Origin: Blastomonas sp. AAP53
GTDB taxonomy: Bacteria; Pseudomonadota; Alphaproteobacteria; Sphingomonadales; Sphingomonadaceae
Direction: 5' to 3'
NCBI RefSeq assembly: GCF_000331245.1
Contig: NZ_ANFZ01000002.1
Location: 258,001-322,000 of the forward strand
Length of the DNA: 64,000 bases
Made by a program: the position numbers and the translations under genes. The notes beneath the pieces are model-generated. The model made no database searches, was not told where the DNA came from, and worked only from the letters and a program-made list of their open reading frames with translations. Of the stretch, positions 1-64,000 are shown piece after piece. Numbering within the stretch: the stretch's first letter is position 1; every line of letters starts with the position of its first letter.

Positions 1-603
1 GCGACCGGTGCCGGCGATGCGGACATCCATCTGCTCCAGCCCCGACTGGCCCTTCAATGGCACCAGAAGGTCACCATCATCGCAGCGCAGATTGCCGCTG
101 AGCCCGCGCTGGAGCGTCAGCCCGAACAGGCTCTGTTCGATGTTCGCTCGCACCACGCCTGATGCCTGCGCACAGCGTTGGCCAGTAAAGGCAATATCGA
201 CCCCGTCCAGGCTGACGCTGCGCAGCGGCAGTGGCGCGAACAGATCGGCGGTGGCGATATCGCCGCTGGCATTGCGCATGGCGATGCTGTCGCCGCTGCG
301 CGCGAGGTCAAAGGACAAAGGTGGCTGGCCGGGCGTATCGGCAGCGCGGGTCATCGCCAGCGCCAACTCGCCGCGCAGAACGCCACCGGGGGCGAGCCCT
401 GCGTCCATATCTCCCAGGCTCAGCTTTCCGATCCTGAGGTCGCGTATCGTACCCGACCAGATGCTGCCTTCGACGCTGCGTGCGCTGACGCCGCCAGATC
501 CAAGGCCCGCCATGTCGAATACGATCCGCAGCGGCAGCAACGCCAGCAGCGCGACGACCAGCGCCAGCGACACCAGCACGGCTCTCGTCATGCTTCGGCT
601 CAT
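1..603 (-). CDS. gspN: Type II secretion protein N (GspN), partial at the window edge
   Basis: GspN is an inner-membrane accessory protein of the type II secretion system. The reading frame starts with a short charged stretch, then one hydrophobic helix (about residues 8-25) and a long beta-rich periplasmic part, as in GspN. The start codon overlaps the gspM stop codon (ATGA). The 3' end lies beyond base 1, so only the first 201 codons are visible. Assignment rests mainly on position behind gspL and gspM plus topology; sequence conservation in this family is low. Confidence 0.8.
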   Translation of the reverse strand, partial: MSRSMTRAVLVSLALVVALLALLPLRIVFDMAGLGSGGVSARSVEGSIWSGTIRDLRIGKLSLGDMDAGLAPGGVLRGELALAMTRAADTPGQPPLSFDLARSGDSIAMRNASGDIATADLFAPLPLRSVSLDGVDIAFTGQRCAQASGVVRANIEQSLFGLTLQRGLSGNLRCDDGDLLVPLKGQSGLEQMDVRIAGTGR

Positions 604-1079
604 CCGCCGACCTTGATCAGCCGTGCGGAGACCGAGACGGTGCCATTGTCCATCCGGCGGATGACCAAAGTTTCTGGCACGACGCCGCGCCGCTCCAGAT
701 CGGCGAGCCAGCCGAGGAACGCGGTGGAGCGCGCCGATCCGATCGCGATTTCGGCGCGGCCGGGGCCCTGCGCGGTGTTGCTGTCGAGCGTGAAGCCGCG
801 CTCTGCCGCCTCGCTGGCCAGCAGCAGGTCAAGCGCCGCGATGGCAGCAGCAGGCCGCCTGTCGGCGGGCATCGAAAGCGCCTGCGCCTTGGCCTCGATC
901 CGTCCGGCCTGCATCGTTGCCTCATGGAAGCGGCCTTTGGCGTCTGTGGCCATATCGTAGATCGGGCGGTAGATCAGGAAAAACCCGATGACGCCCGCAG
1001 CCAGCACGGCGGCGATGCCGACCAGCACCTGTTCGCGCCGCGACAGCGCGATGAACCAGTTTTTCGCCGCCTCGGTCAT
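600..1079 (-). CDS. gspM: Type II secretion protein M (GspM)
   Basis: A 159-residue bitopic protein with an N-terminal cytoplasmic stub, one transmembrane helix (about residues 20-38, rich in Ala/Val/Ile/Phe) and a small alpha/beta periplasmic domain. This size and topology are typical of GspM, which pairs with GspL in the inner-membrane platform of the type II secretion system. The ATG at 1079 is inside the end of gspL (ATGA overlap), which fixes the start; the open frame extends further upstream only as antisense-like noise. The downstream stop overlaps the gspN start, so the three genes look translationally coupled. Confidence 0.85.
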   Translation of the reverse strand: MTEAAKNWFIALSRREQVLVGIAAVLAAGVIGFFLIYRPIYDMATDAKGRFHEATMQAGRIEAKAQALSMPADRRPAAAIAALDLLLASEAAERGFTLDSNTAQGPGRAEIAIGSARSTAFLGWLADLERRGVVPETLVIRRMDNGTVSVSARLIKVGG

Positions 1080-2182
1080 GGTGCCAGCACCGTGATATCG
1101 GCGACTGCCTGCCCGGTGGCATCGCTGCGGTTGGCGGCGGTGACCTTGTAGCCGTTGTTCTGCAGTGCAATCAGCACCGTGTTCAGATCCTCGACGCGCG
1201 GGGCGGCAATCATCGCGCCGATGATCCCGCCAGGGCGGTAATCGGCTTGGCGGATGACGACACCGGGCACCGGCTGCATTGCCGACAGCAAGCCAGCGAG
1301 CGGGACGCTGGCGACCATGTTTCCGGCACCGCGTGCGGCGAGCTGCGCGTCGATCTGCTGTTCGGCTTGCGTCACATCGACCGCGCCGGGGACCAGCCGC
1401 TGGGCGCTGGCGAGTGCACGACGTTCGGCGAGGTCTGCGCCGAGGTAGTTCTTGGCGATCTCGGTCAACGGAATGGCAAGGCTGACGAGCAGCACCGCGC
1501 CGAGCAGCCATGCCAGCGTCCGTCCCTGGCCCGGCCCCAGCGCAAACAGGGGGGTGCGCCGTGCGAAGTCGCCCTGGCGCAGGTTGAGCGGTGGATCGGT
1601 CAGCACGGCGACCAGTGCGCCATCGCGCGCATCCTGATCGAGCTGTCGGGCTGTGCTGCCACCCAGCAGCAACGAGCTCAATGTCTCATCGGGCGGCAGC
1701 ACCAGATCGCCCAGCCTGTCCGCAGCCAGATCGCCGAAGGTGGCGCTGATGGCGTCATCGCTCGCGGGAAGCAACAGCCCGACGGGCACGATGATGTCGG
1801 GGTCGAGCCCGCGCAGGGCCAGTTCGGCAAGATGGTCGGCGAGCGTCGCGCGCGATATCGTCGCGCACAGCACGCGCATGCCGCTGCCCTCTGCTTTTCC
1901 CAGCGCACGGACCGCAACGAACACGTCGCCGCCAATGCTGAGATCAGCCGCGCGATAGCGGGCTGCGGCTTCGGCCTGCGCAGCGGTCATGTCACCCATG
2001 TCGAGCGTGCGGATGACGGTATCGGCGGCGGGGATCAGCGCGGTAACCGGCGCGTCGGCTGCAATCGCGGGCGGGCTGAAATCCTGTCCGCGCGCCACGA
2101 TATGGCCGTCCTGCGCCTGCCACCAATGCAGCGCGGCATCAGCCGACGGCGGGCACGTGACGATCAGGCCATGCGCTGACAC
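1076..2182 (-). CDS. gspL: Type II secretion protein L (GspL)
   Basis: A 368-residue protein with an actin-like cytoplasmic domain (about residues 1-235), one transmembrane helix near residue 245-262 and a C-terminal ferredoxin-like periplasmic domain. In the type II secretion system GspL recruits the GspE ATPase to the membrane and partners GspM. It uses a GTG start. It is followed by gspM and gspN with 4-base overlaps. Upstream there is only a 93-bp gap and then an unrelated membrane gene, so gspK is not next to it here; the rest of the apparatus may lie beyond the left edge. Confidence 0.88.
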   Translation of the reverse strand: MSAHGLIVTCPPSADAALHWWQAQDGHIVARGQDFSPPAIAADAPVTALIPAADTVIRTLDMGDMTAAQAEAAARYRAADLSIGGDVFVAVRALGKAEGSGMRVLCATISRATLADHLAELALRGLDPDIIVPVGLLLPASDDAISATFGDLAADRLGDLVLPPDETLSSLLLGGSTARQLDQDARDGALVAVLTDPPLNLRQGDFARRTPLFALGPGQGRTLAWLLGAVLLVSLAIPLTEIAKNYLGADLAERRALASAQRLVPGAVDVTQAEQQIDAQLAARGAGNMVASVPLAGLLSAMQPVPGVVIRQADYRPGGIIGAMIAAPRVEDLNTVLIALQNNGYKVTAANRSDATGQAVADITVLAP

Positions 2183-2275
2183 GGGTCAGGCCGTCCACAC
2201 AGGGAGCTGTTGGAAGCGGGTCGAAGACAAGATCGCAAAACCCCCGAACGGCGTCAGAATCGAACACCACCTGCC

Positions 2276-2785
2276 CTAGACAATCGGCTGGGCCAAGTCA
2301 CGGTCCCTTTGCTCGTCAGCGGCGTTTTGCAGGACAGTGTCGTTCTGCTCGGCAGCAAGGCGCTCGCGCTCGATCGCTTCGGCCTTTTCGGCTGCCAGAG
2401 CCTCGCGCCGGCGCGGGTTGAGGATCGCGAACGAGGCGACCAGCAGCACCACCGCGATCGCCTCGATGATCATCGATTGCGCGATGTTGGCGGTCAGCGG
2501 ATCGCTCATCAGGCCGAAAGCACGCCCGGTAAACGCCAGCGCCACCATCGTGGCGGCGCCCAGCAGCCATTCGCGGCGTCCGGGGAAAAGACCGACGAGC
2601 GCCGCAAGCCCGCCGCTGATGAAGAACCCGCCCATGTCCGCGCGGATTGCGCTGAGCCCGGTGGCATTCTGGCGGCCCAGCTCGAACTGCGCGATGATCG
2701 ACTGCGGGTCGACCATAGCGCGCACGCCGATGATGATGAACAACGTGGCAAATCCGGCGACGAGCAGACGAATGACCCAGGTCAT
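2276..2785 (-). CDS. Small four-helix membrane protein, DUF4345-like
   Basis: A 169-residue protein with four predicted transmembrane helices (roughly residues 4-24, 47-66, 74-92, 103-122) and a charged C-terminal tail of about 45 residues rich in Glu, Arg and Ala. The pattern of a conserved Arg-Ala-Met in helix 1, a polar Ile-Arg-Ala-Asp-Met-Gly-Gly stretch before helix 2 and a Gly-Arg-Ala-Phe-Gly motif after helix 3 resembles DUF4345 proteins. Function unknown. It reads toward gspL on the same strand with a 93-bp gap, so co-transcription is possible but not shown. Confidence 0.65.
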   Translation of the reverse strand: MTWVIRLLVAGFATLFIIIGVRAMVDPQSIIAQFELGRQNATGLSAIRADMGGFFISGGLAALVGLFPGRREWLLGAATMVALAFTGRAFGLMSDPLTANIAQSMIIEAIAVVLLVASFAILNPRRREALAAEKAEAIERERLAAEQNDTVLQNAADEQRDRDLAQPIV

Positions 2786-3031
2786 GGCGGTCGATCCTTT
2801 CCCAAGAGGCTGTTGCGAGCCGTGTTATGGTGGTGTGCTGGGCTTGTCCAGCATGGCCGGGATACGGGGGACGCGCGGTTTCGATCCGCGACGGTGAGTA
2901 AAGAGGCGTCACACGCGCACTGTTTGCCATCGCTGCCGGGCTGTCATTTTTGCTGGTTACCGCCTGCGGGCCTTTCCGATAGCGTGGCGCGCAGCAGCAA
3001 AAGCGCGAACGCGCGGGCAAGGAGAGCGGCG

Positions 3032-3796
3032 ATGGATCTGGGTCTGGCAGGCAGAAAAGTCATCATGAATGGCGGTGCACACGGGCTCGGGCTGGCGGCG
3101 CTACGCCACTTCGCCGCTGAGGGCGCGGACGTCGCCTTCCTATCGCGCGATCCGGCCAAGGTCGAGGCCGCCGTGGCGGAGATCGACTCCTGCGGTCCCG
3201 GCAAGGTGCACGGCACCGCGATCGACATCACCGGCGATCCGGAAGGCTACAAGGCCTGGCTCGCCGAGTGCCTCGGAAAGCTGGGCGGCTGCGACATCTT
3301 CGTCCACACCGCCAGTGCATCGGGCCAGGGCGCGACCGGCGACTGGCAGCGCTGTCTCGACATGGACATCATGAACGCGGTGCACGGGGTCGAGGTGCTG
3401 ACCCCGGCGCTCACCGAATCGGGCTGCGGATCGATCGTGTTCATGTCGTCGACCGCCGCGCTCGAAACCTTCGTCGCGCCGCAGGCCTTCAACGCGCTCA
3501 AGGCCGCGCTGATTACCTATGGATCGCAGCTCAGCCAGGCGCTTGCCGGTCAGGGCATCCGCGTCAACTGCATCTCGCCGGGTGCGATCGAATATCCCGG
3601 CGGCAACTGGGAGATGATCAAGGGCGTGGTCCCCGCGCTGTACGAAGGCACCCTGGCCAGGATGCCGATGGGACGCTTCGGCGAGCCGGAAGAGGTGGCC
3701 AAGGCAATTGTCTTCGTCGCCAGCCCGGCATGCCCGTATATGACCGGGGCGAATGTCGTCATCGATGGCGGCTTCACCCAGCGTGTCCAGTTCTGA
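3032..3796 (+). CDS. Short-chain dehydrogenase/reductase with Phe in place of the catalytic Tyr
   Basis: A 254-residue Rossmann-fold SDR. The nucleotide-binding turn reads Asn-Gly-Gly-Ala-His-Gly-Leu-Gly (residues 13-20), the post-catalytic SPGAIEYPGG stretch is present, and the C-terminus has the usual TGANVVIDGG motif. The YxxxK catalytic motif is FNALK here (TTC codon near 3489), while the preceding SS pair is kept. Start chosen at ATG 3032 because a good ribosome site (aaggaga) lies 7 bases upstream. It is the first gene of a tight operon with a glutathione transferase and E1/lipoyl subunits, so a role in the same unknown 2-oxoacid or aromatic pathway is inferred. It may be catalytically altered. 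Confidence 0.85.
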   Translation: MDLGLAGRKVIMNGGAHGLGLAALRHFAAEGADVAFLSRDPAKVEAAVAEIDSCGPGKVHGTAIDITGDPEGYKAWLAECLGKLGGCDIFVHTASASGQGATGDWQRCLDMDIMNAVHGVEVLTPALTESGCGSIVFMSSTAALETFVAPQAFNALKAALITYGSQLSQALAGQGIRVNCISPGAIEYPGGNWEMIKGVVPALYEGTLARMPMGRFGEPEEVAKAIVFVASPACPYMTGANVVIDGGFTQRVQF

Positions 3797-3812
3797 TCCG
3801 GAGAGTTTTTCC

Positions 3813-4451
3813 ATGAAGTTGTATCAATCGATCGGCCCAAACCCGCGTGTCGTGCTGATGTTCCTTGAGGAGAAGGGCGCCGTCATCGACCGCGCCTTTG
3901 TCGACATCATGAAAGGGGAAAACCGTGGCCCCGATTTCCTCGCCAAGAACCCCTTCGGACAGGTGCCGCTGCTCGAGATGGACGATGGCACCTATCTGTC
4001 GGAAAGCACCGCGATCTGCGGTTACATCGAAGAGAAGTTCCCGACGCCCGCACTGATCGGCAGCACCGCCGAAGAGCGCGCGGTGACCCAAATGCTGGTG
4101 CGCCGGCTGGATTATGACGTCGTTGCGCCCATGACCACCGCGTTCCGGGGGTCCGAAGGCCTGCCGATGTTCCAGTACCGCCTGCGCTGCCTGCCCGAGG
4201 CCGCCGATGGCCTCAAGGCCTGTGCACGCGATGGTCTCGCCGCGTTCAACGCGCTGCTGGCGGGCAAGACCTGGCTAGCGGGCGACCGGTTCACGCTGGC
4301 GGACATCATGCTCTATTGCCTGACCGAATTCGGCAAGATGGTCGGCCAGCCGATGCCCGAAGACCTCGCAAATCTTGCGGCCTGGTCCGCCCGGGTGGCC
4401 GAACGGCCGAGCGCCTCCGCCAGCATGAACGCCAAGACAGGGATCGCCTGA
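3813..4451 (+). CDS. Glutathione S-transferase family protein
   Basis: A 212-residue protein with an N-terminal thioredoxin-fold GST domain: NPFGQVPLLE supplies the cis-Pro loop and LSESTAICGYIEE the glutathione gamma-Glu-binding Glu-Ser. A helical C-terminal domain contains the N-capping motif FTLADIM. An early Ser (MKLYQSIGPNPR) is the likely thiol-activating residue. It lies 16 bp after the SDR and directly before the E1 alpha gene, so it is probably in one operon. The substrate cannot be told; sphingomonads use GSTs in aromatic ether and ring cleavage, which makes an aromatic intermediate possible. Confidence 0.85.
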   Translation: MKLYQSIGPNPRVVLMFLEEKGAVIDRAFVDIMKGENRGPDFLAKNPFGQVPLLEMDDGTYLSESTAICGYIEEKFPTPALIGSTAEERAVTQMLVRRLDYDVVAPMTTAFRGSEGLPMFQYRLRCLPEAADGLKACARDGLAAFNALLAGKTWLAGDRFTLADIMLYCLTEFGKMVGQPMPEDLANLAAWSARVAERPSASASMNAKTGIA

Positions 4452-4453
4452 CC

Positions 4454-5437
4454 ATGACCGCCATCACGCCGATCGATCGCGAAAAACTGCTCGATATCTA
4501 CAAGCGCACGATGAAGGTGGCGCGCTTCGACGAGAAGATGCGCTCGCTGCTGATGAGCGGCAAGCTGGCCACCATCTATTACACGATGCGTGGGCAGGAA
4601 TTGGTGACATCGGCGATGATGGCGGCACTCAATCAGGACGACTATCTCGTCACAACCTATCGCGGCCAGCATGACCAGATCGCCAAGGGGGTTCCGCTCG
4701 ACCTTCTGATCGCCGAGATTGCTGGCCGCGCCACCGGCACCTGCAAGGGCAAGGGCGGGTCGATGCACATCACCCATCCCGCCACCGGCGTCATGGTCAC
4801 CACCGGCGTGGTCGGCTCCGGCCTGCCGATCGCCAATGGCCTGGCGCTGTCCAGCCAGAACAGGAAGGACGGCAAGGTCACCGTCACCTGCTTCGGCGAT
4901 GGCGCGACCAATATCGGCGCGTTCCACGAGGCGATGAACATGGCGCAGCTCTACAAGCTGCCGGTGATCTTCTTCTGCCAGAACAACCGCTATGGCGAGC
5001 ATACCGCCTTTGCCGATCATACCAAGGTGGACAGCATCGTCACCCGCGCTGCCGCCTATGGGATGAAGGGCGTCAAGGTCGACGGCAATGATGCGGTGGC
5101 GATGTATCAGGTCGCAAAGGAGGCGGTGGATCGCGCCCGCGCCGGGGAAGGCCCGACGCTGATCGAGGCGATGTGCTACCGGATGATGGGGCATTTCTTC
5201 GGCGCGGACTTCTCGTACATGCCCCCTGAGCATATCGAGGAAATGAAGGCGGAAGACCCGCTGCCCAAGCTCAATGCGCTGATGCTCGAGCACCAGTTCC
5301 CGCAAGACCAGCTCGACGCGATCGTCGCGGGGCTCGAGGCGGAGCTGGAAGCGGCGGTCGAGTTCGCCTTTGCCAGCGCCTATCCGGATGCCGACGAAAT
5401 CCGCAAGGATGTATTCGAAGAGGAGATCGCGGCATGA
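4454..5437 (+). CDS. Thiamine diphosphate-dependent 2-oxoacid dehydrogenase E1, alpha subunit (PdhA/AcoA type)
   Basis: 327 residues with the thiamine diphosphate/Mg motif GDGATN...NN (GDG near residue 143, Asn-Asn 30 residues on) and the YRGQHD and GKGGSMH segments typical of E1 alpha chains of pyruvate, acetoin and branched-chain dehydrogenases. It would decarboxylate a 2-oxoacid, or cleave acetoin, and pass the acyl unit to a lipoyl group. Its stop overlaps the beta-subunit start by four bases. Substrate specificity is not visible. The alpha subunit is a little short and close in layout to AcoA. Confidence 0.9.
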   Translation: MTAITPIDREKLLDIYKRTMKVARFDEKMRSLLMSGKLATIYYTMRGQELVTSAMMAALNQDDYLVTTYRGQHDQIAKGVPLDLLIAEIAGRATGTCKGKGGSMHITHPATGVMVTTGVVGSGLPIANGLALSSQNRKDGKVTVTCFGDGATNIGAFHEAMNMAQLYKLPVIFFCQNNRYGEHTAFADHTKVDSIVTRAAAYGMKGVKVDGNDAVAMYQVAKEAVDRARAGEGPTLIEAMCYRMMGHFFGADFSYMPPEHIEEMKAEDPLPKLNALMLEHQFPQDQLDAIVAGLEAELEAAVEFAFASAYPDADEIRKDVFEEEIAA

Positions 5438-6471
5438 GCGATACTGCAACACTCGAAGTCGGAGCCACCAAGGCCAAGAAGCCGAAGCAGATCACCGTCG
5501 TTCAGGCGCTCAATGCCGCGATCGACGAGGCGATGGCCGCTGATGAGGGCGTCATCCTGCTCGGCGAGGATGTCGGCGCCAAGCAAGGCGGCGGCGTGTT
5601 CAAGGTCTCGTCCGGGCTCAGCGAGAAATATGGCGATCATCGCATTCGCGCGACGCCGATTTCGGAGCAGGCGATCATGGGTGCGTGCGTCGGCGCGGCG
5701 CTGGCAGGCATGCGCCCGATTGCCGAGATCATGCTGATGAACTTCGTCACCGTGGCGATGGACCAGATCGTCAATCACGCGGCCAAGCTGCGCTTCATGA
5801 GCGGCGGGCAGACCAATGTGCCGATGGTCATTCGCACCACTACGGGCGTCGGCGTGGGCTTTGGTGGCCAGCATTCGGACATGCTCGAAGCCTGGTTCGC
5901 GCATGTGCCTGGCCTCAAGATCGTCACGCCGTCGAACGCAGCCGATGCCAAAGGGCTGATGCGCAGCGCGATCGAGTGCAACGATCCGGTGATCTTCATC
6001 GAGAACATCCTGTGCTACGGGCTCAAGTCCGATGACCCGGGTGCCGACTACCGCGTGCCTTTGGGCAAGGCGTCGGTCGCGCGCGAAGGCTCTGACGTGT
6101 CGCTGATCACCTATGGCCGCACCGTGCTCGATGCGCTGGAGGTGGCCGAAACGTTGGCCGCAGAAGGCGTGTCGGTCGAGGTCATCGATCTGCGCAGCAT
6201 CGCGCCGTACGACGAGGCGACCGTCACCGCTTCGGTGCGCAAGACGGGCCGCGCGGTGGTGCTGCACGAGGCGGTGCGCGCCTATGGCACCGGCGCGGAA
6301 ATCGCCTCCCGGCTGAACGAGAGCCTGTTCAACGAGCTGAAGGCCCCGGTGCAGCGCATCGGCGGCGCGTTTTCTGCCGTCCCGATGGCGAGCGTGCTCG
6401 AACAGGCCTGGATCCCCAAGAAGGACGAGATCGCCGACGCGATCCGCACGACGATGGAATGGAAGCGCTGA
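5434..6471 (+). CDS. 2-oxoacid dehydrogenase E1, beta subunit (PdhB/AcoB type)
   Basis: 345 residues forming the second half of the E1 heterotetramer: a transketolase pyrimidine-binding domain (residues about 18-195, with GEDVG containing the Glu that activates the cofactor) and a transketolase C-terminal domain (about 215-335). The first 18 residues are a charged extension not usual in PdhB. The ATG overlaps the alpha-subunit stop (ATGA) and the stop overlaps the following lipoyl gene (TGATG), so the subunits are probably made in fixed ratio. Confidence 0.9.
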   Translation: MSDTATLEVGATKAKKPKQITVVQALNAAIDEAMAADEGVILLGEDVGAKQGGGVFKVSSGLSEKYGDHRIRATPISEQAIMGACVGAALAGMRPIAEIMLMNFVTVAMDQIVNHAAKLRFMSGGQTNVPMVIRTTTGVGVGFGGQHSDMLEAWFAHVPGLKIVTPSNAADAKGLMRSAIECNDPVIFIENILCYGLKSDDPGADYRVPLGKASVAREGSDVSLITYGRTVLDALEVAETLAAEGVSVEVIDLRSIAPYDEATVTASVRKTGRAVVLHEAVRAYGTGAEIASRLNESLFNELKAPVQRIGGAFSAVPMASVLEQAWIPKKDEIADAIRTTMEWKR

Positions 6472-6701
6472 TGGCGGCAGAAATCCGCATTCCCAAGCTC
6501 GGCATGAGTGTCACCGAGGTCACCCTGGTCGAATGGATGTTCGGCGATGGCGAGACGGTGGAAAAGGGCGATGTGCTGTATACCGTCGAGACCGCCAAGA
6601 GCACCACCGAGATCGAAGCGCAGGATTCAGGCGTGCTGCGCGTCACCGGCGAGGAAGGCGAGGCGTACAAGATCGGCGATGTGATCGGGACGATTGGCTA
6701 G
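6471..6701 (+). CDS. Free-standing lipoyl-domain (biotinyl/lipoyl carrier) protein
   Basis: 76 residues comprising only one lipoyl domain. The modified lysine should be Lys43 in VETAKST at the tip of the central hairpin, matching the (E/D)T(D/A)K pattern of E2 lipoyl domains. Neither a peripheral-subunit-binding domain nor an acyltransferase domain follows; the gene stops at a TAG and the next 200 bp are non-coding. The start at 6471 overlaps the upstream stop; an in-frame ATG at 6459 is possible but would lie inside the beta gene. It is likely the swinging arm for the neighbouring E1, with E2 and E3 supplied from elsewhere or a different acceptor. Confidence 0.85.
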   Translation: MAAEIRIPKLGMSVTEVTLVEWMFGDGETVEKGDVLYTVETAKSTTEIEAQDSGVLRVTGEEGEAYKIGDVIGTIG

Positions 6702-6934
6702 GGGGGCTGGATTGCGTCACCCTCACCTGTCCCAGCCCGCTGCGCGACGCGTCGGAAGGGTGAACGCGACCAGAAGCGACATGTAGCTTGCGCAGGCACG
6801 CGGAACTAAAAGCCACTCGTCAGCTACCTGTGCAGTTGCGCAAAACCTGTCGTTCAGGCAGCGACCCCTTGTCGGACATTGCCTCGCGAGATAAAAAGCG
6901 CTCAGAGTTGCCCAAGTCTGAAGGAACGTTTCCT

Positions 6935-7183
6935 ATGACGCAAATTCGGATCATCGCCCTTGCACTTGCCATGCTGTTCGGAACGGCAGCAATGTTGTCC
7001 GCCTTTGGTCTTCATGCGGGGCTGTTGAAAGGCGGCGACATGTTGGTGGACGCGATCAACTCTCGCTGGTCTGTTGAACAGGTTGAGCGGTTCATGCTGT
7101 ATGTCGGTCCGCTGTCGCTGATCCTTGTCGCTTTTGGCGTCACCATGATGTTCTGGTCAACCTTGCGCGCCAAGAAGCAATAA
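6935..7183 (+). CDS. Small two-helix membrane protein, unknown function
   Basis: An 82-residue protein with two hydrophobic helices (about residues 5-28 and 55-75) joined by a polar loop, and a short basic C-terminus ending Arg-Ala-Lys-Lys-Gln. The ATG at 6935 is preceded by gaaggaa 8 bases upstream, whereas earlier in-frame starts lack a site. It stands alone between the E1/lipoyl operon and the convergent GGDEF gene. I do not recognise a family. Confidence 0.6.
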   Translation: MTQIRIIALALAMLFGTAAMLSAFGLHAGLLKGGDMLVDAINSRWSVEQVERFMLYVGPLSLILVAFGVTMMFWSTLRAKKQ

Positions 7184-7280
7184 TTGGGTGGCGGTTGAGC
7201 CGACCGGCGTTGCTGGAATCCAGCCACTTTGCGACCTTCCCGCGCCAAACGACGATGCCTGGAACCAGCCGCAAATGACC

Positions 7281-7305
7281 CCGTCCGTTCAGTCTGAGCG
7301 GACGG
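7281..7305. other. Hairpin between convergent genes
   Basis: Inverted repeat CCGTCCG ... CGGACGG with an 11-base loop, between the small membrane gene and the convergent GGDEF gene. No T-run follows on either strand, so terminator function is only a guess. Confidence 0.35.
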
Positions 7306-7377
7306 ACTGGGCTATTGTCCAGCAACGCAGCGGCCCGCTGCACAGGCATCGGGCTGACCCGACACCGTAAGCAGCGG

Positions 7378-8895
7378 CTATTTGCGGATCAGCTTCAGAG
7401 GCACTGTTTCTGCCTGCCCGGGGAGGACAAGGTCGCTCCTGCCCGCAATTATCGCGGACCCACGCTGCCTGCGCTTGGCCTCGTAGAGCGCTGCATCGGC
7501 ATTGCGCAGCAACTGACCGCGATTGTTGACTTGGCCACCCAGCCAGCAGGCGCCGATCGTTGCGGAGACGTTCAGCGTCACGCCGTTGGTGCTGACCGTG
7601 TATTGCAGATCGTACAGCAAGCGGCGCAGCAATCCGGTGAGATCCTTTAGGATCGCCTGATCCGAAATCAGCAGGACAAACTCGTCCCCGCCCAGCCGGG
7701 CGGCAAAGCAGTTGGAGAGATAGTCGGCATTGAGCCGTGCTGCCATGACCCGAAGCACCTCGTCACCGGCTTGATGCCCAAACCGGTCATTCACCGCCTT
7801 GAAGTGATCCAGATCGATCAGCAGCACAGCGCAGCGCTCTGCATTGGCGACCGTCGCCTTGATCCGTTCGTCCACCACTTCATTGAAACGCCCGCGGCTG
7901 GCGATGCGGGTCAACTCGTCGGTGTGCGCGGCATGACGCAACGCCTCTTCCATTTGGAAGCGCGCGGTGACGTCCTGAAACACGCCAATCAGCGCTACCG
8001 GCTGGCCCTTGTCCATTTCGATCTCGCCCATGCTGCGGACGCGGCGATACTCTCCCTGCGCGGTGTTGAAATCGGTTTCGATGTCGAACGGCTCGCCGGT
8101 TGCCATGGTGCGCTCGAGCGCCTCGGTAAGGGTGGCGCGCGCCTTGGGAGGGTAGAAGTCCAGCGCCGAATCCAGCGGCTTGCCATCGCCGGGCGGAACG
8201 CCGTGGATCGCATAGGTCTGTTCGGACCATTCGGTCTTGTTGTCGGCCAGCGTCAGGCGCCACGATCCGATCTTGGCCATGCGCTCGGCCTGACGAAGCT
8301 GGCGGTGCTTGCGATCGAGCGCCTGAAGGTTTCGCTCGCGCTCCTCGGCGAACCGGACCGCCTCGGCGGTCGATGTCCTTGCAGCAATCAGGGTTTCGAC
8401 CACCTGGGCCAGTTCGGCCAGCAGCTTCATGTCGCCGGGATCGAAGTCGCGCGGCGTGTCATCGATCACGCACAGAGTGCCCAGCGGGACCCGCCTAGAT
8501 GGCGTCTGCTGCGTCTCGGCATGGATGGGAACTCCGGCGTAAAACCGGATGTTGGGCGCGCCGGTGACGAGAGGATTGCTGGAAAATCGATCGTCTTGGG
8601 TCGCATCCGGAACGACCAGGACGTCATCTGCAGCCACAGCATGCGCGCAAAATGCAAACTCGCGCGGCGTTTCGTCCACATCCAGGCCAATCTTGGACTT
8701 GAACCACTGGCGATCCTTGTCGACCAGCGAGACAAGCGCAATCTTGCAGCCTGTCAGGCGCTGCGCCAACTGCACGATGGTATCGAACTCGCGCTCATGG
8801 GGCGTGTCGAGAAGGTTCAGGCTGTTCAATACGCCAAGGCGCGCCTGTTCGAAATCCGTGGACACGTCATCTTCTCCGGAGCCAATCCTGACCAT
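7378..8895 (-). CDS. Diguanylate cyclase with GAF and PAS sensor domains
   Basis: 505 residues: an N-terminal GAF domain (about 20-165) of the type common in soluble sensor kinases, a short coiled linker rich in Arg/Glu/Gln, a PAS domain with a PAC segment (about 200-320), and a C-terminal GGDEF domain (about 335-490). The intact GGDEF motif (RLGGDEFVLL) and the DLDHFKAVND metal-binding segment suggest active synthesis of cyclic di-GMP from GTP. The inhibitory I-site RxxD, five residues before GGDEF, is absent (Leu and Cys occupy the positions). No transmembrane segment, so cytosolic. Monocistronic. Confidence 0.92.
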   Translation of the reverse strand: MVRIGSGEDDVSTDFEQARLGVLNSLNLLDTPHEREFDTIVQLAQRLTGCKIALVSLVDKDRQWFKSKIGLDVDETPREFAFCAHAVAADDVLVVPDATQDDRFSSNPLVTGAPNIRFYAGVPIHAETQQTPSRRVPLGTLCVIDDTPRDFDPGDMKLLAELAQVVETLIAARTSTAEAVRFAEERERNLQALDRKHRQLRQAERMAKIGSWRLTLADNKTEWSEQTYAIHGVPPGDGKPLDSALDFYPPKARATLTEALERTMATGEPFDIETDFNTAQGEYRRVRSMGEIEMDKGQPVALIGVFQDVTARFQMEEALRHAAHTDELTRIASRGRFNEVVDERIKATVANAERCAVLLIDLDHFKAVNDRFGHQAGDEVLRVMAARLNADYLSNCFAARLGGDEFVLLISDQAILKDLTGLLRRLLYDLQYTVSTNGVTLNVSATIGACWLGGQVNNRGQLLRNADAALYEAKRRQRGSAIIAGRSDLVLPGQAETVPLKLIRK

Positions 8896-9036
8896 AACCC
8901 CCTGCTAGCCAGCATTGATTAACGGTTAATTGCTGCTGAATCGCCGAATGGAACGGCTGTCGCGAAACGCACAGGCTTGCCGGTTGAGGGGATGGGCGGA
9001 CTGGCTGTCCGGCCTGGCTGTTCTGCCGTTGCGAGC

Positions 9037-10212
9037 CTAGCTGAACAATCCCCGGATCGCGCGCCAGATCGGCATTGGCGGGCGGCCGGCGAGCACGCGA
9101 GCCTTGTCCATCAGTGTCGATTTGCCCGCATAGAAGCGTGCGATCAACGCGTCGGGCAGCGTGTAGAAGCGTTCGAGCACGCGGTAGCGTTCATCCGGCC
9201 CTGCGGCCTTGAACAGCATCTTGGTGAGCATCCGGTAGAAGCCGTCCGCCTGCCAGTGGTCGAGACTGGTCTTGCGGCTCATCTCGGCAAGCGCCGCGCC
9301 CGACAGGTCGGGCATCTCGGCGATGTGGGCGGCCAGTCGCACCGCATCGGGCAAAGAATAGCCGGTAAGGCCGTGGAACAGCGCTGCGCGCGTTCCCGCC
9401 TTGGCGACGTCGCCGCCGGTCGATTGCCAGTATCCGCCGAAATCGCCGCCATAGACCACCGGCAGCGCGCCGGTTTCGGTGCGGCTGACGCGTTCGACCT
9501 GCCAGCCCTTGGCATCGGCATAGGCGCTGATCCGGCCCGCCAGCGCCTGCGTATCGAGGTCTGACGTGTCGCTGTAATAGGTGTCCTCGACGAAGATTTC
9601 CATCGGGCTGATCGGCAGGCAGTAGACGAAGCGATAGCCGTCCATCTGCTCGACCGTCGCGTCCATCACGATGGGCCGAGTCAGGCCGTGCGGTTCGGTG
9701 AGGTGGAGCATCTGCCCCATGAACTTCTGCCAACCGCAGCGCAGATGGCGGACATTGCCGCCGCCGCGCGCATCGATGACGCCGCCTGCCTCGATCCGCG
9801 CGCCGTTTTCCAGCACGACATTGGTCTGGCTCGCCGCGAGCGCACGCACTCCGGTGACAATATGGTGCGCGGGCAGCTCCTCGCGCAGATAGGCATCGAA
9901 CCGGTCGGACAGGATCGAGTAATAGCTCTCTTCCAGCGCGCGTTCGTGCCCCGGAAACTTCACGTCATAGCCGCGCCAGCCGTGGCAGACGAGCGGGGCG
10001 ACCAGCCAACGGTGCTCGCCTGCGACATCGGGACCGAAGAACGACCAGATATGGTTGCCGCCCAGCGTCGCGCTTTCCTCGATCAGCAGCACGTCGAGCT
10101 CGGGTCGCTTGCGGCGCAGCGCGAGCGCGATCAGGCCGCCGGCGAGGCCACCGCCGAGAATCGCGACATCGCATTTGAGCGTCTTGCTGGAGATATTGCG
10201 CGGGGATTTCAT
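9037..10212 (-). CDS. crtY: Lycopene beta-cyclase
   Basis: A 391-residue flavoprotein that cyclises the ends of lycopene to give beta-carotene. It has the N-terminal dinucleotide-binding motif (LGGGLAGGL, about residues 19-27), the cyclase signature around GGNHIWSFF, and the FVEDTYYSD segment with acidic residues typical of CrtY. Length matches the bacterial CrtY family. It sits alone rather than in a crtE/crtI/crtB cluster. A divergent membrane hydroxylase starts 207 bp away. Confidence 0.93.
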   Translation of the reverse strand: MKSPRNISSKTLKCDVAILGGGLAGGLIALALRRKRPELDVLLIEESATLGGNHIWSFFGPDVAGEHRWLVAPLVCHGWRGYDVKFPGHERALEESYYSILSDRFDAYLREELPAHHIVTGVRALAASQTNVVLENGARIEAGGVIDARGGGNVRHLRCGWQKFMGQMLHLTEPHGLTRPIVMDATVEQMDGYRFVYCLPISPMEIFVEDTYYSDTSDLDTQALAGRISAYADAKGWQVERVSRTETGALPVVYGGDFGGYWQSTGGDVAKAGTRAALFHGLTGYSLPDAVRLAAHIAEMPDLSGAALAEMSRKTSLDHWQADGFYRMLTKMLFKAAGPDERYRVLERFYTLPDALIARFYAGKSTLMDKARVLAGRPPMPIWRAIRGLFS

Positions 10213-10418
10213 GTTCCCTCCGCCCTAGCGCAGCAGGCCGTGCGAGGGAAGGGCGGAAGGGGCGCTTTACCGCTGCAAGCCAGGCGGATCGGATGCGATG
10301 TTACAATTGCACGGCAGTTTCCGCCGCTGGGGTCAGCGGATGGCCGTTATGCGGGCAATTCATGGCCCAGACGCCTGCCGCTTTGCAGTGCACCCGTTTT
10401 AGCGCTAAGGCGTCAAAC

Positions 10419-11210
10419 ATGCTGGGTTCCTCGCATATCGTGCTGTCCGCAATCGCCATGACGTTGATCGTCGGGCTGCGCTATCTGCTGACCAGCGGGT
10501 TGTTCGCCTGGCTGACGCGCAAGGTGCGGCCGGGCCTGTATGCCGGGCTCAACCCGCAGATCGGGCGCGAGATTCGCTGGTCGCTGTACAGCGCGGCGAT
10601 CTATGGCATCCCCACCGGTATCGTCGCCTGGGGCTGGCAGAACCGGGGCTGGACGCAGGTCTACACTGACTGGGACCAATGGCCGCTGTGGTATCTTCCG
10701 GTGTCGGTGCTTGCGTTCCTGTTTGCCCACGACACCTGGTTCTACTGGACGCACCGCTGGATGCATCAGCCCAAATGGTTTCGCATCGCGCACGCCGTGC
10801 ACCATGACAGCCGCCCGCCGACGGCCTGGGCGGCGATGAGCTTTCACCCCATCGAGGCGCTGACCGGCGCCATCGTGATCCCCGTCCTGGTGTTCGTCAT
10901 CCCCATTCATGCCGCGATGCTGGGGCTGGTGCTGGCGACGATGACGCTGATGGGAGTGACCAACCATATGGGCTGGGAGCTGTTTCCGCGCTGGCTGGTG
11001 CAGGGGCGGCTGGGCAAGGGGCTCATCACCGCAAGCCACCATCAGTTGCATCATGCGCGCTATACCTGCAATTACGGGCTTTATTTCCGCTTGTGGGACA
11101 GGCTATGCGGTACGGACAAGGGGCTGGGCACCTTTCAGGATACAAGGTCGCGACCGCGCGAAGTGTCGCCGCTGGGCGATGCGACCCGCTCGGCGCCATC
11201 CGGGAGTTGA
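10419..11210 (+). CDS. Membrane hydroxylase of the sterol desaturase / fatty-acid hydroxylase superfamily
   Basis: A 263-residue integral membrane di-iron enzyme. The three histidine boxes are clear: HDTWFYWTH (residues 104-112), HAVHH (125-129) and HHQLHH (207-212). At least four hydrophobic helices surround them. The superfamily hydroxylates lipids, sterols or carotenoid rings; the gene is too long and too different in layout to be the roughly 165-residue CrtZ. Divergent crtY suggests a carotenoid substrate (CrtG-type 2-hydroxylases are in this superfamily), but that is inference. A perfect 10-bp palindrome lies just before the start. It is followed at once by the DUF2141 gene. Confidence 0.8.
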   Translation: MLGSSHIVLSAIAMTLIVGLRYLLTSGLFAWLTRKVRPGLYAGLNPQIGREIRWSLYSAAIYGIPTGIVAWGWQNRGWTQVYTDWDQWPLWYLPVSVLAFLFAHDTWFYWTHRWMHQPKWFRIAHAVHHDSRPPTAWAAMSFHPIEALTGAIVIPVLVFVIPIHAAMLGLVLATMTLMGVTNHMGWELFPRWLVQGRLGKGLITASHHQLHHARYTCNYGLYFRLWDRLCGTDKGLGTFQDTRSRPREVSPLGDATRSAPSGS

Positions 11211-11214
11211 TGTG

Positions 11215-11649
11215 GTGAAGCTGCGCACGACGATGGCCATGGGTTTCATGGCGCTGCTAACCCTGCCTGGGGCGGCACCTTTGAGCACCGTTGAAATCAC
11301 GGTCGATCATCTGCGCTCGTCCAAGGGGCTGTTGCAGCTGTGCCTGACCGCCAATGAACGCAGCTTCCCCGATTGCGACAAGGACAAGAGCGCCTATCGC
11401 CTGACCGCGCGGGCCAGGGATGGCGTTGCCCGTTTCGAGAACCTGCCCGCAGGCGAATATGCGCTGGCGATCGTCCATGACGAGAACGGCAACAACAAGC
11501 TCGATACCTTTGCCGGCATCCCCAAGGAGGGCATCGGCTTTTCGCGCAATCCCAGCTTCAGCTTCGGCCCGCCGCGCTTTTCGCAGGTGGTCTTCGTGGC
11601 GCAGGGGGCGGGTGCCAGCCAGCGGGTGAAGATCAAATACTATCTGTGA
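11215..11649 (+). CDS. Exported DUF2141 protein
   Basis: A 144-residue protein with an N-terminal signal peptide (basic start, hydrophobic core ending near Leu-Pro-Gly-Ala-Ala) and a beta-rich DUF2141 domain containing the typical HDENGNNKLDTFAGIPKEG segment. GTG 4 bases after the upstream stop is chosen as start because it supplies the basic n-region; ATG 11233 is the alternative. It is coupled to the membrane hydroxylase gene. Function unknown. Confidence 0.85.
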   Translation: MKLRTTMAMGFMALLTLPGAAPLSTVEITVDHLRSSKGLLQLCLTANERSFPDCDKDKSAYRLTARARDGVARFENLPAGEYALAIVHDENGNNKLDTFAGIPKEGIGFSRNPSFSFGPPRFSQVVFVAQGAGASQRVKIKYYL

Positions 11650-11778
11650 GCGCAGGGGTTTTCAGGGGCGTCGCGCGTCGCAAGACGGATGTTAACGAAA
11701 TCTAAGCCCTGATGTTGCAGTTTCTGCGCGTCTTTCCCGGTCCTGCTGTGACGGCCTGGAAGACGCCGGGGACATGTG

Positions 11779-12294
11779 ATGCGCAAGACCGAACCAGGCG
11801 GCGGGCCAACGGCCATGCCGCCGTTTGTGGCCAGTGATCGGCCGAAACACGGCCTTCGGCTGGTGCTGCATTACGCCGCTTTTGCAATCCTGGCGACCAT
11901 TGCCAACCTGGGCACCCAATCCTTGCTGCTGAGCGTCAACGACGGCGCAATCTTCTATTATGCGGCGCTGGTCTGCGGCACCGGCGCGGGCCTCGTGCTC
12001 AAATACGCGCTCGACAAATACTGGATCTTTGCCGATCCGGGCCGCGACATCGTCACCAACGCGCAGCAATTTTCGCTCTATTCGCTGATGGGTGTGGCCA
12101 CCACGCTGATCTTCTGGACGGTCGAAACGACATTCTGGATCGTCTGGGACACGCATCAAGCGCGCGTCGCCGGCGCGCTGCTGGGGCTCGGCATCGGCTA
12201 TTGCGTCAAATACCATCTGGATCGCCGCTTCGTCTTTGCGGGGCGTTCGGGGCTCGCGGTGCGCTATGCCGCCCCGGCAGCGCCGCCTGCCTGA
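11779..12294 (+). CDS. GtrA-family membrane protein
   Basis: 171 residues with four transmembrane helices and the GtrA hallmark segments: a helix ending VLKYALDKYWIF and a final KYHLDRRFVF. GtrA proteins take part in moving undecaprenyl-phosphate-linked sugars or in cell-surface polysaccharide modification. The gene is followed after 16 bp by a GT87-type glycosyltransferase, which supports a shared role in lipid-linked sugar transfer. Confidence 0.88.
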   Translation: MRKTEPGGGPTAMPPFVASDRPKHGLRLVLHYAAFAILATIANLGTQSLLLSVNDGAIFYYAALVCGTGAGLVLKYALDKYWIFADPGRDIVTNAQQFSLYSLMGVATTLIFWTVETTFWIVWDTHQARVAGALLGLGIGYCVKYHLDRRFVFAGRSGLAVRYAAPAAPPA

Positions 12295-12310
12295 TCGCGG
12301 ACGCCTGTCC

Positions 12311-13549
12311 ATGCCGCCCCGGATCGCCACCAGCCCGTTTGCCACCAAGGCAGTGTTGACGGCGCTTGCCATGCTGCTGACCATGGCGGCGATCTCGTTC
12401 CACCTTGCATTGCAGACCGAGCGCGATGGTATCTTCGCCGACTTCCACGCGTTCTATGTCGCGGGCAGCCTGGCGCTGGAGGGCAGGGCGGGGGATGCCT
12501 ATCACATGGCCACGATGGAACAGGCGCAGCACCTGTTCACCGGCGTGGATGATTTCATGCCCTGGACCTATCCGCCCCCCTATACGCTGCTGGTCACCGC
12601 GCTGGCCGCTTTGCCCCTGGGGCTGGCCTATGCGCTGTTCATGGCGCTGACGCTGACTGCCTATGTGCTGGTGCTGCGGCGCATCGCGGGCGATCATCTG
12701 CCCGGGGTGCTGATCGCGATGCTGCCGGTGATGACGCTGACGGTGATGACCGGGCAGAACGGCTTCCTGACCGGCGCGCTGACCGGCTGGTTCCTGCTGT
12801 CCTTCATGGCGCGCCGTCCGCAGGCGGGCTGGCCGCTGGGGCTGATGATCCTGAAACCGCATCTGGCCGCAGGCATTGCCCTGCTGGCGCTGATCGAACG
12901 GCGCTGGCAGGCGATGGCCATCGCCGCCGCCGTGGTGGTGACAGCCTTGCTCGTCCCGACATGGGTGTTCGGCGCGGGCATCTGGAGTGCGTTCCTGGAT
13001 GGCGTTGCCGAATCCGGCGAATTCCTGACCCAGGGGCATTATCCGCTGTTCCGCATGACATCGCTCTACGCCATGACGCTGAGCACCGGGCTTCCATCGG
13101 GCGCTGCCTTTGCCGTGCAGGCGGCAGGGGCGCTGCTGGCGCTGGGGCTGCTGCTGCTTGGCTGGCGTCGCGGGCTGCCGCCGCGCTGGCTGGCAGCCAG
13201 TGCCTGCGCCGCATCGGTCTTCGTCAGCCCGTACAATTATGATTATGACCTCGGCATCCTGGGCGTGGGGCTGGCCTTCGTGCTGCCCGACCTGCTGCAA
13301 CGCACCCGCACCGCCGAACAGATCGGCCTGCTGGCCGTGGGCTGGACGGCGATCGGCTATGGGCTGATCACCGCGTTCCTCGCCGATCCCGACATGGCTG
13401 GCGCAGGCGACACGCCGCCTTCGCTGATGGCTGCGCCGCTGATGCTGCTGATTGCGCTGGTGGCGATGACGCTGCGGCGGGCACCTCTGGCGGAGCCAGC
13501 GGGCGCGGTCTCGGTCCAGCGTCACGAATGGTCCGTCACCAGATATTGA
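12311..13549 (+). CDS. Polytopic glycosyltransferase of the GT87 / DUF2029 type
   Basis: 412 residues with about ten transmembrane helices. An Asp-Phe-His motif in the first periplasmic loop (DFHAFYVAG) and a WTYPPPYTLL segment are characteristic of GT87 mannosyltransferase-like proteins that use polyprenyl-phosphate sugars outside the membrane. The start at 12311 follows the GtrA gene closely. The acceptor is unknown. The last 14 bases overlap the convergent gene on the other strand. Confidence 0.82.
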   Translation: MPPRIATSPFATKAVLTALAMLLTMAAISFHLALQTERDGIFADFHAFYVAGSLALEGRAGDAYHMATMEQAQHLFTGVDDFMPWTYPPPYTLLVTALAALPLGLAYALFMALTLTAYVLVLRRIAGDHLPGVLIAMLPVMTLTVMTGQNGFLTGALTGWFLLSFMARRPQAGWPLGLMILKPHLAAGIALLALIERRWQAMAIAAAVVVTALLVPTWVFGAGIWSAFLDGVAESGEFLTQGHYPLFRMTSLYAMTLSTGLPSGAAFAVQAAGALLALGLLLLGWRRGLPPRWLAASACAASVFVSPYNYDYDLGILGVGLAFVLPDLLQRTRTAEQIGLLAVGWTAIGYGLITAFLADPDMAGAGDTPPSLMAAPLMLLIALVAMTLRRAPLAEPAGAVSVQRHEWSVTRY

Positions 13550-13955
13550 TGGTCATCGTGATCGTCCCTTCGCCCTCGCCCGAGCAGATATAGACGATCG
13601 CCGACGGCACGACGCTCTTACCGCGATATTTCGGCTCGACGATCATGCGGTTGATGCTCTTGAGGTCGATCAGCCCGCTGATCCGGTCATGCGCGAAGTC
13701 GAGCGCCACCTGCGTGCCCGGCGGGACATAGCCGGTGTTCTCTTTCACGTTCTCCCCACCGAACCGTTTGGGGAAATAGAGGATCTTCGTCAGCTCCCCG
13801 CGCCTTGCCAGAGCCTGAGCCTGCGCGCGGCTGGTGACATGCGAAAAGTCCATCTCCATCGCCTGTGCCTCCTTGGGCGCCATCGTCCAGGCGGGCAAGG
13901 CGAACGCCAGCGCGGCCAGCATCGCCAATGCCAGAGCTGCGTACAAGATCCTCAT
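13536..13955 (-). CDS. Exported protein of unknown function
   Basis: 139 residues. A signal peptide (basic start, Ala/Leu-rich core, cleavage near residue 20-25) is followed by a small domain that includes PKRFGGENVKENTGYVPPGTQ and ends in alternating hydrophobic strands. No known family is recognised. The start at 13955 gives the signal peptide; the frame runs on upstream but that part has no coding character. Tail-to-tail overlap with the GT87 gene. Confidence 0.6.
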   Translation of the reverse strand: MRILYAALALAMLAALAFALPAWTMAPKEAQAMEMDFSHVTSRAQAQALARRGELTKILYFPKRFGGENVKENTGYVPPGTQVALDFAHDRISGLIDLKSINRMIVEPKYRGKSVVPSAIVYICSGEGEGTITMTINIW

Positions 13956-14243
13956 CGCATCGCCCCCACGCCATGCCGCAGCCCCACGCTGCAGGGGCGA
14001 GCATAAGGCGGTCACGGCAAGAGGTGGAGCCTTTGGCGAGGAAGTAGGTCCGAAATGGAGCAGATCATTAGCCCCAGTGGTCACACACAATCGATAGACA
14101 AATCTTCGTAAGGTTTGAGCAAAGCAAAAGGATTTGTTCGCCCAGATTTGTTTTCGTGCGGTAGAGGCTTATTTCGTCCTGATTGACTTGTTGGAAAATG
14201 TTGTTGATATGTTCTTGCCGGTTTTCCTTGATGGAGCGGCACT

Positions 14244-15137
14244 ATGCAGGGTTCGCCCGATGACAAACGCAATGGTTTTGCAACTTGGTTGCGAACCGGG
14301 CGCTGGCCGGATCGAACGGCAACGCCCGCGATCGAACGCAAGTTTAACCCGTGGCACGATCCTGAGGACGGTCGCTTCACTTTTAGGGGGACAGGGCGAC
14401 ATTATGGATCGGGCGGGCAGGAGCCGGAATCGCGACCGACGAGTCGGTCACGCGCCCGGCCACACCTCCGCGTTGACGTCCCGGCCGTGCCCCTGCGCCG
14501 AACAACCGGTGGGGGTGGCTCATTTGGCGGTGCAGGCGCTGGGGGGGCATATGGCGGTCAGGTACGGGCCAAGCCAGAGCCCACACCTCGCGCGAGACCT
14601 GCTCAACTTATTGTCGCTCCAAGTCCAGTCAATCCCCGCCCATCCGCCAAGCCTGTACCATCAAGGCCCATGCGGACGCCGCGCTGGCGGAAGGTGGAAC
14701 GCAACGAATACCATTTTTTTCTTGATGAACAGAACGATCCACACAGGATTGAAGTCGCCTCCCTGTCAATCGAAGCCAAAACGCCGCGGTCACGATCAGC
14801 GCAGCGCAATGCGGGCAAGCCTGACCGGCTGCCAACCGATGACGGCGGCCATTACATTGCGCACCGCTTCAACGGCCCCAATGATTCATTTAACCATTTC
14901 CCGCAGGACGCAGGGGTCAACCGCGGCAAATATCGTGCCCTCGAACAGAAATGGTTCAATGCCAGGGCCAAGGGCACGCCCGTCAGCTTGGCAATGAATA
15001 TATCCTATCCCAAGGGATCGAGACGGCCCGATGTCATTCGCATCTGGTACAATATTGGCGGAGATACAAAGTATGCCAAAATCGATAACCGCCCCAGCGT
15101 CAAGGTAAAGCCGATAAAAGCGAGGAAACGCAAATGA
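14244..15137 (+). CDS. Candidate polymorphic toxin with C-terminal DNA/RNA non-specific endonuclease domain
   Basis: 297 residues. The C-terminal 100 residues match the beta-beta-alpha-metal endonuclease fold of secreted toxins: DDGGHYIAHRFNGP (His203 as general base) followed by an Asn/Gln/Glu-rich helix, FPQDAGVNRGKY...LEQKW, as in CdiA- and YeeF-type nucleases. The middle (about 60-145) is Pro/Arg/Gly-rich and disordered. The N-terminus has a short motif FNPWHDPEDGRFTF with no recognised secretion domain. The next gene overlaps by ATGA and looks like its immunity protein. The delivery route is not visible. Confidence 0.75.
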   Translation: MQGSPDDKRNGFATWLRTGRWPDRTATPAIERKFNPWHDPEDGRFTFRGTGRHYGSGGQEPESRPTSRSRARPHLRVDVPAVPLRRTTGGGGSFGGAGAGGAYGGQVRAKPEPTPRARPAQLIVAPSPVNPRPSAKPVPSRPMRTPRWRKVERNEYHFFLDEQNDPHRIEVASLSIEAKTPRSRSAQRNAGKPDRLPTDDGGHYIAHRFNGPNDSFNHFPQDAGVNRGKYRALEQKWFNARAKGTPVSLAMNISYPKGSRRPDVIRIWYNIGGDTKYAKIDNRPSVKVKPIKARKRK

Positions 15138-15562
15138 GCGATTGGCAGTTGGAAATGGCAGACATAATTTCTGATATTGCGCGCAATCTGGTCGCGAAGC
15201 ATGGTACAGAGAACAGGGGAATTCTTGCTTTGAGCGATTTTGAGCTCAATGCAGTTACCTATTGTGTATTTGTCGGAAAGAAGGATTGCATTGAATATTC
15301 CAATGTCCTTGATGAAGACATGGAGAATGTTGATCTTATGGAAGACCTGAAATACACACCTCCGTTGGAAAAACAGTGTGAAGGCGTCGAGATATTTATA
15401 AAGGATGGAAAGGTTTCGACAAGAATTCTCTACCCTGAAGATGTAGATCGAGAACGAGATGATTTAGAAGTGAGACGTGAAGTGGTTCATTCGTATTTCG
15501 GTGAAGGCGAGATTGTATTCCCTCCCATGCCCAAGGGCTTCTGGGGTGAACAAGCAGATTAG
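15134..15562 (+). CDS. Candidate immunity protein for the preceding nuclease toxin
   Basis: 142 residues, strongly acidic (many Glu and Asp, for instance the stretch around DEDMENVDLMEDL), with no signal peptide or membrane helix. An acidic cytosolic partner fits a basic nuclease toxin. The ATG overlaps the toxin stop (ATGA). The GC content falls sharply relative to surrounding genes, as is common for immunity genes. No family name is assigned; the role is inferred from position and charge. Confidence 0.65.
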   Translation: MSDWQLEMADIISDIARNLVAKHGTENRGILALSDFELNAVTYCVFVGKKDCIEYSNVLDEDMENVDLMEDLKYTPPLEKQCEGVEIFIKDGKVSTRILYPEDVDRERDDLEVRREVVHSYFGEGEIVFPPMPKGFWGEQAD

Positions 15563-15647
15563 AAAGAGCTTCCAATCGCTGTTGTGGCCGAGTTTTCTCC
15601 GGGATTCTAGCAATCCTCAAGAAACTCTGGCTAGAAGCTGCCCATCC

Positions 15648-18297
<2,650 letters not shown>

Positions 18298-18373
18298 GAG
18301 ATTAGGATGGTCGGCCCGCCAAGGCCAGCGAAATCCGCTTGCGCGATGTGTATTGTCACAATAACACAGCGTT

Positions 18374-19009
18374 ATGCTGACATTGAACAACATCACACGA
18401 TCCTATGGCCGCAAGCGGGTGCTGGATGGGGTTTCCGCCACCTTTCCCACAGGCCTTACGCTGCTCGTGGGGCCGAGCGGGGCGGGGAAGTCGACCTTGT
18501 TGCGGCTGCTGGCGACTGCGGAGAAACCCAATGCGGGCGACATGGCCTGGGACGGGGCGCCGCTGGCCGCTGCGCGCAAGGCGTTACGGACGAGCCTCGG
18601 CTATGCGCCGCAAGCGGTGGATCTGCCCGAGGACCTGACCGCGCGCGAATTCGCGCTGCACATGGCGGCGCTGAAGGGTCTTCGACAGGCCGAGGCAGAT
18701 GCGCAGTTCGCGGCGATCACCGATCGGATCGGGCTGCATGCCGATATCAACAACCGCATCGCCACCTTTTCCGGCGGCATGCGGCGGCGGCTGGTGTTTG
18801 CGCAGGCTATGCTCGGCACGCCCCGGCTGCTGGCGCTGGATGAACCCACGGCGGAGCTGGATGGCGAGACAGCGGCGCAAGTCAGCGCGCTGATCGTCGA
18901 GCGTGCGCGGGAGGCGGTGGTCGTGATGACCACGCATCTGGCCGATGCGCTCGCCCCCCATGCGGTGCATGTGCTGCGTGTCGATCAGGGTCAGGTGCGA
19001 CCCGCATGA
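18374..19009 (+). CDS. ABC transporter ATP-binding protein
   Basis: 211 residues with Walker A GPSGAGKST (about residues 33-41), signature FSGGMRRR (about 133-140), Walker B LLALDEP and a downstream switch His (TTHLAD). The single nucleotide-binding domain resembles CcmA/YadG-type exporters. It overlaps the following membrane-protein gene by ATGA, so the two form a transporter. The substrate is not visible. Only about 80 bp separate it from the TPP riboswitch on the other strand, so its promoter must lie there. Confidence 0.9.
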   Translation: MLTLNNITRSYGRKRVLDGVSATFPTGLTLLVGPSGAGKSTLLRLLATAEKPNAGDMAWDGAPLAAARKALRTSLGYAPQAVDLPEDLTAREFALHMAALKGLRQAEADAQFAAITDRIGLHADINNRIATFSGGMRRRLVFAQAMLGTPRLLALDEPTAELDGETAAQVSALIVERAREAVVVMTTHLADALAPHAVHVLRVDQGQVRPA

Positions 19010-20415
19010 ACGTTTCTGCCCGGTCCGGCGAAGTGCTGCGCTCGTCGCTCCGTACCAGCATGCTGCGCTATCGACGCAGCTGGGGGCTTTGGCTGCTGCT
19101 GCTGATTGCCCCGGTCGGCGCGCGGCTCATGATTTCGGACGAGAGCGGCCGGGGCGTTGTGATCGCCGTCCAGGATCAGCTGCCGGTGCTGACCTCGGCG
19201 ATGCTCGGGGTGTGGCTGGGCATCGTGGTGACGACGCTGTTGCTGCCGGTGGGTTATATCTATCTGCGCGCCAACACCAATCGCCGCCAGCCCTGGCAGG
19301 TGGAGGAGGTGACCGCCGCGCCGCGCATCGCGATGCTTCTCGGGCGGTTTGCTGCCGATTGCGTGGTGCTGCTGGGGTCGCTTTGCACGCTGACGCTGGC
19401 AGGCTGGTTTCTGGGTTGGCTGATGGTGACCGGGCCGTTCAGCCCGTGGTACATCGCCTATCCGCTCTGGCTGATCGCCGCCCCGCCACTGATCATGCTC
19501 GCAGCCCTGCGCATCCTGTTCGATGCGCTGCCCTGGCTACGCGGGGCACTGGGCGATCTCGCCTATTTCTTCCTGTGGATGGCATCCATCGTGATGCCCC
19601 TTCTGGGGGCGAACCAGCCGTCGTCCTTCACCGCCAACCTGTTCGATCATCCGGGTTTTGTGCGCCCGCTAGCGGGTCCTGAGCCTGCGGGGGAGATGAA
19701 TGTCCAGATCGGCGGAGTGGACCCTGCCAGCCTGAAGCCCGGCCGCATCGACCTGGATGTCGGCGCCGGGCTGCACGCGCCGGGCTACATCGCAGCGCGT
19801 CTGGCCTGGATCGGGATTGCGGTGGCAATCGTGCTGATCGGAGGGCTGATGTATCGGCCGCATCGCGTCGGTAGGCGGAAGGCCGGTCATGGCTGGATCG
19901 CCAAGCTGCTGTCGGCAGGGCCACCGCCAGCGGCGCGCCTCGATGCGCCGGCCGCCCGGCTGGCCGGATCCCCCGCGCTGGGCCTGGTGCTCGCCGAATT
20001 CCGCTTGATCGGAGCGGGACGGCTGTTCCTGCTGCTCGCCGTTGCGGTGGCGCTGATGGGGCTGGGCGGTGATTATCGCCATATGGGCAGCCCGGCGTCT
20101 TTGCTGCTGCTGATCTTCGGCCTGTGCGCGCATGCCGGGCGCAGCGAGGCGCGCGGGCTGCTCAAGCTGGTCGTGACCACGAGCCTGTCGCCGATGATGC
20201 GGCGCGCCGCCTTTGTGTTGGCGGGCACCGGTTGGGCGCTCCTGCTGGCGTTGCCCGCTGCTGCGGCGCGAGGATCGGGCGAGCCGCTGTTGCTGGCACT
20301 GGCGACGGGCGGGGCTGCGTCGATAGCTGCGATGATGCTCGCGACGCTGACCGGATCATCTTTTGCCCCGCGCGTCGTCCTGCTGATTGCCTGGTACGTC
20401 TATCTCTCCAGCTAA
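19006..20415 (+). CDS. ABC transporter membrane subunit
   Basis: 469 residues with about ten to twelve hydrophobic helices in two blocks separated by a polar extracytoplasmic region (about residues 225-265). No conserved permease family is recognised with certainty; coupling to the ATPase gene (ATGA overlap) supports its role as the membrane partner. Export of an unknown substrate, or a role in membrane-protein biogenesis like ABC-2 systems, is inferred. Confidence 0.75.
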   Translation: MNVSARSGEVLRSSLRTSMLRYRRSWGLWLLLLIAPVGARLMISDESGRGVVIAVQDQLPVLTSAMLGVWLGIVVTTLLLPVGYIYLRANTNRRQPWQVEEVTAAPRIAMLLGRFAADCVVLLGSLCTLTLAGWFLGWLMVTGPFSPWYIAYPLWLIAAPPLIMLAALRILFDALPWLRGALGDLAYFFLWMASIVMPLLGANQPSSFTANLFDHPGFVRPLAGPEPAGEMNVQIGGVDPASLKPGRIDLDVGAGLHAPGYIAARLAWIGIAVAIVLIGGLMYRPHRVGRRKAGHGWIAKLLSAGPPPAARLDAPAARLAGSPALGLVLAEFRLIGAGRLFLLLAVAVALMGLGGDYRHMGSPASLLLLIFGLCAHAGRSEARGLLKLVVTTSLSPMMRRAAFVLAGTGWALLLALPAAAARGSGEPLLLALATGGAASIAAMMLATLTGSSFAPRVVLLIAWYVYLSS

Positions 20416-20550
20416 TCGGCGTCTATTCATGGCACCATGCCGCGCTCCATTTACCTTGAACGATTATCCCCCCCCTGTGACCGCCCGCATTGCCGCTGTC
20501 ACACTCGCGCGATAATCTCCCTTCACTCAACACCATCAGGAGAGCACCCC

Positions 20551-21345
20551 ATGCCCGCGCATGAAATAGACTACGAAATCAAGGGACACGAGCTGCAGTT
20601 TGTCGAGATCGAGCTCGATCCCGGCGAGAGTGCGGTAGCGGAAGCCGGGGCGATGGTGTGGAAGGATGCTTCGGTCGAGATGACCACGGTGTTCGGCGAT
20701 GGCAGCGCGAACCAGGGTGGGGGCTTCATGGGCGCGCTGCTCGGCGCGGGCAAGCGTCTGGTCACTGGCGAGAGCCTGTTCACCACGGTGTTCACGCACA
20801 CCGGCCAGGGCAAGGCGCGCGTCGCGTTCGGCGCGCCGACGCCGGGCAACATCCTGCCGCTCGATCTGACGCGCTATGGCGGCAAATTGATCTGCCAGAA
20901 GGACAGCTTTCTCGCCGCGGCCAAGGGCGTGTCGATTGGCATCCATTTCCAGAAGCGCATCCTCACCGGGCTGTTCGGCGGCGAAGGCTTCATCATGCAG
21001 AAGCTCGAGGGCGATGGCATGGTGTTCGTGCAGATGGGCGGCGCGCTGATCGAGCGCGAGCTGGCGCCGGGCGAAGAACTGCATGTCGATACCGGCTGCG
21101 TTGCGGCGTTCACGTCGGGCGTGGACTTCGATCTGATCTCGGCAGGCGGCATCAAATCGTCGCTGTTCGGCGGCGAGGGACTGTTCTTCGCGCGGCTGCG
21201 CGGGCCGGGCCATGTGTGGATCCAATCGCTGCCGTTCTCACGGCTTGCCGGGCGGATGCTGGCGGCTGCCGGGCCCAGGGGTGGGCAGAACCGGGGCGAA
21301 GGCTCCGCGCTCGGCAGCATTGGCGACCTGCTCAGCGGCAACTGA
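20551..21345 (+). CDS. TIGR00266 / AIM24-family protein
   Basis: 264 residues of beta-helix-like AIM24 fold: EAGAMVWKDASVEM near the start, GGFMGALLGAGKRLVTGES, FLAAAKGVSIGIHFQKR and the GLFGGEGFIMQKLEGDGMVFV segment are family signatures. The start at 20551 has a good site (caggaga) 7 bases upstream. Cytosolic, no known catalytic residues. The function in bacteria is unknown; the yeast homologue supports mitochondrial inner-membrane organisation. Confidence 0.9.
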   Translation: MPAHEIDYEIKGHELQFVEIELDPGESAVAEAGAMVWKDASVEMTTVFGDGSANQGGGFMGALLGAGKRLVTGESLFTTVFTHTGQGKARVAFGAPTPGNILPLDLTRYGGKLICQKDSFLAAAKGVSIGIHFQKRILTGLFGGEGFIMQKLEGDGMVFVQMGGALIERELAPGEELHVDTGCVAAFTSGVDFDLISAGGIKSSLFGGEGLFFARLRGPGHVWIQSLPFSRLAGRMLAAAGPRGGQNRGEGSALGSIGDLLSGN

Positions 21346-21357
21346 GCCGCCGCCGCG

Positions 21358-22746
21358 TCAGAGCGCGGCTGTATCGACCCCCGCCTGTTGCAGCATCGTG
21401 TCGATCTGCCGGCCGGGGTCTGCGAGCTTGCGGCTCGTGATCGCGGTGATCGCGGCCAAGGTCGGCGCGCTCACGCCGCTGTGCCGGGCGGCTTCCAGAA
21501 AGCTGCGTCCGTTCCACGGCGTGCCTGCGCGCACCGTCGCGAAGAAGCGGCGGTTGACGTCGTGCAGCCCGCGCGCGCCCGATGAGGCCCGCCGGAGATC
21601 GGCATCGATCGCCAGCGCGATCAGCATGCCACACTGATAGTGCAGGTCGAACTTGCCCGTGCGCGATGCTGTGTTCAGCGCCACCTGCGCCAATCCGGCT
21701 GCGCAGGCCTTGCGCGCCTCGGCAACGCGCCGGTCGACATAGGCGCTCATTGCGCTGCCCCGGTCGCGCAGCGCCAGCGCCGCCATGGCATCGGCGCCGC
21801 CTTCGTGGATCCAGGCTTCGGAGTCCGGCCCGATGACGTCATTTGTCCCTGCACGCTGAAAGAAATGCGCGGCTTCATGCGCGAAGAACCAGTCGAGCCA
21901 GAGAACTTCGCCCAGGTTGATCGGCTTGCGCCAGCCATCGCCATAGAGATGGATGAACACCTGCCCGGGCAATGTGCCGCCCTGGCTCGAGAGGCTGGTG
22001 CCCGATGGCGGCCGCGGATCGAGCGACACGTAAAGCTCGGGCGTGATTTTCAGCTCGCCATAGATCGCGGCGAATTCACGCATCGATTGCGGCAGCGATT
22101 CGAGCAGATGGTCGCGCAGCGAGGTCTGCAGCGCTGGATCGACGATGGCGAGGAAACCCGCGGTGGCAACCGGCTCCGCACCGCCGATATAGACGTACGT
22201 GCCCTCCTCACGGCTGACGAACGTGGCACGGTTCGCGCTGCGCCTGCCGCCGACGCCGATCGTCTCGCCTTCGGCATCGATCGTGACCGCGAGCGGCTCG
22301 GTGCCCTTGCACGGCAGCGCGGGGCAGGTCTGGAAGTGGCCGGAATAGACCAGCATTCCGCCATCGCTGAACGGAGAGAACGGCGCATAGGCCTTTTCGA
22401 GCGCGCTGTAGCGCACGGGAATGTCGAGGCTCAGCTGCGTGAAGGGCCTGCCATCGATCCGCTCGATGCGCTCGTCATCGCCGTCGCGCACCCAGCGGAA
22501 TTCACTCGCCAGCGTCCTCCAGTCGCGCGCGCGATAGCCATCGAGATGCGGCGCGAAGTGCAGGGCTCTGGCGGGGCGCGCCAGCCGGTATTCGGCGCGC
22601 ACGGCATTGCCGGGCGCACGGGTGATGTGCAGGCTGACGGGAGGTGCCTTGACGGTGGTGGCTGGACCAGTCTTGCCGGAGACGGGCAGCGCGGTGAAGG
22701 CGAGAGCGGCAAGGCCGATCAGCGCACGTGTGATGTTCCGGCCCAT
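21358..22746 (-). CDS. Secreted gluzincin-type metallopeptidase
   Basis: 462 residues with a signal peptide (residues 1-24). The zinc site is HEAAH (near residue 290) with the third ligand in EAWIHEGGADAMA about 20 residues on, the M1/M61-like arrangement. The N-terminal 250 residues are beta-rich. It is expected to act in the periplasm or outside. It is shorter than full M1 aminopeptidases. Convergent with the TIGR00266 gene, with 12 bp between their stops. Confidence 0.75.
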   Translation of the reverse strand: MGRNITRALIGLAALAFTALPVSGKTGPATTVKAPPVSLHITRAPGNAVRAEYRLARPARALHFAPHLDGYRARDWRTLASEFRWVRDGDDERIERIDGRPFTQLSLDIPVRYSALEKAYAPFSPFSDGGMLVYSGHFQTCPALPCKGTEPLAVTIDAEGETIGVGGRRSANRATFVSREEGTYVYIGGAEPVATAGFLAIVDPALQTSLRDHLLESLPQSMREFAAIYGELKITPELYVSLDPRPPSGTSLSSQGGTLPGQVFIHLYGDGWRKPINLGEVLWLDWFFAHEAAHFFQRAGTNDVIGPDSEAWIHEGGADAMAALALRDRGSAMSAYVDRRVAEARKACAAGLAQVALNTASRTGKFDLHYQCGMLIALAIDADLRRASSGARGLHDVNRRFFATVRAGTPWNGRSFLEAARHSGVSAPTLAAITAITSRKLADPGRQIDTMLQQAGVDTAAL

Positions 22747-22813
22747 AGAGTCCTCATCGTGCCAGCCCGACCGGCCTGATGCCGATCTGAGCAGACCGGC
22801 CCGCTGCGCGCAA

Positions 22814-23755
22814 TCAGAAGGTGTAGGTCAGCCCTACCCCGCCGAAGAACTGGTCCGCATCGCCGCGGATGGCGACCACCGGGCTGTCGGCGGCATCACC
22901 CTGCATCCGTGAATAGCTGGCCAGCGCGAACACGCCCCAGCCGCCATCGAGCGCGTTGCCCGACAGGTCGAAGCCCAGCAGCGCGCTGGTGCTGATCGAC
23001 TTCAGCCCGCCGCCCGCGCGGTATTGCGGCAGGCCCGATGCGCGGCTGCCCGCTGCATCGACGCTGAAATAATAATCGGCAAAATCGCCGTCGACGAAAT
23101 CACCCGAAACCGACAGGTTGAGCACGCCCTTGGTGCCGAACAGCTTGTTGTAGCTCACCTGTGGCGTGATGATGGCGCCCGAATGCGCGCCGGTGACATC
23201 GAACAGCGCGTCGGCTTGAAATGTCACGCTGTCGAAATAGTCGAAGATGCGGTTGATCTTGACGCCGCCGGTCGCGCCGACCTCGATCGCGATGTCGCGC
23301 TTGCCCAGCAGCTTGACCACCTCATCGCGAATGCGCCCATTGCGGTCGAAGCGTGCGCGGATGACCGGGCCTGCGATATACTCGACCTTGGGCAGCACGG
23401 GATCCTTGACGAGATCGACGAACAGGCCGGGGCCGCGTGCGCCGAACGAATAGCCCTTGTAGCTGCCCTGGATCGCAGGCGCGGGGAAGAAGACGTACTG
23501 GTCCGAACCTTCATAGCTGGGCACAAACCCCGCGCCGAGCCCCACGGTCATGTAGAAGTCCTTGACGAACACCGATTGCGACATGGCAGCGGCCGTCCCC
23601 AGCAGTTCGAGCTGCTCTGGCGTCGGGCCATAAGGCTTGGGCGCGGCCTCGCGGCGGGCTTCAGGTGCGGGCGGCTGGTCGGTGGCGGTCTGCGCCAGGG
23701 CAGGGGTGCTGAGCCCCAGGATCAGGGCAAGGCTCGCAAAGGTTCTGGCGATCAT
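22814..23755 (-). CDS. MipA/OmpV-family outer-membrane protein
   Basis: 313 residues: a signal peptide (1-19, ending Pro-Ala-Leu-Ala-Gln), a disordered Pro/Ala linker, then a beta-barrel with the family entry motif VGLGAGFVPSYEGSD and a final strand ending in Phe (VGLTYTF), the usual outer-membrane insertion signal. MipA proteins may scaffold murein synthesis or act as porins. It is 58 bp downstream of the metallopeptidase start and on the same strand. Confidence 0.88.
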   Translation of the reverse strand: MIARTFASLALILGLSTPALAQTATDQPPAPEARREAAPKPYGPTPEQLELLGTAAAMSQSVFVKDFYMTVGLGAGFVPSYEGSDQYVFFPAPAIQGSYKGYSFGARGPGLFVDLVKDPVLPKVEYIAGPVIRARFDRNGRIRDEVVKLLGKRDIAIEVGATGGVKINRIFDYFDSVTFQADALFDVTGAHSGAIITPQVSYNKLFGTKGVLNLSVSGDFVDGDFADYYFSVDAAGSRASGLPQYRAGGGLKSISTSALLGFDLSGNALDGGWGVFALASYSRMQGDAADSPVVAIRGDADQFFGGVGLTYTF

Positions 23756-24149
23756 CGGGGACGTTCCATACATGGCACTGCGTTGCCGGGGCACACGCAT
23801 CGGGAGGAGGGGGACACCACAGCTCCGATATAATGCTGCGCTGCAGCAGATCAAGGTGATTGACAGCGCGGGGCATGGCCGGCCTGTCGTGAGTCAATAT
23901 CGCCGGGTTCCGCCTGCTCGGAAACCCGATGATGTGGAGGGCGAAGACGGTTCCGTCCGATGCTTCGGTCGCTGACAACACCGCAACACTATGTAATTAA
24001 ATTTACAGAGTGACAGCTGCTCTCTTCGCACCTGCCGCAAAGATACAAGATAAATGGACGAAAAATGGGCTGCTTCCGCCAAATCGGCGTATCTCAACAG
24101 CATGCGATGTCAATTTATGACACGCCCGATTCGCAATGAGGTAACCGCC

Positions 24150-25742
24150 ATGTCTTATACCGACCATATCCGCGCAAACGAACAGCTCATCGGCAGCCAG
24201 CAGGGTCGCTGGACCGGCATCAACCCCGAGTCCGTGGCGCGCATGCAGCTGCAGAACCGCTTCAAGACCGGCCTGGATATCGCCCGCTACACCGCCAGGA
24301 TCATGCGCGAAGACATGGCCGCTTATGACGCCGATTCCTCGCAGTACACCCAGTCGCTGGGCTGCTGGCACGGCTTCATCGCCCAGCAGAAGATGATCTC
24401 GATCAAGAAGCATTTCGGCACCACCAAGCGCAAGTACCTGTATCTGTCCGGCTGGATGGTCGCAGCATTGCGCAGCGAATTTGGTCCGCTGCCCGACCAG
24501 TCGATGCATGAAAAGACCAGCGTGCCCGCGCTGATCGAAGAGCTCTACACCTTCCTGCGCCAGGCTGATGCCCGCGAGCTCGATCTGCTGTTCAGCGGCA
24601 TCGACAAGGCGCGTGCTGCTGGCGACACCGCCAAGGAGCAGGAACTGCTGGCGCAGGTCGAGAATTTCCAGACGCACGTCGTGCCGATCATCGCCGATAT
24701 CGACGCCGGTTTCGGTAACGCCGAAGCGACCTATCTGCTCGCCAAGAAGATGATCGAAGCCGGTGCCTGCGCGCTGCAGATCGAAAACCAGGTGTCGGAC
24801 GAAAAGCAGTGCGGCCATCAGGACGGAAAGGTCACCGTGCCGCACGAGGACTTCCTCGCGAAGATCCGCGCCTGCCGCTATGCGTTTCTCGAGCTCGGCG
24901 TCGAAGACGGCATCATCGTCACCCGCACCGACTCGCTGGGTGCGGGCCTGACCAAGCAGATCGCGGTCAGCAACGAGCCGGGCGATCTGGGCGACCAGTA
25001 TAACAGCTTCCTCGATTGCGAGGAGATCGATCCTACCACCGCGCGCAATGGCGATGTGATCATCAACCGCAACGGCAAGCTGCTGCGTCCCAAGCGTCTG
25101 CCGAGCAACCTGTTCCAGTTCCGCGAAGGCACTGGTGAAGACCGCTGCGTGCTCGACAGCATCACCAGCCTGCAGAATGGTGCCGACCTGCTGTGGATCG
25201 AAACCGAAAAGCCGCACGTCGAGCAGATCGCCGGCATGATGGACCGCGTCCGCGAGGTCATCCCCAACGCCAAATTGGTGTACAACAACTCGCCCTCGTT
25301 CAACTGGACGCTCAACTTCCGCCAGCAGGTCTATGACGCCATGGTCAAGGAAGGGTTGGACGTGTCCGAATATGACCGTGCACAGCTGATGGATGCGAAG
25401 TATGACGATACCGAGCTGGGCATCGCCGCCGACAAGCGCATCCGCACCTTCCAGGCCGATGGCGCAAAGCGCGCAGGCATCTTCCATCACCTGATCACGC
25501 TGCCGACCTATCACACCGCGGCGCTCTCGACCGACAACCTCGCCAAGGAATATTTCGGCGAAGCGGGCATGCTGGGCTATGTTCTGGGCGTGCAGCGTCA
25601 GGAACTGCGCCAGGGCATCGCCTGCGTGAAGCATCAGAACATGTCGGGCAGCGACCTGGGCGATGCGCACAAGGAATATTTCGCTGGTGAAGCTGCGCTG
25701 AAGGCGGGCGGCGTCAACAACACCATGAACCAGTTCAGCTGA
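24150..25742 (+). CDS. aceA: Isocitrate lyase (long form)
   Basis: 530 residues. It cleaves isocitrate to glyoxylate and succinate, the entry step of the glyoxylate shunt for growth on acetate or fatty acids. The active-site loop reads KQCGH (Cys221), the variant found in the long bacterial and fungal-like class, and DIDAGFGN supplies the metal site. Start at 24150 with gaggtaa upstream; the frame extends to 24054 without good start signals. A strong hairpin terminator follows. Confidence 0.95.
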   Translation: MSYTDHIRANEQLIGSQQGRWTGINPESVARMQLQNRFKTGLDIARYTARIMREDMAAYDADSSQYTQSLGCWHGFIAQQKMISIKKHFGTTKRKYLYLSGWMVAALRSEFGPLPDQSMHEKTSVPALIEELYTFLRQADARELDLLFSGIDKARAAGDTAKEQELLAQVENFQTHVVPIIADIDAGFGNAEATYLLAKKMIEAGACALQIENQVSDEKQCGHQDGKVTVPHEDFLAKIRACRYAFLELGVEDGIIVTRTDSLGAGLTKQIAVSNEPGDLGDQYNSFLDCEEIDPTTARNGDVIINRNGKLLRPKRLPSNLFQFREGTGEDRCVLDSITSLQNGADLLWIETEKPHVEQIAGMMDRVREVIPNAKLVYNNSPSFNWTLNFRQQVYDAMVKEGLDVSEYDRAQLMDAKYDDTELGIAADKRIRTFQADGAKRAGIFHHLITLPTYHTAALSTDNLAKEYFGEAGMLGYVLGVQRQELRQGIACVKHQNMSGSDLGDAHKEYFAGEAALKAGGVNNTMNQFS

Positions 25743-25796
25743 GCACGCTGAACCGGTCCCAAGACCGATAGAGTTTTCCTGGGGAGGAAAAGGTAT

Positions 25797-25828
25797 AACC
25801 CGTCGGTGGCAACACCGGCGGGTTTTCC
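25797..25828 (+). terminator. Rho-independent terminator of aceA
   Basis: AACCCGTCGGTG-GCAA-CACCGGCGGGTT, a 12-base stem with one mismatch, ends in TTTTCCTT. It lies 54 bases after the aceA stop. Confidence 0.9.
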
Positions 25829-25892
25829 TTTGGCGCCGCGCCGCCGGTCCATGCTATTGTCCCGATGGGTTCAGGATCAGGGAGGGTGCGCA

Positions 25893-26276
25893 ATGGCAAA
25901 GGTCATCGGGCTGGGCGGCTTGTTCTTCAAATCAGCCGATCCTGCCGCGACATGCGCCTGGTATGCCAGGGTGTTGGGGATGGATTTCGGCGAATGGGGC
26001 GGGGTCGTGTTCACCCCCGACACCGCCGCCGCGCATCCCGGCGCGGGCACGGTGTTCTCGCCATTTTCCGCCGAAACCGATTATTTCGCACCGTCGGACA
26101 AGGAGTTCATGTTCAACCTGATGGTCGATGATCTCGACGCCATGCTGGCGCGCTGCGCCGAGCAGGGGGTGGAACCGGTCAAGGTCTTGTCGCCCGAGCC
26201 CAACGGCCGCTTCGCGCACATCATCGACCCCGACGGGCGCAAGATCGAACTGTGGCAGCCGCAGCCGATGGCGTGA
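25893..26276 (+). CDS. VOC-family (glyoxalase/bleomycin-resistance fold) protein
   Basis: 127 residues with two beta-alpha-beta-beta-beta repeats: FFKSADPAATCAWYARVLGMDFGEWGG opens the first, and DPDGRKIELWQP ends the second with the usual Glu metal ligand. Probable metal-dependent lyase, dioxygenase or binding protein; the substrate cannot be predicted. Start 25893 follows ggaggg by 8 bases. Confidence 0.85.
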   Translation: MAKVIGLGGLFFKSADPAATCAWYARVLGMDFGEWGGVVFTPDTAAAHPGAGTVFSPFSAETDYFAPSDKEFMFNLMVDDLDAMLARCAEQGVEPVKVLSPEPNGRFAHIIDPDGRKIELWQPQPMA

Positions 26277-26429
26277 TCAACACCGCATAGCTGTGTAACG
26301 ATGATTGCAATGGGTAAGCGCGATTGGGCTTATAATCCCATGTCAGCTATCTGCTCATTCGGGGAAAAAAGCTGCCATTCAGCAAGCGACCCCATTGCAG
26401 CCATAGTTTGTTGCGCTAAAAGTTTCCCG

Positions 26430-26903
26430 ATGATTGACAACATTTGGCATTTGAGAGGCTCCGTAAAATTGCCTTCCGATGTCATGAACATTGTTGCAAT
26501 CGAACGTATCGAAGCCTTCCTGACTGAACAGCACAAGCCAGTGTGCGAACAGACCAATTCGTCCATCAGCTTCCACTCCCCGCTTTGGGAGGATTGGTTT
26601 ACGGTCAACAATTGGCTGACGCTAGTGATTTACGACCGTGGAAATTTTTGGATTGAAAAAGATCTCGATGACCGTTCCCTCCAATATGATTTGCGGAGTT
26701 TGCATGGCTTAGTTTTTTGCTTGGCCGCGGCATTGATGTTTCTGATCTTTGCTACCGTCTTTCAAGGCATCGCGGTAGGCCTGTGCGTCAGCCTATTTGC
26801 CTTTGTGTGGCTTTATGGTGGCAATATGCTTTTGGCATGGTGGCGTGTTCCTCTGGCAATTCGAAAGATGGTCAAGGAAATGACTGTCTCCAAGAGGGGC
26901 TGA
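26430..26903 (+). CDS. Membrane protein of unknown function
   Basis: 157 residues with a soluble N-terminal part (1-90) and two adjacent hydrophobic helices (about residues 95-138), then a basic tail. AT-richer than its neighbours and without recognised family, it may be a recent arrival. Start uncertain; ATG 26430 is chosen because the upstream frame is Cys-rich and has no coding feel. Confidence 0.45.
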   Translation: MIDNIWHLRGSVKLPSDVMNIVAIERIEAFLTEQHKPVCEQTNSSISFHSPLWEDWFTVNNWLTLVIYDRGNFWIEKDLDDRSLQYDLRSLHGLVFCLAAALMFLIFATVFQGIAVGLCVSLFAFVWLYGGNMLLAWWRVPLAIRKMVKEMTVSKRG

Positions 26904-27169
26904 TCTAGCAGCAGACATTCGCCTTTCCACCCATAGTCAGTCATTCGCGATCATGTCACGCTGCGCCGTAAGCAGACGTTCCGCGCCCAGCCTTGCACCC
27001 TATCGTTACCCGTTCAATCGCCCGCAAAGCGAGCTGAGGCCAATTTTTTCATAAATTCCCAGTGACTTAAAAATATGGTGAATTAACGGAGCGGCTGCGA
27101 CCGGGGCTGCATCCACGCGGGGCAGCGCGGCGTAGCTTGGGCCATCGATCACTCTGGGGGATGACCTTC

Positions 27170-27733
27170 ATGCGCCTGTTTCTTTTCGCCGCCCTTCTGG
27201 TCGTCTCCGCCGCGCCTGCGGTGGCTCAGCCAGCGCCCGCACTGGATATCGCCGCCGCCCGCGCCTCATTGACCGGCGCATGGTCGGGCGAGCTGGAATA
27301 TCGCGATTATAGCGCGGACACATGGTTCGGCATTCCGGTCAAGACGCGCATCGCCGATCAGGGCGATGGCGCGACGATCATCCGTGCGTCCGATTTCGAC
27401 GATGGCCCCAAGGTCGGCAATGTGCGGATCACCACGGTCGAGCTGTTCGATGCGAAGGCTGCGACCGTGCAGGCGGGCAGCTTTCGCAAAGGCCGTGCCG
27501 CCGAGATCATGACCTATGCGGTCACGCTCGACCCGGGTTCGCGCGACTCCCTCCACTGGACGATGATCGAGCAGACCAAGGGCGAGGATGCCAACCGCCC
27601 CGCGACGCTGCGCCTCACCACGGTGCGCGATGGCGACCGGATCGAGACGCTGAAAGAGGTCGATTTTCTCGACGATGACACGACCGAATGGCTGGCGCGC
27701 AACCGCACCCGCTTGACGCGCACCGGCGACTGA
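27170..27733 (+). CDS. Exported protein of unknown function
   Basis: 187 residues with a clear signal peptide (MRLFLFAALLVVSAAP, cleavage after Val-Ala-Gln near residue 20). The mature part is a beta-rich single domain, lipocalin-like in strand spacing (LTGAWSGELEYRDY opening). The second ATG (27170) is preferred to 27161 because gggggatg lies 8 bases before it. Followed by the DUF2177 gene after 39 bp. Confidence 0.65.
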   Translation: MRLFLFAALLVVSAAPAVAQPAPALDIAAARASLTGAWSGELEYRDYSADTWFGIPVKTRIADQGDGATIIRASDFDDGPKVGNVRITTVELFDAKAATVQAGSFRKGRAAEIMTYAVTLDPGSRDSLHWTMIEQTKGEDANRPATLRLTTVRDGDRIETLKEVDFLDDDTTEWLARNRTRLTRTGD

Positions 27734-27772
27734 CCGCACACCTGCCAAAAGCCATCTTGCAAAGGTCTGATC

Positions 27773-28177
27773 ATGCTCCGCTATGCTGCCGCTTATCTGT
27801 TCACGGGCCTGGCCTTCGCGCTGATCGACAGCGTGTGGCTGAAGACCATGGCGCCGCGTCTGTACCAGCCGATCCTGGGTGATATGCTCGCGCCGTCGTT
27901 CCGGCTGGCGCCGGCGGTGGTGTTCTATGTGCTCTACATTGCGGGCATCCAGATTTTCGCGGTCGTGCCCGCGCTCGCCGATGGCCGCTGGCAGACGGCA
28001 TTGGTCAAGGGCGCGCTGCTCGGCTTCTTCTGCTATATGACCTATGACCTCACCAACCAGGCGACGCTGGCGACATGGAGCACCAAGATCACCGTGCTCG
28101 ACATCATTTGGGGGACGTTCCTCACCGGATCGTCGGCGCTGGCGGGCTTTGCGGTGACGCGGGCGATCTGGCGCTAG
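27773..28177 (+). CDS. DUF2177-family membrane protein
   Basis: 134 residues with four transmembrane helices. The family segments [18 protein letters not shown] and [13 protein letters not shown] are present. Function unknown. It ends in a CTAG shared with the stop codon of the convergent ung gene. Confidence 0.85.
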
Positions 28178-28878
28178 GGCGTTTCGGGCAGTCGCCAGTC
28201 GATCGGTGCCATCCCGGCTGCTTCCAGAAACGCATTCGCCTGGCTGAAATGGCCGCAGCCCAGAAAGCCGCGATGCGCCGAGAGCGGCGAGGGGTGCGGG
28301 GCCTTCAGCACGAGGTGCCTGCTGTCGAGCTTTGCGGCTTTCTTCTGCGCATGGGCACCCCAGAGCAGGAACACCACCGGATGCTCCAGCGCGTTGACCC
28401 GGGCGATGACCGCATCGGTGAACCGCTCCCAGCCGCGCCCCTGGTGCGATCCGGCATCGCCCATCTCGACTGTCAGAACGGTATTGAGCAGCAGCACGCC
28501 CTGCTGCGCCCAGCTTTCCAGAAAGCCGTGGGCAGGGCGCGCAATGCCAAGGTCGCGCTCCAGCTCCTTGTAGATATTGAGCAGCGATGGCGGCACCGGC
28601 ACGCCGGGCTGCACGCTGAAGCACAGGCCATGCGCCTGGCCGGGGCCATGATACGGATCCTGCCCCAGGATCACGACGCGTACCTTGTCGGGCGGGGTCA
28701 GGTCGAGCGCGCGGAACCAGTGGCTGCCCGGCGGAAAGATGTGCTTGCCCGCCGCCTTGCGCTCGAGCAGGAACTGCTTGAGCAGGGCCATATACGGCGC
28801 GGCAAACTCATCGGCGAGGGCTGTCCGCCATTGCGGGTTCAGCCGGACGTCGCCCTCGGGACCGGTATTGTCTGTCAT
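28174..28878 (-). CDS. ung: Uracil-DNA glycosylase, family 1
   Basis: 234 residues. It removes uracil from DNA to start base-excision repair. The water-activating motif [13 protein letters not shown] (Asp of GQDPYH) and the leucine-loop [10 protein letters not shown] are intact, as is the [11 protein letters not shown] segment that opens the catalytic pocket. Length typical for the family. Overlaps the DUF2177 gene tail by four bases. Confidence 0.96.
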
Positions 28879-29003
28879 CGCCCGGACCTTGGCTTTGTCT
28901 GCCCCGTAGCGTCAAGTCAGGGGTTTTCGCATTGGCACAATTTGATGATACAAGGTCGCCGCCGAGAGGATGCGAATCGCGACGCATTAGCGGGAGATTC
29001 TGG

Positions 29004-29384
29004 ATGCCGCTTACCCATTCAAAACCCGTTACGTTCATCAATACGGCCAACCGACAGGCGGCCGAAGCCTTTTACCGAGATGTGCTGGGCGTCGCATTCA
29101 TCGCCGATGATGGGTTTGCCGCCGTCTTCGATCTGGGTGGCGCGATTTTGCGCGTGACCGAATTGGAAGGCTATGTCGCCGGATCGCATCCGGTCCTGGG
29201 CTGGTCGGTCGATGATATCGTTCAGACGATGGAGCATCTGATCAGCAGGGGGATGCCGCCGAAAATCTATGATGGCCTTGACCAGGACGCGCTGGGCATC
29301 TGGTGCGCGCCTGACGGGTCAGCGCAGGTTGCCTGGTTTCAGGACCCGGATGGCAATGTGTTGAGCGTCGTCCAGAGCGGCTGA
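29004..29384 (+). CDS. VOC-family protein
   Basis: 126 residues with the paired-beta-alpha-beta fold; opening NRQAAEAFYRDVLGVAFI, closing WFQDPDGNVLSVVQ, in which the usual Glu metal ligand at the end is replaced by a Ser-Val-Val stretch. May bind rather than transform a small molecule. Start at 29004 (gattctgg upstream). Confidence 0.8.
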   Translation: MPLTHSKPVTFINTANRQAAEAFYRDVLGVAFIADDGFAAVFDLGGAILRVTELEGYVAGSHPVLGWSVDDIVQTMEHLISRGMPPKIYDGLDQDALGIWCAPDGSAQVAWFQDPDGNVLSVVQSG

Positions 29385-29396
29385 CGCTCAGCTCCT

Positions 29397-30152
29397 TTAC
29401 AGCGAATGCACCAGATGGCCGCCATCGACGGTAAGAATGCTGCCGGTCATGAAGCGGCTGGCGTCTGACACCAGCAGCAGCAGCGGTCCATCCAGATCGG
29501 GCAGTTCGCCAAACCGGCGCATCGCGATCCGCTTGCGCAATGGATCACCCGCTTCGCCCGAAAGCTGGTCGCGGTTGATATCGGTGAGGAAATAGCCCGG
29601 CGCGATGGCATTGACGCGGATGTTGAACCGCGCGAGCTCCATCGCCAGCTGCCGCGTCATGTGCAGCACGCCCGCCTTCGACACGGCATAGGGGCCGGTG
29701 CCCGCCGCGGTCTGGAAGCCGGTGATCGAGGCCGTGTTGATGATGTTGCCGCCGCCTGAATCGCGCATCACCTTGGCGGCTTCAGTGGCGACGTTCCACG
29801 CGCCTTTCAGGTTGGTGTCCATCACGAAGTCGTAATCGGCCTCGGTCTGGTCGAGCGCGCGCTTGGTGACGGCGACGCCGGCGTTGTTGATGCAGGTGGT
29901 GATCGCGCCCGCCGCTGCGATTCCTTCACGCACTGAGGCCAGGTCGGCGACATCCATCCGCACCGCGCTCGCGCTGCCGCCAGCATCGGTAATCTCAGCC
30001 ACCAGCGCTTCGAGCGCCTCGAGCCTGCGCGCGGCGACCACGACATGCGCCCCGCAGCGGGCGAGCACACGCGCGAAATGTGCGCCAAAACCTTCGCTCG
30101 ATGCGCCGGTGACGAGGATGCGTTGGCAGGACAGATCGGCAGTCAGGCTCAT
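29397..30152 (-). CDS. Short-chain dehydrogenase/reductase
   Basis: 251 residues with all SDR motifs intact: TGASSEGFG (15-23), NNAG, the Ser of SITGF, YAVSK catalytic pair and the C-terminal LTVDGG. It probably oxidises or reduces a 3-hydroxyacyl-type alcohol/ketone, because the ATG overlaps the stop of an acyl-CoA dehydrogenase gene (ATGA). The pair may form part of an acyl-CoA or branched-compound pathway. Confidence 0.9.
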   Translation of the reverse strand: MSLTADLSCQRILVTGASSEGFGAHFARVLARCGAHVVVAARRLEALEALVAEITDAGGSASAVRMDVADLASVREGIAAAGAITTCINNAGVAVTKRALDQTEADYDFVMDTNLKGAWNVATEAAKVMRDSGGGNIINTASITGFQTAAGTGPYAVSKAGVLHMTRQLAMELARFNIRVNAIAPGYFLTDINRDQLSGEAGDPLRKRIAMRRFGELPDLDGPLLLLVSDASRFMTGSILTVDGGHLVHSL

Positions 30153-31333
30153 GCGGCGGCTCCCTCGTTGGCATGCTTGTGGTCACGCTTGATCTTCTTC
30201 GCAAGCGACCATTTGTGCACTTCGGTGGGGCCGTCATAGATGCGGAACGCGCGGATTTCGCGGAAGACCTGCTCGACGATGGTGTCGCCGCTCACGCCCT
30301 TGCCGCCCATCACCTGCACGCAGCGATCCGCCACGCGCATCAGCGCTTCGGACACCGCGACCTTGGTCATCGAGCTTTCCACCGTGCCCAGCTCGCCGGT
30401 ATCGAGCACGCCCGCGCACCAGCCGATCATCAGTTCGGCCTGTTTGAGGTCGATCAGGTTTTCCGCCAGCATGAAGCCGACGCCCTCGTGATCGACCAGA
30501 GGCTTGCCGAACGCGTGGCGGCGGCAGGCATAGTCGCTGGCGATTTCGTGCGCGCGCGATGCGGCGCCATACCAGCGCATGCAGTGCGAGAGGCGGGCAG
30601 GCGAGAGGCGCACCTGCGCGTATTTGAAACCCTCGCCGCTCTGTCCCAGCATCTGGTCGGCAGGCACGCGCAAATTGTCGATGGCGATGATGGCGTGGCC
30701 GCCCGGCATCGAAGAGTCGATGGTGTCGAGAACACGCTCGATGCGGATCGCCGGATCGGGCAGATCGACGAGGAACATGCACGCGCCATCCTCGGACTTC
30801 GCCATGACGATGCCGACCTTCGCGCCTTCGGCCCCGGTGATGAACGCCTTGCGGCCGTTGATCACCCAATGGTTGCCATCGAGCTTGGCGGTGGTCTGCA
30901 TCATCGACGGGTCCGAGCCCGCACCGCCCTCATCGGCCGGTTCGGTCATGAAGAACGCCGAGCGCGAATCGCCGGAGACGAGCTGATCGAGGAAGCGCGC
31001 CTTCTGCTCGTCGCTCGCCATCTTGCCCAGCAGATACATGTTGCCCTCATCGGGCGCGGCGGTGTTGCACGCCACCGGGCCGAGAGGCGAAAGCCCCGAT
31101 TTCTGCAGCACGATCGCAGTCTGCGCCTGCGTGAGGTGGCGGCCATCGGGCAGGATATGCGGTGTCATCACGCCGGCATCACGGGCAAGCGCGCGCATCT
31201 CGAGCACCAGCTCTTCCGACGGCCCATGCGCGCCGCAGCGCGGGTCGTGCTCATAGGGTGCGATCACATCGCGGACGAACCGTTCGACCTTCACGGCAAT
31301 GGCATCGACTTCGGCGGCGGACAGATGGGACAT
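30149..31333 (-). CDS. Acyl-CoA dehydrogenase
   Basis: 394 residues with the three-domain ACAD fold: an N-terminal helical domain, the beta domain with MTEPADEGGAGSDPS and the WVINGRKAFITGA flavin loop, and a C-terminal helical domain ending RIYDGPTEVHKWSLAKKI, where the Glu before His is a candidate catalytic base. It is similar in layout to long-chain or human ACAD10/11-like enzymes. Coupled to the SDR. Confidence 0.9.
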   Translation of the reverse strand: MSHLSAAEVDAIAVKVERFVRDVIAPYEHDPRCGAHGPSEELVLEMRALARDAGVMTPHILPDGRHLTQAQTAIVLQKSGLSPLGPVACNTAAPDEGNMYLLGKMASDEQKARFLDQLVSGDSRSAFFMTEPADEGGAGSDPSMMQTTAKLDGNHWVINGRKAFITGAEGAKVGIVMAKSEDGACMFLVDLPDPAIRIERVLDTIDSSMPGGHAIIAIDNLRVPADQMLGQSGEGFKYAQVRLSPARLSHCMRWYGAASRAHEIASDYACRRHAFGKPLVDHEGVGFMLAENLIDLKQAELMIGWCAGVLDTGELGTVESSMTKVAVSEALMRVADRCVQVMGGKGVSGDTIVEQVFREIRAFRIYDGPTEVHKWSLAKKIKRDHKHANEGAAA

Positions 31334-31434
31334 GGCAATGGTCTCCCGGATGCTTGGCGTGTGCGTGAGCCGGGTATCAAAGCTGAGGCGTTAATCAACT
31401 GATTAAATTGCAGGGGTGCGCATCGATTGAGGTG

Positions 31435-31509
31435 CCTGCGAAGGCAGGGGCCCATCTCCTACCGGTTGTTCTGGAGACACGCTCGGAGATGGGCTCCCGC
31501 CTTCGCGGG
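31435..31509. repeat. Imperfect palindromic (REP-like) repeat
   Basis: Two 25-base arms (31435-31459 and 31485-31509) are reverse complements with three mismatches, around a 25-base spacer; the arms include CCTGCGAAGGCAGG and GCTCCCGCCTTCGCGGG. It lies in the intergenic gap upstream of the acyl-CoA dehydrogenase. Such palindromes recur in intergenic regions of sphingomonads; only one copy is seen here. Confidence 0.6.
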
Positions 31510-31599
31510 AGACCAGGAGCGGGAGGGTCAATGACTAGCGCTATCACTAAACCGGAAAGCGCTCTGCGGCACGCCAAGTTCATTTGGCAGATTGCGTCG

Positions 31600-32025
31600 C
31601 TAGTCTGGAATATACCAGCGCATGATGCCTTCGTAGGAACCCTCGATAGCTTCGCCTTGTCTGTTGGTCGCGGGATGGAAGCGAGCGCGCCGGACCAGAT
31701 TCCGACAGGTCGCTTCATCCAACCTCTGGGAGCCAGATGGCTCGGTGACTTCGCATCTAGCGACCCGTCCTGTGGGAGCGATCAACAAACGGTAACGGGT
31801 TGTGCCTTGGTGCCAAGTTTCTGTGGGATAATCCTGCAGAGTAACCCATGTGGCAGTGTCGTTCAGCGGCCTCGCGGGCTGATCTGGTGCAGAATGAGCA
31901 TTCCCTGCTCGGTAAATGCTGCGCTGGGCGTCCGAATGTGCAATTGCTGATCCTACGATCGCAGCATCAATGAAAAACAAACTCAACCCGCCAAGGCTCA
32001 GGTTGATAAAGGGCTTTAAATCCAT
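31600..32025 (-). CDS. Exported protein with C-terminal TonB domain
   Basis: 141 residues: one N-terminal hydrophobic segment (about residues 5-28, signal anchor), a short linker, and a TonB C-terminal domain beginning about residue 70 with the pattern RYRLLIAPTGRVARCEV...ATCRNLVRRARFHPA. The TonB domain usually contacts outer-membrane receptors, but the long Pro-rich linker of true TonB is missing, so it may be a TonB-like scaffold. ATG 32025 is preferred because gggagg precedes it by 6 bases. Confidence 0.7.
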   Translation of the reverse strand: MDLKPFINLSLGGLSLFFIDAAIVGSAIAHSDAQRSIYRAGNAHSAPDQPARPLNDTATWVTLQDYPTETWHQGTTRYRLLIAPTGRVARCEVTEPSGSQRLDEATCRNLVRRARFHPATNRQGEAIEGSYEGIMRWYIPD

Positions 32026-32072
32026 CGGCATCCTCCCATCAGGCGAAGTGGACGGTGTGACCCCTGCCACCT

Positions 32073-32393
32073 TCAAACCGCGATCGGCCCATGCTTCGGC
32101 GGCGCGATCCGGCTGACCTTGATCGCTTTTGCAGCCGATTGTGCACGGGCGAGGTCATGCGCTGCCTGCATCCGCAGCAGCGTCCTTGCGGATATGGCAA
32201 AGGCCATCTCAAAGCGGATCGCCATTTCGGGCGAAAGGGCGGACTTGCCGTTGAGCAGATTGCTCAAGGCAACCCGCGTGACACCCAGGCGCTCGGCAGC
32301 GTCACTCTGGGTCAGGCCGTAAGGCTCGATGAAGTTGCGCCGCAGCCAGGGGCCGGGATGGAGCGCAAAGCTGGTGTGCAGCTTGATGGCCAT
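32073..32393 (-). CDS. higA: HigA-family antitoxin
   Basis: 106 residues with a helix-turn-helix of the Xre/HigA type (GLTQSDAAERLGVTRVALSNLLNGK, residues about 27-51) followed by the HigA dimer helix containing SPEMAIRFEMAFAI. It binds and neutralises HigB and would repress its own operon. It starts one base before the higB stop ends (TGATG overlap), so toxin and antitoxin are made together, toxin first, as usual for higBA. Confidence 0.92.
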   Translation of the reverse strand: MAIKLHTSFALHPGPWLRRNFIEPYGLTQSDAAERLGVTRVALSNLLNGKSALSPEMAIRFEMAFAISARTLLRMQAAHDLARAQSAAKAIKVSRIAPPKHGPIAV

Positions 32394-32674
32394 CAGTGAT
32401 AATCCTCAAGGTCAAGATTGTCGATTGTCGTGTCGTCGAGCTTGGTGAAGGTTAGCCGCCAGTTTCGGGTGACCGTCATCGCAAAGTCACCCTTGCGGTC
32501 GCCTTTCAGGGCGTGGAAACCGAAATTCGGCGGAATGACCAGTTCATCGAAGCTTTCGGCAGCATCGATGAACGCAACCATATCCGCCAGACGCTCGGGC
32601 TCGATCATGCCCTTGGCGTTGCCGGTTTCGAGAAACCTGCGCAATTGCCTGTGGCGGACGCTCTCGATTTCCAT
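32393..32674 (-). CDS. higB: HigB-family mRNA-cleaving toxin
   Basis: 93 residues of RelE/HigB fold. Cores of the family are visible: HRQLRRFLETGNAKG at the start, FHALKGDRKGDFAMTVTRNWRLTF with the basic RNA-contacting residues, and a C-terminal DLEDYH. It cleaves ribosome-bound mRNA. First gene of the higBA operon on this strand. Confidence 0.92.
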   Translation of the reverse strand: MEIESVRHRQLRRFLETGNAKGMIEPERLADMVAFIDAAESFDELVIPPNFGFHALKGDRKGDFAMTVTRNWRLTFTKLDDTTIDNLDLEDYH

Positions 32675-32746
32675 GGTGCGTGTATAGCAATACTATGCAT
32701 GAATGTAAAGCAATGCTTTACAGCGGTCTTCCCCGCGGTTGGCAAA

Positions 32747-32782
32747 ACAAAAAACCCCGCCGCGCAAAAGCGCAGGCGGGGT
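32747..32782 (-). terminator. Terminator of the double cold-shock gene
   Basis: On the reverse strand GACCCCGCCTGCGC-TTTT-GCGCGGCGGGG is followed by TTTTTTG. The hairpin lies about 41 bases after the cold-shock stop and upstream of higB, separating the two units. Confidence 0.88.
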
Positions 32783-32823
32783 CTCATGTCTCGCATCCCG
32801 GCCTTTGCAGGCCGAGCGCCGGA

Positions 32824-33591
32824 TCAGTCGTGGTGCGGGACCAGATTGACGGCGGAGTGCTTGCCGCGGCGGTCGACTTCAAGGTCGAACTCCAGACGGT
32901 CACCCTGGTTGAGCGTGCTCATGTTGGCGCGTTCGACCGCGCTGATGTGCACGAACGCATCGGGCTGGCCGTCGTCGCGCGTGATGAAGCCGAAGCCCTT
33001 CATGGCGTTGAAGAACTTGACCGTTCCGGTCGCACGCTCGCCGGTAAGCTCGCGCCGAGGCGCTTCGCCGCGCGGAGCGCCGCGATCACCCCCACGGTCG
33101 CCGCCGCCGCTGCCTTCGGCAACCGCGATCAGTTCACCATCGACCTTGAGGTCGCTGGCCGAAACCTTGCCTCCGCGATCCACCAACGTGAATTCCAGGC
33201 CCTGGCCTTCAGCGAGGTTCGACAGACCGGCGCGCTCAACCGCACTGATGTGCACGAACACGTCTTCGCCGCCGTCTTCGCGCTGGATGAAGCCGAAGCC
33301 CTTTTGCGCGTTGAAGAATTTGACCTTGCCCTTGGCTTCGCCGACCACCTGGGTGGGCATGCCGCCAAAGCCGCCGCTGCGAGGAGCGCCGCCACCACCG
33401 CCAGGTCCGCGCGGGGCACCGAAGCCACCGCCGCCTGCGGGAGCGCCGTAACCGCCACCACCACCGCCGCCGCCGAAGCGGTCACGATCGCCATATGCAG
33501 GCGGAGGCGAAAAAGCGTCGAAATCATCCTCGCCAAATCTGTCGCGTTTATCCCGGCCCCTGCCGCCGCGCCGACCCCTGTCAAAACTCAT
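32824..33591 (-). CDS. Double cold-shock-domain RNA-binding protein with glycine-rich N-terminus
   Basis: 255 residues. Residues 1-85 are a low-complexity Gly/Arg/Phe tract (RGG-like and FGG repeats). Two cold-shock domains follow (about 88-155 and 186-252), each with KGFGFI and DVFVHIS or DAFVHIS RNP1/RNP2 motifs ([30 protein letters not shown]). Single-domain CSPs are about 70 residues, so this is an expanded form common in alphaproteobacteria. It probably melts RNA structure and may phase-separate through the Gly tract. Confidence 0.92.
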
Positions 33592-34067
33592 GCCGAACTA
33601 TTCACTTTCAATGTCGTCCTGGATCATTCGCTCAAGAACAGGGCGGACGTGAACCCCATCACTCAACTTCAGGCCTGTATCCCGGCGATCTGCCTGGCAT
33701 CTCGCCAGCCGCCACGAGTACAGCGCAAAACTTAAAACACCGCAACATATGCCAGTTCGGGATGATGACTTTGACGACGCGTCATCGGCCCCTTGCTGGC
33801 CAGAAATCTGTGGAAGACCTTGAATGTGCACTTGCACATCCCAGAGTGCCTGATTGAAGCACGTACTTCCAAGTGATTCTCTTAACCCAAATTCCGTTCA
33901 ATGGCGAACGATAAATGGCGGGGTTAAAGGCTTTACCGCGCGCCCGGAGCGGTCTGACGCGGCGCGCCGCAGCAGGTCGGCGCGGCCTGGGCCAGTCGCG
34001 GCAAAATTGGCGAGGCAGCGGTTCGTCAGGCCTTGCCATGCCCCAGCCTGTGCGGCAATTGGGACCG
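33592..34067. other. Intergenic region upstream of the cold-shock gene and terC
   Basis: No convincing gene. Reverse-strand DNA just before the cold-shock start would be its 5' leader; cold-shock genes often have long leaders, but no cold-box was identified. An open frame of 79 codons on the reverse strand (33598-33837) lacks a ribosome site and coding character. On the forward strand the terC leader starts about 34000. Confidence 0.5.
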
Positions 34068-34883
34068 ATGGACAGCATCATCCCCCTTCTGAGCGACCCG
34101 GCCGCCTGGGCCGCGCTGATCACTCTGGTCATTCTGGAAGTCGTGCTGGGCATCGACAACCTCATTTTCATCTCGATTCTGTCGAACAAGCTGCCCGAGC
34201 ATCAGCGCCAGACCGCGCGGCGCGTAGGCATCGCCCTGGCGCTGATCATGCGGCTGGCGCTGCTCTCGATGATCGCATTCATCGTTTCGCTGACGACACC
34301 GGTGTTCGATCTGGGCATCACCGGCGCGCCCGGCCAATATGGCGAGCCGACCTTCGAGACGCAGTTCTCGTGGCGCGACCTGATCCTCATTGCCGGCGGC
34401 CTGTTTCTTGTTTGGAAGGCGACCAAGGAAATCCACCACAGCGTCGATGACGACCCCTCGGGCGAGGCGCTGGACAAGAAGGGCAAGGCCGCGATCGGCT
34501 TTGGCTCCGCCATCGTGCAGATCATCGCGCTCGACATGGTGTTCTCGATCGATTCGATCCTGACCGCCGTGGGCATGACCGATGAGGTGCCGATCATGAT
34601 GGCGGCGGTGATCATCACCGTGGGCGTGATGCTGGTGGCGGCCGACCCGCTGGCCAATTTCATCAACCGCAACCCCACCGTGGTGATGCTGGCTTTGGGC
34701 TTTCTGCTGATGATCGGCGCGGTGCTGATTGCCGATGGCTTCGGCGTGCACGTGCCCAAGGGTTATATCTATGCCGCCATGGCTTTTTCTGCGATGGTGG
34801 AAGCCCTCAATATCTGGGCCCGCAGGGGCCGGGAAAAGAAACGCGGCAATTCGCCGAGTACCAACGACGGCGAGACAGCATGA
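34068..34883 (+). CDS. TerC-family integral membrane protein
   Basis: 271 residues with seven transmembrane helices. The family signature [20 protein letters not shown] and the later [17 protein letters not shown] bear the conserved acidic residues thought to handle metal ions (tellurite resistance, manganese export). Start at 34068 or the upstream in-frame ATG 34038. The stop overlaps the RNase D gene by ATGA. Confidence 0.92.
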
Positions 34884-35497
34884 GCGTATATTTCCACGAA
34901 GAAGACCTGCCTGCCGATGTGCTGGCCCCCGGCCCGGTGGCGGTGGATACCGAAACCATGGGTCTGATCACGCCGCGCGACCGGTTGTGCGTCGTCCAGA
35001 TTTCCGATGGACGCGGTGATGAACATCTCGTGCGTTTCAAGCCCGGCAGCGATTATGCCGCGCCCAACCTGCGCGCCGTGCTGGCTGATCCCGAGCGGCT
35101 CAAGCTCTATCATTTCGCCCGGTTCGATCTGGCAGCGATCAAGCATTATCTGGGCGTGGTGGCCGCGCCCGTGTTCTGCACCAAGATCGCCTCGCGGCTG
35201 ATCCGCACCTATACCGACCGGCATGGCCTGAAGGAGCTGGTGCGCGAGGTTCTGGGCAAGGAACTGAGCAAGGTGCAGCAGTCGAGCGACTGGGGTGCGC
35301 CCGAGATCAACGATGCGCAGCGCGATTATGCCGCCAGCGATGTGCGCTTCCTGCATGCGCTGCACGCGGCGATGGAAGTGCGGCTGGAGCGCGAAGGGCG
35401 ACGCGAGATTGCGCAGGCCTGTTTCGATTTCCTGCCGGCCCGCGCCGAGCTGGACCTTATCGGCTGGCCCGAAATTGATATTTTCGCGCACGCCTAA
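34880..35497 (+). CDS. rnd: Short RNase D-type 3'-5' exoribonuclease
   Basis: 205 residues of DEDD-y exonuclease domain only; the HRDC domains of full RNase D (about 375 residues) are absent. Catalytic residues: DTE at 23-25 (Exo I), Asp in [10 protein letters not shown] (Exo II), and YAASDVRFL with Tyr/Asp (Exo III). Short RNase D proteins of this size exist in alphaproteobacteria and act on short oligoribonucleotides. Overlaps terC. Confidence 0.9.
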
Positions 35498-35561
35498 TAT
35501 ATCGCGCCCCTAACCGGACGCCGTTCATCGCGGGTTCGCAACCAATAGGCTTATTCGCGAC

Positions 35562-36203
35562 ATGACCCAGCGTGCCGATCAGATTCGCAACCGACGCCAG
35601 CTGTTTGCCGCCCCTGGCAGCAGCCATGACCGGCTTGTGCGCTTTCTGGGCATGTTCCTGCCTGCCGCCATCGGCGTGCTGGTGGCGTTTCTCGCGCTCG
35701 CACCGCTCTTGCGCAACGCCGAGGTCAGCTTTCTGCTCGACAAGAATCAGGTCGATATCGCGCGCGAGCGCATGCGCGTGACCCAGGCGCTGTATCGCGG
35801 TCAGGATACCGAAGGACGTCCCTTTTCGCTGGAGGCGGGATCGGCCGTGCAGAAGAGCTCGCGCAACCCCGTGGTCGAGATGAACGATCTGGCCGCGCGT
35901 ATCCTGCTGGCCGAAGGTCCCGGCGTCCTCGAAGCGGGCCGTGGCAATTACAATATGGATACCGAGCAGGTCTCGATCGTGGGCCCGGTGCAGTTCAGTT
36001 CGGCCAATGGCTATCGCATGGTGACGCGCGATGTGGACATCGATCTGCCCGAGCGCAGCATGGTCAGCCGGGGCGAGGTGACCGGGCGCTTGCCGACTGG
36101 CACTTTCCGCGCCGACCGGTTAAAGGCCAATCTTGCCGAACGCACCGTAACCCTTGAGGGCCGCGCGCGTTTGCGCATGACCCAGGGCGGGCTGCCCCGG
36201 TGA
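35562..36203 (+). CDS. lptC: LPS export protein LptC
   Basis: 213 residues with one N-terminal transmembrane helix (about residues 32-52) and a periplasmic beta-jellyroll. LptC moves LPS from the LptB2FG transporter to LptA. Its position directly before lptA and lptB is the conserved order. The last codons overlap the GTG-like start region of lptA. Sequence conservation is low, so context is the main support. Confidence 0.88.
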   Translation: MTQRADQIRNRRQLFAAPGSSHDRLVRFLGMFLPAAIGVLVAFLALAPLLRNAEVSFLLDKNQVDIARERMRVTQALYRGQDTEGRPFSLEAGSAVQKSSRNPVVEMNDLAARILLAEGPGVLEAGRGNYNMDTEQVSIVGPVQFSSANGYRMVTRDVDIDLPERSMVSRGEVTGRLPTGTFRADRLKANLAERTVTLEGRARLRMTQGGLPR

Positions 36204-36226
36204 AGATCAGTAAGACGGGATTGAAT

Positions 36227-36796
36227 ATGCGGTTTGCGGGCACGATTTCGACCATCGCCAGGCGCGCGATGCCGGCGGCTTCCGCCGGCGGCGTGACCCT
36301 GGCCGCGCTGCTGCTGGTTCCCGGCTCGGTCGTCGCGCAGTCGCTGGCGAACCACAACAGCAATGCACCGGTCGATTATGCGGCCGACCGCATCGAACTG
36401 CAGGACCGCGCCAACCGCGTGCTGCTGTCGGGCAATGTCGATATCACCCAGGCGGGTCTCCGGCTGCAGGCTGCACGCATGACCGTGGCCTATCGCAACG
36501 CAGGCAGCATCGAGATCGAGCGGATCGACGCCAATGGCGGCGTTGTCGTCACCAAGGGTGAAGAGCGCGCCAGCGGCAATGTGGGGATCTATGACTTCAA
36601 CCGGCGGATCATCACGCTGATCGGCGACGTTGCTCTGCGTCAGGGCGGCAATACGCTCAACGGCGGGCGGATGGTGATCGACCTGACGACAGGCCGCTCC
36701 ACCATCGACGGCCGTTCATCGGGCGGAGCTCCGGGCCAGACAGGGTCTGCGAGCGGCCGCGTGTCAGGCTCGTTTGCGGTGCCCAAGCGCGATTGA
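36227..36796 (+). CDS. lptA: LPS transport periplasmic protein LptA
   Basis: 189 residues: a signal peptide (cleavage after Val-Val-Ala-Gln around residue 34) then an OstA-type beta-jellyroll with DYAADRIELQDRANRVLLSGNV. LptA bridges the periplasm for LPS. A GTG at 36200 overlapping lptC would lengthen the signal peptide by nine residues; ATG 36227 is chosen on signal-peptide form. The C-terminus is Gly/Ser-rich. Confidence 0.9.
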   Translation: MRFAGTISTIARRAMPAASAGGVTLAALLLVPGSVVAQSLANHNSNAPVDYAADRIELQDRANRVLLSGNVDITQAGLRLQAARMTVAYRNAGSIEIERIDANGGVVVTKGEERASGNVGIYDFNRRIITLIGDVALRQGGNTLNGGRMVIDLTTGRSTIDGRSSGGAPGQTGSASGRVSGSFAVPKRD

Positions 36797-36989
36797 TTCG
36801 TCCAGAAAGCCTTTCCCAGCTTCCCGGGGAGGTTGTTTGGCTGCCCCCAAGCCAACCCCCGCGCTCGTCCATGCATAAATCCTGCCAACACGTGATTATC
36901 GCCGGTTTTCATCGCGTTGATCCGTGCTATGGGATGGCCAAGCAAAGGGCACGGCGAATGTCGGCCCCCACGGTTTGCAGGATGTTGCG

Positions 36990-37772
36990 ATGAACGATGT
37001 TGCCCCCCTTGGCGTGCTCAGCGGCACCGCGGCGGATCCTTTCGCGTCGACCGACGGGCTGAATGTCGTCTCGATCGCCAAGAGCTATGACAAGAAGGTC
37101 GTGCTGTCCGACGTGTCGTTGCATGTCGCCAAGGGCGAAGTGCTGGGACTGCTCGGCCCCAATGGCGCGGGCAAGACGACGTGTTTCTATTCTATCATGG
37201 GACTGGTGAAGCCCAATTCGGGCCGCATCATGCTCGACGGCGTCGATATCACGCCGCTGCCGATGTACCGACGCTCGATCCTGGGCCTGGGCTATCTGCC
37301 GCAGGAAACATCGATCTTTCGCGGCATGACCGTCGAACAGAACATCAAGGCGGTGCTCGAGCTGGTCGAGCCTGAAGTGGCAGCGCGCGCGGAAAAGCTG
37401 GAGACGCTGCTCGACGAATTCGGCCTGACGCGGTTGCGCAGTTCGCCCGCGATGGCGCTGTCGGGCGGCGAGCGCAGGCGCTGCGAAATCGCCCGTGCGC
37501 TGGCCGCCAGCCCCTCGATCATCCTGCTCGACGAGCCGTTCGCCGGGATCGATCCGCTGTCGATCGCCGACATCCGCGACCTGATCAAGCAGCTGAAATC
37601 GCGCGGCATCGGCGTATTGATCACCGATCACAACGTCCGCGAAACGCTCGACATCGTCGATCGCGCCTGCATCATCTACGATGGCCAGGTGCTGTTCGCC
37701 GGTACCCCCGAAGCGTTGGTCGCCGACGAGAATGTGCGCCGGCTGTATCTGGGCGAAGGCTTCGCGCTGTAA
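36990..37772 (+). CDS. lptB: LPS export ATPase LptB
   Basis: 260 residues with Walker A GPNGAGKTT, Q-loop LPQETSIFRG, signature LSGGERRR, Walker B IILLDEP and switch His in ITDHNVRET, all as in LptB. The N-terminal 20 residues are an extension before the nucleotide-binding domain. It powers LPS extraction with LptF and LptG, which are not in the window. rpoN follows after 30 bp. Confidence 0.95.
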   Translation: MNDVAPLGVLSGTAADPFASTDGLNVVSIAKSYDKKVVLSDVSLHVAKGEVLGLLGPNGAGKTTCFYSIMGLVKPNSGRIMLDGVDITPLPMYRRSILGLGYLPQETSIFRGMTVEQNIKAVLELVEPEVAARAEKLETLLDEFGLTRLRSSPAMALSGGERRRCEIARALAASPSIILLDEPFAGIDPLSIADIRDLIKQLKSRGIGVLITDHNVRETLDIVDRACIIYDGQVLFAGTPEALVADENVRRLYLGEGFAL

Positions 37773-37802
37773 TGGCAAGCCGGGGGGCCAGGGACTAAAT
37801 CG

Positions 37803-39353
37803 ATGGCATTGGGCCCGCGTCTTGACCTGAGGCAGAGCCAGTCGCTGGTGATGACGCCGCAGCTGCAGCAGGCGATCCGGCTGCTGGCGCTGTCGAACAT
37901 CGAGATCGAGGCGTTCATCGGCGAGGAGCTGGAACGCAACCCGCTGCTCGAGTTGGGCGGTGAAGAGCCCGGCAGCGATATCGGCATGAGTGGGGTCGAT
38001 GCGGTGTTCGATGCGCCGCCCGCACCCGCTTCCGGTGGCGACCCGGCTGGCAGCGACGAGCTGATCGGCGCAGGGATGGGCGAGACCGACCGCCCGCTTG
38101 ACATGGATCTCAACGGCGAGGTCTTTCACCACGACAGCGTCAGCGATTGCCCCGAACGGATCGCGGGCGAAGCGAGCGGCGGGCTCGACGGCGCATTGTC
38201 GCTCAACGACATCGCGACCGGGGGCAGCGGCGGTGACAGCGACGGCTGGGAGGATTCGCTCGAATACGACCTGTCGTTGCGCGAACATCTGCACGCGCAG
38301 GCGGGCATCGTTTTGTCGGGCACGGCGCTGTTCATCGGGCGGCACCTGATCGAGCTGATCGACGAGAACGGCTATCTGCGCGGCGATCTGCTGCAGGTCT
38401 CGCACCAGCTGGGCGTGCCGCTGGGCGAGGTGGAAGCAGCGCTCGCGGTGGTCCAGACGCTCGAGCCGACCGGGGTGGGCGCGCGCGATCTGGCCGAATG
38501 CCTGGCGCTGCAGGCAAAAGAGGCCGATCGCTACGATCCGTGCATGGCGCGGCTGATCGACAATCTGGAACTGCTGGCGCGCGGCGCGCTGCCCCAGCTC
38601 AAGCGGCTGTGCCGGGTCGACGATGAAGACCTTGCCGACATGATCGCCGAGCTGCGGCAATATGACCCCAAGCCTGGCAGCCGCTTTGGCGGGTCAAGCA
38701 TTGAGGCGGTGGTGCCCGACCTGTTCGTGATCGAGCGCGAGGGCAAATGGCTGATCGAGATCAACAGTGCGACATTGCCGCGGCTGCTGGTCAATCGCTC
38801 CTACCACGTCTCGCTGACCGGCGGACGGCACGATGCCAAGTCCAAGGCCTGGCTGAGCGAGTGCCTGGCCGAGGCGAACTGGCTGGTGAAGGCCCTCGAC
38901 CAGCGCCAGCGCACGATCATCAAGGTGGCGAGCGAGATCGTCAAGCAGCAGGAAGCCTTCTTCCGCCACGGCGTCACCCAGCTCCGGCCGCTGACCCTGC
39001 GCAGCGTCGCCGACGCGATCGAGATGCACGAATCGACCGTCAGCCGGGTTACCAGCCACAAGTATCTGAGCTGCGCGCGCGGGCTGTATGAGCTGAAATA
39101 TTTCTTCACCAGCGCGATCCAGGCGACCGATGGCGGCGATGCGGTATCCGCCTCTGCGGTCAAGAGCCACATCAAGGCGCTGATCGACGAGGAGGATGCC
39201 AAGAACATCCTCTCCGACGACCAGCTGGTCGATCTGCTGAAGGAGCGCGGCTTCGACATCGCCCGGCGCACGGTCGCGAAATATCGCGAGGCGCTGGGGC
39301 TGGGATCGTCCGTGCAGCGCCGCCGCCAGAAAAAGCTGCAAGGGGCGCGATGA
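37803..39353 (+). CDS. rpoN: RNA polymerase sigma-54 factor RpoN
   Basis: 516 residues. Region I begins with the Gln/Leu-rich RQSQSLVMTPQLQQAIRLL, followed by an acidic region II, the core-binding domain, an HTH near residue 400 (LRSVADAIEMHESTVSRVTSHKY) and the C-terminal RpoN box ARRTVAKYRE. It recognises -24/-12 promoters with enhancer-binding proteins. Order lptA-lptB-rpoN is widespread in proteobacteria. Confidence 0.97.
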   Translation: MALGPRLDLRQSQSLVMTPQLQQAIRLLALSNIEIEAFIGEELERNPLLELGGEEPGSDIGMSGVDAVFDAPPAPASGGDPAGSDELIGAGMGETDRPLDMDLNGEVFHHDSVSDCPERIAGEASGGLDGALSLNDIATGGSGGDSDGWEDSLEYDLSLREHLHAQAGIVLSGTALFIGRHLIELIDENGYLRGDLLQVSHQLGVPLGEVEAALAVVQTLEPTGVGARDLAECLALQAKEADRYDPCMARLIDNLELLARGALPQLKRLCRVDDEDLADMIAELRQYDPKPGSRFGGSSIEAVVPDLFVIEREGKWLIEINSATLPRLLVNRSYHVSLTGGRHDAKSKAWLSECLAEANWLVKALDQRQRTIIKVASEIVKQQEAFFRHGVTQLRPLTLRSVADAIEMHESTVSRVTSHKYLSCARGLYELKYFFTSAIQATDGGDAVSASAVKSHIKALIDEEDAKNILSDDQLVDLLKERGFDIARRTVAKYREALGLGSSVQRRRQKKLQGAR

Positions 39354-39362
39354 CCAGCTTGC

Positions 39363-39384
39363 CCCCTCGCGCCAGCGCGAGGGG
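39363..39384. terminator. Perfect hairpin between convergent rpoN and the Lon-N gene
   Basis: CCCCTCGCGC-CA-GCGCGAGGGG, a perfect 10-base stem 9 bp after the rpoN stop and 8 bp from the convergent gene's stop. No T-run on either side, so termination is plausible in both directions but unproven. Confidence 0.5.
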
Positions 39385-39392
39385 AGGGGCTC

Positions 39393-40028
39393 TTACTGCA
39401 GCGTCACCCGCGGGTCGTCACTGTCACGCCGGCCAAAGAACTGCATCAGCTGCACGAGAAGGTCGGCGCGGACCTGAAGCCCTTCGGCCTCCAGCAATGC
39501 CTGCTTGGCCGCCGCATCGAAAGGGGCAATCTGCGCAATGCCATTGACCAGCGACCGGTCGTCGAGCCGCGCGACCGAATCCCAGTCGACGCTATAGCCC
39601 TGCGCGTTGGCGAACCGCTGCGATTCGCGCTCCAGGCTCGCGCGTTCGACGCTCGACAGCGCCTGATCGTCCTCGTTTTCGGTGATCAGTTCGGCTTCGA
39701 TCTGCCGGAAGGCCGTGGTCACATCGAGCTCACGCAACACGCGAAAACGGGCAAAGCCCTCCAGCACCAGATTGTAGCGGCCATCGTCGAGCGCTTCGAC
39801 ATCAACGATGCGACCGACGCAGCCCATGTCGAACAACGCCGGCGAATCACCGGTGCCGCGCGGCTGGATCATCCCGATCTGCCGGTCGCGCGCCATCGCA
39901 TCGCTGACCAGCGCGCGGTATCGCGGCTCGAAGATGTGCAACGGCACCTGCAGGCCCGGAAACAGGATCACACCGGTCAGGGGGAAAATGGAAAGACGCT
40001 GGGCGACCATTTCTGCCATGCCCGTCAA
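39393..40028 (-). CDS. Lon N-terminal (LON substrate-binding) domain protein
   Basis: 211 residues with only the substrate-binding LON domain: SIFPLTGVILFPGLQVPLHIFEPRYRALV near the start, GCVGRIVDVEALDDGRYNLVLEGFARFRV in the middle. It lacks the AAA and protease domains of Lon. Its start overlaps the stop of the thioredoxin-like gene (ATGA). Probable role in protein quality control, inferred from partner and family. Confidence 0.9.
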   Translation of the reverse strand: MTGMAEMVAQRLSIFPLTGVILFPGLQVPLHIFEPRYRALVSDAMARDRQIGMIQPRGTGDSPALFDMGCVGRIVDVEALDDGRYNLVLEGFARFRVLRELDVTTAFRQIEAELITENEDDQALSSVERASLERESQRFANAQGYSVDWDSVARLDDRSLVNGIAQIAPFDAAAKQALLEAEGLQVRADLLVQLMQFFGRRDSDDPRVTLQ

Positions 40029-40930
40029 CCGAACAACGCAGCAGAAAGCCTGCGGCGCGTGGCTGCGACCCAGGGGTCTTCCAGTCCGACCGCTTCAAAG
40101 ATCTGCAACAGCCGCGCGCGCGCCGCGCCTTCGTTCCAGGCCTTGTCGGCCTGCACGATCGTCAGAAGGTGGTCGGCGGCCTCGTCACGCGCGCCATCGG
40201 CGAACAGCGCCGCGGCCAGATCGTAACGCGCGGCGTGATCATCGGGCGTAGCATCGACCTGGGCGCGCAGCCCTGCGATCTCGCTGTCATCGGCCTTGTC
40301 TGCCACCAGGGCGACCGCCGCTCTGGCGCGGTCGAGCGCAGGGTCGGACGCGATTTCGGGCGGTAGGTCGTCGAGCAGCGCTTGCGCTTCGGCGACCTTG
40401 TCAGCCGCCACCATGGCCCGCACCAGGCCGGAGAGTGCTGCCACATTGTCGGGCACCATATCGAGGATCTGCGCAAACACGCCCGCCGCGCGCTCGCCAT
40501 CGCCGCTCGCCAGCACTTCTTCACCCATCTCGATCAGCGGCGCGATATCGGGCATGTCGGGCTCGCCTTCGCCTGCCTGCACCGGCAGCTTGGCGAGCAG
40601 CTGGTCCAATATCCCGGCCAGCTGCGATTCGGTGCGCGCATTGGTCAGGTTGGCGACCGGCTGGCCCTGGAACATCGCATAGACCGTGGGGATCGACTGG
40701 ATCTGGAACTGCGAGGCGATGAAACGCTCTTCGTCGACATTGACCTTCACCAGCATCACGCCCTTGTCGGCATATTGCTCGGCGACCTTTTCCAGCACCG
40801 GGGTCAGCGCCTTGCACGGCCCGCACCATTCGGCCCAGAAGTCCAGGATCACCAGCTTGGTCATCGAAGGTTCGACCACGCTGGTCCGAAACGCCTCGAC
40901 CGCCTTGTGTTCCTCGGTCGTCAAACCCAT
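40025..40930 (-). CDS. Thioredoxin-domain co-chaperone (CnoX/YbbN type)
   Basis: 301 residues: an N-terminal thioredoxin fold with the active site WCGPC (near residue 36), then a tetratricopeptide-like helical C-terminal region (about 130-300) of Ala-rich helices. That matches CnoX/YbbN, a holdase that protects substrates and passes them to chaperones; the alphaproteobacterial versions keep the two cysteines, as here. ATG 40930 is preferred over an upstream TTG. Coupled to the LON-domain protein. Confidence 0.9.
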   Translation of the reverse strand: MGLTTEEHKAVEAFRTSVVEPSMTKLVILDFWAEWCGPCKALTPVLEKVAEQYADKGVMLVKVNVDEERFIASQFQIQSIPTVYAMFQGQPVANLTNARTESQLAGILDQLLAKLPVQAGEGEPDMPDIAPLIEMGEEVLASGDGERAAGVFAQILDMVPDNVAALSGLVRAMVAADKVAEAQALLDDLPPEIASDPALDRARAAVALVADKADDSEIAGLRAQVDATPDDHAARYDLAAALFADGARDEAADHLLTIVQADKAWNEGAARARLLQIFEAVGLEDPWVAATRRRLSAALFG

Positions 40931-41170
40931 GCTTGCCAAGTGTCATGCTCCTGCTGCCGTGCGGGCGATACCGGTGACCGGCATGGCCAGCGGGCGTTTT
41001 CCCCGCGTTTGTGCACCTCTTATCCGAAACCCCAAGATGGTGCGCAAGCCGCTTATGCCAAGGGCTGCACAATGATTCCGACAGAAATGCAAATTGGGGC
41101 TTGCCGGACCCAAAAGCCGATGCTAACTGCGCGCCTCACCTGCTGGATCGCACGTCGAACCAGCCGCCGA

Positions 41171-41245
41171 GCGGGCGTAGCTCAGGGGTAGAGCACAACC
41201 TTGCCAAGGTTGGGGTCGAGGGTTCGAATCCCTTCGCCCGCTCCA
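41171..41245 (+). tRNA. tRNA-Gly (anticodon GCC)
   Basis: 75 nt including CCA. Acceptor GCGGGCG pairs with CGCCCGC; the D arm GCTC...GAGC, anticodon stem ACCTT with loop around GCC, and GGTTCGAATCC T arm all fold. The 3' half is the attachment site of the downstream island, which restores the full tRNA sequence. Confidence 0.97.
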
Positions 41246-41252
41246 GTTTTCC
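41201..41252. repeat. Left attachment site (attL), 52-bp direct repeat
   Basis: TTGCCAAGGTTGGGGTCGAG plus 32 further bases, from the anticodon stem of tRNA-Gly to just past CCA. Identical to 54407-54458, and followed by a small hairpin GTTTTCC...GGAAAAC that partly overlaps its end. Confidence 0.97.
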
Positions 41253-41306
41253 TAGGGAAAACAGCGGTTTAGGAAATAGCCGTTTTCAAAAATCCTAAAA
41301 TCAACC

Positions 41307-41328
41307 ATCTTCGGATCATGTTCGGATT
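41307..41328. repeat. Left copy of a 22-bp subterminal repeat (candidate integrase arm site)
   Basis: ATCTTCGGATCATGTTCGGATT; differs by one base from the copy at 54330-54351. Starts 54 bp inside the attL repeat, in the same orientation as its partner, which ends 55 bp before attR. It contains the tandem half-sites CTTCGGAT and GTTCGGAT. Confidence 0.7.
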
Positions 41329-41348
41329 CGCAGAGGGGTAGTCGGATT

Positions 41349-42644
41349 TTGGGAAAAACGGGTCTCAATGATTCCGCTGAGGCTGCAAAGCCCGCAAAAA
41401 CAGCCAGCAATGCCCCCAAAGGAGCGGTCACGGATTCCAAGTCATTCCGTGATGGGCTGATTTACCTCTATCAACGGGCGGATTTCAAAAAGCCAACTTG
41501 GCTCTGCCGGGTGAAGATTCCTAATGGGTCGGGCTATGTGAACCGCAGCACCGGTACGGGCGATGAGCATAAGGCGTTCAAGTTCGCTGATGACCTCTAC
41601 AACCAGCTGCTCGTCAAATCGCTGACTGGCGAGGCTCCGCCAGGCAAGCAGATGGGCAGAGCGATCCAGTCCTACATCGAGCGTTTGGAATCACAGCCGC
41701 ATAAGCTCTCAATCCACTACAAGGTTTTGCTGCTGAAACGGATCAAGCCATTCCTCGAACGGAAGAGCTTTGACGATCTCTCAACCTCATTGCTGTCGAA
41801 GGTGGTCGATGAGCAGATTGCCCTGACTAAGAAGGGTACGCTGTCCCCCAATACGATCAAGCGTACATACACCGACCTCAAGCACTTCCTGCAATGGTGC
41901 ATCGAGGAAGGTTATATCACCCAGATGCCCCGCTTCCCCAAGGTCAACGGTGTTGCATCCAGCCGTCCGCACTTTGATGCTAAGGACTGGGCAAAGTTGA
42001 TCCGCCAGCTCCGGGAGATCGTGAAGGTCGAGAACGGTGCTATCAGGCGGGACCGCATGATGCTGCGGGACTACGTCCTCATCCTTGCCAACACAGGGAT
42101 ACGTGTCGGCGAAGCCCGGACATTAAAGTGGCGGGATGTAACCGAAATCGGTGGCGGCAACGGTGAGGCTGCGCATGTCACGCTGCTGGTATCAGGAAAA
42201 ACTGGTAAGCGGGAGGTTGTTGCCCGTTCAGCCGACATCAAAACCTATTTCAAACGGATACACGATCTGAGGGTCGAGGAGCTGACCGTCGAGGGCAAGC
42301 CCAAGCCAAAGATCGATCCGAACAGCTTAGTCTTCTGCCACAAGGATGGTACGGAGATCGGTACGTTCAAAAAATCATTCGCTGCCTTGATGAAGAGAGC
42401 CGGTGTCGAACGGGACAGCTACGGCAACCTTAGGTCGCTTTACTCCCTCAGACATACCTATGCGACGTTTTGCCTTCAGCATGGTGTGGCGGTGTATACA
42501 CTTGCCAAAAACATGGGAACGTCGGTTGCGATGATTGAGCAGTATTACGGACATACCACTAACGTTGCTTCGGCATCGGAGTTGACCAAGCGGGTTAAAA
42601 GGCAAGCCAGCGGGGCTGCATCGTCGCTTAGTTGGTTGGAATAG
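41349..42644 (+). CDS. int: Tyrosine recombinase / integrase of the island
   Basis: 431 residues with an arm/core-binding N-terminal part and a catalytic domain: Arg252 in NTGIRVGEA, the SLRHTY box (Arg368, His369), and IEQYYGHT carrying the nucleophilic Tyr (Tyr400) and final His. The usual LGHxS motif is MGTSV. Start is a TTG at 41349; an ATG further in would remove part of the arm-binding region. It lies next to tRNA-Gly as expected of an integrase that recognises the tRNA 3' end. Confidence 0.95.
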   Translation: MGKTGLNDSAEAAKPAKTASNAPKGAVTDSKSFRDGLIYLYQRADFKKPTWLCRVKIPNGSGYVNRSTGTGDEHKAFKFADDLYNQLLVKSLTGEAPPGKQMGRAIQSYIERLESQPHKLSIHYKVLLLKRIKPFLERKSFDDLSTSLLSKVVDEQIALTKKGTLSPNTIKRTYTDLKHFLQWCIEEGYITQMPRFPKVNGVASSRPHFDAKDWAKLIRQLREIVKVENGAIRRDRMMLRDYVLILANTGIRVGEARTLKWRDVTEIGGGNGEAAHVTLLVSGKTGKREVVARSADIKTYFKRIHDLRVEELTVEGKPKPKIDPNSLVFCHKDGTEIGTFKKSFAALMKRAGVERDSYGNLRSLYSLRHTYATFCLQHGVAVYTLAKNMGTSVAMIEQYYGHTTNVASASELTKRVKRQASGAASSLSWLE

Positions 42645-42803
42645 ACATTGGATCCAGCGCCGAGTGAGGAGCCCTTGGAATTATGAAAGATAGCGATTAG
42701 GCTATCAAAGCTATGTTTTTAAAAGTTTCTTATCTCAAGATTTTGGTGCATTGAACTAGATGATGAATGATGTCCTTTGTGTTATGGATTTGGTGTGAAA
42801 AAT

Positions 42804-43607
42804 ATGAAGAAATACAGAAAACTAAAAAAGTTATTGGCAGTATCAGGCTGCATGATCATGGTAACGGGGTGCTCTTTGCTGCCAAATGATGAGTTAAACT
42901 GCGCATCTAACGATGAGAAAGAGCTTATCACTAGTCTCTTGGCAGATAGTAAAATCCCACAATCATTTCAGGATCCATTTATGCAAAGCCTTGCATCAAA
43001 ACAGGGTAAGCTTACTGATATTGAGAAGGATCCAGAGTATCAGCGACTGAACGAAATGCAGCTAGTGCTACAAGAAGATCTCCGATCGAAAGTAGCGGAT
43101 TGTTTCGACGACGAGAAGCATCCACAAGGATTTAGATTTTCTGGTACTTGGCGACAAGAGATATGTGATCGACCACCAATAGAACAACGAGAATTTGAAG
43201 CTCGTCTCATGGAAATCAATGAAGATCTTGATTACTTTGGGCAGGAGAGCAAAGCTGAGAAGGCGGCTTTGAAGTATTTTTCGAACTATGCGTCAAATAA
43301 TATTCGCCCGATTCTAAATAAAATGAACGATATAATCGAAAAGAAAAAGGATTATACCAGCTTATTTGATCAAAAGAGAAAAAATAGTTACGAAAAAAAT
43401 ATGCAGGAATGGCTCTCGAGGAAAAATGATATTGTTTTTGATCTAAAAAATATCATTTTGGTAGACCGGAATGAAGCTACCGGCGCTGTGGAATGTAAGG
43501 CAGATTTAAATGTATCGTTAGGCGAACTTTCATCAGAATCGCAGATTAACTTTACAGTAGAAAAGACTTCTGAGGGTGAGCTGTACGGTACAGTATTTGG
43601 AATTTGA
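42804..43607 (+). CDS. Predicted lipoprotein, island cargo
   Basis: 267 residues with a lipoprotein signal peptide (basic start, lipobox VTGC, Cys23), then a helical, strongly charged region rich in Glu, Lys and Asn that could be coiled-coil. AT-rich and unlike chromosomal codon use. No family recognised. The start at ATG 42804 supplies the basic n-region. Confidence 0.65.
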   Translation: MKKYRKLKKLLAVSGCMIMVTGCSLLPNDELNCASNDEKELITSLLADSKIPQSFQDPFMQSLASKQGKLTDIEKDPEYQRLNEMQLVLQEDLRSKVADCFDDEKHPQGFRFSGTWRQEICDRPPIEQREFEARLMEINEDLDYFGQESKAEKAALKYFSNYASNNIRPILNKMNDIIEKKKDYTSLFDQKRKNSYEKNMQEWLSRKNDIVFDLKNIILVDRNEATGAVECKADLNVSLGELSSESQINFTVEKTSEGELYGTVFGI

Positions 43608-43676
43608 ATAATATATTTTGACAGAGATCAAAATCAAATCAATGGAAGTTCAGTAAGCCATTGGGAAGTCAGGTTT

Positions 43677-44096
43677 ATGACGGTTGGGAAAGTTTATAAA
43701 GTCAGTAATATTCTGAAAAAATCGTTCAAGGAAATCACAAATTATAACTATGATATTAGCAAAGGCGCTTCGCTAGTACGCACTTGGCGATTTGGATCCA
43801 TTATTATATCCTTGAAAAACGAAAGTGACGCTGCATTGTTAGCGGAAAGCATAGGGAAAGACTATTTTTATTCTGAAGATTTTTCAAAGGTAGATGCTGA
43901 TATTTTCGAAGATCTAGTCGAAGAAGATTGGGGTTTTGAAAAACCAGAAGACTATGAAAAATTCCAAAAACTCTTTGACCAGACCGGTGATAGCTATGGT
44001 GATTTGCAAGAATTCCTTGAGGACAGGATTGGTTTCAGGATGCGTGAACGATACTTTGAAATCGAGTATGGCGGTGTGAACATTGAAGATGCCTGA
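43677..44096 (+). CDS. Small acidic protein, unknown function, island cargo
   Basis: 139 residues, no membrane helix, rich in Asp, Glu and Phe (for example the segment around EDLVEEDWGFEKPEDYEKF). AT-rich. It could pair functionally with the preceding lipoprotein, since both are of the same odd composition. I do not recognise it. Confidence 0.55.
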   Translation: MTVGKVYKVSNILKKSFKEITNYNYDISKGASLVRTWRFGSIIISLKNESDAALLAESIGKDYFYSEDFSKVDADIFEDLVEEDWGFEKPEDYEKFQKLFDQTGDSYGDLQEFLEDRIGFRMRERYFEIEYGGVNIEDA

Positions 44097-44180
44097 AGCT
44101 CCATCACTAACTTTGAAACGCCCGTGGACTTAAAATTCGAATGACGAGACGCCCGGTATATCAACCAAGGAGATATGCCG

Positions 44181-44549
44181 ATGGAATTGAAGTTTGCCGC
44201 CACCGCACGCCCAGAGAAGGCTTCTGCTGACGTACAGCGCCGCCAAAAGCTTGTCCGTAGGATTGATCAGCAGATTGGCTATGTCCGCCAGATGGTCGAG
44301 GGCAAGCAGCCTCGTGCAGTTTGGGTCTGGATGGATGAGGCTGGAACTTATTTCCTGCCGATCAAATATGGTCGCCAGCCCATCGAGTTGAAGAAGGGTA
44401 TGTTCTCGGTTCAATGCACCGACCTCGACCATGTCGAAGGGTCCCTTTGCACGATCCGGGCAATGGTATTGCAGGGAGACTTTGACGATCAGCTAACGAA
44501 AGCGTCGTCGGACATTCGTAAAAAGTTTGGGAAAACCGAAAAAACATAA
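44181..44549 (+). CDS. Small cytosolic protein, DUF6641-like
   Basis: 122 residues. The opening basic helix (RRQKLVRRIDQQI), a middle WVWMDEAGTYFLPIKYGRQPIELKKG and the final Leu/Asp helix resemble DUF6641 proteins found on mobile elements. ATG 44181 is preferred because aaggaga lies 7 bases before it. Function unknown; the family label is tentative. Confidence 0.6.
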   Translation: MELKFAATARPEKASADVQRRQKLVRRIDQQIGYVRQMVEGKQPRAVWVWMDEAGTYFLPIKYGRQPIELKKGMFSVQCTDLDHVEGSLCTIRAMVLQGDFDDQLTKASSDIRKKFGKTEKT

Positions 44550-44599
44550 CCTGACCACACAATCGGTGCAGCAAAGGTAAAATATCTGGTCTGCGGCTT

Positions 44600-45478
44600 T
44601 TACCTCTGGGCGAGGCGAAGTAATGGCTCGTTATAGGTCGATATAAGCGATTGCATTGAATCCAGACCGTCAAAAAAAGCTCTCGAGTCAACGCCATCTT
44701 TGCTGCTTAACTTAGTAATTGACCGAACATATTTAAGAGTACCAGGTGGAACCTCCGCCCCCCATCTCGGAAAGCCTATTTGCCCAATTCTTACACGAAC
44801 GGTATTGGTTTTTTTGAATATAAACCCTTTCGTCTCCTGTCTTTCTGACATAACATCGATATAATTTTTATCGGCATTATCGAGGTAGAAGCCATACCTT
44901 GATAATATCTTGTCAAGATGGCGAAATGTGATTGATTTTTTATCATTAGTCATTTGCCTCATGCTTTTCTTGATCCAGTGAGCAATGAAGCGAACCTCGG
45001 GGTCGGTGTCTCCGTCCTTTTTAAGTTCCCTATATCTTGAATACTTTTCAAGACCATTTTCAGCAACTTCTACCGTAAAGTCTTCAATTACCTTTTCAGA
45101 TACACAAGGACATCTATTAATTGAATGCATTTGATATATCATTGACAAAAAAGCAGTCCTCTTATTAGCATCATAAAAACAATGATTTTTTATGATCCCA
45201 TAAAATAATGTTGCCGCAATTTCATATTGAGTAATCCACTTTGCTTTTCCGGCAAAGCTACTTATCTGTCGGCAAACTGTTGACTCTAATTCGTTGATGT
45301 CCTTTGGACCCACTCCGCCAATGCCTTCACCTTCCAGATAAAAATGGTTTGCAATCATAAAGTGCGCACGTAGCACGTCAGTCACTGACAAGGCTGGAGA
45401 AGGGAAGCTTGTTACTTCAGTGTACGCAGCCAGGATACGATTGTATTCCTGCAGAATTTCAGGTTCTAATTCAAGCAT
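44600..45478 (-). CDS. Fic/Doc-family protein with a long C-terminal extension
   Basis: 292 residues. Residues about 30-135 hold a Fic/Doc domain: the active-site loop is HCFYDANKR (His99, Asn105-Lys-Arg107), near HPFxDGNxR, so it may transfer a nucleotide or phosphate to a target protein. The C-terminal 150 residues do not match a known Fic partner and include a Lys-rich helix (KKDGDTDPEVRF) and beta-like strands. No antitoxin such as Phd lies next to it. AT-rich in its 3' part. Confidence 0.75.
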   Translation of the reverse strand: MLELEPEILQEYNRILAAYTEVTSFPSPALSVTDVLRAHFMIANHFYLEGEGIGGVGPKDINELESTVCRQISSFAGKAKWITQYEIAATLFYGIIKNHCFYDANKRTAFLSMIYQMHSINRCPCVSEKVIEDFTVEVAENGLEKYSRYRELKKDGDTDPEVRFIAHWIKKSMRQMTNDKKSITFRHLDKILSRYGFYLDNADKNYIDVMSERQETKGFIFKKTNTVRVRIGQIGFPRWGAEVPPGTLKYVRSITKLSSKDGVDSRAFFDGLDSMQSLISTYNEPLLRLAQR

Positions 45479-45523
45479 ATGAGTGTTTGCCAAGATTCCA
45501 GCCAGCCCGCAATCCCCCAGCGA

Positions 45524-46171
45524 TCACCCGACCTTACCTCGGTAAAGATATCTGAGGATATTTTTGACCTGTTGTGGATGAAACCCCTTTCCATTTGCGG
45601 TACTGAAGCCAGCCATATTGAGGCGACGGGCAATCTCACTGATCGACAGCCCCGCTTCCTTCATCGGCGTGATGACGGGTCTGAATGCTTCGGCTCGTTC
45701 GTTGGCGGTTCGGCGGTTCTGTTCCGCCAGCACCTTGCCATTCTTCCCCAACTGAACACCCCGCTTTTTCGCCTCTGCCAGCGCATTGCGGGTTCGCTCT
45801 GAGATCAGGCGGCGCTCCTCCTGGGCGAGCGCTGCAAAGATATGCAACTGGAAATCCGTTGCGTGAGGCATCTCTGCCACCACCAACCCGATCCCTTGTT
45901 CCATTATAGAAGCGATGAAACTTACCTTGCGGGAAAATCGGTCCAGCTTGGCGATCAGCAGCTTGGCGTCAGATCGCTTTGCGTGATGGATTGCCTTCCA
46001 AAGCTGGATACGCTCGTCGTTCTTACCGGACTGCACTTCGACATATTCCGCTATCACCTCATCGCCATCGGAAACGAACCGTTCGATCAAAGTATGCTGA
46101 GCTGCCAAGCCTAGACCGGACTTTCCCTGCTTCTCCGTCGAAACCCTGAAATATGCCACATACCGAGTCAT
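45524..46171 (-). CDS. Serine recombinase / resolvase
   Basis: 215 residues: a serine recombinase catalytic domain with the nucleophile Ser11 in AYFRVSTEKQG, Arg residues in IAKLDRFSR and LISERTRNAL, then a helix-turn-helix (AGLSISEIARRLNMAGFSTANGKGFHPQQVKNI). About the size of Tn3-type resolvases and invertases. It may resolve or invert island DNA; the island's own insertion is the job of the tyrosine integrase. No recombination sites were recognised nearby. Confidence 0.88.
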   Translation of the reverse strand: MTRYVAYFRVSTEKQGKSGLGLAAQHTLIERFVSDGDEVIAEYVEVQSGKNDERIQLWKAIHHAKRSDAKLLIAKLDRFSRKVSFIASIMEQGIGLVVAEMPHATDFQLHIFAALAQEERRLISERTRNALAEAKKRGVQLGKNGKVLAEQNRRTANERAEAFRPVITPMKEAGLSISEIARRLNMAGFSTANGKGFHPQQVKNILRYLYRGKVG

Positions 46172-46251
46172 TTTCCGCATTCCCGTAAAATACAAACGTT
46201 GGTTTATGTTTGACGGGGTCCGTTAGATCGGTGGATCGGACAACTGATTGA

Positions 46252-46419
46252 TCAGGAACGGATGACGATAACCGTGGCAGCTTGACGGGTGAGAGCGGAC
46301 TTTGAGGGGAGCCGGGTCAACTCGCCACCCTCATAGATTTCGAATGATTTTATCGGAGCTGATTGCAGAGCCTTGACCAAATCCTGTTTGGTTTTGGGTT
46401 TCTGGATTTTCGAGATCAT
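46252..46419 (-). CDS. Short ORF overlapping the RHH gene
   Basis: 55 residues, starts MISKIQKPKTKQDLV, ends with a Val/Ile-rich tail. The ATG overlaps the stop of the RHH gene (TGATG), as expected of a coupled second gene. Slightly basic; no family recognised. Too short for confidence on its own. Confidence 0.5.
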   Translation of the reverse strand: MISKIQKPKTKQDLVKALQSAPIKSFEIYEGGELTRLPSKSALTRQAATVIVIRS

Positions 46420-46748
46420 CACCAGTCGTCCTGCCCATCGGAAAACATTGGATCAGGCATGTCTAGATTCGGATTTACACGGCGAGAAACGGCCGATCCT
46501 TCCTTGGCAGACTGATCGGCGATGAATTCCTTGAAGCCCATTATACGCCGATTTTCCCGCAGGGAATGATCGACCTCCTGAAACCGCTTGGTCCGCTCGG
46601 CGATCACCTGTCCTTGCTTCAGGATAAAATCGCCCATCAGTTCAACGAGGACTGACGTCCTCGTTCTGCCACTGGCGTGGCAGACCTCATCAAATCGTTT
46701 TTGTGTTCGTACTGGGACATTGAAATTGGTCAGAGTGGTATTGGTCAC
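46419..46748 (-). CDS. Ribbon-helix-helix DNA-binding protein
   Basis: 109 residues. The N-terminal strand and two helices (NFNVPVRTQKRFDEVCHASGRTRTSVLVELM, about 9-40) fit an Arc/MetJ or MobC-like ribbon-helix-helix fold; the rest is a long charged helix and an acidic tail. It may repress a neighbouring promoter or help an endonuclease on DNA; it starts 186 bp from the HUH-type gene. A ggagga ribosome site precedes it. Confidence 0.7.
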   Translation of the reverse strand: MTNTTLTNFNVPVRTQKRFDEVCHASGRTRTSVLVELMGDFILKQGQVIAERTKRFQEVDHSLRENRRIMGFKEFIADQSAKEGSAVSRRVNPNLDMPDPMFSDGQDDW

Positions 46749-46933
46749 GAGATTATCCTCCTGTGATTATTGGTCTTTCTGGTTATTTTATGGATTATAC
46801 TGTCTAACATTATGATTCTATTGGATATAGTTATGTATCAAGACCCGCTATGGTGAGCGAGTCCTGGGGCGGTGGCAGCAAGCGATTGGTGATGTGAAAG
46901 GGGTCTATACCCAGCGATCAACGACAACCTTGA

Positions 46934-47428
46934 TCAATGGGGGTTGTGGCAATTCAACCAGTCTATGGATGATCCGAAGTCGGGTTTGTCCCGGAACTTC
47001 GTAATGTAGGAGACCCACCCCTTGTCACAGGGAGTGATGTGGGTCTGGTCGTATCCCCAAAGGGTCTGTCTCCAGGTCTGGATGACCATTGACGGGAACA
47101 CCTCAATTAGGTCCTCACGGGGACAATCCATGACCAGATGGTAATGGAGACGCTTGGTCCCACCACCCTCTAGAACGGAGATTACAGGGAGTTGTTTCCC
47201 GAACCGACGGGAGGAAGAACCATAAACCTGTTTGTTTAGGACATTGAGGAAGTGACGGAGGTTCCTGGAACCGTCCTCCGGGGTCAGTGTCACACCGTGA
47301 CGTCCTCGGTTGTTATCGATCCAAACCCGTTGTTTCAGGGTCAGGGTGACGCCGAACGGGTAATTCCAGTGGTCGATGTCGATCCACTGACGAACGGATC
47401 GTTGAAGAGATGAGGAAGGGATGGTCAC
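46934..47428 (-). CDS. HUH-type Rep-like endonuclease (rolling-circle replication initiator candidate)
   Basis: 164 residues. The three motifs of rolling-circle Rep proteins are in order: FGVTLTL (25-31, motif 1), HYHLVMD with His95 and His97 (HUH metal site), preceded by Glu87 and a Gly-rich turn, and YITK with Tyr141 and Lys144 (motif 3, single-Tyr nicking residue). Small size fits Rep proteins of plasmids, phages and satellites. Start is GTG 47428. It probably nicks the element at an origin; no origin was located for certain. Family assignment is by motif only. Confidence 0.7.
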   Translation of the reverse strand: MTIPSSSLQRSVRQWIDIDHWNYPFGVTLTLKQRVWIDNNRGRHGVTLTPEDGSRNLRHFLNVLNKQVYGSSSRRFGKQLPVISVLEGGGTKRLHYHLVMDCPREDLIEVFPSMVIQTWRQTLWGYDQTHITPCDKGWVSYITKFRDKPDFGSSIDWLNCHNPH

Positions 47429-47600
47429 GGGAATCCTATAAAGAGGGGGTGTATATCCCTTATTTATAAGATTCGAACATTCCAGAGTGTGGTCAAATCT
47501 CCAAACAACTTACGTCCACGACTGTATATCGGATGCGTGGGATAACTAGATCGTGGACAGAGGGAATTGTTCTCACTGACATGAATAAGGTTATTTGATA

Positions 47601-48242
47601 ATGGTTATGTATGTTGATACTACTATAGTCCTCAATGGGTCCGAACCTGACATTGATAAATTTCTAAATTATATGTTCTCCATTAAGAATGAATTGGACA
47701 CAGATTCCAAAATTCATGTTCCGGATGGCGGTAAATTGATTGAGATTAATGAAAATGAATTTCAAATATATACCGACTGCGAATGGAAGTACCGTAATTG
47801 GTTCGCTAAGTGGAACTATTTTGAGCAATTAGAAATTGAATCAAAGATTGTTTGGTCTTGTCTAGAATACCTTGTAATAAAAATACGTAGTAGCGAAAAA
47901 TGTCCTCCAATAGCGATCATGGATGATTTACACAAGTTTCCAGAACTAACTGTTTTGCTGGGTATTGCATCCGAGGGTGATTTATATTTGCAATCGGTTT
48001 TTAAGTTTGCAAATGGAAACATGGAGAGTCATTTATGTCTCCAAGGTGATGCAAATAAAATAAAATTGGATGACGATCACTATTATCTTCTTAAGGAAGA
48101 TGAAGACGGAGTCCAGACTCTGGTGCGTAAATCACCCATCACTTATATCGATACTCTCGTGGAGGAGGTGAAGAGCGATAGAGTTCTCGAGGGGGCTCTT
48201 ATGCTTCTGGGCTATAAATTATGTGATGATGTGATCCAATGA
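47601..48242 (+). CDS. Orphan protein, unknown function, island cargo
   Basis: 213 residues, no signal or membrane helix, many Asp, Glu, Ile and Lys residues, AT-rich. Divergent from the HUH gene, with about 170 bp between them. It ends 2 bp before a strong terminator. No family recognised. ATG 47601 is chosen among nearby ATGs (47601 and 47607). Confidence 0.6.
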   Translation: MVMYVDTTIVLNGSEPDIDKFLNYMFSIKNELDTDSKIHVPDGGKLIEINENEFQIYTDCEWKYRNWFAKWNYFEQLEIESKIVWSCLEYLVIKIRSSEKCPPIAIMDDLHKFPELTVLLGIASEGDLYLQSVFKFANGNMESHLCLQGDANKIKLDDDHYYLLKEDEDGVQTLVRKSPITYIDTLVEEVKSDRVLEGALMLLGYKLCDDVIQ

Positions 48243-48243
48243 C

Positions 48244-48271
48244 AAAGACCCCCTTCTGGGGGTCTTTTTTT
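48244..48271. terminator. Bidirectional terminator between convergent cargo genes
   Basis: AAAGACCCCC-TTCT-GGGGGTCTTTTTTT: a strong 9-base stem with T-runs on both strands, between the orphan gene (forward) and the 226-codon gene (reverse). Confidence 0.95.
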
Positions 48272-48280
48272 GTTCAAAAT

Positions 48281-48961
48281 TCAGGGAAACCGCCCTCTGG
48301 ACACAGACACCAGTATTTTTCGAGACCGTTCCAGTGACCGCTTGACCTGACGTTTCTGCTCCGGCGTCACGACCGGGTTCCCATTTCGATCAACATCAGA
48401 ACGTCCTTGGAGGTAGTGGGGTTTCCACTTACTCCGAGGGCGGTTTTCCATATGGTCGATGATAGATTGGCAGAACGCATGCCCGACTTTGGGTTTGCCT
48501 TGATCCTTCCATAAGCGATAGATCATCAGGTCTTCATGGACCGTCCGTCCTCTGATCTCACCGGGGGACAGTTCATATTTCCCGAACCCAACAGAAGTCG
48601 ATTTCACTGTCTTCGGGTCAATTCCCAGTTCCCGCAATCGGGACTGCTGTGTTTCCACGATCAGACGTTTGATCTCATTCACCGTCTGAGTGACGGGCAG
48701 GTTCAACGGGACGGATAGGTTCAGGACGTTCGGGTGGTTCGAAACCCTCTGGATCACCTCGACCCTTGTCCCCCCAAACAGGTGAGAGTGATCCTTCCAC
48801 CACTCGTCGAACCTCACATCCCGACAGTCGCCCCATTCCTCATAGAACGGGAACGTCGCAGATAGGTTCGATTGGAAGTTTGGTTCGTCGAGGGCGAGTT
48901 TATAGAACTCGAACCACAGGCGGATGTGCTGCTTCCGGGATTTGACGATGGGTTGCTTCAT
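48281..48961 (-). CDS. Orphan protein, possibly linked to the HUH gene
   Basis: 226 residues, basic, cytosolic. Opens with an aromatic helix (HIRLWFEFYKLAL) and FYEEWGDCRDVRFDEWWKDH; ends in a very basic tail (PEQKRQVKRSLERSRK). The tail suggests nucleic-acid binding. It shares strand and high-GC local composition with the HUH gene and may act with it. No family recognised. Confidence 0.6.
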   Translation of the reverse strand: MKQPIVKSRKQHIRLWFEFYKLALDEPNFQSNLSATFPFYEEWGDCRDVRFDEWWKDHSHLFGGTRVEVIQRVSNHPNVLNLSVPLNLPVTQTVNEIKRLIVETQQSRLRELGIDPKTVKSTSVGFGKYELSPGEIRGRTVHEDLMIYRLWKDQGKPKVGHAFCQSIIDHMENRPRSKWKPHYLQGRSDVDRNGNPVVTPEQKRQVKRSLERSRKILVSVSRGRFP

Positions 48962-49228
48962 ATTAGTTCAACCAATCATTTCGACAAGACAATGCAATGG
49001 TGATCAAAAACTGCAAGTCGATCCGCTTCGGTGAACATCTGCCGGTTATCGGCACTCGGCAGCGATCGCAAGAGCTCAGAGGAAAAGCCGCTCCCAGTAA
49101 AGGTCAGTTGGTAAATGTAGGCAAATCTTCTCACCATCTTCTGTCCACTATTTAATTCCCAGATTTGTTATATTAAAAAAGTGGTTTGGCAATTATGCCT
49201 TTCACATCAATTAGATTTGGAGATTACT

Positions 49229-49738
49229 GTGAGTATTATTTTTTCTATCGCCATCAATTCGAATAATTTTAATTTGCCGAATGACGCTGAATTTATCAAC
49301 GGAATTTGCTCATCTTTGCCCGAGCATAGCGCTCCGGCACTTCTGGTGGCTCTGGCTTCTCATAATTCGTCGATGGTTCAATGCACGATTGCATCGAGGT
49401 CCGATTTGCCAGTCGAAGCCGTTGAATGCCTGATCGCTGGTGGCAACAGGCAGGTACGGCGAACGCTGGTTCACAACGACGTTTTCAAAACATCGGCGAA
49501 CACAGACTTGCTGATTGAATGGTGTGCGGATGATGCAGAATTTGCTGCCGCCGCAGCCTCGCAAGTCATGGAATTTGAGAACGCCGACACCGAGCGGCTG
49601 TTCGCAGTGTTGTCAGAGCATGTCGATACAGATGTCCGCCGTGAACTCGCTCGAGCATGGAACCTTCCCAAATCGAAGCGAAAAAAGTTCTTGAACGATG
49701 CCGATTTCGGCGTTGCCAGAATTGCATCGGAAAATTGA
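49229..49738 (+). CDS. HEAT-like alpha-helical repeat protein
   Basis: 169 residues made of short Ala/Leu-rich helices with regular spacing; repeats of the form LPxxALLVALASHxNSxVxxTIASRSDLPVEAVECLIAGG...VRRTLVHN recall leucine-rich-variant or HEAT-type repeats that bind proteins. GTG 49229 with ttggag upstream is chosen. It precedes the methyltransferase genes by 400 bp; whether it belongs to the defence module is unknown. Confidence 0.6.
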   Translation: MSIIFSIAINSNNFNLPNDAEFINGICSSLPEHSAPALLVALASHNSSMVQCTIASRSDLPVEAVECLIAGGNRQVRRTLVHNDVFKTSANTDLLIEWCADDAEFAAAAASQVMEFENADTERLFAVLSEHVDTDVRRELARAWNLPKSKRKKFLNDADFGVARIASEN

Positions 49739-50144
49739 GAATAAAAAGCTGGGCATCCCATGTCGGTGCCCAGCCGTTCCCGTTCGGCGATTGCTTTATC
49801 CATCATTGCTTGGCGGCGAATCTGGGTAACAGCCTCTGCCGAACCTTTCATTCCCTCGCTCCCTTTCGCCTTCGCTTGGAGACGCCTGCAGTCATCCGAT
49901 TAGTAGCATTCGAAAGGTAATAGCGGTTCCGCCTGGGTGCGCCGATCGATCTTCCAAACCTAAATATCCAGCCCAAATTCCCGGTATCGGACTACACCTA
50001 GCACGCAAAGTCGATCGCTCCGGGGTTCCCGATGCCCTTGAAAAACAAATCAAGAACAGTGGACACTCCTGCGGCGTATATGTATCGGGATCGGGTAGGC
50101 AAGGACCCACCCGGGCGGTGGATCAGCGCAAGGGTGAGCAGTGC
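49739..50144. other. Gap between the HEAT-like gene and the first methyltransferase
   Basis: 406 bp. On the reverse strand bases 49750-49851 have a good ribosome site and a short frame starting MKGSAEAVTQIRRQAMM that runs antisense into the HEAT-like gene, perhaps a truncated remnant. On the forward strand a 42-codon frame (from 50031) overlaps the methyltransferase start. Neither is convincing. The methyltransferase promoter should lie here; no clear repressor site was seen. Confidence 0.4.
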
Positions 50145-51299
50145 ATGTACAATGTGGTAGACCTGTTTTGTGGCACTGGAGCGTTATCTTACGGGCTGAG
50201 CTTGGAGGATTCCCGGTTCCATGTCGTTGCAGGCCTCGATCACGACGCTGACGCATGTCAGACAGCAAGGGCAAACCACCCAGGCGCTAAGATTCTTTGC
50301 CGGTCCATAAGAGACCTGTCGGCAGCTGATTTCGCCTTGGAAGCCGGATTGTCCGATGTTGATGTGATCGTGGGCGGCCCACCTTGCCAAGGGTTCTCTT
50401 CACTGCGGCCGAAACGGAATAGCAACAAAAACGACCACCGTAATTACCTGTATCTCGATTTTGTTGAGTATGTTGGATTTTTCCGCCCAAAAGTCTTTCT
50501 AATGGAGAATGTAGTTGGATTGATTGGAGAAACAAAAGGTGAGCTTCTTAGTGAAATAATGAGTGATTTCATCAGCCTTGAATACGACGTAGATTTCCGA
50601 GTTCTCAATGCAGCCAACTATGGTGTTCCCCAAAAGCGGGAGCGTCTGATTATGGTGGGTGTCAACAAAAATCTGGTTTCCAAGCCAGTATTACAATTTC
50701 CAAACCCAACACATTTTTTTAATGGGCGTGTGATTGGGACTAAACGCAAAGACAAATATGTGACCAATCCAGCACGAGGGCTCCCTGCGCTTTCTGTAAT
50801 GGAGGCAATTTCAGATCTTCCAGAATTGGCGGCCGGTCAGTCCAGCGATTGCTACGCAACCCAACCGGACAATCCGTTTCAAAAAATGATGCGAAAAGGT
50901 AGTACCGATAGGCTATCGTTGCATCAGGCCGCAGCACATTCCTCGAAAATGCTGGATGTCATTAAGGTAGCGGGCACAAGTAAGAATGCTTTGCCGGAAG
51001 GGCTCGTTTCAAGCGGCTTTAGCTCTTGCTACTCCCGCATGGAGCCTGACCAGCCGGCGACCACCATAACCGTAAAGTTCACATCACCAGCTTCCAGCAA
51101 GTGCATCCACCCATATCAGCATCGAGCTATCACCCCCCGGGAAGCTGCTCGTCTACAAAGCTTTCCTGATTGCTTCCAGTTCCGTGGGTCAAAGACAGCC
51201 ATCGCATCGCAGCTTGGCAATGCGGTTCCACCTCTCTTGAGCAAGGCTATTGCTCCAATGCTGATTCAGAATCTTGAGGGAAGCATCCGTGCGGAATGA
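50145..51299 (+). CDS. DNA (cytosine-5)-methyltransferase, first of two
   Basis: 384 residues with ordered C5 motifs: motif I DLFCGTGAL, motif IV GGPPCQGFSS with nucleophile Cys81, motif VI ENV (Glu121), motif VIII QKRERLI, motif IX ITPREAARLQSFPD, and motif X GNAVPPLL. The target-recognition region is about 200-300. It methylates cytosine in the host target. ATG 50145 has gggtgag upstream. The second methyltransferase follows 52 bp later and faces the nucleases. Confidence 0.95.
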   Translation: MYNVVDLFCGTGALSYGLSLEDSRFHVVAGLDHDADACQTARANHPGAKILCRSIRDLSAADFALEAGLSDVDVIVGGPPCQGFSSLRPKRNSNKNDHRNYLYLDFVEYVGFFRPKVFLMENVVGLIGETKGELLSEIMSDFISLEYDVDFRVLNAANYGVPQKRERLIMVGVNKNLVSKPVLQFPNPTHFFNGRVIGTKRKDKYVTNPARGLPALSVMEAISDLPELAAGQSSDCYATQPDNPFQKMMRKGSTDRLSLHQAAAHSSKMLDVIKVAGTSKNALPEGLVSSGFSSCYSRMEPDQPATTITVKFTSPASSKCIHPYQHRAITPREAARLQSFPDCFQFRGSKTAIASQLGNAVPPLLSKAIAPMLIQNLEGSIRAE

Positions 51300-51351
51300 T
51301 CTCTCCCAAGGATTTTTGCCGTTTGCGGTGTCGAAGCCTTCCCAAGGGGCG

Positions 51352-52626
51352 ATGAGTGACGATGCAAAGCCAAAGGCGGTTTGTCTCTTTTCGTCAGCTG
51401 GGGTTGGTGAATTGGGCGTCCATGCAGCTGGCATCGACCTGATCTGCTCGAATGAGATGGTCCCGTACCGGGCTCAACTGTACCGAGAGAATTTTCCTGA
51501 TAGCCAGATGCTATGCGGCGACATTTGGCAGCTCAAATCCGAAATCACTTCTCGAGCTGCAGAGAGTCTTAAGAACGACGAGCTATTTTTGCTTTACGCA
51601 ACCCCGCCTTGCCAAGGGATGTCTACGAACGGGATTGGCAAGCTCAAATTGGAAGCTGCCGAAGGCAGGCGGGACGTTGAGGACCCTCGGAATCGCCTCA
51701 TCATACCCACGATGGATATTGCATGTGATCTGCGCCCACGGTGGCTTCTTCTGGAAAATGTTCCTGGGATGCGCAACACCGCAATCACGGACGAAAATGG
51801 AAGCTTCGTGAACATCATAGATTATGTGCGGAACCGGCTGGGACCGGAATATGCGGGGGCGGCAGAGGTTGTTCAGTGTGAGCGCTATGGTGTTCCTCAA
51901 ACACGCAAGCGCCTTATAACAATCTTCACTCGAGATGCTGGAGGAAAGAACTGGTTCACATCGAATGGCGGCTCTTTTTTCAGCCAATCGATGCAGGCCC
52001 CCGTAAAAACATTAAGGGACGCAATAGGACATCTACCGGAACTAAATGGCCGACAGGGTGAAAATGCAAGAACTGACTTTCACCCTTACCATTATGTAAA
52101 TCCACTTGATGACCGAAAGTACTGGTGGATTGAGAATACTCCCGAAGGGGACACTGCATTCAGCAACCAGTGCGTCAACCCCGAATGCGGTTTTCAATCA
52201 AATCCTCGTCACAAAGATAGTGTTGTCAATGGAAAGTCTACGGCGGGATTGGAAACACCAATATACTGCATTGAATGTGGGAGCCTTTTGCCTCGACCAA
52301 CCGTGATTAACAAAGATGGATCACACAGACTTCTAAAGGGATTTCACTCCGCATATCGCCGAATGAAATGGGACGAGCCCGGTCGTGCGCTGACGCAGAA
52401 TTTTATTTACGAAGCCTCCGATAACAAAGTTCATCCCGACCAAAATAGAGTTTTATCGGTTTTAGAGGCGCTGATTCTTCAAACTATCGATCATTACGAC
52501 TACAAGTTCTCGATCCAAGGTAAAGGAATCGGTACGGCTCGGATTGCTGAAGTTATCGGAGAATCGGTCCCGCCACTGCTCATTGAAAAGATATGCAAGA
52601 AGATGATTGAAGTAAGTGAGGTCTAG
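51352..52626 (+). CDS. DNA (cytosine-5)-methyltransferase, second, with zinc-ribbon insertion
   Basis: 424 residues: motif IV ATPPCQGMSTNG with Cys87, motif VI ENV (Glu135), motif VIII QTRKRLI, and motif X ESVPPLLIEK, so it is active by motif. A segment at about 270-312 (Cys274, Cys279, Cys306, Cys309) looks like a zinc ribbon in the target-recognition part, not usual for bacterial C5 enzymes. It is clearly different from its partner, as expected if the two modify two strands of an asymmetric site. Its stop overlaps the convergent nuclease stop (CTAG). Confidence 0.93.
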   Translation: MSDDAKPKAVCLFSSAGVGELGVHAAGIDLICSNEMVPYRAQLYRENFPDSQMLCGDIWQLKSEITSRAAESLKNDELFLLYATPPCQGMSTNGIGKLKLEAAEGRRDVEDPRNRLIIPTMDIACDLRPRWLLLENVPGMRNTAITDENGSFVNIIDYVRNRLGPEYAGAAEVVQCERYGVPQTRKRLITIFTRDAGGKNWFTSNGGSFFSQSMQAPVKTLRDAIGHLPELNGRQGENARTDFHPYHYVNPLDDRKYWWIENTPEGDTAFSNQCVNPECGFQSNPRHKDSVVNGKSTAGLETPIYCIECGSLLPRPTVINKDGSHRLLKGFHSAYRRMKWDEPGRALTQNFIYEASDNKVHPDQNRVLSVLEALILQTIDHYDYKFSIQGKGIGTARIAEVIGESVPPLLIEKICKKMIEVSEV

Positions 52627-53345
52627 GAAATTTTTACACCTAGACGAATAAGACAATCTTTGTGCGAATCTTGATAGATCAAGCAACCAGACTTTATCTT
52701 TGCTTTGCCGAGAGAGTTTGTTGCGGTGTTGCTGGTCTTCTTTTTGTCCGATTTTCCTACGCTAACCTTGTTCCAATCGCTTTGATCGAGGCGAGCAAAA
52801 AATATTGCCTTTATTTGCGGAGAGCCATGCGTTTGCGGACAAAAATCATAGTAGCATCCCAATAAATCACAAGCGTGTGCGTGATGGGCCCAATACGTGA
52901 GGTTGGTGATCGCCGCTTGCCTCGGCTGTCCAATACCATAGGAGCTGGCGGTTCGAATGTCGCCGATTGTGCATTTGATTTCGACCCCTCCGTGACGGAA
53001 TGGCGCTAAATGCTCTCTGATTGGCCGCAGCGAGGCCGTATCATAACAAGTGCTCTCAAAATAATGCCTCACTGAAGGATCTGAGAGATTCAACAGGTCA
53101 GGGCGACCGTCAGGATGAGGGTTGGGAAAGAAATTCTGATCTGTTGCGTGTATAGCGTGTTTAAGTACCTCGCCTACAAAACCTGAGATATTGCGCTGGT
53201 TGAGAGAGCTATAAAATTGATTAGTGTTAGACCCCAAAATTTCAGGAATTTTTGCAAGATAATGATTCGCTTTCTCAGCGGATCTCGCCAAGTCGCTTAG
53301 GCTGATGGGGCAAAAATTGCCGTTTGAGTTATGCGTAAACATCAT
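52623..53345 (-). CDS. Candidate restriction endonuclease subunit, PD-(D/E)xK, downstream copy
   Basis: 240 residues. The nuclease motif reads PDGRPDLL ... 39 residues ... GGVEIK (Asp83, Glu122, Lys124), a PD-(D/E)xK core. The region before it, ISGFVGEVL, aligns with ISGLIGEI-like sequence of the upstream gene. The two proteins are related (same core layout, similar spacing), though low in identity. No known restriction family was recognised. It starts in the stop codon of its partner (ATGA), so they are co-translated. Confidence 0.75.
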   Translation of the reverse strand: MMFTHNSNGNFCPISLSDLARSAEKANHYLAKIPEILGSNTNQFYSSLNQRNISGFVGEVLKHAIHATDQNFFPNPHPDGRPDLLNLSDPSVRHYFESTCYDTASLRPIREHLAPFRHGGVEIKCTIGDIRTASSYGIGQPRQAAITNLTYWAHHAHACDLLGCYYDFCPQTHGSPQIKAIFFARLDQSDWNKVSVGKSDKKKTSNTATNSLGKAKIKSGCLIYQDSHKDCLIRLGVKIS

Positions 53346-54037
53346 TCGATTGTTACATATTCATCTGGCAAAATATGAGGTCCACTAAATAAAATTCCTC
53401 GTTTTAGCTTTTCAAAAGCGCCCGGTGTCGTCTGGCAAAAGGAAGTCATGGTGCTACCCTCTTTGGGATTTTGTTTCTCGGTCCAATCACATTCTTCAAG
53501 ATCGTCGGCAAAAAATCCTGCCACAATCTGAGGTACACGGTCCACGTAATTCGATTGGAGTGCTATGAGATTGTTAGTTTGTCGATGATGAGCCTTCCAA
53601 ACCAAAATGTTCTGGATATGCGAAAAGCGACATTCTCTTTCAGACCATTTTGACTTTGATTTTTTAACGCCAAAAGTGTTCTTAACTTCTAACCCGCCGC
53701 CGGGGAATTTTAAAAAATCTTGCTTAGTGAAAGAGTTGAGATTGCCATCGAGGCCTAAGCCGGTCAGATCCAGTATGTCAGGGTACCCATCAATGTCCGG
53801 ATTTCGAGCTAAGTCGACATGCAACGATGAAACCTCATTGGCATAAATCTCTCCAATCAAGCCGCTGAGCATGCGCAAATCAATGATGTCATATAGATCG
53901 AGGTCGACCCCATCTATCGGCTTACCTGCATTTCTGAGATGAGCATTCACGTTATCAGCGGCTTGTATCAGGAGGTCGACCGGCACTTTATCGGCATTCA
54001 GTTTGATATCTTTTTTGCGATGTTGCTTCAGGATCAT
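53342..54037 (-). CDS. Candidate restriction endonuclease subunit, PD-(D/E)xK, upstream copy
   Basis: 231 residues from the ATG at 54037. The nuclease core is GYPDILDL ... 29 residues ... GGLEVK (Asp87, Glu117, Lys119). The ATG at 54037 makes its N-terminus match its paralogue in length up to the shared SGxxGE segment, so it is preferred over 54109. With two different methyltransferases and one paralogue, a heterodimeric endonuclease is likely. It is the first gene of the pair; a promoter should lie in the gap before attR. Confidence 0.75.
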   Translation of the reverse strand: MILKQHRKKDIKLNADKVPVDLLIQAADNVNAHLRNAGKPIDGVDLDLYDIIDLRMLSGLIGEIYANEVSSLHVDLARNPDIDGYPDILDLTGLGLDGNLNSFTKQDFLKFPGGGLEVKNTFGVKKSKSKWSERECRFSHIQNILVWKAHHRQTNNLIALQSNYVDRVPQIVAGFFADDLEECDWTEKQNPKEGSTMTSFCQTTPGAFEKLKRGILFSGPHILPDEYVTIE

Positions 54038-54406
54038 GGAGTACATGTAGCACCACATGCTGCCTGCGCAAGATCCGCCGCTTAGCTTACCGAATTCCGC
54101 TGACCACACGGTCCTAGTGAGTGATGTGCCCGGCTTAGTTTCTGCTAGCTAATCAGAGGTCGTTGAGCTTGGATTTAGTCATCAGATATATGCTGAGAAC
54201 GCCGTCAGCGATGCAGAGGTGCAGCTAGGGAAAGGCTCAAACCCGGGGCAAATCTCAGAAATAACTCTCGGTACCCGGGGTAACTTCTCAATGGAACCGG
54301 CACATTGAAGTTTCAAAGTGCAGCAAGGTATCTTCGGATCATCTTCGGATTTTGTATCGACGATATAATCTATTGAAAAAACACGCGTATTGCATAGATT
54401 TGACTT
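54038..54406. other. Right-end gap of the island
   Basis: 369 bp with no gene. It should hold the promoter of the endonuclease pair on the reverse strand and contains the right 22-bp repeat (54330-54351). A cargo-side palindrome was not seen. Confidence 0.5.
54330..54351. repeat. Right copy of the 22-bp subterminal repeat
   Basis: ATCTTCGGATCATCTTCGGATT; one base different from 41307-41328, same orientation, ending 55 bp before attR. In the excised circle the two copies would flank the 52-bp core at equal distances. Confidence 0.7.
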
Positions 54407-54458
54407 TTGCCAAGGTTGGGGTCGAGGGTTCGAATCCCTTCGCCCGCTCCAGTTTTCC
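54407..54458. repeat. Right attachment site (attR), 52-bp direct repeat
   Basis: Identical to 41201-41252; it is the 3' part of tRNA-Gly without a 5' half, so it is not a functional tRNA. It is followed by the small hairpin GTTTTC...GAAAAC that overlaps its end, similar in form to the hairpin at attL. Confidence 0.97.
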
Positions 54459-54480
54459 ATCGAAAACCATATCACCAAGA

Positions 54481-54501
54481 CCCAGCATGATCCATGCTGG
54501 G
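54481..54501. other. Hairpin 3' of the esterase gene
   Basis: CCCAGCAT-GATCC-ATGCTGGG, an 8-base perfect stem just beyond the stop of the reverse-strand esterase. No T-run, so termination is only possible. Confidence 0.45.
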
Positions 54502-54520
54502 GGCCGCCGAATGTGGCCGT

Positions 54521-56470
54521 TTACGGAATGGCCATTTCGAAGGGTCCGGCCGGATGACCGGCACTGTCGTAAAGGTTGATTGTCGGACTGTCTGCCCACG
54601 CATAGCGTACCCGTGTCACCGGCTGGCCATCGCCTGCCAGGGTCACCGTGTCACCAGAGACGGTGCCCGCTGCGTAGCGGCACGAACCGGGCGCAGGGCC
54701 GCAAAGCTCAAACCCGATCGCAAGGCTGCTGCCATAGCTGACAAGCGTACCCGTGACGTCGCTGAAGGTGAGTACAGCGCCGCCATCTGTCGTCCGCGCG
54801 ATCGCCTTGATGGCAGGACCGGAGGGCGGGTCACCGGCGCCATAGCCGATCGTGCGCATCGCGTGCGCCAGTCGCCGCCCGACCACGTGCTTCTGTCCGG
54901 GGTGAATGTCCGCCGGATCGCCCAGATCGATCGCCAGAGCCAGTGCAGCGCGGCCGTTGTCGGCGATGACTGCCCGCCTCTGCTCCTCGCGCAATGCCGC
55001 CCAGCCACTTTCGGACGGACGCGTCGCTCGCGCGCCATAGTTGGCGAGCTGGACGATGGCAAAGGGTAGGTCTGGAACGCCAAACTGCTGCCGCCAGCCT
55101 GCCATCATGGCGGCCATCCGCTGCGCATAGCCGGGCAGATCGACATCCGATTCGCCCTGATACCAGGCCACGCCCTTCAAGCCGATTCGGCCCAGCGGCG
55201 CGATCATCGCGTTATAGAGCGTACCGGCACCGGCGGTGTCCTCCCATGGCGCGCGGGGCGGCCGCGCTGCCTTGCGCGTTTCGACCGCATAATCCCAGCC
55301 CTCGCCCAGCGCGATGACCGTGCCGTCTGCGAGCGTCAGCCGCATCGCCTCGGCAGGGCCGGGCATCCCGCCCCGGCCATAGCTGTCATGGGCGTTGACC
55401 GTGATGACGTTGCGCCCCGCCTGCAGCGCCCCGACTTTCAGCGCGTAAACGCGTGGTGTGCCGGGATTACCGCCACTGCCGACCGGACTGCTGTTGACCC
55501 AGGTCTGGTCGGCATCGTCGACGGGGCCGATCGCCAGCGTTGCCGCCTGGCGCGCCTGCGCCGGCGTCAGCATGATCACGCGCCGGAACCAGACCATGCC
55601 GTTGAATGCTATCAGCGCATCTATGCCCCACTCTTCCCAATAGCCGATGCGCGGGACCGGCTGCCAGTCCAGCGCCGCGTCGGCCTGCCAGGGTTCGCGG
55701 CCCGGCGCGTCGCCGGTGGTCTTGCGCCACCAGGCCTCCCAGCTGCGCCCCATGCGTTCAGACGCCGCTGCCGGGTCACGCGCGTAAAGCTGGCGCAGAT
55801 CGGATGCGGCGGATTGGTCGGAGGCCCTGAGCGCATCGTCGCCCATCCACGCGCTGATCCGGCTACCACCCCAGCTGCTGTGGATCGCGCCGATGGGCAC
55901 GTCGGCGCTGCGGCGCAGGTCCTGCGCCATATAGAAGCAGGCCGCCGAAAAGCCGCCTGCGGTGTCGGGCGCTGACGTCAGCCAGCCGGACACCTTGCTG
56001 AGGTCGCGCACCGGTTGAAGTGCCGATGCCCGCTCAATGGTGAACAGCCGCAGCATCGGGTCGGTGGATGCGGCGATCTGGTTGTCGGCATCCTGCGCGC
56101 GGGCGACCGCCAATTCCATGTTCGACTGGCCCGAACACAGGAAGACATCGCCGATCAGTATGTCGTTCGCGCTGGCCGTCCCGCTGGCCGCAGCGACCGT
56201 CAGCCGGTATGGCCCGCCAGCGGGCATCGCCGGGAAGGCGAGCTCGAACCGGCCCTCGCTGTTGGCGCGCGCGGCCACTTCGGTGTCGCCCAGACGGCCG
56301 CGGACCGATTCGTCGGCTGTGGCGCGTCCACGAATGAAAATGGGCTGGTCGCGCTGCAAAACGGCCTGGTCGCCGAACTGGGGGTCGAGAACCGGCTGCG
56401 CCATCGCCGGCACCGAGGCCAAGCTGCTGGCGATCAGCGTGGCACAGGCTCGAAGCCTCCGCGTCCGCAT
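54521..56470 (-). CDS. Secreted SGNH-type carbohydrate acetylesterase (sialate O-acetylesterase-like)
   Basis: 649 residues with a signal peptide (1-24). The SGNH nucleophile is in LCSGQSNMELA and the Asp-His pair in DPADIHPGQK. The middle insertion (about 225-390, jelly-roll-like) is typical of the SIAE / acetylxylan-esterase group. In a xylan locus it probably removes acetyl groups from xylan. The start overlaps the upstream GH43 stop (TGATG). Confidence 0.88.
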   Translation of the reverse strand: MRTRRLRACATLIASSLASVPAMAQPVLDPQFGDQAVLQRDQPIFIRGRATADESVRGRLGDTEVAARANSEGRFELAFPAMPAGGPYRLTVAAASGTASANDILIGDVFLCSGQSNMELAVARAQDADNQIAASTDPMLRLFTIERASALQPVRDLSKVSGWLTSAPDTAGGFSAACFYMAQDLRRSADVPIGAIHSSWGGSRISAWMGDDALRASDQSAASDLRQLYARDPAAASERMGRSWEAWWRKTTGDAPGREPWQADAALDWQPVPRIGYWEEWGIDALIAFNGMVWFRRVIMLTPAQARQAATLAIGPVDDADQTWVNSSPVGSGGNPGTPRVYALKVGALQAGRNVITVNAHDSYGRGGMPGPAEAMRLTLADGTVIALGEGWDYAVETRKAARPPRAPWEDTAGAGTLYNAMIAPLGRIGLKGVAWYQGESDVDLPGYAQRMAAMMAGWRQQFGVPDLPFAIVQLANYGARATRPSESGWAALREEQRRAVIADNGRAALALAIDLGDPADIHPGQKHVVGRRLAHAMRTIGYGAGDPPSGPAIKAIARTTDGGAVLTFSDVTGTLVSYGSSLAIGFELCGPAPGSCRYAAGTVSGDTVTLAGDGQPVTRVRYAWADSPTINLYDSAGHPAGPFEMAIP

Positions 56471-58131
56471 CAGTTGCCCTCCACATACGGGCCGATCACC
56501 GTGCCTGTGAAACCGCGTGCCTGCCTGGTGCTCAAGAAGCGTGCATCAAGGTCTGCTTTCAGCGTCTTCGTCTGGCCGCCGATCGTGTAATCGAACGCCA
56601 TCGCACCGCCGTTGGCGCGGATTGTCAGCGTGACCGGTTCGCGCGCATCCAGCGGCGCCGACGCGACCAGCGTGTCACGGTCTGCCTGCGCGCGGGTTGT
56701 GAGCGCGATGGCCGGCTTGCCGCCGATCTTTGTCAGCCCGAAGAACAGGAAGGACTGGTCGTTCTGCATGGCGGCAAGCCCCGCGCGGTCACCGTCCTTG
56801 CCTGGCGTGTAGCGCATCACCGTCGATACCGTGGCGACATGATGCTGCTGGCGACGGCCCCAGAAGGCAGGCACGCCCTGCTGATCGCCCATGGGCGCGG
56901 CGGGTTCCATCACCAGCGCGCCGCTGTCCAGCCGGTGGAACGGCGCTTTGGGCGTGCGCACACCGATCCATTGCATCCCCAGCCTCGGCCCATCGAAGCT
57001 GTCGGTATAGGCAAAGTCGCCCGACAGCGGCGGGGTGGCAGGCTGATCGGGGGTGAGCGCCGGGCGCTTGGCGGTAAAGGGAATGCGCGCACCATCGGGC
57101 AGGATATGCGGCCAGCCGTAGCGCCAGGTGACGGGCAGAAGGAAGGTCTCGCGCCCGATATTGTACAGGTCATCGCCATAGGGCCGGGTGGCAAGGAAGG
57201 TCGCCCACCAGTCGCCATCTGGCGTCTGCACGAACTTGGCGTGCCCCGCCGATGTCACCGGGTTGGGTCTTGCAGGGTCGAGCGTGCGCTGGCTGAGGAT
57301 CGGATTGCCCTGATAGGGAACATAAGGTCCGCGCAGCTTGTCGGAGCGCAGCACGACCTCGCTGTGCTTGTCGCCGGTGCCGCCTTCGGCTGCGATGAGG
57401 TAGTAGAAGCCCTGCCTCTTGATGATGTGCGGCCCTTCGATCCACACCGGCTTGGTGGTGATATCGATGCCGCCGTTGACCAGTTGGGTGCTCTCGCCCA
57501 CCATCTCGCCGTTTCGCCAGTCGAACTCCTGGATCCAGATCGCGCGATGCCCGTCATAGCGCTTGGGTTCGTCGGGCGCGCGGTTGTTGATGATATAGGC
57601 CTTGTCGCCTTCCCAGTAGATTGAAGGATCGATGCCCTCGAACGGCAGCCAGACCGGATTCGACCACGGCCCTGCGGGATCCTTGGCGGTGATGAAGAAA
57701 TTGTCTTTGCACCGCACGCAGGTGTTGACGATGTAGAACAGCCCATCGTGATACGAGATGTCGGGCGCGAACACGCCCTGCGACACTGGGAGCCCTGAAA
57801 AATCGAGCTGATCCGGGCGATCAATGGCATTGCCGATCTGCTTCCATGTCACCAGATCGCGCGAATGGAACACCGGCAGCCCCGGGAAATGGGTGAAGGT
57901 CGAGGTGACGAGATAATAGTCCTCTCCCACCCGCGTGATCGACGGATCGGGATAATAGCCCGACAGCACCGGGTTGCGGTATTCGTCAGCGGCGACGGTC
58001 ACCTGTTCCTGCGCGCGGCCTTCATAGCGAAATTCGTCGAATCGTGCCGGTGTGGCCTGCGCGGGAGCAGTCCATAACGCCGCGGCCACGATCGAGGCCG
58101 TCATGCCGCGAAGGGCGGTGGTTGCCGTCAT
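56470..58131 (-). CDS. Secreted GH43 beta-xylosidase / arabinofuranosidase
   Basis: 553 residues: a signal peptide (1-26), a five-bladed GH43 propeller with catalytic Asp in YYPDPSITRVGEDYYL (Asp62), the pKa-tuning Asp in FEGIDPSIYWEGD and acid Glu in WIEGPHII, then a C-terminal beta-sandwich (about 355-550) as in GH43_12-type enzymes. It acts in the periplasm or outside on xylo-oligosaccharides or arabinose side chains. ATG 58131 follows ggaggatga. It leads the reverse-strand operon with the esterase. Confidence 0.93.
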   Translation of the reverse strand: MTATTALRGMTASIVAAALWTAPAQATPARFDEFRYEGRAQEQVTVAADEYRNPVLSGYYPDPSITRVGEDYYLVTSTFTHFPGLPVFHSRDLVTWKQIGNAIDRPDQLDFSGLPVSQGVFAPDISYHDGLFYIVNTCVRCKDNFFITAKDPAGPWSNPVWLPFEGIDPSIYWEGDKAYIINNRAPDEPKRYDGHRAIWIQEFDWRNGEMVGESTQLVNGGIDITTKPVWIEGPHIIKRQGFYYLIAAEGGTGDKHSEVVLRSDKLRGPYVPYQGNPILSQRTLDPARPNPVTSAGHAKFVQTPDGDWWATFLATRPYGDDLYNIGRETFLLPVTWRYGWPHILPDGARIPFTAKRPALTPDQPATPPLSGDFAYTDSFDGPRLGMQWIGVRTPKAPFHRLDSGALVMEPAAPMGDQQGVPAFWGRRQQHHVATVSTVMRYTPGKDGDRAGLAAMQNDQSFLFFGLTKIGGKPAIALTTRAQADRDTLVASAPLDAREPVTLTIRANGGAMAFDYTIGGQTKTLKADLDARFLSTRQARGFTGTVIGPYVEGN

Positions 58132-58306
58132 TTCATCCTCCATTTGTGCGCCGCTCGAGGACGCATTGCCATCTGACATACACAAAATAAAAACTCAGAC
58201 AAATAGTTGATCGCACAGTCTGTCGCGCTAGGATGGGGGCAACGCGAACAGGTGGCGCCCGGCGTGGCGGGTTCATCCGATTCAGAACGAGCAGGGGAGT
58301 TTGGCA

Positions 58307-61027
58307 TTGCGAGCAATCACTTACCGCAGGGCAGCGCGCCCCGACGCCACGTCATCCCGGTGGCTGGCGGCGCTGATCGCCATGCTGGCAATGCTGGTCA
58401 TGCCTGCCTTTGGCCAGTCGGCGCCGCGCGAGCGCGAATCGATCAACAGCGGTTGGCGCTTCACTTTTGGCGATCCAGCCGGCGAAACCGCCGAACTGCG
58501 CTACGACGTCCGTCCGGCTTATGACGATGCGGGCGATGGCAAGGCTGCCGATGCCAGGCCTGAAGAGGCAGCAAAGGTTCGCAGCGACGGCACAGGCGTG
58601 CTCAAGCCCTGGATATTGCCCACCGCCAATCCCTTCATCAAGGACCCGGCCAAGCGCCATGTCGCGCCCGCAGGCAACCCCGGCGGCGATGTGGCCTATG
58701 TCCAGCCCGGGTTCGACGACAGCGGCTGGACGCGGGTCGACCTGCCGCACGACTGGGCGATCGCAGGGCCATTCCTCACGGAAGGGCCTTATGGCGGCAT
58801 GGGTCGGCTGAAAAGCTGGGGCGTGGGCTGGTATCGCCGCGCGCTCGACATTCCGGCCAGCGACAAGGGCAAATCGATCTTCCTCGATGTCGATGGGGCG
58901 ATGTCCTATGCCACGGTCTGGCTCAACGGCCAGATCATCGGCGGCTGGCCCTATGGTTATAACAGCTGGCGGTTGGACCTCACCCAACACATCATCCCCG
59001 GTGGTCGCAACATGCTGGCGATCCGGCTCGACAACCCGCCGGCTTCGGCGCGCTGGTACCCCGGCGGCGGTCTGTACCGCGATATCTGGCTGACCAAGGC
59101 GCAGCCGGTGCGCGTGGCGCAATGGGGCAGCGCGGTAACGACGCGCGAGGTGTCGGCAGCGTCGGCCACGGTCAAGGTCGCGCTGGCGATCGACAATGCC
59201 GGAAGCGCGCGCGCGCCGGTCAGCGCAGTAACCGAGATTTTCGCGCTTGACGCTGCGGGCAAGCGCAAGGGCCGCCCAGTCGCGCGCATCGATCATGCGC
59301 CAGGCGATGCACCGGCAGGCGGAAGCGTCAACCTGCAGGGCGAGGTTGCAATCCTGCGTCCCCGCCTGTGGGGCCCGCCGCCTACGCAATCGCCCAACCT
59401 CTATCTCGCAGTGTCGACAGTCCGCCACGGCGGCCGTGTCAGCGATGTCTACGAAACCCGTTTCGGCATCCGCGATGTCCGGTTCGATGCGGCGCAAGGC
59501 CTGGTGGTCAATGGCGAGAAGCTGCGCATCCAGGGCGTCAACAACCACCATGACCTCGGCGCCCTCGGCGCAGCGTTCAACCGCCGGGCGGCGCAGCGCC
59601 AGCTCGAGATTCTGCGCGACATGGGGGTCAACGCGGTCCGCATGAGCCACAATCCGCCCGCGCCGGGCCTGCTCGACCTGACCGACGCAATGGGCTTTGT
59701 GGTGATGGACGAGGTGTTCGACAGCTGGGAACTGAAGAAGACCCCGCTCGACTTCCACCTTATCTTCCCCGAATGGCGCGAGGCCGATCTGCGATCGATG
59801 ATCCGGCGCGACCGCAATCATCCGTCGGTCATCCTGTGGAGCGTCGGCAACGAGGTGGGCGAGCAATATAGCGGCGAGGCGGGCGCGAGCCTGACCCGCG
59901 AACTGGTCGCCATCGCCAAGGATGAGGACCCCAGCCGGCTGACCACTGTGGCGATGAACTTTGCCAAGGCCGACATGCCGATGCCGCGCGAGGTGGACGT
60001 CATCAGCCTGAATTATCAGGGCGCCGGCATTCGCGGCATCATTGGCCAGTACCCCGCCTTTCATGCGGCGTTCCCCGATAAGGTCATCCTCAGCAGCGAA
60101 AGCGCCTCGGCGCTGTCGAGCCGGGGCGAATATCTGTTCCCGGTGGCCGGTGCGATCAGCGGTCCGGTGCGGCCCTATTCGGGCGGCGATCCTGTGACGC
60201 ATCAGGTCAGCGCCTATGAGATGCACGCGGCGGATTTCGGCTCGTCGCCCGACCGGGTGTTCGCCAGCGACGACCAGCATCCCTATGTCGCGGGCGAGTT
60301 CGTATGGACCGGGTTCGACTATCTGGGCGAGCCGACGCCGTATTACACCTCGCGCAGCTCGTATTCTGGGATCATCGATCTGGCCGGTTTCCCCAAGGAT
60401 CGCTTCTGGCTGTATCAGGCGCGCTGGCGGCCCGACCTGAAGTTCGCGCACATCCTGCCGCACTGGACCTGGCCGGGGCGCGAGGGGCAGGTGACCCCAG
60501 TGCACGTGTTCAGCTCCGCCGATGAGGCCGAATTGTTCGTCAACGGCGTGTCGCAGGGTAGAATCAAGAAGCGCGACTATGAATACCGCTTCCGCTGGGA
60601 TTACGTGACCTATGCGCCGGGCGAGGTGCGGGTCGAAACCTGGAAGCAGGGCAAGCCGTGGGCCAGCGCGAGCGTCGCCACCACCGGCGCTGCCGCAGCG
60701 CTGTCGCTGAAGCCCGATCGGGCGGCAATCGCAGGCGACGGCAAGGACCTGTCGTTCGTCACATTGAGCGTCGTGGATGCCAAGGGCGATATGGTACGCC
60801 CGGCCAAGAACCCCGTCCGCTTCACCATCGAAGGGCCGGGCGAGATCGTCGCCACCGACAATGGCGACCCCACCGACATGACCGCGTTTCCCTCGCACCA
60901 GCGCAACGCGTTCAATGGGCTGGCGCTGGTCATCGTGCGCGGTCTTCCCGGGCAATCCGGCAAGGTCACGGTGCGCGCCGAGGCAGACGGTCTGGCCCAG
61001 GCGAGCACGGTCATTACCATTCGATAG
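58307..61027 (+). CDS. Secreted GH2-family glycoside hydrolase (beta-galactosidase-like)
   Basis: 906 residues: a signal peptide, a jelly-roll N-terminal domain (PHDWAIAGPF segment), immunoglobulin-like domain, TIM barrel with acid/base Glu in SVGNEVGEQY and nucleophile Glu in ILSSESASAL, and two C-terminal sandwich domains. It probably removes galactosyl or related side groups in hemicellulose. TTG 58307 is preferred because aggggag lies 8 bases upstream; TTG 58301 is too close. Divergent from the GH43 operon with 175 bp between the starts. Confidence 0.9.
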   Translation: MRAITYRRAARPDATSSRWLAALIAMLAMLVMPAFGQSAPRERESINSGWRFTFGDPAGETAELRYDVRPAYDDAGDGKAADARPEEAAKVRSDGTGVLKPWILPTANPFIKDPAKRHVAPAGNPGGDVAYVQPGFDDSGWTRVDLPHDWAIAGPFLTEGPYGGMGRLKSWGVGWYRRALDIPASDKGKSIFLDVDGAMSYATVWLNGQIIGGWPYGYNSWRLDLTQHIIPGGRNMLAIRLDNPPASARWYPGGGLYRDIWLTKAQPVRVAQWGSAVTTREVSAASATVKVALAIDNAGSARAPVSAVTEIFALDAAGKRKGRPVARIDHAPGDAPAGGSVNLQGEVAILRPRLWGPPPTQSPNLYLAVSTVRHGGRVSDVYETRFGIRDVRFDAAQGLVVNGEKLRIQGVNNHHDLGALGAAFNRRAAQRQLEILRDMGVNAVRMSHNPPAPGLLDLTDAMGFVVMDEVFDSWELKKTPLDFHLIFPEWREADLRSMIRRDRNHPSVILWSVGNEVGEQYSGEAGASLTRELVAIAKDEDPSRLTTVAMNFAKADMPMPREVDVISLNYQGAGIRGIIGQYPAFHAAFPDKVILSSESASALSSRGEYLFPVAGAISGPVRPYSGGDPVTHQVSAYEMHAADFGSSPDRVFASDDQHPYVAGEFVWTGFDYLGEPTPYYTSRSSYSGIIDLAGFPKDRFWLYQARWRPDLKFAHILPHWTWPGREGQVTPVHVFSSADEAELFVNGVSQGRIKKRDYEYRFRWDYVTYAPGEVRVETWKQGKPWASASVATTGAAAALSLKPDRAAIAGDGKDLSFVTLSVVDAKGDMVRPAKNPVRFTIEGPGEIVATDNGDPTDMTAFPSHQRNAFNGLALVIVRGLPGQSGKVTVRAEADGLAQASTVITIR

Positions 61028-61068
61028 ACATGACGATGCGGACATGGACTTGCATCCTGCGTCAAAAA

Positions 61069-61082
61069 TGGTAGCGCTAACG
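61069..61082. promoter_or_regulatory. Candidate XylR (LacI-family) operator
   Basis: TGGTAGCGCTAACG, a near-palindrome around AGCGCT, 60 bp upstream of the GH43-xylB-xylA run. Its reverse complement CGTTAGCGCTACCA differs by one base from TGTTAGCGCTACCA, the operator recalled for XylR of Caulobacter crescentus. Xylose control of this run is inferred. No copy was seen in the divergent gap at 58132-58306. Confidence 0.65.
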
Positions 61083-61141
61083 CCATACTCCGGACAGCGC
61101 AGACTGATCCGGGCAGGAATTTGGGTAGAGGAGCAGTTGCG

Positions 61142-62260
61142 ATGAATCGATTGAGTGCACTGGCACTGGGTGCCGCGCTGGTGACAGCATCCGCCACCAC
61201 GGCCTGCAGCCCGCAGAAAAGCGACGGCGACGCACCCGAAGCCGGCACCGCCGCCACCGACCGGGCCAAGGCCGATCCTTCGCGCTATCTCTCGCAGCCG
61301 CTGGTGACCGAAATCTACACCGCTGACCCCTCGGCGCATATCTGGGACGGCAAGATTTATGTCTACCCCAGCCACGATATCGATGGGCCGACGCCCGAGG
61401 ACGATCTTGGCGCGCATTTCGAGATGCGCGACTATCGCGTGCTCAGCATGGACAGCATCGGCGGCAAGGTGACGACGCATCCGGTCGCGCTCGACGTCAA
61501 GGATGTGCCCTGGGCGGACAAGCAGATGTGGGCGCCCGATGCCGCGCGCAAGAACGGCACCTATTTCCTCTACTTCCCCGCCAAGGACAAGCAGGGCGCG
61601 TTCCGCATCGGCGTCGCGACCTCCAAGTCGCCGACCGGTCCGTTCAAGGCCGCGCCGCAGCCGATCAAGGGCAGCTTCTCGATCGACCCTGCGGTGTTCA
61701 CCGATGATGACGGCAAGTCGTACATGTATTTCGGCGGTATCTGGGGCGGGCAGCTGCAGCGCAACACCACCGGGACGTACGATCCCGATGGCTCGAAGAC
61801 CGATCTTGAGGCGCCCGACAAGCCTGCGCTCGCGCCCAAGGTCGCGGCGATGGCCGACGACATGATGGAATTCGCTGAAAAGCCGCGCGACGTGCAGATC
61901 CTCGACAAATCGGGCAAGCCGATCCTCGGCGGCGACACCGACCGCCGCTTCTTCGAGGCGGCGTGGATGCACAAGTACAACGGCAAATATTATTTCAGCT
62001 ACTCGACCGGTGACACGCATTACCTGGTCTATGCGACCGGAGACTCGCCGTACGGCCCGTTCACCTATCAGGGCCGGATCCTCGAGCCGACCGAAGGCTG
62101 GACCTCGCACCACTCGATCGTCGAATGGGACAAGCGCTGGTGGCTGTTCTATCATGACACCCAGCTGTCCGGCACCACCCGGCTCCGCAACGTCAAGGTG
62201 ACAGAGCTGTCCTATAACCCGGATGGCACGATCAAGACCATCACGCCGATGGTGAAGTAA
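61142..62260 (+). CDS. GH43-family lipoprotein (xylosidase/arabinosidase)
   Basis: 372 residues with a lipoprotein-like signal peptide (lipobox near ATTAC, about residue 22). The GH43 propeller has an Asp in DPSAHIWDGKIYVYPSHD, Asp in SIDPAVFTDDDGKSY and Glu in FFEAAWMHKYNGKYYF. It would be anchored to the membrane, releasing xylose or arabinose from oligosaccharides. gaggag precedes ATG 61142. xylB starts 5 bp after its stop. Confidence 0.9.
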   Translation: MNRLSALALGAALVTASATTACSPQKSDGDAPEAGTAATDRAKADPSRYLSQPLVTEIYTADPSAHIWDGKIYVYPSHDIDGPTPEDDLGAHFEMRDYRVLSMDSIGGKVTTHPVALDVKDVPWADKQMWAPDAARKNGTYFLYFPAKDKQGAFRIGVATSKSPTGPFKAAPQPIKGSFSIDPAVFTDDDGKSYMYFGGIWGGQLQRNTTGTYDPDGSKTDLEAPDKPALAPKVAAMADDMMEFAEKPRDVQILDKSGKPILGGDTDRRFFEAAWMHKYNGKYYFSYSTGDTHYLVYATGDSPYGPFTYQGRILEPTEGWTSHHSIVEWDKRWWLFYHDTQLSGTTRLRNVKVTELSYNPDGTIKTITPMVK

Positions 62261-62265
62261 CCGCG

Positions 62266-63714
62266 ATGTTTCTGGGCATCGATATCGGCACCTCGGGGGT
62301 CAAGGCGGTGGTGCTCGACGAGCATGGCGCGGTGGTGGCGCAGGGCACCGCCGCGCTCAGCGTTCAGCGGCCGCAATCCCTGTGGTCCGAACAGGACCCC
62401 GACGCCTGGTGGCAGGCGACGACCGCTGCTGTGCGCGCGATCGACCCAGCAGTGCGCCGCTCGGTGCGCGGCGTGGGCCTCGCCGGGCAGATGCACGGCG
62501 CGACCTTGCTGGGGGCAGACGATCAGCCGCTGCGCCCCGCGATCCTGTGGAACGATGGCCGCTCGTTTGCCGAATGCGGCGAACTGGAGGGGCGCGAGCC
62601 CGATCTGCGCGCGATTTCAGGCAACATCGCCATGCCCGGTTTCACCGCCCCCAAGCTGCGCTGGGTCGCCAACCACGAACCCGATATCTTCGCGCGGACG
62701 CGCACGGTGCTGCTGCCCAAGGACTATATCCGGCTGCAGATGACCGGCGAGAAGGCATCCGACATGTCGGATGCGGCCGGGACCTTGTGGCTCGATGTCG
62801 CGCAACGCCAATGGAGCCCCGCACTGCTCGCGGCGACCGGACTGGACATGTCGCATATGCCCCGGCTGGTCGAAGGAACAGACGTCTCCGGCATGCTGCG
62901 CGCCGAGGTCGCCGAAGCCTGGGGCATGGGTGCGGTCCCCGTAGCGGGCGGCGGCAGCGACAATGCAGCCGGCGCGGCGGGTGTTGGCGTGGTGCGCAAT
63001 GGCGATGCACTGCTCTCGCTCGGCACCTCGGGGGTGATCTTCGTCGCCACCGATGCCTTCCGCCCAAATCCTGCGCGCGCCGTGCATGCCTTCTGCCATT
63101 GCCTGCCGGGGCTGTGGCACCAGATGTCGGTGCACCTGTCCGCCGCCTCTTGCATCGACTGGGTCGCGCGGCTGACAGGCGCTGCGGGCGCCGCCGATCT
63201 GTTCGCGCGCGCTGAGAGCACCGGGCCTGCCAGCGGACCCGAGATCTTTCTGCCCTATCTGTCGGGCGAGCGCACGCCGCACAATGATGCCGAGGTGCGC
63301 GGCGGCTTTCTGGGGCTCGACCATGACACCAGCCCCGAGCGACTGGCGCAGGCGGTGCTCGAAGGTGTAGCATTCGCGCTCGCCGACGGCCTCGATGCGC
63401 TGCGCGATGCGGGCACCCATGTGGAGCGCCTGTCAGTGATCGGCGGCGGCGCGCGCTCGCGCTATTGGGGCGAAACCCTGTCCGCCGTCCTGGGTGTCGA
63501 GCTGGTCTATCTGAAGGGCGGCGAGGTCGGCCCGGCGCTGGGCGCAGCGCGGCTGGCGCAGCTCGCTGTCGATGGTGGATCGCCTGCGGACATCTGTGCC
63601 GCCCCGCCGGTGGCGCACACCCTGCACCCCGACGCGGAGATCGCCGATCGGCTGGCGGCCAAGCACGCCGCCTTTCGCGATGCCTATCCGCGCATCACGC
63701 CGCGTACTCACTAG
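62266..63714 (+). CDS. xylB: Xylulokinase
   Basis: 482 residues, FGGY kinase fold. It phosphorylates D-xylulose to xylulose 5-phosphate for the pentose phosphate pathway. The ATP/sugar motif [16 protein letters not shown], the [10 protein letters not shown] segment and the catalytic Asp in [12 protein letters not shown] are present. It lies between the GH43 lipoprotein and xylA, probably in one operon. Confidence 0.96.
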
Positions 63715-63743
63715 TTCCGCATTCAACTGACTGGACCTGTCCC

Positions 63744-64000
63744 ATGACCGACTATTTTGCCGATATCCCCACCATCCGCTTCGAAGGCACCGAGACCGAT
63801 AACGAGCTGGCCTATCGTTATTACGACAAGGACCGGGTCGTTCTGGGCAAGCGCATGGAAGACCATCTGCGCTTTGCTGCCTGCTTCTGGCACACCTTCT
63901 GCTGGCCGGGATCGGACGTGTTCGGCGCGGGCACGTTTGACCGGCCCTGGCATCGCGGTGCCAATGATGGCCCGGCGTCTGCCGCCAAGCGCGCGGCAGC
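63744..64000 (+). CDS. xylA: Xylose isomerase, partial at the window edge
   Basis: First 85 codons of XylA, which converts D-xylose to D-xylulose. The opening [15 protein letters not shown] and [21 protein letters not shown] are characteristic. The rest is beyond base 64000. Starts 30 bp after xylB. Confidence 0.95.

Follow-up and report, generated by a model that had tools for sequence, protein, structure and literature searches.

The locus raises the question of whether four neighbouring genes, two for methyltransferases and two for nucleases, form one heterodimeric restriction-modification system or two independent palindromic ones. We analysed it within a window of 64,000 nt from Blastomonas sp. 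AAP53 (contig NZ_ANFZ01000002.1, positions 258,001 to 322,000). The span given for the module by a sequence-only reading, 50145-54037, is exactly that of M1, M2, R1 and R2 (Table 1). That reading had described two unlike C5-methyltransferase genes with Cys81 and Cys87 in PCQG motifs, and both proteins indeed match PF00145 and carry PPCQG. Its two overlapping, related nuclease genes facing the methyltransferases are borne out by the coordinates and by the homology of R1 and R2. The M1+M2 pair is convergent with the R1+R2 pair, the stop codons of M2 and R1 overlap, and the end of R2 overlaps the start of R1 by 4 bp. All four ORFs are intact and of full length. A scan for promoters and terminators gave counts not above chance (5 vs 4.9; 1 vs 4.8).

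Table 1. Features of the module and of the element that carries it (window positions).
Feature	Position	Strand	Details
tRNA-Gly (gcc), integration target	41171..41245	+	ARAGORN, Rfam tRNA
Left attachment-site-like repeat	41201..41263	+	tRNA-Gly 3' end and beyond
Tyrosine integrase of element	41349..42644	+	PF00589 3.3e-12
M1 C5-cytosine DNA methyltransferase	50145..51299	+	384 aa; PF00145 1.2e-63; ORF 50118-51299, likely start ATG 50145
M1 catalytic Cys81 codon	50385-50387	+	in PPCQG
M2 C5-cytosine DNA methyltransferase	51352..52626	+	ATG start; 424 aa; PF00145 5e-38
M2 catalytic Cys87 codon	51610-51612	+	in PPCQG
R1 (alpha) nuclease subunit	52623..53345	-	240 aa; PDLC03564 2.9e-32; PD 82-83; GGVEIK 119-124
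R1 active-site codons	D83 53097-53099; E122 52980-52982; K124 52974-52976	-	
R2 (beta) nuclease subunit	53342..54037	-	231 aa from ATG 54037 (alternative start GTG 54109, ORF of 255 aa); PDLC03564 5.8e-24; PD 86-87; GGLEVK 114-119
R2 active-site codons	D87 53777-53779; E117 53687-53689; K119 53681-53683	-	
Right attachment-site-like repeat	54407..54469	+	direct repeat of left copy

R1 and R2 align by BLASTP over nearly their whole length (56/217 identities, 26%, E 6e-20), and both match the REase_II profile PDLC03564 of PADLOC. Because of this E value and the shared nuclease profile, R1 and R2 are, as judged from their sequences, homologues and not chance look-alikes. They are unlike each other, and P-D...E-x-K is intact in each. 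The active-site D, E and K are invariant in all 82 family rows. The SGxxGE segments lie at similar places in the ORF translations (SGFVGE at 54 in R1, SGLIGE at 58 in R2). A Pfam search gave no family for R1 or R2 at E up to 1. The sequence-only reading had recognised no restriction family for the nucleases; here it is overtaken by PDLC03564, a described but unnamed family that matches both. The family is little described. One member, from a Streptococcus suis phage, is annotated R.SnaBI (MN270268), and a literature search gave no paper on SnaBI's family among the matches listed.

The structure models are confident (pLDDT 94.3 for R1 and 91.7 for R2). Using VIA-align, NaeI was nearest to both, with Z 9.9 (147 aligned, 3.5 A) for R1 and Z 9.1 (147 aligned, 3.7 A) for R2; models without a clear match usually reach a best Z of 7 to 8, so these values are only moderately above that level. 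ThaI (3ndh), NhoI, EcoRV, SfiI, BglI and NlaIV followed at Z 5 to 8, with EcoRV at 6.4 (R1) and 7.1 (R2); SwaI appeared in this range for R2 only and HincII for R1 only. Foldseek, used on R1 only, gave a weak result with nothing better than E 0.1 (EcoRV), and our reading of the fold relies on the VIA-align Z. From the D...ExK core and this structural match, R1 and R2 are both predicted to have the PD-(D/E)xK fold of the EcoRV/NaeI branch. A nuclease lacking this fold had been named beforehand as an outcome that would count against the proposal; we looked for it in both models, and since both have the fold, it did not occur.

The two methyltransferases are not close paralogues (27% identity). 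M2 has a four-cysteine insert in its target-recognition region, which we read as a Zn ribbon from its sequence; in the alignment M1 has no cysteine-rich insert. In quick trees, the M1 clade consists of five rows, every one from loci with paired nucleases, whereas M2 is kin to the methyltransferases of single-nuclease systems, and the M2 genes of the paired loci form one clade. The M1 partner on a Peribacillus plasmid is 50.8% identical. The next closest plasmid relative, on Psychrobacter pA15BP4, is 46% identical with a similar recognition region.

This pA15BP4 gene adjoins a nuclease-like gene of its own that is fused to an HTH, which provides a lead on the origin of M1. By hhalign, the nuclease family matches the middle part of the HTH-fused protein (95.8%, E 8e-9, 81 columns). 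A search for more such proteins found, among the matches listed (best 30 of 56, 10 of 22), an S. suis phage fragment and a weak partial match on an Acidiphilium plasmid (31% over 48%); the remaining matches listed fall on the HTH part. There were no relatives in viral contigs or in 398 phylum genomes.

We then compared 73 loci of the nuclease family. Sixty have one nuclease and one methyltransferase, the latter of the M2 kind; nine have two nucleases, and four have a nuclease with no methyltransferase in view. R1-type (alpha) and R2-type (beta) nucleases number seven rows each and come from the same seven loci, where they are adjacent with overlapping frames and beta first in every case. In the comparison of 82 nucleases, neither type occurred without the other. 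M1-type genes occur in five of the seven alpha-beta loci, and M1 precedes M2 in all five loci having both. The orientation of the methyltransferase pair relative to the nuclease pair varies: convergent in the window and L067, divergent in L004 and L007, tandem in L009. The two alpha-beta loci without M1 are L008, which has two M2-like genes instead, and L010, from a single-cell assembly, where alpha carries a frameshift and there is one M2-like gene.

These counts bear on the possibility that two Type IIP (palindromic) systems lie side by side, each a homodimer with its own methyltransferase. A single nuclease with a single methyltransferase is, after all, the commonest form of the family (60/73), M1 and M2 are as distant as noted above, and the 46% plasmid relative of M1 has an HTH-nuclease-like neighbour. 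Against this, neither alpha nor beta stood alone in the set of 82, and no M1-type gene accompanies a single nuclease of the PDLC03564 family in the 73-locus census; the further C5 genes of the single-nuclease loci L038 and L047 are only 26-30% identical to M1-type proteins. The nuclease genes overlap, the methyltransferase genes are consecutive, and the distances of all four proteins correlate across five phyla. Unrelated systems should separate across five phyla, and we therefore regard two side-by-side systems as improbable.

The correlations of distances were 0.92 for alpha-beta (6 of 5040 permutations as high), 0.93 for alpha-M2 (3 of 5040) and 0.81 for beta-M2 (49 of 5040). For M1 they were 0.99 with alpha, 0.95 with beta and 0.98 with M2, with 2 of 120 permutations as high in each case. 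Alpha is a single clade, and so is beta (support 100/99 or 100/100). With all 82 rows in the tree, alpha adjoins the E. coli-plasmid-type nucleases (89/57), not beta, with a long-branch warning; after removal of those rows alpha and beta come together (95/74), again with the warning. Because the two are sisters only when the E. coli-plasmid-type rows are left out, the trees point just faintly to a duplication that gave rise to the pair.

Alpha and beta are separated at ten columns (at least 6 of 7 rows each), and at nine of these the 64 single nucleases hardly vary. Six positions with near-uniform residues in these 64 have another residue in alpha, and five of the six do so in beta as well; the replacements are conserved within each class. 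In the window, the positions that set alpha, beta and single nucleases apart are C125, I127, W152, Y166, K203 and N206 of R1 and N120, F122, K148, S162, M197 and F200 of R2. Since alpha and beta carry different class-conserved residues, they probably read two different half-sites. This bears on a heterodimer in which one subunit reads the site and the other is a helper cutter, as in BsrDI/BtsI-like enzymes. Type IIT enzymes of such form exist, according to the portion of PMC4081073 available. However, R1 and R2 are of similar size and align nearly end to end, and class-conserved residues extend in both subunits from the N-terminal half into the C-terminal part, which makes a helper subunit very improbable. 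Together, the constant pairing of alpha and beta (7/7), the occurrence of M1-type genes at paired loci only in the census, the correlated distances and the class residues uphold the earlier preference for a single heterodimeric system rather than a pair of palindromic ones.

The module is carried on a 13.2 kb integrative element at tRNA-Gly. The attachment-site-like direct repeat is 63 nt long with 92% identity between its copies, and homology of the window to seven loci of congeneric genomes stops at 41245-41252. The G+C content of the element is 47.3%, compared with 63.5% and 65.9% in the flanking window. Such a module could be a decayed or inactive remnant on a genomic island: window R1 and R2 lie on long branches in the 82-row tree, and the relative at L010 lacks M1 and has a frameshift in alpha. 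In the window, however, the four ORFs and the catalytic residues are kept, and the class majority is retained at 8 of 10 columns in R1, which departs at two, and at 10 of 10 in R2. Decay is thus the least probable of the explanations weighed.

We counted observed and expected hexamers in eight hosts of single-nuclease systems (80-160 kb each) and four alpha-beta hosts (20-224 kb). The expectation for TACGTA was at least 4 in two of the eight: it was low in G403 (1 vs 8.7, rank 2 of 59), and in G390 it was 12 vs 16.1 (rank 11 of 64). CACGTG was rankable in six of the eight. Four of them had low counts: G397 (3 vs 16.4, rank 1 of 48), G400 (2 of 45), G403 (3 of 59) and G404 (5 of 51). The shortfall was milder in G394 (rank 13 of 45), and G390 had none (rank 53 of 64). 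These counts hint at YACGTR. We do not claim it because many palindromes are low in the same genomes. Among the alpha-beta hosts, G000 and G389 showed no depletion of any of six asymmetric NACGTN hexamers; in G385 and G387 hexamer counts were too small for the test.

We consider it very probable that the module is a Type IIT-like system, with R1 and R2 as a heterodimer, one half-site per subunit, and M1 and M2 on one strand each. R1 and R2, made from overlapping genes, would pair, and each would recognise a different half of a short, non-palindromic sequence and cut one strand with its own PD...ExK, so that the two strands of an asymmetric site would be cut by different subunits. The ends would probably be blunt or nearly so, as in many relatives of the NaeI/EcoRV branch. 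M1 and M2 would each 5-methylate one strand of this site. The ancestor may have been a one-nuclease, one-methyltransferase system, presumably palindromic and homodimeric; its nuclease would have duplicated and a methyltransferase of another clade been gained, giving a four-gene unit that now moves as such. We lean towards regarding this as an independent invention of the heterodimeric Type IIT form in an EcoRV/NaeI-fold, SnaBI-like family. A symmetric site would have become asymmetric by nuclease duplication and a foreign methyltransferase, and the unit would since have reached five or more phyla while its half-site specificities stayed frozen.

The family thus offers many single, presumably palindromic systems beside a few paired ones. 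Only a handful of positions separates single, alpha and beta nucleases, and therefore a shift from palindrome to asymmetric site without death of the host can be tested by swapping these positions. Strand-specific nicking enzymes, too, can be derived from heterodimeric enzymes, here perhaps from a blunt cutter. Heterodimeric restriction of this kind is already known; what is little described is the family of the cutters.

Compared with the single-nuclease PDLC03564 systems, whose nuclease and M2-kind methyltransferase are homologous to R1, R2 and M2 with identical active-site residues, the window does not have one of each but two diverged nucleases and an additional M1. Alpha and beta differ where the single nucleases are nearly uniform. 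BmgBI may belong to the same family as R1 and R2, since its site (CACGTC) and that of SnaBI (TACGTA) have ACGT as a common core. The accessible text of PMC4081073 gives BmgBI as a Type IIT enzyme whose subunits are similar in size and both contribute to recognition, an organisation that by this description resembles the module. LlaJI (GACGC/GCGTC) has two 5mC methyltransferases, which guard an asymmetric site as proposed here, and two restriction genes. Its restriction genes are homologous to McrBC in the sections of PMC1459862 consulted, whereas R1 and R2 are two related PD-(D/E)xK subunits matching one REase_II family, with no McrBC-like subunit.

BbvCI (CCTCAGC) and Bpu10I (CCTNAGC) are Type IIT heterodimers with two catalytic subunits and two methyltransferases, an arrangement that the module in the window appears to share. 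Bsu36I and BlpI are homodimers. These two relatives of BbvCI and Bpu10I are named as products of divergent evolution in the extracts of PMC4081073 and PMC6326814. Type IIT enzymes have two catalytic sites and an asymmetric recognition sequence, and as a rule come with two methyltransferases, as far as the 2014 review (PMC4081073) was accessible; the module likewise appears to have two different subunits, each with a predicted catalytic site, and it has two methyltransferases of PF00145. According to the part of PMC6326814 available, BbvCI is fold kin of SgrAI/NgoMIV and leaves a 3-base 5' overhang, while the nearest folds of R1 and R2 are NaeI and EcoRV kin. SgrAI and BbvCI rows are absent from the structure-match list of R1 and R2, which was pre-filtered, and their absence there proves nothing. 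In phmmer searches of PDB chains, a set that may lack BbvCI, R1 gave none at E up to 5, R2 gave three lambda-exonuclease-type chains at E 1.8, and the A2 profile gave no match. The sequence-only reading had likened the module to BbvCI and Bpu10I. As the fold neighbours differ from those of BbvCI, the likeness holds for organisation and, as far as visible, not for close descent. The module looks like a system that works as BbvCI and Bpu10I do, from a separate lineage.

The module spans 50145-54037, and its methyltransferase pair (M1, M2) and nuclease pair (R1, R2) converge tail to tail. The two nuclease genes share 4 bp, and M2 and R1 overlap at their stop codons. The sequence-only reading had placed the catalytic cysteines at Cys81 of M1 and Cys87 of M2, and both positions were confirmed. 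It had also called the nuclease genes related. This held in a sequence comparison, where R1 and R2 shared 26% identity across 217 positions (E 6e-20), and both match a common profile. No Pfam match to R1 or R2 was found at E up to 1.

Module genes and boundary features of the carrier element
Feature	Position	Strand	Remarks
M1	50145-51299	+	384 aa; PF00145 1.2e-63
M2	51352-52626	+	424 aa; PF00145 5e-38
R1	52623-53345	-	240 aa; PADLOC REase_II profile PDLC03564 2.9e-32
R2	53342-54037	-	231 aa; PADLOC REase_II profile PDLC03564 5.8e-24
tRNA-Gly	41171-41245		left boundary of 13.2 kb element
Direct repeat of tRNA-Gly 3' end	41201-41263 and 54407-54469		92% identity

AlphaFold2 models of R1 and R2 were confident (pLDDT 94.3 and 91.7). 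VIA-align ranked NaeI first for both, with Z of 9.9 for R1 and 9.1 for R2. Next, at Z 5 to 8, one or both models matched NhoI, 3ndh (which we take to be ThaI), EcoRV, SfiI, BglI, NlaIV, MvaI or DpnI; in the same range SwaI was matched by the R2 model only and HincII by the R1 model only. MutH reached a Z of about 5 and PvuII was lower. Many of these fold neighbours cut to blunt ends, but SfiI and BglI do not. By sequence, no PDB chain matched with an E-value below 1.

With tblastn, the same four genes were found on a Peribacillus simplex plasmid, and one nuclease with one methyltransferase on a small E. coli plasmid and in an S. suis phage. A pattern-and-tblastn scan ([GQ]G[VIL]E[IV]K[CNA]TxG; one genome per species) gave 62 loci from genome contigs and 6 from viral contigs; loci whose nucleases all depart from the pattern would escape it. 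Together with L003-L006 and the window this made 73 loci, including near-identical ones (L003/L065, L006/L012 and the Microcystis loci). L003, from the same class as the window, is identical to L065, from a Rickettsiales MAG. At cut-offs of at least 100 bits for nucleases and at least 200 bits for methyltransferases, 60 of the 73 loci had one of each and four had a nuclease with no methyltransferase in view (L059, L068, L072, L074). Two of each were present in six: the window, L004 (Peribacillus), L007 (Psychrobacillus), L008 (Clostridia), L009 (Verrucomicrobia) and L067 (Solirubrobacterales). Three had two nucleases and one methyltransferase (L010, Bacteroidetes; L044; L071). Below the cut-offs lay a 30-bit nuclease fragment in L006/L012 and a further C5 gene in L038 and L047, with 26-30% identity to M1-type proteins.

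Several loci showed other arrangements. The L044 and L071 pairs (L044:5986-7474, L071:5263-6771) differ from that of the window: a common single-type nuclease adjoins an E. coli-plasmid-type one (NPIEKGHPD, QAHHQEV), with one methyltransferase of the M2-bearing family in view. Each pair may be a double nuclease or a heterodimer of a different kind. In Limnofasciculus baicalensis (L068:3496-4458), an E. coli-plasmid-type nuclease had no family methyltransferase within the 10.4 kb covered. Psychrobacter plasmid pA15BP4 (L083:1412-3545) encodes an HTH-fused protein whose annotation is transcriptional regulator and part of which (TYPDLL...DLEIK) aligns with the PDLC03564 family; its gene is divergent to a close M1 relative (46%), and the locus is a probable regulator-nuclease fusion R-M system. 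A nuclease-like gene of this kind, interrupted by a frameshift and with no HTH part in the stretch read, lies immediately upstream of the single nuclease of Streptococcus phage phi-SsuHCJ31_comEC (L006:4347-4943).

A tree of 82 nucleases placed the R1-type proteins (alpha) and the R2-type proteins (beta) in one 7-row clade each (100/99 and 100/100). Both come from the same seven loci; in all seven they are adjacent, with overlapping reading frames and beta first. Alpha adjoined four E. coli-plasmid-type nucleases (89/57) rather than beta, a placement that carried a warning that long branches meet there. When these rows were removed together with others that were long, short or duplicates (leaving 70 rows), alpha and beta stood together apart from 56 single nucleases (support 95/74, with a further long-branch warning). 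A single duplication behind alpha and beta is possible and favoured on these sequences. In a quick tree, the M2 genes of the alpha-beta loci and both L008 methyltransferases formed one clade inside the family accompanying single nucleases, and the five M1 genes formed a separate clade.

M1 precedes M2 in all five loci with both, and the methyltransferase and nuclease operons are convergent, divergent or tandem depending on the host. The hosts belong to Bacillota, Verrucomicrobiota, Actinomycetota, Bacteroidota and the window's own phylum, several being known from MAGs or single-cell assemblies. Because pairwise distances of alpha, beta, M1 and M2 are correlated (0.81 to 0.99) and the grouping puts the window with Verrucomicrobiota and Actinomycetota, departing from host taxonomy, the four genes appear to travel together. 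If two palindromic systems lay side by side, alpha or beta should also occur alone, and their histories should be independent. Neither expectation was borne out: no solo alpha or beta occurred among the loci found by our one-pattern scan of one genome per species, and the distances correlate instead. We consider this alternative very improbable.

Two alpha-beta loci are exceptions. L008 (3869-8247, Clostridia MAG) is without M1; two M2-like methyltransferases flank its nucleases, a second route to two methyltransferases, and an M1 query against its genome matched solely within these two genes. From this locus it seems that the system needs a second methyltransferase, which either clade can supply. 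L010, from a 1.2 Mb single-cell assembly within which M1 was not found, has one M2-like gene and an alpha split by a frameshift. It may be decayed, incomplete or mis-assembled.

D83, E122 and K124 (R1 numbering) were identical in 82/82 nuclease rows, as were R142, H154 and H155. Ten alignment columns separated alpha from beta (at least 6/7 rows in each class); the window's R1 differs from most alpha rows at two of them, and its R2 agrees with the beta majority throughout. At nine of the ten, the 64 single nucleases were nearly uniform. In three of these (G, Y, P in singles) one class retains the single-nuclease residue and the other departs. In the other six, singles have A (64/64), C (58/64), K (64/64), W (64/64), T (62/64) and V (60/64), alpha has C, I, W, Y, K and N, and beta has N, F, K, S, M and F; beta thus retains one single-nuclease residue and alpha none. 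Since their residues at these columns are so uniform across phyla, the single nucleases may share one palindrome. The differing residues are conserved within alpha and within beta, which suggests that the two read different half-sites if, as we infer, these residues contact DNA.

The module is the terminal part of a 13.2 kb element whose tyrosine integrase gene adjoins tRNA-Gly and whose other boundary is the repeat of the tRNA 3' end. Its G+C content is 47.3%, against 63.5% and 65.9% in the flanks. Compared with seven congeneric-genome loci, homology ends at the tRNA gene end (41245-41252). PDLC03564 occurred in 2/385 sampled genomes of the class (the window's and that of L003) and 1/397 of the family (the window's own); the module is therefore rare in these samples and horizontally gained. 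The element also holds a Fic/DOC-domain gene (44600-45493), a serine resolvase gene (45524-46195) and an ORF2/G2P-type replication protein (46934-47428; PF23343, 1.2e-9). In 224 kb sampled from the window's genome, CCGCGG was strongly depleted (60 observed, 172 expected) and GCCGGC, GGCGCC and CGGCCG were low too, which may come from a general avoidance of palindromes or be a trace left by other R-M systems.

In a 2014 review (PMC4081073), the Type IIT arrangement consists of two subunits that are related but unlike, each with a full active site, and generally two methyltransferases. Judged from sequence, these are the features of the window's module, whose unlike subunits were seen solely as a pair in the loci compared. 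The economical reading is a heterodimer of R1 and R2 on an asymmetric site, in which each subunit would cut one strand and each methyltransferase would mark one. BbvCI and Bpu10I work in this way (PMC4081073, PMC6326814). The former paper cites Bsu36I, Bpu10I and BbvCI to illustrate divergent evolution and counts BmgBI, whose two subunits are similar, among the Type IIT enzymes; the latter gives SgrAI/NgoMIV as the nearest folds of BbvCI. Because the nearest folds listed for the R1 and R2 models are instead NaeI and EcoRV kin, the window's system looks like a lineage separate from BbvCI. Going by recognition sites, BmgBI may belong with the R1/R2 nuclease family. For this reason we regard the kind of system as already known, and the window's module is a further example of it rather than a new variant.
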